Origin: an uncultured Verrucomicrobia subdivision 3 bacterium
GTDB lineage: Bacteria; Verrucomicrobiota; Verrucomicrobiia; Limisphaerales; UBA11358
DNA: 35,291 bases
Assembly: GCA_903827955.1 (NCBI GenBank)
Contig: CAIKKJ010000057.1
Coordinates: 1-35,291 of the forward strand
Reading direction: 5' to 3'
Under the pieces are notes generated by a model that saw only the letters and a list, made by a program, of their open reading frames with translations, was not told the DNA's origin and did not search any database. Positions within the stretch are counted from its first letter, which is position 1, and each line of letters begins with the position of its first letter. This document shows, piece by piece, positions 1-35,291 of this stretch. Made by a program: the position numbers and the translations under genes.

Positions 1-489
1 GAGATTCTTGCCCGCGCTTTTCGAAAAGAAGAAAACTTCGCGAAGCTGTCCATGCGGAACATTTTTTAACGCATAAAAATCCTCGTCCCGCGCGGCAATT
101 TCCACGCCACTGCCCCAGCGGCTCGCGCCGTAAAAATACAAACTGCCGGGATCAGGCACGGATGCGCCGTCAATGTTGAGTTGGTAATAATGAAAGCCCT
201 CGTCCTGCGGCGCGGAAAATCCGGTCCACACGTTGTCATCGCCTTTGGTCAGCTGATATTTTTTTCCGCCGATATCGAGCTGCACGCTTTGCGCCGACGG
301 CGCGACGAGCCTGGCGCGCACGCGACGTTCCGAATTCACCTGCGGATACTGCTTGCCCGACTGGTTCACGGACGACGGCTTCCAATCATCCGCCGGACTT
401 TCAACGGCGCTGGAAGCGATCGTGTTGGTTTGCGCCGTGGCAACAAAGTTGACGGCGATCATCAGACAAGCGGCCAGTGTTTTTTTCAT
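1..489 (-). CDS. Feruloyl/acetyl-xylan esterase family protein (CE1-like), N-terminal part only
   Basis: The reading frame starts at ATG 489 and runs off the left edge, so about 163 residues are visible. Residues 1-20 are a signal peptide (MKKTLAACLMIAVNFVATAQ). Residues about 50-135 form an immunoglobulin-like E-set domain with the phrases LVAPSAQSVQLDIGGKKY, EGFHYYQLNIDG and FYGASRWGSGVEI. Such a domain precedes the alpha/beta-hydrolase of XynZ-type CE1 esterases, and DFYALKNVPHGQLREVFFFS matches the usual linker into the catalytic domain. The catalytic Ser, Asp and His would lie outside the window. The family removes feruloyl or acetyl groups from xylan side chains. It starts 29 bases after the GH98 stop, so it is probably the next gene of that operon. 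The family call is firm; the substrate is inferred from context. Confidence 0.8.
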   Translation of the reverse strand, partial: MKKTLAACLMIAVNFVATAQTNTIASSAVESPADDWKPSSVNQSGKQYPQVNSERRVRARLVAPSAQSVQLDIGGKKYQLTKGDDNVWTGFSAPQDEGFHYYQLNIDGASVPDPGSLYFYGASRWGSGVEIAARDEDFYALKNVPHGQLREVFFFSKSAGKNL

Positions 490-518
490 GGGTAGTATGG
501 TTGGGGAAAGCTTCCGCC

Positions 519-3500
519 TCAAAACGGCGGTCCGGCTGAAATCCGGAAAAATTGTTTCGGCGAATTCAACACGCTGTTGGTCAAGCCAAATGGCATCGCG
601 GGCGAATTGGTCGTGAAGAGCGCGCTCCAGTTGATCAGGTTGGTTGAGGTTTGAATCTGATAATCCGGGCCGGTGTCGCCGTTCACCTGCAACACCAACT
701 GGACGCCATTCAATCGAGCTGAAGAAATCTGCGGCGACGATAAAGGTGCTACCGTCACGACGAAACTTTGTGACGCGCCCAAGTTTGGCGTGCCATTGTC
801 CGTCACTCTGAAGGCAAAGGAATTCGTTGAATTCGCCTGCGACACAAGCGGACGCCAAGTCAACACGCCGCTATTGGTGTTGATCGTTGCGTTGGTCGGA
901 GAGGCCAGCAGGCTGAACGTCAACGTTTGTGCAGGCGTATCGTTGTCTGACGCCGAATTGGTGATGATCAAGACTACGCCTGCGCCGATCGTGCGATTGG
1001 TAATGGCCGCCAGCGTGGGCGGCGTGTTCGTCGGTCCGCCGCCGATCAATTCTACGGAATCAATGTTGGGCAAGCCGGCAGCGGAGGTTGATTGCAGTTT
1101 CACCTCGGTAGCCCCGTTCGTGATGTTTGCGTTGACTGTGACGAAGTCCCAATTCGTCAATGTCGCAGTGGCGGGGAACTGGATGTTGGAAGCCACGTCC
1201 ACGCCGTTGACAATCAGGTTGGCGCTCCGGTCATTGGTGCAGGCGTAGCGGAACGTCAGCGACTTGATCACGGACGAATCGAAATAAACTCCCCAGTAAA
1301 CACTCACTCCGTTTGTATCGGTGGTATTGGCAAATCCGCTGCCGGTGTAGCCAGAGTAATTGTTGTCGATCGTCCCATCTACGCTGCGGAATCCGGAATT
1401 GTTTTCCTGAATCACCAACCCGTCGCCGTATGCTGTGGGAACGACGACGATGCTGTCGAAATAAACCGAGTTGGCTGCTGTGGCGTTGGCCTTGAACTCG
1501 ATGTTGTTCGTGCCGGCATTCAAGGTCACGTTCAGTTTATTCGTGGCCCAGTCGCTGAGCGTGGCGGTCTGCGTGAACGTCGGCGTGGCCACCTTGATTC
1601 CGTTCACATACAAATCGATGGTGCTGACATTCGCGCCGGTGACGGAATAACGCGTCTCCAGCCGATACGTTCCCGCCTTCAAAACTTTTACGGATTCCCT
1701 CACCGCTGCGAGCGAACTGGTGCCGAATTGCAGATAGCCTTGTCCCCGATAATTTCGGACAGCCTTGTCCCATCCGCTCGTGACAATGGTGGAAATATTT
1801 TTGTATTCGGAACACTCAGTCTCAAATTGAAGCGGCCCCGTGTAAGCCATCGGTTGAGCCGGCGGCGTCAAAACTGCCGGCGTGTAAGCGGTCAAACGTC
1901 CGGTCGCGGTGCCGGCGCAATTCACGTTGATATCGAGCGGACCGTTTTGCAGAACGGTCAACGTGAAAATTCCGCCCGACCAGGTTTTGCTGAGAACACT
2001 GGCCAGATGATTGCTCCCGCGGTCGATGTAAGAATAAGTTGGTTCCGCCGTGCTGCCGTAAATCGTGATCGTGTTCGTCTTCAAACCCGAATAAATGACG
2101 TTGTCGTAGTTGGCCAGATAGAACGTGACGCTGTTGGAAAATTCCTTCATCACGCCGGACGTGTATTGGGAAAAATTCAAATCAACGTGGTCGCAGGTGT
2201 TGTATTTGAACAGAACGGAATTCGTCGCCGTCTGCCCCGTCTTGTAAGGATTGTAAACCACCCACGCATTCTCGTATCGACCGGCATAAAGATCGCCGCT
2301 GTATTCCTGCGGAAAGAGCGTGTTGAGTTCATTTGTCTTGGCGGCGATGGTCGGCCAGCGCGTGGAATAGGCTGACTTGTTCACCTTCACTTGAAACGAC
2401 TGCGCGGCGGTGTCATTCAATTGATAAACGGTTGGAACGGTTGGATAGCGTCCGGTCTTCTTGAAGAACGATTTGTTCGTGCGATAGTTGCCCTCACCAT
2501 CCATGCGATACAGCCCTTCAAACAGGGACATGGGCGAACTGTATTTGTCGTCGTTGCTGCCGGAGTTCACGTCGTTGACGATGACAACTTTGGTGCGGTC
2601 AATGACTTCCTGTCGGGTTGGGATACGAACCGTGCCGTCCAAAATCTTGCGGAAAAGATCAATGCTCACATTGCCGAATTGCGAAAAAGTTCCCCAGCGA
2701 CGAGTGCTGTAACCATTGGAAGTCGCGGCCGCGCCGAGCTCCTGAAAACATTGCTGCCAGATCAACTCTGGAGCATCAATTACTGTCTCGCCCGTGAGCA
2801 TGATGTGTTCGAGATGCGGCGCTCCGCCCGTCGCCAGCGTGAAGTTTTGATTCGTTCCCGTGGCATCCGTCCAACCAGTGGAATCGTAGCGGATGCCGTA
2901 TTGGCCGCTGTAACCGGAGAGATAAGCGCCGAGACAAACGCTCTCCATGTCCGATTGATAGGATTGCTGCGTGTATTTTTCGCAGAGGATATAATTCTTC
3001 GTGTATTGCCGGCACGCTGCCGCGAAGTTCGAATTCAGTTTCAACATGGCAATCGGATTGATGTTCGCATCGAATTCATTCCCGCACCAACTGACGACCA
3101 GATACCCGCCATACTTGCTGGAGAGTTTCAACAGATTGGCGAAGTGATTGATGCGATCCGTCCATGCCGCCGAGAGCGGGTCCGTCGGATCGTCGTAACC
3201 CCAGAACTGTTCGGCGTAGTTGAATCCGATCAAGTTTGGATAATCGCGGTAGAACTCTTCATAGACGGAAAGGTCGAAGTCGGAGAACTGGTGAAACCCG
3301 CCGCTGGACTGTTGGATCATCGCCCACATCCGATTTTGAGCGCAGACGCGCATCCAGGATTTTGCGATCTCATAACCGTATTCAGAGATGTGGAACTGGC
3401 TGTTGGTCGCCGTGTGGCTGATGGACAACGAGATGTTCAGCACCACATACGGCCGGATATCAGGCGGAATCAAATCAATGAGCTGCTGCGGGTCGGGAAA

Positions 3501-4289
3501 ATTCCAGGAATCAATGTGGATGAGCCACATCGGTTGCTGCGGTGAAATCGGGCGACGCAGTGGTGCGTTTGTTTGCTGCGGAGCTGTGACTATCGAATTC
3601 GTTAGCTCAAATCCGTTCATCACAAAAAACGCTGTGCTCACGGGATTCGTTGATGAAGTGAGATTGAAAACGAAGCTGATCGGATTGGTGCCGTCCGAGC
3701 GGATGGCTGTGGAAAATTTTGTCACGTTGGCAAGGTTGGTGGCCGGCGGGGAAGAAGATTGCGTGCTGGAAATCACTAAGCCGCTCGTCGTCGCGGAACC
3801 ATTCGCATCGTTCACCGTCACATTAAACGTGCCGTGCTGATCCTGCGTGTCGTGGTGATAGGAAAGCCATCCGTAATTTCCCGCCGGCAATCCGCTGATG
3901 GTGAGGGTCAAGGGATTGCCGGGATTTTCCCGCTTGTCCGTGCCGATCCAATCAATCATCAGATCAAGCATGTCCGCCGCGTTCGTCGAATAGCCGTTGC
4001 CCGAAGAGCGCACCTGCGCTTGCTCCGATGTATTTGTCGGCGGCGACCCCGCCCACGTCGGCGTGATGGTGATGCTGGTTCCAAATGCGCTGTAAGTCCG
4101 CGAACCGAACGTATTGGTCACTTCGTTCTGCGCCGTGTAAGCCTGAAACCCAGCCATCGTTTGCGCGGACGAGCCGTTGAAATCAACCTTCAGCGATTCG
4201 GCGAACGCCATTGACAACATCGCGTAACCCAGCAGACAAATCGCCGCCCATCGCTTCGCTGAACTGAAGTTGTGAATTATCCGGATCAC
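519..4289 (-). CDS. Secreted GH98 glycosidase with carbohydrate-binding modules
   Basis: About 1256 residues. A signal peptide (RWAAICLLGYAMLSMAFA) is followed by a malectin-like beta-sandwich (about 30-235). The GH98 catalytic region runs from about 248 (MWLIHIDSWNFPDPQQLIDLI) to about 590, with motifs GFNYAEQFWGYDDP (Glu about 360 a candidate acid) and LVVSWCGNEFD, then the GH98 beta-sandwich to about 820. Two CBM6/35-like modules (about 840-980, 985-1105), a cadherin-like repeat and a C-terminal module ending FFRISAGPPF follow. GH98 includes blood-group endo-galactosidases, but Bacteroides ovatus uses a GH98 as an endo-xylanase on decorated xylan, which fits these neighbours. The frame opens at TTG 4340, overlapping the upstream gene. 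I prefer GTG 4289, eight bases past that gene's stop, because it gives a normal signal peptide. The two genes are linked by an ATGA and a GTGA overlap through a four-codon mini-ORF. Confidence 0.85.
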   Translation of the reverse strand: MIRIIHNFSSAKRWAAICLLGYAMLSMAFAESLKVDFNGSSAQTMAGFQAYTAQNEVTNTFGSRTYSAFGTSITITPTWAGSPPTNTSEQAQVRSSGNGYSTNAADMLDLMIDWIGTDKRENPGNPLTLTISGLPAGNYGWLSYHHDTQDQHGTFNVTVNDANGSATTSGLVISSTQSSSPPATNLANVTKFSTAIRSDGTNPISFVFNLTSSTNPVSTAFFVMNGFELTNSIVTAPQQTNAPLRRPISPQQPMWLIHIDSWNFPDPQQLIDLIPPDIRPYVVLNISLSISHTATNSQFHISEYGYEIAKSWMRVCAQNRMWAMIQQSSGGFHQFSDFDLSVYEEFYRDYPNLIGFNYAEQFWGYDDPTDPLSAAWTDRINHFANLLKLSSKYGGYLVVSWCGNEFDANINPIAMLKLNSNFAAACRQYTKNYILCEKYTQQSYQSDMESVCLGAYLSGYSGQYGIRYDSTGWTDATGTNQNFTLATGGAPHLEHIMLTGETVIDAPELIWQQCFQELGAAATSNGYSTRRWGTFSQFGNVSIDLFRKILDGTVRIPTRQEVIDRTKVVIVNDVNSGSNDDKYSSPMSLFEGLYRMDGEGNYRTNKSFFKKTGRYPTVPTVYQLNDTAAQSFQVKVNKSAYSTRWPTIAAKTNELNTLFPQEYSGDLYAGRYENAWVVYNPYKTGQTATNSVLFKYNTCDHVDLNFSQYTSGVMKEFSNSVTFYLANYDNVIYSGLKTNTITIYGSTAEPTYSYIDRGSNHLASVLSKTWSGGIFTLTVLQNGPLDINVNCAGTATGRLTAYTPAVLTPPAQPMAYTGPLQFETECSEYKNISTIVTSGWDKAVRNYRGQGYLQFGTSSLAAVRESVKVLKAGTYRLETRYSVTGANVSTIDLYVNGIKVATPTFTQTATLSDWATNKLNVTLNAGTNNIEFKANATAANSVYFDSIVVVPTAYGDGLVIQENNSGFRSVDGTIDNNYSGYTGSGFANTTDTNGVSVYWGVYFDSSVIKSLTFRYACTNDRSANLIVNGVDVASNIQFPATATLTNWDFVTVNANITNGATEVKLQSTSAAGLPNIDSVELIGGGPTNTPPTLAAITNRTIGAGVVLIITNSASDNDTPAQTLTFSLLASPTNATINTNSGVLTWRPLVSQANSTNSFAFRVTDNGTPNLGASQSFVVTVAPLSSPQISSARLNGVQLVLQVNGDTGPDYQIQTSTNLINWSALFTTNSPAMPFGLTNSVLNSPKQFFRISAGPPF

Positions 4290-4296
4290 AAATGTT

Positions 4297-6663
4297 TCAT
4301 TTGTCTTTCGCGATGGAATCGCCGATGTGGAAAAAATCAAAGTCAGCGTAACCGCCCGATGCTTTGGTGGCGTAGTTGAACAACCCGAAACGGTAGCCCA
4401 TGAAATGCGGCAACGTGTAACTCATCTTCAGCGCGCCGCCAATGGGTGTCCAAGATTTGCCGTCGAGGCTGTAGAAGAAATGCGCCGTGTCAGCGCGCTC
4501 CTTGAAGTTGCAGTCGGCCTTCAAAAACACCGTCGGCTGCAACAGCGGAATTTTATGCACCTCATTTGGTGAACCGGACGAGGCGTCCACCATCACGATG
4601 AAATTCGTGCCGCCGTCGGCCATCACACCGACGAGGCCGTAATTTTTTTGCAGCAACGCGAGTCCGGCGAAGTCGCCATCTTTCAAATTGCTCACGTCAA
4701 CGGCGGTCGTGCCGGAACATTCCGGGCCGATGGTGCGTTGCGTGAGCGTATTGCGCGCGGAAAGAAAATCCATGTCCACGCGCCCAGTGGTGAGCCGCAA
4801 AAATCCAGGGCGCTGCGTTAGCGACCAATGCGAGTTGTCAGGATTGTGATTCCATTGCCAGACGAGCGGGAGCACGACTTCGCCTTCACGCCGCGTGAAT
4901 TCATCGGATGCCACGATGCCGGGAATTAAATTTTTGTTCGCGGGCAATTTCAATTCGTCCGGCACCTTGCCATCAACGCCGAGCACCGGCCAACCGTCCT
5001 CCCATTTCACGGGCACGAGATACGGGATGCGACCGACTGCACCGTAATCGCGGAAGAGATATGCGAACCACTCACCCGTCGGCGTATCAATCAGTCCGCC
5101 TTGCGCCACGCCTTTGTCAACCAACGCCACGTGACCTTCCCACGGCCCGGTGATTTTATCCGCGCGATGGATGATGACCGTGCGCATCCCGCCGCGCGGC
5201 CAGGTGATGTTGAAGAGATAATATTTCCCGTCGTGTTTGAACAACTGCGAGCCTTCCGCGTTGAGCCCGATGTTCGGCCCGGCCACGGTGCCGGCGTTCG
5301 TGATGATGATTTGATTGAAACCATCAGGTTTCACCGCCGTTATGTCTGCGGTCAACTCGGTCAAACGAATGTTGCCGCCGCCGTTGACCATGAACACGCG
5401 CCCGTCGTCTTCGAAAAATAACGAGTGATCGTGAAGCATCGGCTTGAAGGAGGAAACTTTCCACGGGCCGTGTTCAATGTCTTTCGTCGTGTAAACATAC
5501 GTCTTGCCCGTGGTGCCGGAGAAGGTCGTCGCGTAAAAAATTCCGTCGTGATAGCGTAGACTGCTCGCCCACGAACCTTTGCCGTAGCTATTCTTTCCGT
5601 TGGCGAGATTCAGCGCGTCCACATCGTCGAGAATGTCGTAGGCGTAGCTCACGATTTCCCAATTCACCAAATCTTTCGACCGCATGATCGGTAACCCCGG
5701 ACTCATGTGCATCGTGGTGCTGCTCATGTAATAAGTGTCGCCCACGCGGATCATCGCCATGTCTGGAATGTCGGCGTGAAGGATAGGATTGCGCGCGGCG
5801 GCACCAGCGGGAAGGTTGACCATTTTGTAACCGAGCAACAGCAACATGGTTTCGGCGTAGCGTTTTCCCAACTCACGATAACCGGCCGGCGTGAAGTGCA
5901 GATGATCCGGTAAAATAGCCTCGCAACCAGCGGAGGAAACGACATGTGCCGTGGGAATGGTTTTGGGCAGCTCATCAATAATTTTATTCATGCTCGCGCA
6001 CTGTCCGCGCTGGTCGGCGTTCACAACTTCGCCGGCGATGAGCGGCACGCCTTCAGCTTTGAGATTCAAATCTTGGAGCAGCTTTTCATAAACCACCTTC
6101 ACCTTGCCCGGCCATTCCTTGTCGCCCGTGTTCGACTCGCCCTGATGCAACAGGATGCCTTTGATCACGCCGTCCTTCTGCGCCAGCTTTGCCGTCGCGA
6201 CGAGATACGCATACGGATTTCCATCGTAGCCCTTGATGATGTTGGTCATCCACGAAGGCGCGGTCGCGGCGTAGGCCTGATAATGATCTAGTTCAAAGAG
6301 TTCTATCTTGCAGCCACCCACGGCGACGCTGACGATGCCCAATTTGATGTTGGATGGCAGGTTGGCAACCATCGTCCGGCCAAAATAATCTGCCGGGCCA
6401 ATCCCCGACGAGGGCCGGCACAACGGCGGGACAGCGGGATACCAATTGCCTTTGGTGCGGTTTTGTTTTGGAAAATTTACTGCCGCGAAAACTTCAAAAC
6501 GATCATCCACGTTCGTCTTGTCCTGCTCTTCAATTCCCGGAAATCCCTCCATGTTGGATTGTCCAAAGCACAAAAAAATCCAGCGGTTGGTATCTTGCGC
6601 GAAGGCGTTCATACCCAATACGAGCAATCCCGTTAAAACAGATAAGTTCAGTTTGTTAATCAT
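4297..6663 (-). CDS. Bifunctional SGNH acetylesterase (SASA/CE6-like) fused to GH43 glycosidase
   Basis: 788 residues with a signal peptide ending near FAQD (22-24). Residues about 27-275 are a SASA-type SGNH esterase: GQSNMEG holds Ser36, LLHQGESN is the oxyanion/glutamine block, and PDHLHFT supplies Asp253 and His256. From about 290 a GH43 five-bladed propeller follows: HADIPDMAMIRVGDTYYM (Asp301 the likely base), SKDLVNWEIV, DHSLFFEDDGRVFMVNG (pKa-modulating Asp) and EGSQLFKHDGKYYLF (Glu acid). Residues about 600-785 are the concanavalin-like beta-sandwich typical of GH43 beta-xylosidase/arabinofuranosidase subfamilies. The protein would deacetylate xylan and remove xylose or arabinose from the same chain. 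It starts 24 bases after the GH43-GH30 gene stop. The GH43 specificity cannot be read from sequence alone. Confidence 0.9.
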   Translation of the reverse strand: MINKLNLSVLTGLLVLGMNAFAQDTNRWIFLCFGQSNMEGFPGIEEQDKTNVDDRFEVFAAVNFPKQNRTKGNWYPAVPPLCRPSSGIGPADYFGRTMVANLPSNIKLGIVSVAVGGCKIELFELDHYQAYAATAPSWMTNIIKGYDGNPYAYLVATAKLAQKDGVIKGILLHQGESNTGDKEWPGKVKVVYEKLLQDLNLKAEGVPLIAGEVVNADQRGQCASMNKIIDELPKTIPTAHVVSSAGCEAILPDHLHFTPAGYRELGKRYAETMLLLLGYKMVNLPAGAAARNPILHADIPDMAMIRVGDTYYMSSTTMHMSPGLPIMRSKDLVNWEIVSYAYDILDDVDALNLANGKNSYGKGSWASSLRYHDGIFYATTFSGTTGKTYVYTTKDIEHGPWKVSSFKPMLHDHSLFFEDDGRVFMVNGGGNIRLTELTADITAVKPDGFNQIIITNAGTVAGPNIGLNAEGSQLFKHDGKYYLFNITWPRGGMRTVIIHRADKITGPWEGHVALVDKGVAQGGLIDTPTGEWFAYLFRDYGAVGRIPYLVPVKWEDGWPVLGVDGKVPDELKLPANKNLIPGIVASDEFTRREGEVVLPLVWQWNHNPDNSHWSLTQRPGFLRLTTGRVDMDFLSARNTLTQRTIGPECSGTTAVDVSNLKDGDFAGLALLQKNYGLVGVMADGGTNFIVMVDASSGSPNEVHKIPLLQPTVFLKADCNFKERADTAHFFYSLDGKSWTPIGGALKMSYTLPHFMGYRFGLFNYATKASGGYADFDFFHIGDSIAKDK

Positions 6664-6687
6664 TGAGTTGGATTCGTTGCGCCGAAA

Positions 6688-9600
6688 TTATTTTAAGAGC
6701 CGATAGAAAATTGAGTTGGTGGCGGTGGACACGGGAATCGTCACCTGCCACTGGCCGATGATAATTTGCGGTGCGGGCGAAGTCATGTTCACCCAATTGC
6801 CCGCCACAAGATCGGTGCGCGATTGCACAGTAAATCCGGCGGACGCAAGCGGCCACGTCAATGTCAGGCTTGACGGCGAATTCAGTAAACTGATGGCCGG
6901 GCTGTTCGTGCTTAAAAGAGAATTCACGCCGAGCGCATAACTCGCAGCAATCTCCGCCGCCGACAACGCGACGCTATGGATGCGAAATTCATCCAGCAAG
7001 CCGTTGAAGTAAGGATCGGGCCACTGCGATTTGCCGAGATAATTATTCACGGTGCTGCCGAGATTTGAAGGTTTGATCGTCATGGCGTTGTTGGTGCCGA
7101 CGGCGACGCCATTCTGATAGAGAATTCCCGTGAGTCCGTTGCGCGTCACGGCGATGTGATGCCAGACGCCCGTGGTCAACGCAGCGGAGCCGGTGATCTG
7201 CTGCTCGCCGCCGGAACTGTTCGTGGTGATGCCGAAACGCAACCGCGCAGTGCTGCCGTTCTGCGGCGTCAGAAACATATAGCTCGTGGTGCTGTTGCCG
7301 AAATCAAAAATACGCGCCCAGTTCGCGGTGGAATTTAATTTCACCCAGGCCTCGATGGTGAAATTTGTCAGCGTCGCCACGATGCCCGCAGGCAGGCTGG
7401 AGTATTGCGACGATGCCGATGCAAGCGTCAACTGTCCGCCCGACAAAGTTCCGCTGGCCGGCAGCGTGCCCGTCCACGCCGGGCCGCCGACGGAATCGAC
7501 GACGGAATTGCCGCCGCTTTCGCCAAAGCTGTAGCGGTGAACCAATGTTGGCAGAGGTGCCGTAGTGAATGACCAGACTCCGCCGACGTTCGTGTTCGCG
7601 CCAACGATTTCATCCACGCGCCAGAAATAATTCGTCGCCAACGCGAGCGCGGGAGAAAAGCTGTTGTTCGTGACCACACCCAAAAATTGCGGCGATGTCG
7701 TCGTGGCCTGCGCGACGGCGTTGGAATCCGTTCCCAGATAAATCGCGTGCGACACGGCGTTGCTGCCCGGCATCCAGCCAAGCGCGAGGTTGAAGGCTAC
7801 GTTCGTTGCAGCGTTCGCGGGCGAGGGATTGAACGCCGCACCGACGGCGACAAATTTATCGAGCACGACCGTGGTGAGCGACTGCGCGGGCAAAGTTAAT
7901 TGTGACCCAACCACGGCGCCGAGTGATTGAAATTTATTCGTGCCCGCAGTTTGAAAAACGTCGGACTGAAAATACGGGAACGAACCAAAGTTCACGTTCA
8001 CAGTGGTGGCGGTCACGTCCTTGTTGATGAAAACCGCAACCAGCCTAAGTCCGTCGGGCGAGAGAAATGCGGAGGTCGGCACGATAGTGCTGCTGTTAGT
8101 CGCGGCGACGCGCCGGTAGCCGGGCTGCACGAAATAGGAAAAATGTTTCATGGACCAATAGCTCGGCGAATACCACCAGCCGTGTGATTGCGTGGGCGTG
8201 CCGGGCGGTGCGTTGGTCCAAGTGGATTGTGAGACAAACGGATTTTCAATTTGAATCAGCCCACCGTTGGTTCCCGGCCAGATGAGATTCCAATGGTTAT
8301 AGCCGCTGACCGATTCGACGACGAGCGAGTTGTGAATCAAGACGGCGCACTCAATCATATCGAACACATCGCCATACTCGGTCATGAAACGCGGCTTGCT
8401 GGGAAAAACATTTGTGGCCGAACTGATGGCGGTGAGAAACGAATCGCCGGTCGAGCCGCCATCGCCGTAGAGGTGATGCGCCACGCCATAAAAACTATTC
8501 GCGTTCAGCGTCGCGGCGTAGTTGTTGAGGTCGTTGAAAGAAATGTGAACGCATTCCGGAGCGAGCAGTTTCGGCGGCGACGGCAGGTTGGTCAGCTTTT
8601 GATAAACCGCGTCGAGCGCCTTCGAGTAGCTCGCGTAGTTCGTGCCGTTCACCGTGTCTTCGGTCGGATGAAAAATGCAGGAGTCGTAACCGGCGACCCA
8701 ATCGGGTTCGTTTTGGATGCTGGCCCAGGTGAGATTCACTCCGTTCGATGAATACGATTTGATCGCGTCATACCAGTAGTTCGCGAAATTCGTGTAGGCA
8801 AAACCGCCGCCAATGTTGGTGATGAGCGTGCCGCCGTTGCCAACCTGTCCGTTGCTTTTCAAAAACGCCGGCGGCGACCACGAGCTCATGTAGATGGGAA
8901 CCGCGCGGCCTTCGATGCGGTTCGCATTGGAAACAAAATCCGGCGCGTCCGTGTCTGGACTGTTCGTGTAACGGAACCAATTTCCTAATCGCAGCATCGA
9001 GAGGTTTAGTCCCGCAAAGGCGTTGGTATAAATCTCCAGCTTGTAGGGATGACTGCTGACCCAGCCGTTGTAGAAGCAAATCGCGCCGCCGAGACCTTCA
9101 ATCGTCTGAAACGTTTTCGTCGCATCAATGCCCGCGACCGGTAGCGGCGGCGGCGTGCCGTCCGTGCCGTTGTCCAAATTGGTAACGGTGTAAGCGTAAG
9201 TGTTCAAACCGAACACAAACGCATCCATGTCGAGCCCGTTTTCCCGCGCGCCGATTTGAAATGTTTGCGTGAGGCCGCCGTTCGTCGCCGTGAACGTTGC
9301 GCCGGGCGCGAAGACGGAGAGGTTCACCCATTTCCATACGCCGCTGCCGAGTGTGCCACTGGTGTTGACGATGTCGGTGGGATTGTTGAAGCCCGCTGCG
9401 CCGAGGCCGTTCACCAAAATCCAATCCGCGCTGTTCGTTGGATTTTTCGCGCCAAAACCTTTTCCGTAAAACATGCTGTCGTCGTTGAAAGCGCCGGGGC
9501 CGACGCGCACATGGGCGAAGAGTTGGTAAGTGCCGGGCGCAGGCAGCGTCACCGTGTAAGTCGCCACGCGTGTGGCGTTGCTGGGAAAATTGCCCGCGCC

Positions 9601-11148
9601 GTCGGTGGTGATAGTGATATAAACTGGCGAAGCGCTGTTGCTTACCGCCCAATCCAAACCGAGCGTGCCGGACTCCGCCTCGAATTTCACAAGCGAGGCT
9701 GGCGACGATGAGTTGGTGGATGATGCAAATTGCCAGTAGTTGAGATTGAAAAGATTCGTCGCCGTCGCACCGGTGAACACTAGGTAAAGATTGTGCACGC
9801 CGCGCGCCGTGCTGTTGCTGATCGTGGTGGAAACATTTGCCCAAGTCTGCCAGCCGCCGGTCGCGGGCACGGCGCAGTTGCCGATCAGCGTTCCGTTCGT
9901 GGCATCAAGATGCAACTCGATTGTTCCGCCGGCACCGGCGCTCGCGATGCGTGCGGTAAAGTTCGTCGCGCCCGCGCCGGTGAAATCCACGCCGCGCAGC
10001 ATGATCCATTCGCCATTGGCGATGTTGGTCACGTCCATGCCACCTTCGTTGCAAGGCTCTGTGGCAATGCCGCTTTGCTGCGCGATGGTCTCGGCCTCGA
10101 CGCGCGCGTAGGGATTCAAATATTTCAACTGCGGTAAACCGTTCGTGGTTGGCGTGACTTGGATGATGCTGCCGTCGGCGTTGTAGTTCACCGCGTCGAG
10201 GCAGAGGCTGCGTTTATACACGGCGTCGGCGTCGGCAAAGCCGTTGGCTTTCGCGACGAAACGGTTGTGGTAAGCGATATACCAGTTGCCGCCAAACGAG
10301 ACGATGGAGTGATGGTTGTTGTTGAAGACGTTGACCGGCGGATTCGCGAGCACCGTTCCCTGCGGAACAAAACCATTGGTGGGATTGGAATTCGTCTCAC
10401 AATAGATGACCATTCCGGCGGACGGCGTGGTGGAATAAGTAAGATAATAGATTCCGTTGCGCTTGTGCAGATAGCTCGCCTCGAAAAAATTTGTGGTGAA
10501 CGGGCCGGTCGCCGAGCCGCTGACGCTGGTAAGGTTCGCGCCGAGTTTGATGACGCGCGAGTTAGTCGGAAACTGTCCGCCGAAATAAAGATACGCCTGA
10601 CCGTCAGTGTCCACGAAACCGCAGGGGTCGAAATACCACATCGTCGAACTGGATGCGCCGGGAGTGCTGGAATTGATGAGCGCGCTGCCCTTGGCGTCCT
10701 TGAACGGACCGGCGGGATTGCTGTTCGTCGCCACGCCGATGCTGCCCGCGCCGTCGGCGAAGTAGAGATACACCGTGCCATTATTGCTAACCGCCGATGG
10801 TGCCCACGACAGCGACGCCCACGACACATCGCGCGGCACCTGCAACACCTCGCCGTGATCCGTCCAATTCTTCAAATCGTCGGACGAGTAACAACTGATG
10901 CTGTGCATCTGGTAGCTGTTCGTGGTGTTATCCGTGTCGTTGGAGCAGTAGAGGTAGAGGCGGCCGTTGAATTCCATACCCGCCGGATCAGCGGCATATT
11001 TGTGAGAGGCCAGCGGGTAATCGGCGCGGGCAACGCAGCAAATGAAAAACGCTAAAAGACAAAAGAGACCGCCCGATCGCACCGCCATGCCGCCGGCCAA
11101 GGAAGTGTTTTGCACCGCCGCAAAATGTTTGGAAAATAGCGCCATCAC
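6688..11148 (-). CDS. Multimodular GH43-CBM6-CBM-GH30-LamG xylanolytic enzyme
   Basis: 1486 residues in one uninterrupted frame. A signal peptide (LFCLLAFFICCVARA) is followed by GH43 (about 43-340: Asp54 in YAADPAG, Asp174 in YFDPCGF, Glu223 in FFEASYLHKRNGIYYLTYS). A CBM6 (about 348-474, RVEAETIAQQSG) and a second CBM35-like module (about 486-650) come next. GH30 (about 670-1100) keeps both catalytic glutamates, Glu814 in SIQNEPDW and Glu924 in FMTEYGD, plus SSWSPPAFLK, resembling glucuronoxylanase subfamily 8. A fibronectin-like domain, a LamG sandwich (about 1205-1400) and a C-terminal module ending IFYRLLK close it. It should combine side-chain removal with endo-cleavage of xylan. The first codon is GTG (11148) followed at once by ATG; ATG 11088 (MAVRSGG...) would give a more standard signal peptide. 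Confidence 0.9.
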   Translation of the reverse strand: MMALFSKHFAAVQNTSLAGGMAVRSGGLFCLLAFFICCVARADYPLASHKYAADPAGMEFNGRLYLYCSNDTDNTTNSYQMHSISCYSSDDLKNWTDHGEVLQVPRDVSWASLSWAPSAVSNNGTVYLYFADGAGSIGVATNSNPAGPFKDAKGSALINSSTPGASSSTMWYFDPCGFVDTDGQAYLYFGGQFPTNSRVIKLGANLTSVSGSATGPFTTNFFEASYLHKRNGIYYLTYSTTPSAGMVIYCETNSNPTNGFVPQGTVLANPPVNVFNNNHHSIVSFGGNWYIAYHNRFVAKANGFADADAVYKRSLCLDAVNYNADGSIIQVTPTTNGLPQLKYLNPYARVEAETIAQQSGIATEPCNEGGMDVTNIANGEWIMLRGVDFTGAGATNFTARIASAGAGGTIELHLDATNGTLIGNCAVPATGGWQTWANVSTTISNSTARGVHNLYLVFTGATATNLFNLNYWQFASSTNSSSPASLVKFEAESGTLGLDWAVSNSASPVYITITTDGAGNFPSNATRVATYTVTLPAPGTYQLFAHVRVGPGAFNDDSMFYGKGFGAKNPTNSADWILVNGLGAAGFNNPTDIVNTSGTLGSGVWKWVNLSVFAPGATFTATNGGLTQTFQIGARENGLDMDAFVFGLNTYAYTVTNLDNGTDGTPPPLPVAGIDATKTFQTIEGLGGAICFYNGWVSSHPYKLEIYTNAFAGLNLSMLRLGNWFRYTNSPDTDAPDFVSNANRIEGRAVPIYMSSWSPPAFLKSNGQVGNGGTLITNIGGGFAYTNFANYWYDAIKSYSSNGVNLTWASIQNEPDWVAGYDSCIFHPTEDTVNGTNYASYSKALDAVYQKLTNLPSPPKLLAPECVHISFNDLNNYAATLNANSFYGVAHHLYGDGGSTGDSFLTAISSATNVFPSKPRFMTEYGDVFDMIECAVLIHNSLVVESVSGYNHWNLIWPGTNGGLIQIENPFVSQSTWTNAPPGTPTQSHGWWYSPSYWSMKHFSYFVQPGYRRVAATNSSTIVPTSAFLSPDGLRLVAVFINKDVTATTVNVNFGSFPYFQSDVFQTAGTNKFQSLGAVVGSQLTLPAQSLTTVVLDKFVAVGAAFNPSPANAATNVAFNLALGWMPGSNAVSHAIYLGTDSNAVAQATTTSPQFLGVVTNNSFSPALALATNYFWRVDEIVGANTNVGGVWSFTTAPLPTLVHRYSFGESGGNSVVDSVGGPAWTGTLPASGTLSGGQLTLASASSQYSSLPAGIVATLTNFTIEAWVKLNSTANWARIFDFGNSTTSYMFLTPQNGSTARLRFGITTNSSGGEQQITGSAALTTGVWHHIAVTRNGLTGILYQNGVAVGTNNAMTIKPSNLGSTVNNYLGKSQWPDPYFNGLLDEFRIHSVALSAAEIAASYALGVNSLLSTNSPAISLLNSPSSLTLTWPLASAGFTVQSRTDLVAGNWVNMTSPAPQIIIGQWQVTIPVSTATNSIFYRLLK

Positions 11149-11154
11149 TTTAGC

Positions 11155-11346
11155 CTACCACGGTTTGGCGTTATCCATTGCACCGGGCCAGTCATCGGTG
11201 CGAACCGGTTTGCCGCGATGCAATACCATGTTGTCACCAAACATCGGGCTGACGAACGGGAACGGTATTTTTTCCGCCGCTTGAACTGCGGACACGGCGA
11301 GGACGACGGCGATCAACGCGGGGCAAATCGAGTGGGCGAAGGACAT
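11155..11346 (-). pseudogene. Sialate O-acetylesterase remnant with in-frame internal deletion
   Basis: The 63-codon frame keeps a start, a signal peptide (LIAVVLAVSAVQAA) and the N-terminal signature FPFVSPMFGDNMVLHRGKP of verrucomicrobial/bacteroidetal sialate O-acetylesterases. It then jumps to RTDDWPGAMDNAKPW and a stop; 'P.PFRTDDWP' is the typical C-terminal end of the same family. Roughly 450 or more central codons, including the SGNH catalytic core, are therefore missing, and the two ends are joined in frame. It lies seven bases upstream of the GH43-GH30 gene. It cannot be an active esterase, but the signal peptide and translation signals remain, so it might still be expressed as a short exported peptide. 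Recognition of both ends is from family knowledge; the deletion is inferred. Confidence 0.7.
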
Positions 11347-11392
11347 TCGATTGGTAAGTGGGTTCCAACAATCAACTTTTCTCTGCTATCGA

Positions 11393-12196
11393 TCATTGAA
11401 CGGTTCGCAGTGTGGTCAACTGAGATTGCAAAGCAGCGCTGAAGTCGGTGGAGTCCTGATACCACCAAAGGTCAGTCGAACCTAGAATGCCGGGAAAATT
11501 ATTAAAATGGCACATTTTATCAAACTTACACCAATCCGCCGAGCCATCGGCAAACACCTCATTGCCACCATTGGGAGATGCGGACTTCGTGCCTGGATGG
11601 GGCGGCACGTTGCCATATTCTATGCCCACCGTCGTTCCGGCGGTCACCAGTCCACCGGTCCATTTGGAACCCACAATTTTGGCGTTGAGTTCTGCGCCCA
11701 ACACCCAGAAGGGCTTTGCGTTGGCCAGTTTGACGGGGCTATGAGCCTCGCCTGCCGGCGCGTAGGACCAGGTGGTGATGCCGCCCATGTATTCATAGCC
11801 CAAAATGTATTGATCGTTACCGGCATCAAAATACGGAAGACCTTGCGGGCGGTTGGGACAGCTCCAGACGCTTTGCGCCGTGCTGCCGTTTTGAACTTTC
11901 AAGTAAGCGTTGACGTTGGTGACAATCGCGGCGTTGATTGCCAATTGCACAAAGACATTCCCGCTGCCGCCTAGATTTTTGTTTGCCGGGGGAACCTTGT
12001 CCTGATTATCGCCAGCGTAGATGTTCGCGCCGAGACCGATTTGCCGGAGGTTGCCCAAGCATTGGATGCGCTTGGCGCGCTCCTTGGCACTGGCGAGCGC
12101 GGGCAGCAGCATTGCCGCCAGAATCGCGATGATGGCGATGACAACGAGCAGTTCAATCAGTGTGAAGGCGGAGGAGTGCGAGGATTTGTTTCTCAT
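11393..12196 (-). CDS. Type II secretion/prepilin-like protein ([10 protein letters not shown]-terminus)
   Basis: 267 residues. A short charged leader ending Ala10 precedes Phe11 and the class III prepilin helix [20 protein letters not shown], with Glu at mature position 5. The usual Gly before the cleavage site is Ala here. Next come [29 protein letters not shown] and, near the end, [11 protein letters not shown], the pattern of the verrucomicrobial/lentisphaeral/planctomycetal family of pseudopilin-like proteins (DUF1559 type). These occur in many copies beside polysaccharide-degradation genes. The role is unknown; export by a type IV pilus or type II secretion-like machine and surface display are assumed from the leader. 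The gene precedes the GH operon in the same orientation. No clear Shine-Dalgarno sequence is visible. Confidence 0.85.
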
Positions 12197-12462
12197 TAAA
12201 AAAACTTTGTCAATTTTTCGGCTGTTTGATTTGGGAGCAGGATTAAAAAGTATTTTAGTAAAAGCTTCTAACTTCGGTTTGATTCAATAAAACCATTTGG
12301 TTAATTGGTCGTTGCTGGGCAATAGGCATTGGATTTTTTGCATGTTATGGCTGGCGGTATGGCCGTCAACCAAAACGACGCTCACCGATTAGGTTTGCCC
12401 GTTAGGGGCCCGGTCAAAAATCTTCTCGCGGTCGTTTCCGGGCACATCTACAGGCATAGCAC
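12197..12462. other. AT-rich spacer between the two pseudopilin genes
   Basis: No gene is supported in these 266 bases. The part next to ATG 12196 is AT-rich, as expected for a promoter of the leftward gene, and a TTGACA (minus strand, 12204-12209) lies too close to the start codon to be a normal -35 box. I see no convincing terminator after the gene at 12463. Confidence 0.4.
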
Positions 12463-13317
12463 TTAATAAAAAAATCCGACCGGTTGGCCGTCATCCAGCC
12501 AAACGCATTTTAGCTGCTGCTTGTTGTGGATTTCGACATGACCATCACCGTAAACCAAGTTAATTGACTTGAGCTGCCCGCTTAACACATGTCCGGAATA
12601 CTTTTTGGCATCCTTAAAGTTACTCATGGTCGTTATGTTGATATGGTTGACATTCGCATCGCCCGGCGTTCCGTAGCCAGACATGCAGGCATCGGTAAGA
12701 AAGGGGATGTGGCGACCGGCGTTATCCGTTGTTTTTTTTGGCAAACCATATTGAGCCAAATCAGTGTTGGGCTGGATATAATTAGGGCCTGGCGTAACGC
12801 CAAAACCTGTCCCACGACTCACCCACAAATTGTGAGTCATCACGTAAACGCCCGAGCCGGCGCCAGAGCCCTTGTTTTGGTTCACCAGATTTGCCATGTA
12901 GTTGGTTACATCGTTGAGCGTGGTGATGGGTTTGCCATTGTTGAAAATGGGTGCCGCAGTAAATTCTTCAGGTCGGGCCGGACAGAACCACAATCCAGGG
13001 GTTAAACCATAAGATGCCATCGAGGGCACAAATGGCGCGCCTGTATCCCAAGGATTGCCAGAGCCGCTGCGCATATCATCTCCGCCGGTGCCGGGTAGGG
13101 CGTCATTGTTGTCGCCAGCAAACATCGTCGCCATGATGCCCCACTGATGGTAATTGGAAGTGCAGTTCGTCACCTTAGCGCGAAACTTGGCTGATGCCAG
13201 CGCCGGAAGCAGCATCGCGGCGAGAATGGCGATGATGGCGATGACCACCAGCAGTTCAATCAAGGTAAAACCTAGTCGGGGAAAACCGACTGGCTGCTTC
13301 CGAAAAATAAATTTCAT
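12463..13317 (-). CDS. Second prepilin-like protein ([11 protein letters not shown]-terminus)
   Basis: 284 residues from ATG 13317; the frame stays open to 13371, but the ATG gives a normal 16-residue charged leader ending in Gly16 before Phe17. The helix [21 protein letters not shown] is nearly identical to that of the gene at 11393-12196, while the rest differs. It continues [31 protein letters not shown] and ends with [23 protein letters not shown], the DGHVE signature of this family. It is a paralogue of its neighbour and probably a surface or periplasmic pseudopilin-like protein. It lies 28 bases downstream of the terminator of the beta-strand repeat gene, so it probably has its own promoter or receives read-through. 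Confidence 0.85.
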
Positions 13318-13344
13318 AGGTGTGGAGGGGGACTTGAAAAGATG

Positions 13345-13381
13345 AAGGGCCGCCGCAACCGCCACGGTCACGGCGGCCCTT
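13345..13381 (-). terminator. Rho-independent-like hairpin after the beta-strand repeat gene
   Basis: An 11-bp perfect stem (13345-13355 with 13371-13381, AAGGGCCGCCG and its complement) with a 15-base loop lies 15 bases past the stop of the leftward gene at 13396. The T-tract on the minus strand is weak (CATCTTTTC). It could also limit read-through from the other side. Confidence 0.65.
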
Positions 13382-13395
13382 TGATTAGTTGACGA

Positions 13396-16300
13396 TCACG
13401 GATAAACCATGCGGTAGAACACGTTCGGCTTCGTCGGATCAATGGTGATGTTCAAGTTAGTCAACGAGGCGGAACCGCTGACCGGGAACCATGAACCCGG
13501 TGACGTCAGGCCAACGCTGTTGGTCTGGAGTGTCCAGCCTTTGTTCGTCGGCCAGCCCAAACTCAAGGTGTTGCCGGAGATGGAAACCTGCACTACCGGC
13601 CGGTTCGTGTTCACCGTCACGGGCACCGTGAGGGCGGTGATGGAACCATCCGTTGCGAGGTTGTTCTGCCAGGTCGCACCCGCGCCGGTTACAGTGCCGA
13701 AACCGCTGACCGGGCCGCTGAAGATGTAGAACTTGTCGTTCACCGCCAGCGCCGGGCCGACGTTGGTTACGACCACGGAGCCACCATTGCGTGTGATGGT
13801 GCCGACGGCGATGATGTTGGTTGTGTTCGCCGATTTGTTCAGCGGAGCCAGAATAGTTCCGGAGTCAATCGTCACGCTGCCCGCCACGTTCAAGCTGCCG
13901 CCTGTGGTGAGGGAGGCAGGAACCAAAGTGCCGCCTTCCACGTTTACGTTGCCAGCGACCGAACCGCCGGTCACCACCAGGGTGCCGTTGCTGACGGTGG
14001 TCGCACCGGTGTAGGTGTTGGTGGCGCCCAATGTGAGCACTCCAGCACCGAACTGCACGAGCGACCCAGTGCCGCTGATGATGCCGTTGAAGCTCACCGC
14101 ATCAGAACGGTTCCAAATCAAATTACCGTTGTCAGTCACCGGGCCGGTGCCGATGGTGCCGCGTGTGCCGCCGTTGCCGACCTGAACGGTGCCGGCGGTG
14201 ATGGTTGTGCCGCTGCCGTAGGTGTTGGTGCCGGTCAGCGTCAGTGTGCCACTGCCGTTTTGCTGGACGATGCCGAGGTTGCTTTGCTGGCTCGTGAAGT
14301 TAGTGACGATGTTGCCGGGGAAGGTCACGTCGTCGGGCCGGTTGAAGGTGAGTGTCCGGGCGTTGTCATTGGGCACTTGGGTGCTGTTCATAAAGGTCAC
14401 ATTATTCGTGATCCAGCCGCTGCCGCTGCCGTCGCCAACAATCAATCCGTTATCACCAATGAAGGTGCCGCCGGTGTAATTGCAATTGCCGGTCAAAGTC
14501 ACGTCGCCAGCGTTGAAGTTGTTCGCATCCACCAACACCCGTCCGGAACCGGTGACGGGGCCGCTGTAGATGAATACGCCGTTGTCCTGACGGATCAGCA
14601 GCAACGTGCCGTTGTTGGTCACCACCGAACTGGCCAAACCGCCTTGATTGCCTTGGCAGGGCTGGAAGGTGGAACCTGAACCGATTAGCGTCCAGCCGGC
14701 GTAGCTGTTGGCTCCGAGGCTGGTGATTTTGCCACCGCCCCGGACAATCACATTGCCCGCACCGGTGATGCCAGTGCCACCGTAGGCAAATATGCCGGTG
14801 GTATTGAAGTCGAGCGTGCCATCCACGGTGATGTTTCCGTTGGGAGACAATTGGCCGGTGGCGCCGCCGACCCCGACTTGCAGCGTGCTGATGCCGTCGA
14901 TGGTTGTGCCGCCGGAGAAGCTGTTGTTGTTGGGCATCACCACGGTGACGCCGCCGCTCACCGTGACGGAACCAATGCCGCTTACGGTGCCGTTGGTGAC
15001 TGTGCCGCTGCGGTTGTAGCTAAGCACGCTACTGCCGGGGTTGATGGTGACAGGGCCACTTCCCACCGAGCCGGTTGCTCCGGCATTACCGACTTGAAGT
15101 GTGCCGCCATTGATCGTGACTGCGCCGGAGATGGCATTGTTTGCTTTCACAATCCAAGTTCCCGCGCCGCTTTTCGTCAACGCTGTCGCCCCGCCGTTGT
15201 CAGTGAGTGAAGCATCAATCTCATCCGCGCCACTGCCGCTCAAAGTCAGCGTGCGCGCCCCTGATCCGCTCATGGCAATTGCGCCGGAATTGTTCAGGGT
15301 CAATGAAGCGCCGCCGGCGTCATTAATCGTGCCGCCGGCCGTGCCGAGGGTGAACAGGCGATCGCTGGTAGCGCCGGCACCGGTGTATTGCAACGCGCCG
15401 CCGTTGAGCACCAAATTCGCCGCGCCGCTGCCGGACGCACCGAGGTCGCTGACCGCACCGCCATTGTCCAACGCGCCGACAATCAGCGTGCCGCCGCTGA
15501 TGGTCGTGGCACCGCTGTAGGTGTTGACGCCACCGGAGAGCGTAAGCGTGCTGTTGCCGTTCTTGGTCAGACTACCGGTGCCGCCGATGAGATTAGCGCC
15601 GCTCGCAGTGATGCTGTAGGGCTTGCTGCTATTATTGACCGTCACGCTCGCCGGCGCGACCGCCGAGTTGAGAATCACGTTGGTGTTGGCGGTGGTGATT
15701 GTATCGTCAAACAGGGCGGTGCCGCCGTTGGCGAACACTTGGGCAACACCATTTACCTTCCAGTCGTTTGCGGTGGTAATGTCCCAGTTGGCGTTGTTAT
15801 TGCCGGTCCAGACAAATGCCAGCGAGGTGATGTTCAGCTTGAGGGTGTTGCCGACAACCGTGAGATTGCCACCCGCACCAGTCAGGGTTCCCAGCGAAAA
15901 GGTCGGCGTGGTGCCGCTGCTCCAAGAGAGCAACGGATAACTTTGGCCGATGAGGAACGAGCCGCTGTTGACGTTGACCGTGACCGTGCCGCCGGCGGAA
16001 ATTGTGGTGGTCGCAATTGCCGCCGTCGAGGTGCTGCTGACATTGTTGAACTCCAGGGTCGCACTGGAGCTGGTCCCCACTGCCAACGATGCCGGGGTAA
16101 TTTGCTGACCGCCTTGGTTGACTCCTAGCGCCGCGCTGTTGGCCACGGTGATGGCGCCGTTACCTTGCGAACCCTGAATGACTAATTTACCAGCGCTGAC
16201 AGCGGTGGCACCATCGTAAGTGTTCGCACCGCTCAGGGTGAGCGAGCCGGAACCGAGTTTGGTGAGCGAGCCGCCGGTGCTGACGAGCGCATTGGTGAAC

Positions 16301-17448
16301 GTCACGTTTTGGCCGGCCGTGTCAACGCTGAAGGCTTGGCTGGCCGAATTGGTGAAACGAGGAGAATAATCGAAGGTGTTGACCGAGCTAAACTGGAGTG
16401 TGCCGCCGTTGAAGGTGATGAAACCGCCGTTGCCGAGCGGGCCGTTTACCCCCAGATTTTCCGCGCGGTTGGCGACCACAATACCACCGTTCAAGACCGT
16501 ATTGCCGGTGTAGTCGTTCTGTCCCGAAAGCGTGAGCGTGCCGGTGTTCACCTGCAAGTTACCGGTGCCATGGACGGGGTTGGCAATCGTCTGCGCCCCC
16601 CCGGCTTGTGAACTTGCAGGCGCGTCTAACACCAACGCGGTTCCGTTGTTATTGATGGTGGTGGTGGACGGAAATAGGCCGCCGCTCCGGAGAATAATCG
16701 TGCCGCCGGAGATTGTCATCGGGGTGGAAATCGTGGTGATAGAACCCCAGAAACTGTTATGGCCTGCCGTCCAATACATGGTGCCCGATCCATCTTTAGC
16801 TATCAAAGTGGCCGCCCCGTTCACGTTGGCGATGTCGTTAGTGACATACCAGTCACCCGTGCCGCCGAACGTAAACGTATGTGCACCACCCGCACCCAAA
16901 CGCCAGCGCACGTCCGGATAAATGATGGCCGGATTCGCTGAATTGTTCGTGAGGCCTTGACCTGACGGGTTGGAAGTTCCCCAAAGGGTATCTAGGCAGT
17001 TGGTCGTGCTGCCTTTGCCAAGCCTGAACGTTCCAGCACCAGCATCAATGGTGATGTTGTTGAACCGGATGCCCGACGAAGCTGAATTTGCCACCGTTGT
17101 GTGAAGCTGCACCGGATTGACTTGATTCCCAGTTAAGTGAAACCAAATGCCCGCAATGGTGCCGCCCACGGAACTACCCGTTTGAGAACCGCCGTTGGAG
17201 GTTGCAGAGACGGGGCCGGTTGAAACGCCGTCGAACAACATCGTGTCACCTTGAACGCCTGAACCATTGCCCGTGGATGTGGGAACCCCGTTGGCACCCG
17301 TGGCCGCATTGGTCCAGCTTGAGGCACTGCCTAAATCAGCCATGCTGCTGTTGGTCCAGACAAAAGTCGCCTGGCCAAAGGCCGATGTCATGGCAAAAAT
17401 ACTGCACAAAACTATCAAGGATTTAAAGATTAGGAATCTGGTTTTCAT
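13396..17448 (-). CDS. Autotransporter-associated beta-strand repeat (PATR) surface protein
   Basis: About 1350 residues from ATG 17448, chosen because MKTRFLIFKSLIVLCSIFAM begins a clean signal peptide ending AFGQ; the open frame continues to 17541. The body is a low-complexity Gly/Thr/Asn beta-helix with repeated PATR units such as LTLSGANTYDGATAVSAGKL, LTLSGGVNTYSGATTISGGT, LTLTGTNTYGSGTTITAGTV and LTLGATNTYTGATTVSNGTL. These repeats are known from autotransporter passengers, but no C-terminal beta-barrel translocator and no PEP-CTERM is seen. The protein ends in a module (LSLGWPTNKGWTLQT...VFYRMVYP) like those of the two largest glycosidases here. It is probably a cell-surface or extracellular scaffold; a role in polysaccharide binding is only inferred from its place beside the xylan genes. 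Confidence 0.85.
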   Translation of the reverse strand: MKTRFLIFKSLIVLCSIFAMTSAFGQATFVWTNSSMADLGSASSWTNAATGANGVPTSTGNGSGVQGDTMLFDGVSTGPVSATSNGGSQTGSSVGGTIAGIWFHLTGNQVNPVQLHTTVANSASSGIRFNNITIDAGAGTFRLGKGSTTNCLDTLWGTSNPSGQGLTNNSANPAIIYPDVRWRLGAGGAHTFTFGGTGDWYVTNDIANVNGAATLIAKDGSGTMYWTAGHNSFWGSITTISTPMTISGGTIILRSGGLFPSTTTINNNGTALVLDAPASSQAGGAQTIANPVHGTGNLQVNTGTLTLSGQNDYTGNTVLNGGIVVANRAENLGVNGPLGNGGFITFNGGTLQFSSVNTFDYSPRFTNSASQAFSVDTAGQNVTFTNALVSTGGSLTKLGSGSLTLSGANTYDGATAVSAGKLVIQGSQGNGAITVANSAALGVNQGGQQITPASLAVGTSSSATLEFNNVSSTSTAAIATTTISAGGTVTVNVNSGSFLIGQSYPLLSWSSGTTPTFSLGTLTGAGGNLTVVGNTLKLNITSLAFVWTGNNNANWDITTANDWKVNGVAQVFANGGTALFDDTITTANTNVILNSAVAPASVTVNNSSKPYSITASGANLIGGTGSLTKNGNSTLTLSGGVNTYSGATTISGGTLIVGALDNGGAVSDLGASGSGAANLVLNGGALQYTGAGATSDRLFTLGTAGGTINDAGGASLTLNNSGAIAMSGSGARTLTLSGSGADEIDASLTDNGGATALTKSGAGTWIVKANNAISGAVTINGGTLQVGNAGATGSVGSGPVTINPGSSVLSYNRSGTVTNGTVSGIGSVTVSGGVTVVMPNNNSFSGGTTIDGISTLQVGVGGATGQLSPNGNITVDGTLDFNTTGIFAYGGTGITGAGNVIVRGGGKITSLGANSYAGWTLIGSGSTFQPCQGNQGGLASSVVTNNGTLLLIRQDNGVFIYSGPVTGSGRVLVDANNFNAGDVTLTGNCNYTGGTFIGDNGLIVGDGSGSGWITNNVTFMNSTQVPNDNARTLTFNRPDDVTFPGNIVTNFTSQQSNLGIVQQNGSGTLTLTGTNTYGSGTTITAGTVQVGNGGTRGTIGTGPVTDNGNLIWNRSDAVSFNGIISGTGSLVQFGAGVLTLGATNTYTGATTVSNGTLVVTGGSVAGNVNVEGGTLVPASLTTGGSLNVAGSVTIDSGTILAPLNKSANTTNIIAVGTITRNGGSVVVTNVGPALAVNDKFYIFSGPVSGFGTVTGAGATWQNNLATDGSITALTVPVTVNTNRPVVQVSISGNTLSLGWPTNKGWTLQTNSVGLTSPGSWFPVSGSASLTNLNITIDPTKPNVFYRMVYP

Positions 17449-17637
17449 AAGCTGTAAGGTTTCAAAAAACGACCGAGACGGTAAAGAGGTTGGTGTCTTT
17501 GTTGTTTTCACGTTTCTACTGGGGTTGTTTTTAGGGTTCATGTGGGGGTGTTGGGATTTGCCAATAAATAATAGCTATTTAAATTTTTCGGAATGGCTGT
17601 TTCGAAACTTTGCCTTAAGGCGGATCGGAAAACTATC

Positions 17638-17652
17638 TGACAAATGTCATAT
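17638..17652. promoter_or_regulatory. Operator-like palindrome, copy 1 (TGACAAATGTCATAT)
   Basis: TGACA-AA-TGTCA is a perfect inverted repeat with a two-base centre. It is repeated 60 bp further right and both copies continue with ATAT or ATAT-like bases; each is followed at a variable distance by ATGGTCAA. It is a candidate binding site for a dimeric regulator of the divergent xylan genes. Confidence 0.5.
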
Positions 17653-17697
17653 TTTAATTTATGGTCAACGAAACCGCCTCGCCTGCCTCCCTAAATA

Positions 17698-17712
17698 TGA
17701 TAAATGTCATAT
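17698..17712. promoter_or_regulatory. Operator-like palindrome, copy 2 (TGATAAATGTCATAT)
   Basis: It differs from copy 1 at one base (TGATA for TGACA) and is spaced exactly 60 bp from it, close to six helical turns, so both copies would face the same side of the DNA. It ends 43 bases before the chosen GH115 start and could overlap that gene's promoter. Confidence 0.5.
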
Positions 17713-17755
17713 GGTCAAGGTTCTGGTGATATTCGAGAATACACTTCAGTCCAAA

Positions 17756-20707
17756 ATGATAGATTCACTCAACTCCAGCGTCCGCCTGCGTCCTGGCAAA
17801 TTGATTGGCCTGATCGCCGTTGTCATTCTGGCTTCGCAAAATATTTTTGGATTCGGAGTGGCGAGCTATGTTGAAACCATTCCCACAGCCAACAGTTTTG
17901 CTTTGTGCGGCGGCTCGGCGGCGACGATTCTGATTGATTCGAATGATTGGCCGGGAGCTGTCCGCGCGGCAGATGATTTGTCGGCTGACATCCAGCGCGT
18001 CACCGGACAGCGGTCGCAAGTTTTTGATGAACCGAAATCTGCCGGAAAAAATGTCGTCATCGTCGGCACGATCGGCAAAAGCGAATTCATTGACCGGCTG
18101 ATTCGCGAAAAGAAAATTAATGCCTCGGAAATCACCGGCAAATGGGAATCATTTTTTCTCCAAGTCGTGCCGCAGCCGTTCCCGGGAATTGAAAATGCGC
18201 TCGTCATTTGTGGCAGCGACAAGCGTGGGACGATTTATGGCATTTACGATTTGTCCGAGCAGATTGGCGTGTCGCCTTGGTATTACTGGGCGGATGTGCC
18301 GCCGAAACATCGCGACCACCTTTTTGTGAAAGCCGGAAAATTTGTGCAAGGCCCGCCGTCGGTGAAGTATCGCGGCATATTCCTGAATGACGAAGCACCG
18401 GATTTGACGGGATGGATTCAGGCGAAATACGGCAGCGCCCCCGGCTACCGGCAGGCCGCCAACTATGGTCGCGGCTTTTACACTAATGTCTTCGAACTGA
18501 TGTTACGTATCCGCGCCAACTATCTGTGGCCCGCGATGTGGAACAACGCCTTCAACGAGGATGACACAAATAATCCCGCACTCGCAGATGAATACGGCAT
18601 CGTGATGGGCAATTCGCATCAAGAACCCATGCTGCGGGCGCAGAAGGAGTGGGATCGCCGTTATCAAAAAACCGTCGGGAGTTGGAATTACGCCCAGCAC
18701 CCGGACATCGTCTCCAACTTTTGGCGCGAAGGCATCGCCCGAAATAAAAAATACGAAAACATCATCACCATCGGATTACGTGGCGCGAATGATACGCCGA
18801 TGGCCGAAGGCGGGCCGGAAGCCAACATGGAACTGCTGGAAAAAATCGTAGGTGTGCAAAGAAAAATTATTTCTGAAGAGGTGAATTCTAACGTAACCCA
18901 AGTGCCCCAGCTCTGGTGTCTTTACAAAGAGGTGATGGATTTTTACAACGCCGGAATGCGCACGCCGGATGATGTGACGCTGCTGTGGGCGGAAGATAAT
19001 TGGGGCAACGTCCGCCGGCTGCCCAGTGCCGAGGAACGCCAGCGCAGCGGTGGCGCGGGGGTTTACTATCACTTCGATTATCACGGCAGCCCGCGCAACT
19101 ACCAGTGGCTCAACACCAGTCCGATTTCAAAAGTCTGGGATCAGATGTCGCTCGCCAAACAATATGGCGCCGACCGGATTTGGATCGTGAACGTCGGCCA
19201 TTTCAAAGGCACTGAATTTCCGTTGGAATTCTTCATGCGCCTCGCCTGGGACACCTCGCGTTGGACGAATGAAAGTTTGGACGAGTTCACTCGGCTTTGG
19301 GCAGAACGCGAATTTGGTCCTGCGCCCGCCGGTGAAATTGCCGACATCATTTCCGCCTACACGAAATTTAATGGCCGCCGCAAACCCGAATTGATCGACG
19401 CGGAAACTTACAGCCTCGTGAATTATGGCGAGTTTGAAAAGGTCGTTGCGGACTATGCATCGCTCGCAGCGAAGGCGGAAAAAATCAGCGCGCAACTGCC
19501 GCCGGAAAGCCGCGCCGCATTTTACGAACTCATTTGGTTTCCGACGAAGGCCAGCGCGGGATTGAACGCGATGTATCTCGCCGCCGCCAAAAATAATTTG
19601 TATGCGAAACAAGGTCGCGCCAGCGCGAACGATTTCGCTACGCAAACCCGGGCGTTGTTCGCTGCGCAAACCAACCTGATGAATGAGTTCAACACGCAGT
19701 TTGCTGGTGGCAAATGGAATCATTTCATGGATCAAACTTACATCGGCTACACGAATTGGAACGAACCAAAGCAAAATAATTTGGACGCCGTTCAGCTGAC
19801 GGAAATTCAAGTCTCAGATGCGGCGGCGATGGGGGTGGCGGTTGAAGGTTCGGAAGCAGCGATGACCAATGATGAAATCTCCTTGCCGCAGTTTGATGTG
19901 TTCAATCAACAGCGCCGATACGTTGACGTTTTCAACAAGGGTAAAAAAACGTTTGAATTTTCAGTCGCTTCGGATTCGCCGTGGATAGTTGTAAGTGAAA
20001 CCCGCGGCGAAGTTGAAAAAGACAAGCGTGTGTGGATCAGTCTGGATTGGAGCAAAGCACCAAGCGGCATCAGCAGCGGAAAAATAATAATATCCGGCAC
20101 GGGCAATGACGTGACGGTGAAAGTCAGCGCGTTTCATCCTGCCGAGCCGCCGCGCGATTTGTTGCAGGGCTTTGTCGAAGGCGATGGCTGCGTCTCCATC
20201 GAAACGGAGCATTTCACCCAGAAGTTGGATGCCGGCGCGAACCGCTGGGTAAAAATTCCGAATTACGGTCACACGCTCTCTGCCATGCGCACGGCCGCGC
20301 CCGCCGACGCGCAAGCGACACCGGGAAAAGATTCGCCTTGCCTCGAATATAAAATGTTTTTGTTCAGCGCCGGCAAGGTCGAAGTTGAATCCACCGTCGG
20401 CGCGACGTTGAATTTTATTCATGGCCGCCCGCTGCGTTACGCGGTTTCGTTCGACGACGAAGTGCCGCAAGTTGTCACGATTGTTCCCGCCGATTACACT
20501 GCGGGGGCGAACGGCAATCGTGATTGGGCGGAATCGGTCAAAAACAACTGCCGACACGTCACCTCCACTCACACACTCGCAACCGCAGGTGACCACACCT
20601 TGAAAATTTGGATGATCGATCCAGCGGTGGCGGTGGAAAAAATCGTCGTCAACACCGGCGGCGTGAAGCCCAGCTATCTTGGCCCGCCGGAAAGCTTTCA
20701 TAATTGA
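17756..20707 (+). CDS. GH115 xylan alpha-1,2-glucuronidase
   Basis: 983 residues from ATG 17756. Upstream in-frame codons reach 17267 but run through the PATR gene and the divergent promoter. A signal-like hydrophobic segment (LIGLIAVVILASQNIFGFG) is followed by GH115 landmarks: GKWESFFLQVV, ICGSDKRGTIYGIYDLSEQIGVSPWYYWADVPP (split over adjacent blocks), KYRGIFLNDEAPDLTGW, RANYLWPAMWNNAFNEDD, YGIVMGNSHQEPMLRAQKEW, DVTLLWAEDNWGNVRRLP, GGAGVYYHFDYHGSPRNYQW and DRIWIVNVGHFKGTEFPLEF. The C-terminal third is the family's usual beta-sandwich part. GH115 enzymes remove (4-O-methyl)glucuronic acid from internal and terminal xylose residues of xylan. The next gene, mannonate dehydratase, belongs to the route that consumes glucuronate. 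Length and motifs are normal. Confidence 0.95.
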   Translation: MIDSLNSSVRLRPGKLIGLIAVVILASQNIFGFGVASYVETIPTANSFALCGGSAATILIDSNDWPGAVRAADDLSADIQRVTGQRSQVFDEPKSAGKNVVIVGTIGKSEFIDRLIREKKINASEITGKWESFFLQVVPQPFPGIENALVICGSDKRGTIYGIYDLSEQIGVSPWYYWADVPPKHRDHLFVKAGKFVQGPPSVKYRGIFLNDEAPDLTGWIQAKYGSAPGYRQAANYGRGFYTNVFELMLRIRANYLWPAMWNNAFNEDDTNNPALADEYGIVMGNSHQEPMLRAQKEWDRRYQKTVGSWNYAQHPDIVSNFWREGIARNKKYENIITIGLRGANDTPMAEGGPEANMELLEKIVGVQRKIISEEVNSNVTQVPQLWCLYKEVMDFYNAGMRTPDDVTLLWAEDNWGNVRRLPSAEERQRSGGAGVYYHFDYHGSPRNYQWLNTSPISKVWDQMSLAKQYGADRIWIVNVGHFKGTEFPLEFFMRLAWDTSRWTNESLDEFTRLWAEREFGPAPAGEIADIISAYTKFNGRRKPELIDAETYSLVNYGEFEKVVADYASLAAKAEKISAQLPPESRAAFYELIWFPTKASAGLNAMYLAAAKNNLYAKQGRASANDFATQTRALFAAQTNLMNEFNTQFAGGKWNHFMDQTYIGYTNWNEPKQNNLDAVQLTEIQVSDAAAMGVAVEGSEAAMTNDEISLPQFDVFNQQRRYVDVFNKGKKTFEFSVASDSPWIVVSETRGEVEKDKRVWISLDWSKAPSGISSGKIIISGTGNDVTVKVSAFHPAEPPRDLLQGFVEGDGCVSIETEHFTQKLDAGANRWVKIPNYGHTLSAMRTAAPADAQATPGKDSPCLEYKMFLFSAGKVEVESTVGATLNFIHGRPLRYAVSFDDEVPQVVTIVPADYTAGANGNRDWAESVKNNCRHVTSTHTLATAGDHTLKIWMIDPAVAVEKIVVNTGGVKPSYLGPPESFHN

Positions 20708-20760
20708 TGGACAAATCTTTTACGGCGCGGACGCAATCTGTATCTTCATATTCGAAATGA
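20707..20760 (+). CDS. 17-codon mini-ORF bridging GH115 and uxuA
   Basis: ATG 20707 overlaps the GH115 stop (TGATG), and the frame encodes MDKSFTARTQSVSSYSK. Its TGA at 20758-20760 overlaps the uxuA start (ATGA). This exactly fills the 49-base gap between the two genes. It may pass ribosomes from one gene to the next (translational coupling) rather than make a functional peptide. The overlaps are seen directly; the role is inference. Confidence 0.4.
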   Translation: MDKSFTARTQSVSSYSK

Positions 20761-21824
20761 AACTCGGACTCGGACTTTACCGGCATCAACTCAACGCGGA
20801 GCATTATCGCTTTGCCCGGCAATGCGGTTGCACGCATCTGGTCATTCATCTCGTTGATTATTTTCGCTCGTCGCGCAGCAACCAGCCCGGCGACCAACCT
20901 TGCGGTGACGACAGCGGTTGGGGCCTCGCCGGCGATCCGGACAAGCTCTGGACGTTTGAGGAGCTCGCCGCCATCAAAAAAGGTATCAACGCCAACGGTC
21001 TCGAACTGGAGGCGATAGAAAATTTTGACCCCGCGCACTGGCACGATGTTTTGCTCGATGGCCCAAAAAAATTGCAGCAGATCGAAAATGTAAAAACAAT
21101 CATCCGCAACGTCGGCAAAGCCGGTATTCCAGTTTTTGGCTATAATTTTTCCATCGCTGGCGTCGCGGGGCGCGTGAAGGGGAAATTCGCGCGCGGTGAC
21201 GCCGAAGCGGTCGGCATGGACGGTCCGCTCGACACACCGTTGCCCAATGGCATGGCGTGGAACATGGTTTTTGATAAAAATGCGGCGGTGGGAAATATCC
21301 CCTCCGCCACGCATGAACAGTTGTGGTCGCGCCTGAAATTTTTTCTCGATGAGCTCATTCCCGTCGCCGAGGAAGCTGGCGTCACGCTTGCCGCGCATCC
21401 CGATGATCCGCCGCTGCCGTTCGTCCGCGCGCAGCCGCGCCTCGTCTGGCAGCCGCAGCTTTACCAGAAGCTCATCGACCTGAAACCGAGCCCGCGCAAC
21501 GCGCTGGAATTTTGCGTCGGCACGATTGCCGAGATGCAAGATGGCAATGTTTATGACACGGTAGAAACTTACAGCCGCCAGCAGAAACTCGGCTACGTTC
21601 ATCTCCGCAACGTGCGCGAAAAAGTTCCCTTTTATAAAGAGACGTTCATTGACGACGGCGAAGTCGATGTGCTGCGCGTATTGAAAATTTTGCAGAAAAA
21701 TAATTTCACCGGCGTCATCATCCCCGACCACGCGCCGCAAATGAGCTGCGCCGCGCCGTGGCACGCGGGCATGGCTTATGCGCTGGGATTTTTGCGGGCG
21801 GGATTGAAAACGCTCGAACACTAA
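20757..21824 (+). CDS. uxuA: Mannonate dehydratase
   Basis: 355 residues from ATG 20757, near the roughly 360-residue form of Gram-positive UxuA. It begins MKLGLGLYRHQLNAEHYRFA, typical of the family. The expected metal-binding stations are present: AAHPDDPPLP (His), EFCVGTIAEM (Cys), YVHLRNVREK (His) and IIPDHAPQM (Asp/His). The enzyme is cytoplasmic and dehydrates D-mannonate to 2-keto-3-deoxygluconate, the third step of glucuronate breakdown. Its place directly after GH115 makes biological sense because that enzyme frees glucuronic acid from xylan. The uronate isomerase and mannonate oxidoreductase needed for the earlier steps are not in the window. A strong terminator follows. Confidence 0.95.
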   Translation: MKLGLGLYRHQLNAEHYRFARQCGCTHLVIHLVDYFRSSRSNQPGDQPCGDDSGWGLAGDPDKLWTFEELAAIKKGINANGLELEAIENFDPAHWHDVLLDGPKKLQQIENVKTIIRNVGKAGIPVFGYNFSIAGVAGRVKGKFARGDAEAVGMDGPLDTPLPNGMAWNMVFDKNAAVGNIPSATHEQLWSRLKFFLDELIPVAEEAGVTLAAHPDDPPLPFVRAQPRLVWQPQLYQKLIDLKPSPRNALEFCVGTIAEMQDGNVYDTVETYSRQQKLGYVHLRNVREKVPFYKETFIDDGEVDVLRVLKILQKNNFTGVIIPDHAPQMSCAAPWHAGMAYALGFLRAGLKTLEH

Positions 21825-21848
21825 ATCGGCTGAAGTTGGCTTACGACC

Positions 21849-21890
21849 AAACCCGCCGGAGCAGGTAACTGTTCCGGCGGGTTTTTATTT
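21849..21890 (+). terminator. Rho-independent terminator of the GH115-uxuA operon
   Basis: The hairpin pairs AAACCCGCCGGAGCAG with CTGTTCCGGCGGGTTT around a GTAA tetraloop and runs into TTTTTATTTT. It starts 25 bases after the uxuA stop. Confidence 0.9.
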
Positions 21891-21892
21891 TA

Positions 21893-21912
21893 TATGGGGT
21901 GAACACCCCATA
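21893..21912. repeat. Perfect 9-bp inverted repeat TATGGGGTG-AA-CACCCCATA
   Basis: The two arms (21893-21901 and 21904-21912) are perfect complements around AA. The repeat lies directly after the uxuA terminator and upstream of the cytochrome operon. It could be an operator for that operon or part of a composite terminator; the two-base centre favours a protein-binding site over an RNA hairpin. Confidence 0.45.
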
Positions 21913-21944
21913 GCGGCGGAAGCCCAGCTGTGTCCAAACTTACC

Positions 21945-22035
21945 GGCTTGATTCTCCGTGAACGCAGCAAGACATGTCTGAGGTTTTGCCAAAGACGGTT
22001 AGTCAGGCACCGGGTAACCGGTCAGTGTGTAATCA
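21945..22035 (+). other. Possible structured leader of the cytochrome operon
   Basis: The leader contains several potential helices: the palindrome AGACATGTCT (21970-21979), GCC...GAC-GGTTA-GTC...GGC (about 21988-22008) and ACCGG-GTAA-CCGGT (22009-22022), a 5-bp stem capped by a GNRA tetraloop. I compared it with the c-di-GMP (GEMM) and cobalamin riboswitch patterns and it does not fit. It may be an unassigned leader RNA or chance pairing. Confidence 0.25.
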
Positions 22036-22083
22036 GTGGAAGAGGCAACCGTTGCCCGCCGTGAACCTAAACCCAAAAGCGAC

Positions 22084-22437
22084 ATGAAAAAATCCCCTCC
22101 GGCCAAAAGACATATTTCAATCATCTTTGCCGCCGTGCTCGCCGCCGCGCTCGTTGGCGGCGCGGCCTCCAGAGTCGGAGCCGATGAATCTGCCGCGACC
22201 AATGCGGCACCCAGCACCGTTGCGCCGGATGTCGCGAAGGGCGAACTCCACAAAAAGCTCACCGGCGCGGAATTGTATTCGATGCACTGCAACCGTTGCC
22301 ACCCGGAACGATTCCCGACGGAGCGGACGGCGGCGCAGTGGAAAACGGTCACCCTGCATATGCAGATTCGCGCCGGCATTCCCGGCAACCAGGCGCGTCT
22401 GATCCTCCAATACCTTCAGGAAAACAGCGGACGGTGA
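22084..22437 (+). CDS. Monoheme c-type cytochrome
   Basis: 117 residues from ATG 22084; an upstream in-frame extension lacks a good start. The N-terminus KRHISIIFAAVLAAALVGGAAS is a signal or anchor segment. One haem site, CNRCH (Cys69, Cys72, His73), follows in GAELYSMHCNRCHPERFPTERT, and Met in TLHMQIRAG is a possible distal ligand. The protein is probably periplasmic or membrane-tethered. It is the first gene of a three-gene set with an outer-membrane barrel (25 bases on) and a diheme cytochrome, so it should pass electrons within that set. The partner reaction is unknown. Confidence 0.85.
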   Translation: MKKSPPAKRHISIIFAAVLAAALVGGAASRVGADESAATNAAPSTVAPDVAKGELHKKLTGAELYSMHCNRCHPERFPTERTAAQWKTVTLHMQIRAGIPGNQARLILQYLQENSGR

Positions 22438-22462
22438 ATTGTCTTCAACCTATCTAACCCGC

Positions 22463-23800
22463 ATGAAAAAAAATATAAAGACCAGCCGCTGGATGTCCGG
22501 ATTTGTTGCGGCGACCTGCGCTCTGGGCGCTCTCGCTCCTTCGCCTGTCAAGGCAACAGTGAGCGATGAAGATTTCAACGCGCTGAAAGCCATGGTTCAG
22601 CAGATGAACGGTCAGTTGCAATCGCTGAAACAGACGAACCAGCTAGACCAGCAGATTATCCAGCAGTTGCAACTGAAGCTCACCGAGACACAGCGCACCG
22701 CCGTGGAGGCACAGCAGAACAGCATCGCCGCCACGCAAGCACAAGCATCGCCACGCGTCCCGCTGGACGAGGCCACGGTCAACCATAACTTTCAGATTTT
22801 GGGCGACGCAGAAATCCAATACGTCAAGACACAAGGGCAGAACGGCTCATTCGCGCTGGCGGATTTTGCGCCGATTTTTCTCTATCGCGGCGGCGATCGG
22901 ATCTTGTTCGAGGCGGGCTTTGATTTTGGCCTGCAAAACAATTCACCTAACGGCGGCGGTTACACGACCACGATTAATCTGAGTTTTGCGCAACTGGATT
23001 ATGTGCTGAACGACTATCTGGTTCTTTGCGCGGGCAATCTGGTGCTGCCACTGGGAACTTACAGCGAGCGCACGGCGGGATGGTTGAACAAATTTCCCGA
23101 TGATCCGTTGGCGGTTGATTTGGTTCCCGGCAGCGGCGTCGGTGCGGAGTTGCGCGGCGCGTTGCCGCTGGGTGAGAGTGGCAAGCTGCTCACCTATTCC
23201 GTTTACGGTGTGAACGGCCCCGGTTCGGCGGATGGCACGGGCAACCATGATCAACTGGATCTCGGAGGCAACGTTGGCATCACGTCCGACGGCACCACTG
23301 CCAATCTGCACGACAATTTGGTCGGTGGCGCGCGGGTGGCGGTCTTCCTGCCGTTTTACAAACCGCATTATGATTTGGAGCTGGGCCTTTCCGGCCAGTC
23401 GGGCGAATGGGATAGCGCTGGCGGCCATCTCTGGAGCGTCGGCGTGCTGGATGCGTCTTTACATCTTGGTCCGAATTTTGAGGCGAAGGGAGAATACATC
23501 TTGAGCCGCTTCGGCAGCGACGATCTGGGCCAGATTCGCCAGGAAGGCTGGTTCGTGCAGGCAGGTTACCGGCTGGCTGGTTTGAATCTCAATCTGCCGT
23601 TCGTGAACAATGTGGAGCTGGTCGGGCGCTATGATTCGCTGCGCGACGGCATGGGAACCACCACCGACCGGGTTACCGCCGGCTACATTTATTATATCAC
23701 CAGCGCCTTGCTGTTTGAGGGCGATTACGAATTCATTCACAGCTCCGACCCGGCGCAGCCAACCTCGCAAATCATTTTGCAGATGTCGTATGGATTCTGA
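22463..23800 (+). CDS. Outer-membrane beta-barrel protein with N-terminal coiled coil (porin-like)
   Basis: 445 residues from ATG 22463 (the open frame begins at TTG 22439). A signal peptide (about 1-32) is followed by a Gln/Leu-rich heptad segment (about 37-85, MVQQMNGQLQSLKQTNQL) that should form a trimeric coiled coil. Alternating amphipathic strands then run to a C-terminal aromatic residue (ILQMSYGF), the classical outer-membrane targeting end. Phrases such as APIFLYRGGDRILFEAGFDFGLQ and WFVQAGYRLAGLNLNLPFVNNVELVGRYD resemble porin-type barrels of unknown substrate in Planctomycetota/Verrucomicrobiota. It is flanked at 25 and 21 bases by cytochrome c genes, so it may be the outer-membrane partner of an electron-transfer or metal/anion-handling system. 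Confidence 0.8.
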   Translation: MKKNIKTSRWMSGFVAATCALGALAPSPVKATVSDEDFNALKAMVQQMNGQLQSLKQTNQLDQQIIQQLQLKLTETQRTAVEAQQNSIAATQAQASPRVPLDEATVNHNFQILGDAEIQYVKTQGQNGSFALADFAPIFLYRGGDRILFEAGFDFGLQNNSPNGGGYTTTINLSFAQLDYVLNDYLVLCAGNLVLPLGTYSERTAGWLNKFPDDPLAVDLVPGSGVGAELRGALPLGESGKLLTYSVYGVNGPGSADGTGNHDQLDLGGNVGITSDGTTANLHDNLVGGARVAVFLPFYKPHYDLELGLSGQSGEWDSAGGHLWSVGVLDASLHLGPNFEAKGEYILSRFGSDDLGQIRQEGWFVQAGYRLAGLNLNLPFVNNVELVGRYDSLRDGMGTTTDRVTAGYIYYITSALLFEGDYEFIHSSDPAQPTSQIILQMSYGF

Positions 23801-23821
23801 AACGTGCGGTAAAACGTCACC

Positions 23822-24616
23822 ATGAAAACATTTACTTTCCAAAACCGGCAACGGCAGTCCCCTTTGAAAACCTTGGCGGCGGCGGCGCTGGCGGGTTGGT
23901 TCCTCACCCAAGCCAGCGCCGCCGAACCGACCAACTCATCGCCGACTTATCTGCGTGACATCCAGCCCATTTTCATGGGCAGTTGTTCGCGCTGTCACAA
24001 TCAGGAAACGCGTTTTGTCTACAACTGGCTGGATTACAAAACCGCCTATGCCGATCGCTGGGAGATCAAGCGGCGCATCTGGGACAGTTGGAAAGATTCG
24101 TATTACAAGGAAGCGATGCCCATCGCCAACAGCCCCGAGTCGCTCGCGCTCACCGATGAAGAACGTCTCACCATCCGCAAATGGGTGGAAAGCGGCAGCC
24201 CGCGCGGCGTCGCGCCGCCAGCCGACGGTGTCAAAACCAAAGCCGAGCGCATTGAGCTGGGACATCGGCTGTTCACGATTTGCGCCGCGTGCCATCAGCC
24301 TACCGGACGCGGACTGCCCAACCTATTTCCGCCTTTAGCCGGCTCTGATTATCTGAATGCCGATAAAAACCGGGCGATAAAACTGGTCATCAACGGACGG
24401 CAGGGAGAAGTGGTTGTGAATGGAATGAAGTTTAATAACAACATGCCGGCATTCCCGCTTTCGGATCAGGATGTCGCGAACGTCATGACTTACGTTTACA
24501 ATTCGTTCGGCAACTCTGGCCTCGAGGTCACGCCCGAAGAAGTAAAAGTTCTTCGTGCACAAGCGCCCGAGCCGGTCGGCAAACCCGCGCCCGCTGTAAA
24601 AAGCGCTTTCGAATAA
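23822..24616 (+). CDS. Diheme c-type cytochrome
   Basis: 264 residues with a signal peptide ending ASAAEP (about 34). The first haem domain has CSRCH (Cys55, Cys58, His59) in YLRDIQPIFMGSCSRCHN, the 'I.PIF...C..CH' pattern common in Planctomycetota/Verrucomicrobiota cytochromes, with Met99 (KEAMP) a likely distal ligand. The second is a class I domain with CAACH (Cys154, Cys157, His158) in TICAACHQPTGRGLPNLFPP and Met208 in NNNMPAFPLSDQDVANVMTY. It should be a periplasmic electron carrier. It closes the cytochrome-barrel-cytochrome operon. No clear terminator follows. Confidence 0.9.
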   Translation: MKTFTFQNRQRQSPLKTLAAAALAGWFLTQASAAEPTNSSPTYLRDIQPIFMGSCSRCHNQETRFVYNWLDYKTAYADRWEIKRRIWDSWKDSYYKEAMPIANSPESLALTDEERLTIRKWVESGSPRGVAPPADGVKTKAERIELGHRLFTICAACHQPTGRGLPNLFPPLAGSDYLNADKNRAIKLVINGRQGEVVVNGMKFNNNMPAFPLSDQDVANVMTYVYNSFGNSGLEVTPEEVKVLRAQAPEPVGKPAPAVKSAFE

Positions 24617-24900
24617 GAGCCTGGCCGCAGATGATCACCCAGTGAATACATGTGTTGTGCCGCCGCAACCGCGCATCAGCATCGGCTCAACAATCCAAAC
24701 TTCTTCCCAGCACGTTAATCAACGTTGTTGGGCTATATCGAAATATTTTTGTTCGCACTTTGCCTGCGTCATATCGACTACAAAAAAGTAGCCGAAATGA
24801 CAATTGGTGTTCTGCATTTCATTTAACCCCGCCGCCATCACTCCGATAAACGCTCAAGCCTCAATCATGTCCGCGTTGTATTGTGCCCATCTAATCGGGT
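24617..24900. other. Non-coding spacer before the RNA methyltransferase
   Basis: No gene, RNA gene or strong hairpin is supported in these 284 bases. The region probably contains the end of the cytochrome transcript and the promoter of the next gene, but I cannot place either. Confidence 0.35.
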
Positions 24901-26046
24901 ATGCTGCGGGACATGATTCATGATGTTCAAGCCATCGCGGCGGAAGTGATCCGTAAGACCGGCAAAGATAAACCGGCGGATGCGGCGTTGCGCGAGGTGC
25001 TCAAGCAGATCAAAGACCTCGCGCCCTTCGACGCGACGGAGATCGCCAAGACCGTTTTTCTGTATTACCGCTGGCACGTCTGGCTACGCGAGGAACGCGG
25101 CGTGGAAAACAAGATGCGGCTCGCCATCCGCTTGAACCAACGCTTTCAGGCAAATAATTCCAACGTGCCGTTGTCCGAACTTCGCGCCAATGCCGTGCCC
25201 GCATGGACGGCAACAGAAATGGAAGTCACGGATGCATGGTTGCTCTCGTTGCAGCGCGAACCCAAATTGTGGTTGCGCGCCAAACGCGGCACGGCGGAGT
25301 CGCTGGCGCGAACATTGTTCGCGGCGGATGCCAGCCCGTTGCTGTCGGAAGCAATTTTGTATCGCGGCGAAGAAGATTTGTTCAAGACGCCAGAATTTCA
25401 CGCGGGCGAATTTGAGATCCAAGACATCGCGTCGCAGCTCGTCGGGATGCTTTGCGCGCCGCAGCCGGGCGAGACTTGGTGGGATACTTGCGCCGGCGAA
25501 GGCGGAAAAACGTTGCACTTATCCGACTTGATGCAAAACAAAGGAATGCTTTGGGCGAGCGACCGCGCGGAATGGCGATTGACCAAACTCAAACGCAGGG
25601 CAGGGCGGGCAAAAGTGTTCAACTACCGCTCGGCGCACTGGGACGGCGGCGCGAAGCTGCCGACGAAAACAAAATTCGATGGCGTGCTCGTGGATGCACC
25701 ATGCAGTGGCATTGGAACGTGGCAGCGCAATCCACAGGCGCGCTGGACGACCGAGCCGAACGACGTGCGCGAGCTTTCAGTCATCCAGAAGCAGTTGCTC
25801 ACGCACGTCGCGCCGAGCGTGAAGCCGGGCGGCAAATTGATCTTCTCCGTTTGCACCTTGACGCGTGCGGAATCCACGGAAGTGGCGGATCATTTCAACG
25901 CGGCGCACCCGGATTTTGAGCCGCTCATCTGGGATGCCATCAAGTTTCAGCATCACGCGATCGAGCAGGCTTCGCAAGTCATGGTATGGCCAAACGATTT
26001 AAGCGGCAACGGCATGTTCATCGCCGGCTGGCGACGGAAAAAGTAA
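24901..26046 (+). CDS. RsmB/NOP-family RNA (cytosine-5) methyltransferase
   Basis: 381 residues. The C-terminal two thirds is a class I SAM-dependent fold: DTCAGEGGKTLHLSDLM (SAM-binding motif I), VDAPCSGIGTWQRNP (motif IV, Cys268) and FSVCTLTRAESTEV (motif VI, Cys318). The two-cysteine arrangement is that of m5C RNA methyltransferases, where the motif VI Cys attacks C6 and the motif IV Cys assists release. The N-terminal part resembles the NusB-like region of RsmB but is shorter than in E. coli (429 residues). The likely substrate is 16S rRNA or tRNA. ATG 24913 (MIHDVQAIA) is an alternative start. The gene is not obviously in an operon. Confidence 0.9.
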   Translation: MLRDMIHDVQAIAAEVIRKTGKDKPADAALREVLKQIKDLAPFDATEIAKTVFLYYRWHVWLREERGVENKMRLAIRLNQRFQANNSNVPLSELRANAVPAWTATEMEVTDAWLLSLQREPKLWLRAKRGTAESLARTLFAADASPLLSEAILYRGEEDLFKTPEFHAGEFEIQDIASQLVGMLCAPQPGETWWDTCAGEGGKTLHLSDLMQNKGMLWASDRAEWRLTKLKRRAGRAKVFNYRSAHWDGGAKLPTKTKFDGVLVDAPCSGIGTWQRNPQARWTTEPNDVRELSVIQKQLLTHVAPSVKPGGKLIFSVCTLTRAESTEVADHFNAAHPDFEPLIWDAIKFQHHAIEQASQVMVWPNDLSGNGMFIAGWRRKK

Positions 26047-26050
26047 TTGG

Positions 26051-26083
26051 GGTGGGAGGAGTCGCAGCGCGACACTGTCCACC
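26051..26083. repeat. Interrupted inverted repeat after the methyltransferase gene
   Basis: GGTGG...CCACC encloses GTCGC-AGC-GCGAC. It starts five bases after the stop and could fold as a terminator-like or REP-like hairpin, but no T-tract follows. Confidence 0.35.
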
Positions 26084-26165
26084 ATCCACGGTTTGTTGCC
26101 CATTCGTCACCTGGATTTAACCTGTCCGTCTTTGTGTTTGGCGCGGGGCAGGCTAGTTTGTCAGC

Positions 26166-26546
26166 ATGGTCCCGCGTATCTTGATTGTGGATGACGAACT
26201 GGATTTCATCGAACTGGTGAAGTTCCGGCTAGCCGGGCTGCATTGCGAAATTCTGGAGGCGAACGACGGCGTTCACGCCTTGAGCCAGGCGCGCATGGGC
26301 AAGCCGGATTTGATCCTGCTGGATATTTTACTGCCTGACCTCGATGGTCTTTCGGTCTGCGAAATTCTCCGTCGCCAGCCGAACACCAAAAAGATTCCGA
26401 TTATCTTTATGAGCGCGTTATCCGGCGAGGTGACCAAACGCACCGCCGCCATGCACGCCGAAGATTTTTTCACGAAGCCGCTCGACTTGAACCGGCTGGA
26501 AAAACGCATCGCTGATTTGCTCCACATTGTGCCGCTCAAGAATTGA
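26166..26546 (+). CDS. Stand-alone response-regulator receiver (CheY-like) protein
   Basis: 126 residues, one complete receiver domain and no output domain. It has the acidic pair Asp9-Asp10 (ILIVDDELDF), the phosphoacceptor Asp53 (LILLDILLPDLDG), Ser83 in the Thr/Ser switch position (IIFMSALSGE) and Lys104 (FFTKPLD). It should be phosphorylated by a histidine kinase encoded elsewhere and act by protein-protein contact. The neighbouring genes give no hint of the partner. It starts at ATG 26166, and a stable inverted repeat follows 46 bases after the stop. Confidence 0.9.
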   Translation: MVPRILIVDDELDFIELVKFRLAGLHCEILEANDGVHALSQARMGKPDLILLDILLPDLDGLSVCEILRRQPNTKKIPIIFMSALSGEVTKRTAAMHAEDFFTKPLDLNRLEKRIADLLHIVPLKN

Positions 26547-26592
26547 TTTTTGGTTGGAAAAGCTTCGTGCGAAGAACGCGCAGTTGGCAAAG

Positions 26593-26619
26593 GAAGGTAA
26601 AAACAAGTTTTTTACCTTC
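26593..26619. repeat. Inverted repeat GAAGGTAAAAA...TTTTTACCTTC
   Basis: An 11-bp perfect arm pair (26593-26603 with 26609-26619) with a five-base loop lies between the response regulator and acnA. The run of U in the right arm makes it a possible terminator for the first gene, although no extra T-tract follows. An operator upstream of acnA is the alternative. Confidence 0.45.
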
Positions 26620-26672
26620 GGAACCTTCGCGTGACACCTGTTCAGATAATGTTTTTGACCCTCGCCCTTTCC

Positions 26673-26701
26673 TTGACACCGCCGCGTGCAATCTTCATTT
26701 T
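26673..26701 (+). promoter_or_regulatory. Candidate sigma-70-type promoter of acnA
   Basis: A consensus -35 TTGACA (26673-26678) is followed after 17 bases by CATTTT (26696-26701), a poor -10. It lies about 30 bases upstream of the acnA start, so the transcript would have a short leader. Confidence 0.3.
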
Positions 26702-26730
26702 CTGGTGATTGTTTTTGAATTAAAAATCAC

Positions 26731-29436
26731 ATGAGCGCACACAACTTGTTCGGCACTTTGCAAACCTTTCAACTCGGCAACGGAAAACCTGGAAAATTTT
26801 ATTCATTGCCCGCGCTGGAACAAGCCGGCGTCGGCCCCGTCAGCAAGCTGCCGGTTTCCATTCGCCTCGTGCTGGAATCCGTTCTGCGCAATTGCGACGG
26901 CAAGAAAGTTCACGAAGCGAATGTCAATGAACTCGCCAACTGGAAGGCGACCGAGACGCGCACGGCGGAAATCCCGTTCGTCGTCGCCCGCATCGTATTG
27001 CAGGATTTTACCGGCGTGCCGCTGCTCGTGGACTTGGCGGCGATGCGCACCGCCGTCGCCAAGCTCGGCAAGAATCCGAAGATCATCGAGCCGCTCGTGC
27101 CGGTGGATCTCGTCGTGGATCACTCGGTGCAAGTGGATTTCGCCGGCGGCGCGGATTCGATGGCGAAGAATCTGGATTTGGAATTCACCCGCAATCGCGA
27201 GCGTTACCAATTTCTTAAGTGGGGCATGCAGGCGTTCGACACGTTCAAGGTCGTGCCGCCGGGCATCGGCATCGTGCATCAGGTGAATTTGGAATATCTC
27301 GCGAAAGGCGTTTTGAACGCCGGTGACGTTTATTATCCCGATACGCTCGTCGGCACCGATTCTCACACGACCATGATCAACGGTCTCGGCATCGTCGGTT
27401 GGGGCGTCGGCGGCATCGAAGCCGAGGCGGGTATGCTCGGCCAGCCGGTTTATTTTCTCACGCCGGATGTCGTGGGTGTTCACATGACCGGCGCAATTCG
27501 CGAAGGCGTCACCGCCACGGATGTCGCGCTGACCGTCACCCAGATTCTTCGTAAGGCGAAAGTCGTCGGCAAGTTTGTGGAATTCTTCGGTCCCGGTGCC
27601 GCAGCTCTGCCTTTGGTTGATCGCGCGACCATCGCGAATATGGCGCCCGAATACGGTGCCACGATGGGCTTCTTTCCGATTGACGCGGAATGCACGAATT
27701 ATCTTCGCGCCACCGGCCGCAGCGACGAAGCCGTCAAGACCTACGAAAATTATTACAAGGCGCAAGGTCTCTGGGGCATTCCAAAAAAAGGCGAAATTGT
27801 TTATTCGCAGGAAATTGAACTCGACCTCGGCAGCGTGTTGCCCAGTGTCGCCGGTCCGAAGCGCCCGCAAGACCGCATCGAATTGCCGAAGCTAAAAAAC
27901 GAATTCATCACCGCGTTCAGCAAGCCTGTCACCGAAAACGGTTTTGGCATGAAGTCCGAAGACCTCGGCAAAGTGAAAGCCGATGTCGCGCTGACTGGTG
28001 GCAAATCCACCATCGGTCACGGCTCAGTTTTGATCGCGGCCATCACGAGCTGCACGAACACCAGCAATCCGAGCGTGATGCTGGCCGCTGGATTGCTCGC
28101 GAAGAAGGCCGTGGAGCGCGGACTCACCGTCAACGCTTCCGTGAAAGCCTCGCTCGCGCCTGGTTCCCGCGTGGTCACGGATTATCTCAACGCCACCGGC
28201 CTCACGCCGTATCTCGACAAGCTCGGTTTCAATCTGGTCGGCTATGGCTGCACGACCTGCATCGGCAACTCCGGTCCGCTTGCCGCGCCGATTGAAGAAG
28301 CCGTGGTGAAAAATAATTTGGTCGCTGCCGCCGTGTTGTCGGGCAACCGCAACTTCGAAGCGCGCGTGCATCAGAACATCAAGGCGAACTTCCTCATGTC
28401 GCCGCCGCTCGTCGTCGCGTTTGCGCTCGCGGGTCGCGTGGACATTGATCTCGCCAACGACGCGCTTGGCACCGGTAAGGACGGCAAGCCCGTTCATCTC
28501 CGCGACATCTGGCCGAGCTTGAAAGAAGTCCGCGACCTCATGCAGGCCGCCTTGCAACCGGAAATTTTCCGCCAGCTCTACAAAGACTTCGCCGCGCAGA
28601 ATCCGAAGTGGAACGAAATTTCTTCGAGCACCGGAAACGTTTACGAGTGGGATCGCAAGTCCACCTACATTCAGGAGCCGCCGTTTTTCGAGAATTTCTC
28701 GATGACGCCTGGCAGCATTGCTCCGATTACCGGCGCGCGTGCGCTCGGCATTTTTGGCGACAGCGTGACTACCGACCACATTTCACCCGCCGGCGCGTTC
28801 AAGAAATCAACGCCCGCCGGAAAATATCTCATTGAGAACGGCGTCGCGGTCGAAGATTTCAACAGCTACGGCTCGCGCCGCGGCAACGACCGCGTGATGA
28901 CGCGCGGCACGTTTGCCAATGTCCGCATCAAGAACCTCATGGTGCCCGGTGTGGAAGGTGGCGTGACCAAGTTGCAGCCATCCGGCGAACAGGTCAGCAT
29001 TTACGACGCTTCGATGAAATATCAGGCGGAGAAAACGCCGCTCATCATTGTCGCCGGCCAGGAATACGGCACCGGCTCGTCGCGCGACTGGGCCGCGAAA
29101 GGCACGAACCTCCTCGGCGTGAAAGCCGTCGTGGCGCAGAGCTTCGAGCGCATTCACCGCAGCAACCTCGTCGGCATGGGCGTGCTGCCGTTGCAGTTCA
29201 AGGAAGGCACCACCGCACAGACCTTGAAGCTTGATGGCACGGAGACCTACGACATCGTCGGCCTCGACGCGAACATCAAGCCGCAGCAAGACCTCACGCT
29301 CAAGATCACGCGCAAAGATGGCTCCGTGGAAAACGTGAACGTCCGCTGCCGCATTGATACGCCCATCGAAATTGATTACTACCAGCACGGCGGCATTTTG
29401 CCGTATGTGTTGCGCCAGTTGGTCGCGAAGGCGTAA
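26731..29436 (+). CDS. acnA: Aconitate hydratase A
   Basis: 901 residues, the normal size for AcnA/IRP-type aconitase. The three [4Fe-4S] ligands are Cys441 ([10 protein letters not shown]) and Cys507/Cys510 ([12 protein letters not shown]). Other landmarks are [59 protein letters not shown] and [16 protein letters not shown], the last being the swivel-domain arginine/serine loop. The enzyme interconverts citrate and isocitrate in the TCA cycle. It starts at ATG 26731 and stands alone, with a hairpin terminator 38 bases after the stop. Nothing is unusual in the sequence. Confidence 0.97.
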
Positions 29437-29473
29437 GGGTAAAACCTCCAATTAATCACGGATTAAACCGACT

Positions 29474-29520
29474 GCCAGCATCTGCCAACGAACTTGGCGA
29501 TGCTGGCGATGTCTTTTACC
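29474..29520 (+). terminator. Hairpin terminator of acnA
   Basis: GCCAGCATC-T-GCCAA / CGAAC / TTGGC-GATGCTGGC forms a 14-bp stem with one bulged base and is followed by GATGTCTTTTACC. The strong stem just after the stop supports termination, although the T-tract is short. Confidence 0.65.
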
Positions 29521-29717
29521 GTGCTGCCGTTGGCGTTACCTTGGATTGGCGTTCCAAAAAATCTCAACTCGAACGAAGTTGCAACGGGGGTTATTAGGGT
29601 GGGATTTAATCTCATCAAGATTGATGGTATTTAGATGCGACACTCGGCGTAGCCGCTGCGCGTCAACACCGGTCTGAATGATTGCCATCCTTTCAGGGTG
29701 GTGATCTAATATTTGAA

Positions 29718-30152
29718 TTACATCATCGTTCTGTCATACCAGAAATAAATACCTGGCATCCAGTTGGTGTAATAACGGGAATCATCGACCGGCTTAAAGG
29801 TGCGTGGGCCGATGCAAATCCCAAAGAAACCATCGCAGGACATATTGAAAATTTTATACATTCTCCAGCAGACCAGAAAAACGCAGTTTGTTTCCGTCGC
29901 CAAAATACTAGGCTGCAATTGGAACCCCTGTTTTTGCAATAACTTAATATCCGCAGGAATATTTCCAGTCGGTATGGACGTAAGATACGAGTTGGTTTTG
30001 AGCGTCTCAATCGCCCACAGTTGCAAGTTGGTTGGGTTGACAGAGGATTTTACGGCAGATGTCAGTCTCTTCATTTGGGACTCTGGCTTAGGTGTGCAGC
30101 CAGAAGAAAAAAGAGCGAATATTGCTGCCGCAAAAAGCACAGTCACGCGCAT
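29718..30152 (-). CDS. Putative lipoprotein of unknown function
   Basis: 144 residues. The N-terminus MRVTVLFAAAIFALFSSGCTP is a lipoprotein signal with a lipobox (FSSGC, Cys19). The rest has no domain I recognise; it contains four further cysteines (NCVFLVCWR, MSCDGF, GICIG) and an aromatic tail (YYTNWMPGIYFWYDRTMM). It should be anchored in a membrane facing the periplasm. Its ATG lies six bases downstream of the stop codon of the duplicated acs 3' end (30159-30245), so it probably once followed acs directly as the next gene in an operon. Confidence 0.7.
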   Translation of the reverse strand: MRVTVLFAAAIFALFSSGCTPKPESQMKRLTSAVKSSVNPTNLQLWAIETLKTNSYLTSIPTGNIPADIKLLQKQGFQLQPSILATETNCVFLVCWRMYKIFNMSCDGFFGICIGPRTFKPVDDSRYYTNWMPGIYFWYDRTMM

Positions 30153-30158
30153 AATATT

Positions 30159-30245
30159 TTACTGCATCCCCTTCACAAATGCCTCGACGACCTGCGGGTC
30201 GGCGAGCGTGGAGACGTCGCCGATCTGGTCGGTCTGGTTCTCGGC
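30159..30245 (-). pseudogene. Displaced copy of the 3' end of acs (28 codons plus stop)
   Basis: This 87-base segment aligns without gaps to the true acs 3' end (30791-30877) at 78 of 87 positions. Read on the minus strand it encodes [20 protein letters not shown] then EAFVKGMQ and a stop; the intact gene ends EALVKGKQ. Six of the nine differences are silent, so the copies diverged as coding alleles rather than by random decay. The similarity ends abruptly at 30245, next to the toxin gene. The two copies are direct repeats that bracket the toxin-antitoxin pair. Confidence 0.85.
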
Positions 30246-30253
30246 AGTTGATT

Positions 30254-30565
30254 TCATAATTTCAACCAGCCACGCAGGTGCGCATCAAGTATGCTGACAT
30301 CATTCGGTGAAAGTTGTCCGACAATTTTCAGGACAAGGTTTTCTTCGACTGTGGCGAGTTGGGCTTTGACGCCGGAAGGCACGTTCAGCCCCGCCGCCTG
30401 CCAGCCTGCGAGTTTGAAATCTGTATTCGCAAGCACGGAGGCAATGGGAACGAGAAATAAATCAGAACCATACTGGCCAATGACTATCGCCGGACGGACT
30501 TTGCGGGTGGTCAGATCCGTGAACGGAATCGGCAAGAGAACGACGTCATTTCTTGAGCAGTTCAT
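30254..30565 (-). CDS. MazF/PemK-like endoribonuclease toxin
   Basis: 103 residues. The N-terminus NDVVLLPIPFTDLTTRKVRPAIVIG is the classical MazF/PemK beta-barrel opening with the conserved R-P-A-(I/V)-V-I strand. FLVPIASVL and LNVPSGVKAQLATVEENLVLKIVGQLS follow the family order, and the length is typical. MazF-type toxins are sequence-specific mRNA interferases inhibited by a co-encoded antitoxin. The ATG at 30565 lies inside the 3' end of the antitoxin gene (20-base overlap), the usual arrangement for tight co-translation. The module is enclosed by the two acs 3' ends. Confidence 0.85.
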   Translation of the reverse strand: MNCSRNDVVLLPIPFTDLTTRKVRPAIVIGQYGSDLFLVPIASVLANTDFKLAGWQAAGLNVPSGVKAQLATVEENLVLKIVGQLSPNDVSILDAHLRGWLKL

Positions 30566-30749
30566 TGTAGACGTCGTCCGCGTCGTTGTCCCAAGTCTTG
30601 AGCAGTGAGGCTTCGGAGAGTTTCATCCATGCTTCATGTTCGGTGTCGCATTCAATTGTGACGCGGACATGAGCGTTTTCGGGCAACGCGAGCGGTTTGG
30701 ACAAACGCAGTTTGCCCTGCTCGTAGATGGCTTCAACGGTTGTCGTCAT
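30546..30749 (-). CDS. Antitoxin of the MazF-like pair
   Basis: 67 residues. The first half (VEAIYEQGKLRLSKPLALPE) resembles the AF2212/DUF104 antitoxin family, a small swapped-hairpin DNA-binding fold. The C-terminal half, AWMKLSEASLLKTWDNDADD then VYNELLKK, is the toxin-neutralising tail common in antitoxins of PemK/MazF-like toxins. It is the first gene of the pair and overlaps the toxin start by 20 bases. It should bind its own promoter, which must lie in 30750-30790 between it and the acs stop unless it is transcribed from acs. Confidence 0.85.
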   Translation of the reverse strand: MTTTVEAIYEQGKLRLSKPLALPENAHVRVTIECDTEHEAWMKLSEASLLKTWDNDADDVYNELLKK

Positions 30750-30790
30750 GCGGGCAAACTAACGCGGTTTGAAACGGGTGGCAACGGGAA

Positions 30791-32764
30791 TTACTGCTTC
30801 CCCTTCACCAGCGCCTCGACCACTTGCGGGTCGGCAAGAGTGGAGACGTCGCCGATCTGATCGGTCTGGTTCTCGGCGATCTTGCGCAAGATGCGGCGCA
30901 TGATTTTACCAGAGCGCGTCTTCGGCAGGCCGGGTGCGAATTGGATTTTATCCGGCACGGCGATGGCACCGATCTCTTTGCGGACGTGCTGGGCGAGTTC
31001 TTTCTTCAACTCTTCGCTTTCGTGGATGCCGTCTTTCAAGGTCACGAACGCGTAGAGCGCCTGGCCCTTGATGTCGTGCGGCATGGGCGCGACGGCGGCT
31101 TCGGCGACTTTCGGATGACTAACGAGGGCACTTTCGACTTCGGCAGTTCCGATGCGGTGGCCGGAGACATTGACGACGTCGTCCACGCGGCCGAGCAACC
31201 AGTAGTCGCCATCGGCATCAATGCGGCAACCGTCGCCGGTGAAATACATATCCTTGAACGTGGCGAAATAGGTATTGATGAAACGGTCATGATCGCCCCA
31301 CGTCGTGCGCATGATGCCGGGCCACGGTTTCTTGATGCAAAGTTTGCCGCCTTCGTTCGGTTTGCACTCGGTTCCGTCATCGCGGAGCACCACGGGTTCC
31401 ACGCCGAAGAAGGCACGTCCGGCGCTGCCGGGTTTGAGTGTGTGCGCACCGGGCAAAGGCGTGATGAGATGACCACCGGTCTCGGTCTGCCACCACGTGT
31501 CCACGATGGGGCAACGTTCGTGGCCGATGTGTTTGTAATACCACATCCACGCTTCGGGATTGATGGGTTCGCCCACGGAACCAAGCACGCGGAGCGAACT
31601 CATGTCATACTTCGCGGGAAATTCATCACCGAGGCGGATCAGCGCGCGGATGGCGGTGGGCGCGGTGTAGAAGGAATTTACTTTGAACTTCTCGACGATT
31701 TTCCAGAGGCGTCCGGCGTCGGGATAGGTCGGCACGCCTTCGAACATGAGCGTGGTGCCGCCGTTGCAGAGCGGGCCGTAAACGACGTAGCTGTGGCCGG
31801 TCACCCAACCGATATCGGCGGTGCAGAAGTAAACGTCGTTCTCGTGGATATCAAAAACGTAGCGATGCGTGATGGCGCTCCAGAGCAGATAGCCCGCCGT
31901 GCTATGGACGACGCCCTTGGGTTTGCCTGTGGAACCGGAGGTGTAGAGAATGAAGAGATAATCTTCGGCCTTCATCTTTTCCGCCGGGCATTCGGCGGAA
32001 GCCTTCGCCATCAAATCGTGATACCAGACGTCCCGTCCGGCGACGATGTTGCACGGCTCGTCATTGCGTTTCACGACCACGACCTTCTGGATGCTCGGCG
32101 TGTGGGTGAGCGCGTTGTCCGCAAGCTGCTTGAGCGCGAGCGATTTTCCGGCGCGGAGCGAGACGTTCGCGGTGATGAGCAATTTGCATTCGGAATCATT
32201 GATGCGGCCCGCGAGTGAATCAGAGCTGAAGCCACCAAACACGATCGAGTGAATCGCGCCGATGCGCGCGCAGCCGAGCATCGCGACGGCGGCTTCGGGA
32301 ATCATCGGCATGTAAATCGCGACGCGGTCGCCCTTGGTGACGCCGAGCGATTTGAGGACATTGGCGAACTTGCAGACATCCTTGTGAAGTTCGGCGTAAG
32401 AGATGTGCTTTACATCTTCCTCGGGTTCGCCCTGCCAGATGATGGCGGTCTTGTTGCCGATGGTCTTGAGGTGGCGGTCGAGGCAATTAACGGTGACGTT
32501 CAGTTCGCCATCTTCAAACCAAGTGTGCTTGATGGTGCGTTTGTCAGTGCTCCAATCAAACTTGCGCGCGTGCGTCGGTTGTTTAAACCACTCTAACGTC
32601 TGCGCCTGTTCCATCCAAAAATTTTCCGGTTCGTTGACGGAGCGCGCATACATGGCGTCGTATTGCGCGGAATTGATCAGCGCGTGCTGGATGACCTCGG
32701 GCGATGGCGGAAAAGTTTTTCCGGCCTGTTGCAATGACTGGGTGGAGATGGCTTGGTTGCTCAT
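30791..32764 (-). CDS. acs: Acetyl-CoA synthetase (AMP-forming)
   Basis: 657 residues, normal for Acs. It has the P-loop-like [15 protein letters not shown] (A3), [10 protein letters not shown] (A5), [23 protein letters not shown] (A7-A8) and [11 protein letters not shown], where Lys620 is the catalytic lysine that Pat-type enzymes acetylate. It converts acetate, ATP and CoA to acetyl-CoA; here that could serve acetate released from acetylated xylan, although the genes are far apart. It starts at ATG 32764. The last 87 bases, including the stop, exist in a second copy at 30159-30245, so the 3' end seems to have been exchanged or duplicated when the toxin-antitoxin pair arrived. The protein itself is complete. 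Confidence 0.97.
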
Positions 32765-32831
32765 TTGGTTTGGTAAATACGGTGGCAGAATTTCCGAAAA
32801 TAATTCGGCGCTGTCAATCGCGGGAAAATAT

Positions 32832-32957
32832 TCAGCGGGTCAGCTCGGTAAAGTTTTCAGCAGTTGCGGGCCGATCCGCTGGCTTTTCTCCCGCGAAACT
32901 GCGTGGCGAAAGCATTGTCGCGCTTGGCCGAAACCACGTTGCCGCCAGTCACGTGCG
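32832..32957 (-). pseudogene. Frameshifted remnant of a second hisH 3' end
   Basis: On the minus strand the segment reads ...RDNAFATQF, then after a one-base loss EKSQRIGPQLLK, then after a second one-base loss NFTELTR and TGA. This is the HisH C-terminus, which in the intact gene reads RDNVYATQFHPEKSQKVGLQ then LLKNFVDLTS. By hand the core (32851-32923 against 33736-33810) is about 84% identical with two single-base gaps. The residue changes (VY to AF, KV to RI, VD to TE) are those of another HisH allele. No start or N-terminal part remains. It lies 67 bases upstream of the acs start, in the same orientation as hisH. Confidence 0.8.
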
Positions 32958-33039
32958 CCGTGGGTTCGCCTGTCCTACGGCATGATTAAACTTAAAGGTT
33001 TGCCGCCTAAATAAATTCCGGCAACATCCGGCCAGCTTT

Positions 33040-33720
33040 ATGCCCGCGCACAAAATCATCTTCCTGTTCGACGTGGACAATACGCTGCTCGACAACGACC
33101 GCGTCACCGTCGATCTCAAGCGCCATCTCCAGCGCGAAGTCGGCCCCGAACGCGCGCAGCACTACTGGACCATCTTCGAGCAGTTGCGCGGCGAACTTGG
33201 CTACGCCGATTACCTCGGCGCGTTGCAACGCTACCGCATCGAACATCCGCGCGATCCGAAGCTGCTCACCGTCTCAAATTTTCTCATCAACTATCCCTTC
33301 GCCAACCGCCTTTATCCAAACTCGCTCGACGCCATCGAACACGTCAAGCAATGGGGACCCGCCGTCATCCTCTCGGACGGCGATGTCGTCTTCCAGCCGC
33401 GCAAGGTGGAACGTTCCGGCCTGCTCGAGGCCGTGGACGGCAATGCGCTCATCTACGTCCACAAGGAACACGAACTCGACGACGTGGAGCAACGTTTCCC
33501 GGCGGAACATTATGTGATGATGGACGACAAGCTGCGCATCCTGACCGCGATGAAAAAAGTCTGGGGCGACCGCCTGACCACCGTCTTCCCGCGCCAAGGA
33601 CATTACGCACTCGACCCCAAAGCCGTCGCTACCTATCCGCCGGCGGACATCACGCTGGAACGCATCGGTGAACTGGTGAAATACGATTTGCCTGTGTTGC
33701 TTATCAGGGGGAAAAATTAA
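33040..33720 (+). CDS. HAD-superfamily hydrolase
   Basis: 226 residues. Motif I is FLFDVDNTLLDND (nucleophile Asp11, Asp13), motif II is AVILSDGD (Ser112) and motif IV is YVMMDDK (Asp162-Asp163). Phosphatase or phosphoglycolate-type activity is possible; the substrate cannot be told. The insert between motifs I and II is the helical C1 cap type. The gene is the only rightward one in this part of the window and its stop overlaps the hisH stop (33717-33720, TTAA). It lies between the intact hisH 3' end and the hisH remnant at 32832-32957, so it may have come in with that rearrangement. Confidence 0.85.
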   Translation: MPAHKIIFLFDVDNTLLDNDRVTVDLKRHLQREVGPERAQHYWTIFEQLRGELGYADYLGALQRYRIEHPRDPKLLTVSNFLINYPFANRLYPNSLDAIEHVKQWGPAVILSDGDVVFQPRKVERSGLLEAVDGNALIYVHKEHELDDVEQRFPAEHYVMMDDKLRILTAMKKVWGDRLTTVFPRQGHYALDPKAVATYPPADITLERIGELVKYDLPVLLIRGKN

Positions 33721-34334
33721 CTCGTCAGGTCGACGAAGTTCTTCAGCAGTTGCAGGCCGACCTTCTGGCTTTTCTCGGGGTGAAATTGCGTGGCGTAAAC
33801 ATTGTCGCGCCAGACGGACGACGCGAAGTTATCGCCGTAATCCGTGCGCGTGGCGACGATGGACGCATCCACCGGCTGCGGATAAAAGCTGTGCACGAAA
33901 TAGACGTAGCTGCCATTCGCGATGCCACGATAGAGCGGGCATTCCGGCCGCACGATCTCCAATTGGTTCCAGCCGATCTGCGGAATCTTGTGTCCGGGCT
34001 TTTCGGTGAAGCGGACGACACTGCCTTTGAAAACGCCGAGTCCGGCGGCGCAGGAATTGAATTCCTCGCTCCGCTCGAACAACGCCTGATAGCCGACGCA
34101 GATGCCGAGAAACGGTTTGCCGGTCTTGATGAAATCGCGCGAAGCTTCGAGCAGTTCCTGTTTGCGGAGCGCGTTGATGCAATCGTCGAACGCGCCGACA
34201 CCGGGCAGCACGAGCCCGGAGGCGTCGCCGATCTCATCGGGGCGCTGCACGAGGCGCACGTCTGCACCGACCTTGAGCAGCGATTTGTGGACGCTGCGCA
34301 AATTTCCCGAACCGTAATCAAGCAAGGCAATCAT
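33717..34334 (-). CDS. hisH: Imidazole glycerol phosphate synthase, glutamine amidotransferase subunit
   Basis: 205 residues, normal length. The class I amidotransferase triad is complete: Cys79 in FLGICVGYQALF, and His185 and Glu187 in ATQFHPEKSQ. DYGSGNLRSV at the N-terminus and LPGVGAFDDC (oxyanion strand) are typical. With HisF it makes IGP and AICAR in histidine biosynthesis, feeding ammonia from glutamine. HisF and the other his genes are not in the window. The gene is convergent with the HAD gene and shares stop-codon bases with it. Its 3' end has a decayed relative 0.9 kb downstream. Confidence 0.96.
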   Translation of the reverse strand: MIALLDYGSGNLRSVHKSLLKVGADVRLVQRPDEIGDASGLVLPGVGAFDDCINALRKQELLEASRDFIKTGKPFLGICVGYQALFERSEEFNSCAAGLGVFKGSVVRFTEKPGHKIPQIGWNQLEIVRPECPLYRGIANGSYVYFVHSFYPQPVDASIVATRTDYGDNFASSVWRDNVYATQFHPEKSQKVGLQLLKNFVDLTS

Positions 34335-34351
34335 TGCGGAAAGATTTTAAC

Positions 34352-34381
34352 CACAGATGGACATGGATGAACACGGATTTA
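34352..34381. repeat. Degenerate 10-bp tandem repeat
   Basis: Three units in tandem, CACAGATGGA, CATGGATGAA and CACGGATTTA, follow each other with period 10. Related 'cacagatg(g/a)acacggat' strings are common intergenic repeats in Verrucomicrobiota and Planctomycetota. The last unit supplies the stop codon of rlmN (34379-34381). A lone CACGGATTAA occurs at 29457-29466, after acnA. Confidence 0.5.
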
Positions 34382-35291
34382 ATTTATAGCCGCCAATTCT
34401 TTTTCCGTCTTCAAACGCAACTGCCCGCACGCGGCGTCAATGTCGTGGCCTTTTTCACGGCGCAGGGTGCAGATGACTTTTTGCTGCTTGAGCGCGAGCA
34501 GAAAATTTTCGCAGGTTTCCTCGTCGGGTCGCGCCCACGGCAGGTCTTCCACGGTGTTATATGGAATGAGGTTTATCTTGGCGTTCAGTTTTTTCGCCAG
34601 CATGGCGAGCGGGCGGGTCTGGTCGAGCGAATCGTTGATGCCGGCGATGAGGATATATTCGAACGTGATGTAACGTCCGCGCTGGTGCTGGTAAAATTCC
34701 AGCGCGGCGGTGAGTTCGGCGAGCGGATATTTTTTGTTCACCGGCATGATGCGGCCGCGCACGGCGTCCGTCGCGCCGTGCAGCGAGATGGCGAGAGAAA
34801 ATTGCTCCGGCTCGTTCGCGAGCTTGCGGATTTGCGGCGCGAGGCCGCTCGTGGAAATGGTAATCTTGCGTGCGCCAATGCGTCCGCCCCACGGCGAATT
34901 CAGCAGGCGCAAGGCTTTCAAAAGATTGTCGTAATTCGCCAGTGGCTCGCCCATGCCCATGATGACGAGGTTGTCCACGATGCGCGTGCCGGGGAAACTG
35001 GTGGCGGTTTTGCCATTGAGCGCGGCTTCTTCGGCGGCGCAATGCCGTTCCACGCCCATGACTTGCTCGACGATTTCGTGCGGGAGCAGATTGCGTTTCC
35101 AGCCGTCGAGGCCGCTCGCGCAAAACTTGCAACCGTAGGCGCAGCCGACTTGCGTGGAGACGCAGAGCGTGTGGCGGTCGCTGACTTCGCCGTAGAGCGA
35201 GGGGTTTGCAGGAATCAAAACGCTTTCGATGAACGCACCGTCGGCGAGCTGCCAGAGAAATTTCCGCGTGGTGTCGCGCGAACCTTGCAGC
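34379..35291 (-). CDS. rlmN: 23S rRNA (adenine(2503)-C(2))-methyltransferase, C-terminal part
   Basis: About 303 residues are visible; the frame continues beyond the right edge (upstream of 35218 it reads LQGSRDTTRKFLWQLADGAF), so the true start is outside. The radical-SAM cluster motif CAYGCKFC lies in STQVGCAYGCKFCASGLDGW. MGMGEPLANYDNLLKAL, ITISTSGLAPQIRKLA and AISLHGATDAVRGRIMPVNK are typical of RlmN, and the C-terminal HDIDAACGQLR carries the cysteine that forms the methylated-enzyme/RNA intermediate. The enzyme methylates A2503 of 23S rRNA and A37 of some tRNAs. It ends inside the small tandem repeat at 34352-34381, 45 bases from hisH. Confidence 0.96.
   Translation of the reverse strand, partial: LQGSRDTTRKFLWQLADGAFIESVLIPANPSLYGEVSDRHTLCVSTQVGCAYGCKFCASGLDGWKRNLLPHEIVEQVMGVERHCAAEEAALNGKTATSFPGTRIVDNLVIMGMGEPLANYDNLLKALRLLNSPWGGRIGARKITISTSGLAPQIRKLANEPEQFSLAISLHGATDAVRGRIMPVNKKYPLAELTAALEFYQHQRGRYITFEYILIAGINDSLDQTRPLAMLAKKLNAKINLIPYNTVEDLPWARPDEETCENFLLALKQQKVICTLRREKGHDIDAACGQLRLKTEKELAAIN

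Follow-up and report, generated by a model that had tools for sequence, protein, structure and literature searches.

The hisH–acs interval and its duplicated gene ends

The window, by which we mean the whole stretch of DNA analysed (35,291 nucleotides of contig CAIKKJ010000057.1), belongs to a Verrucomicrobia genome that is 95% complete, designated G000. On its minus strand the order is hisH, a gap and acs, and the gap is occupied by one plus-strand gene, which encodes a HAD hydrolase. The features are given below.

33717–34334, minus strand: intact hisH, 205 aa, target gene (ORF; Pfam GATase)
33709–33810, minus strand: resident copy of the duplicated stretch, comprising the hisH 3' end and 8 bp past the stop
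33040–33720, plus strand: HAD hydrolase gene, 226 aa, the cargo, its stop overlapping the hisH stop
32995–33039, plus strand: HAD gene leader, with similar counterparts in G007, G049 and MAG_BO64 (compared by eye; left limit approximate)
32822–32970, minus strand: remnant, a decayed second hisH 3' end (by blastn to 32923, by eye to about 32970)
32765–32821, minus strand: acs leader (similarity to acs leaders of relatives)
30791–32764, minus strand: acs, acetyl-CoA synthetase, second target gene (ORF, Pfam)
30791–30877, minus strand: resident copy of the duplicated acs 3' end
30546–30749, minus strand: antitoxin-like ORF, AF2212-like (PF01954, above the Pfam cut-off)
30254–30565, minus strand: PemK/MazF-like toxin ORF (PF02452, 22.0 bits, just below the cut-off of 23.1)
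30159–30245, minus strand: duplicate acs 3' end of 29 codons, stop included

Positions 32822–32923 match 33709–33810 with 79.8% DNA identity over 104 aligned columns (blastn, E 2e-15), and the local alignment of remnant and resident scores 140, the best among 1000 shuffles being 60. Past 32923, a fainter similarity to hisH extends to about 32970 in an alignment judged by eye. Relative to the resident gene, the remnant carries two one-base deletions, and its own stop codon is a TGA at 32832–32834. Similarity to the acs leaders of relatives ends at 32818–32827, where the hisH remnant starts (9 of 29 acs loci of relatives match). At the other side of the cargo, the HAD stop (33718–33720) and the hisH stop (33717–33719) overlap in a shared TTAA at 33717–33720. 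An earlier note on this DNA had described a decayed hisH 3' end with two one-base deletions upstream of acs, a HAD gene enclosed by the intact and the decayed hisH ends, and overlapping stops of the HAD gene and hisH; all three descriptions hold.

The same note had expected the remnant to be recognisable as HisH in translation. A search with 29 HisH proteins of relatives did return it, split over different frames, with a best tblastn score of 25.8 bits (E 2e-5), the best of 50 shuffles reaching 25.0; the match at the protein level is marginal because the frame of the remnant is broken, and it is weaker than the DNA comparison. The further proposal, that the remnant stems from a different HisH allele, was not sustained: an approximately unbiased (AU) test did not reject a single clade of remnant and resident (p 0.73), and the tree in which they were held together scored higher, in an alignment of 150 columns that has little power. 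The remnant has a long branch, which fits a decaying copy.

A search of acs against its own genome revealed a second match to its 3' end at 30162–30263. The repeat (30159–30245 versus 30791–30877) is 87 bp long and 89.7% identical, begins exactly at the stop codon, and its two copies may likewise form one clade (AU test not rejecting, p 0.34). The AF2212-like and PemK/MazF-like ORFs lie side by side between the copies, abutting the acs stop, and by their families resemble a putative type II toxin–antitoxin (TA) pair of the MazEF/PemK type. Thus, each of two neighbouring genes, hisH and acs, carries a compact insert behind its stop, with its own 3' end copied beyond the insert. The arrangement at hisH is not singular, as acs with its TA pair has the same layout and such repeats are frequent around TA genes of the genus (see below).

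Downstream of the acs remnant, positions 29527–29700 recur behind acs in G059 and G027, and more weakly in G003, and look like an interspersed repeat. Two further repeat pairs in the window are not of the same kind: 12071–12159/13174–13262 are the starts of paralogous pilin-like genes, and 13978–14020/15484–15526 are internal repeats within one gene.

Identity and distribution of the HAD gene

The HAD protein matches PF00702 with 26.7 bits (Pfam cut-off 26.4) and contains FDVDNTL, which we take to be the DxDxT motif of the superfamily. It is close to a solved, uncharacterised structure (PDB 2p11, E 3.6e-98). PADLOC returned no match for it, nor for the TA pair.

The distribution of the gene is patchy. 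It was found in 3 of the 58 other relatives searched, hence in 4 of 59 genomes including that of the window, and among the others it lies near hisH in G007 alone (one of 17 hisH neighbourhoods fetched); conservation at hisH throughout the phylum, against which the earlier note had set its proposal, is not seen. In G049, a member of another family, HAD is 86% and hisH 72% identical to those of the window. Twenty further HAD matches came from genomes that include those of Verrucomicrobia, Acidobacteria, Planctomycetota, Nitrospira and Thermoleophilaceae. In G007, which belongs to the genus of the window, a 3' piece of the HAD gene is separated from hisH by 1.5 kb that contains another ORF, and upstream of the HAD gene no hisH remnant was found, nothing scoring above shuffles beyond the HAD leader. 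The G007 gene is split over two contig ends (L068 1–60, L069 1–115), perhaps through interruption by an element. The similarity of the leader (~45 bp) among genomes suggests that it probably travelled together with the cargo.

The HAD gene is not habitually flanked by repeats: no clear flanking repeat was detected at 18 other loci with HAD homologues, one of which (L133) gave a weak match (E 0.002); four more loci, at contig ends, were left out of this comparison. The earlier note had also envisaged a version of the acs–hisH interval lacking the HAD gene; relatives were searched for it and none was found, the 17 hisH neighbourhoods all being without acs.

Direct repeats around toxin–antitoxin genes of the genus

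For each of several gene families we took 30 loci among the matches listed from 40 genomes of the genus, and scored direct repeats with E up to 1e-4 that spanned the family match within 1.2 kb. Among these matches, spanning repeats occurred at 12 of 30 HicA loci and 11 of 29 testable ParE loci (30 taken), compared with 0 of 30 for glyoxalases and 2 of 30 for GNAT acetyltransferases (one a 23-bp match, the other inside a gene), control families that are widespread and not equally patchy, and for which most GNAT and some glyoxalase match ends were entered approximately. TA genes are enriched in such repeats over the controls used (Fisher p 9e-7), a value that assumes independent loci, while the TA matches are partly dependent (two HicA at purQ, two ParE at ilvD-like genes). 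Random points gave 16 of 380 (10/180 in G001, 2/93 in G000 and 4/107 at other loci). Under a stricter rule (length 45–200 bp, identity of at least 80%, spacing 300–1100) the counts were 17 of 59 for TA loci versus 0 of 60 for controls.

The TA repeats have a median length of 78 bp, with 19 of 23 falling between 46 and 120 bp, and 25 of 28 hand-picked inserts measure 449–785 bp. No common end motif or shared core was seen by eye in these 28 inserts and their junctions, in a table that omits L154, L170, L175, L188 and L197, dropped by eye from the 23 TA matches. Across the phylum (79 genomes), 7 of 30 HicA loci had spanning repeats, of 31–108 bp; since the stricter rule leaves 1 of 30, the rate for HicA outside the genus is uncertain. 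GIY-YIG genes of the genus, taken as a non-TA accessory family although many of their 30 loci resemble UvrC core genes by ORF length, had repeats at 3 of 29 testable loci, all beside tRNA genes. GIY-YIG genes with direct repeats (L087 4583–5046, L299 and L307) adjoin tRNA-Met, tRNA-Gly and tRNA-His, and the repeat at tRNA-Met contains the 3' part of the tRNA.

Longer stretches were sampled in two genomes, ~223 kb of G000 and 400 kb of G001. In the latter, eight inserts between direct repeats of 53–106 bp were judged to be of the same kind, six of them with a clear gene end; left aside were the REP-like L111, pairs of 304 bp (L127) and 82 bp (L113), and repeats located inside large ORFs or between them. 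Examples include HicAB following a MurA-type gene, a DUF5615 protein where an IF-2B-type gene starts, a cargo with no Pfam match after guaA, and a PIN protein ahead of a presumably LysR-like gene. In the sampled part of G000 one such insert was counted outside the window, between noncoding repeats, the pairs in L091 and L093 having been taken for paralogs. The insert at L097 4619–5271 lies between 110-bp palindromic noncoding repeats, and its gene, which we assume to be GxxExxY-like, stands in what appears to be a sugar transporter operon. Two other arrangements were encountered: a restriction–modification pair, N6/N4 methylase and BglII-type endonuclease, between 49-bp repeats (90%) in G019 (L073 415–2290), and, in G001 (L080 4152–6360), a duplicated hisH 5' end whose copies are 2.1 kb apart, the extra one accompanied by a 3' piece of rlmN.

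These data bear on an explanation in which hisH, or its end, was duplicated in tandem and the HAD gene was captured by chance after a deletion, so that insertion and duplication were uncoupled. Direct duplications are common in bacteria generally, and this is the sole point in its favour. Uncoupled events would hardly produce the recurrence of this layout, with a gene-sized cargo, at acs and many TA loci, and we regard this explanation as highly improbable.

Besides those of hisH and acs, the copied gene ends include those of a purQ-type GATase_5 gene, IlvD, MnmA, ALAD (hemB), a CCA-type nucleotidyltransferase, an aminotransferase and FtsK. ParE modules stand behind ilvD-like genes in G007 and G028 (L178 and L184), with a repeat covering the gene end (IlvD checked for L178). 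A purQ match was found in 38 of 40 genomes, several of these being weak cross-matches. Among 30 purQ loci fetched, a purL-like gene (recognised by eye) is directly next in five and no more than 1.5 kb away in ten, and at the others various modules or other genes follow, mostly named by eye. The purQ–purL junction is empty in five genomes and filled elsewhere by differing modules. Remnants of the purQ 3' end lie downstream in eight genomes, with two in G026, and the junction behaves as an accretion site, or hot spot, with stacked remnants (L153, L333, L331, L355 and others in L328–L357). In G027 the remnant extends 16 nt beyond the stop, and these bases agree with an empty site found in another genome; although not at hisH, this is the best evidence for the polarity of insertion.

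A hot spot of this kind could also be expected of an integrase-borne element that targets gene 3' ends, restores the gene and has since been reduced to its cargo. Genomic islands are known to integrate in gene 3' ends (tRNA genes, guaA) with restoration of the gene end, and in the present cases, too, the gene end is restored, a displaced end lies on the far side, and the guaA 3' end is one of the targets. Unlike in such islands, no integrase or fixed core was seen here: no integrase ORF lies between the copies in the window, none was noticed in the 28 hand-picked inserts, and no core shared by their junctions was visible by eye. The targets are moreover varied and include 5' ends, namely those of mnmA, hemB, the IF-2B-type gene and an aminotransferase gene. 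We therefore consider such an element very unlikely.

Probable insertion with target duplication, or import from a donor

On balance, we think it somewhat more probable than not that gene-sized modules were inserted with a long duplication of their target, the HAD gene at hisH and the TA pair at acs. The HAD gene and its ~45-bp leader (roughly 32990–33705) would have entered hisH at its 3' end as bare DNA of gene size, and the event would have duplicated a target stretch of 102 bp or more, perhaps 150 bp, made up of the end of hisH and a few bases of its 3' flank. The copy joined to the body of hisH would leave the gene intact, and the copy between the HAD gene and acs, free of selection, would decay; the same event would have taken place at acs with the TA pair. 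Most simply, nicks on opposite strands ~50–120 nt apart would allow a double-stranded fragment to be captured, after which both long overhangs would be filled in. The joining may have followed a Ku-independent route: Ku turned up in 1 of 40 genomes of the genus, in 0 of the 21 best and not in G000, which makes Ku-dependent joining unlikely. Insertion with target duplication accounts for the intact gene, the decayed copy, the gene-sized cargo and the lack of an integrase; no transposase or integrase was found between either pair of copies in the window, the HAD gene being the sole gene recognised in the one case and the TA pair the genes recognised in the other. No empty hisH–acs site was present in the 17 hisH neighbourhoods fetched, nor within 1.5 kb of acs at 29 loci of relatives, some of which end at contig ends, so that the polarity at hisH rests on analogy. 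The prevalence of TA genes may reflect addiction, as recombination between flanking repeats would remove an insert unless cells that lose it die or the repeats are no longer alike. The HAD gene is not a TA gene, and this argument has no bearing on it. What the data show directly is the duplication, the cargo with its patchy occurrence, and the enrichment at TA genes over the controls used; the polarity of insertion at hisH, the enzymology and the part played by addiction are inferred.

A different course of events is conceivable, in which a foreign hisH 3' end together with the HAD gene recombined inside hisH and its other end was joined illegitimately, with the remnant being the displaced native end. 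Such an import could proceed by homology-facilitated illegitimate recombination or through a circle that carries a gene end; the former has been proposed for arrays of type VI secretion effector and immunity genes in Vibrio cholerae, including displaced ones (PMC5361080). At hisH, five overlapping 60-nt windows located 303–63 nt before the end of the resident gene are nearest to G007 (88–97%; once tied with G013), the very genome with a HAD gene near hisH; in the last window (78–18 nt), however, G007 is outside the six nearest, over the columns of the remnant the resident gene is nearest to G014, and the G007 region upstream of the HAD gene is without a hisH remnant. At acs, the last 87 nt match G059 at 95%, while G035, the closest over the whole gene, falls to 78%; yet both acs copies have G059 as their nearest relative, and the AU tests given above separate remnant from resident neither at acs nor at hisH. 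Four of eight testable purQ remnants (G062, G028 and G026 twice) resemble the gene of another species more closely than the resident gene of their own genome, and so do the acs and hisH remnants of the window; simple duplication in place does not predict this. The purQ remnants of G027, G001, G006 and G018 have the highest identity to their own copy. Repeat lengths that cluster, and repeat pairs that are 97–98% identical (L109, L121, L191), count against import, although purQ ends are in any case 92–98% identical between many species. This likeness of purQ ends and the phylum-wide HicA count under the stricter rule lower our confidence in target duplication, and in the wider spread suggested further below, and raise it for import from a donor. 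Stretches of 87–150 nt are too short to settle the choice, and we hold import to be a serious rival, if the less likely of the two.

Insertion of genes with a long target duplication is already known for restriction–modification (RM) systems. Certain RM systems duplicate their target on insertion, over lengths that vary and are on the order of 100 bp (PMC3874152), and an RM-gene insertion with a long target duplication was described in Helicobacter pylori (Nobusato et al. 2000, Gene 259:99, via PMC1643837; the case is also cited in PMC2654758). The present cases are alike in that the insert lies between direct repeats of tens to hundreds of bp (102 bp, 80%, at hisH; 87 bp, 89.7%, at acs) and contains no transposase or integrase. 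They differ in their cargo, HAD and TA modules rather than restriction–modification genes, in that several of the repeats are ends of housekeeping genes, and in their host, a genus of Verrucomicrobia. The V. cholerae arrays (PMC5361080) share with them the new module at a conserved anchor and the stacking of displaced older pieces downstream, whereas there whole immunity genes of one system are displaced and here short ends of many unrelated genes. In Arabidopsis, a eukaryote, transposed genes are likewise flanked, more often than controls, by direct repeats of host, mostly genic, sequence, and the authors consider circles and recombination between repeats besides target duplication (PMC2869330). 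Among the matches listed in our literature searches, no title or opening of an abstract reported TA modules inserted with a long target duplication.

The main interest lies in the recurrence of gene-end duplications and not in the single case of hisH. To our knowledge, the means by which solitary TA modules of the chromosome move in the absence of a mobile element are an open question. Building on insertion with target duplication, we tentatively suggest, as a speculative reading, that TA modules and single passengers such as the HAD gene might spread in this genus as bare DNA, without a transposase and by one host-borne or dedicated mechanism that duplicates ~50–170 bp, and that the ends of genes such as purQ and ilvD might thereby become accretion sites for defence genes, because entry via duplication would be harmless and addiction would act against loss. 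The genus offers some 25–30 repeat-marked insertions at recognisable genes, together with empty sites at purQ–purL, so that both the mode of insertion and the protection of repeat-flanked DNA from loss by addiction become testable in it. In other genomes, the decayed copy of a neighbouring gene's end may serve as a simple marker for inserted modules.
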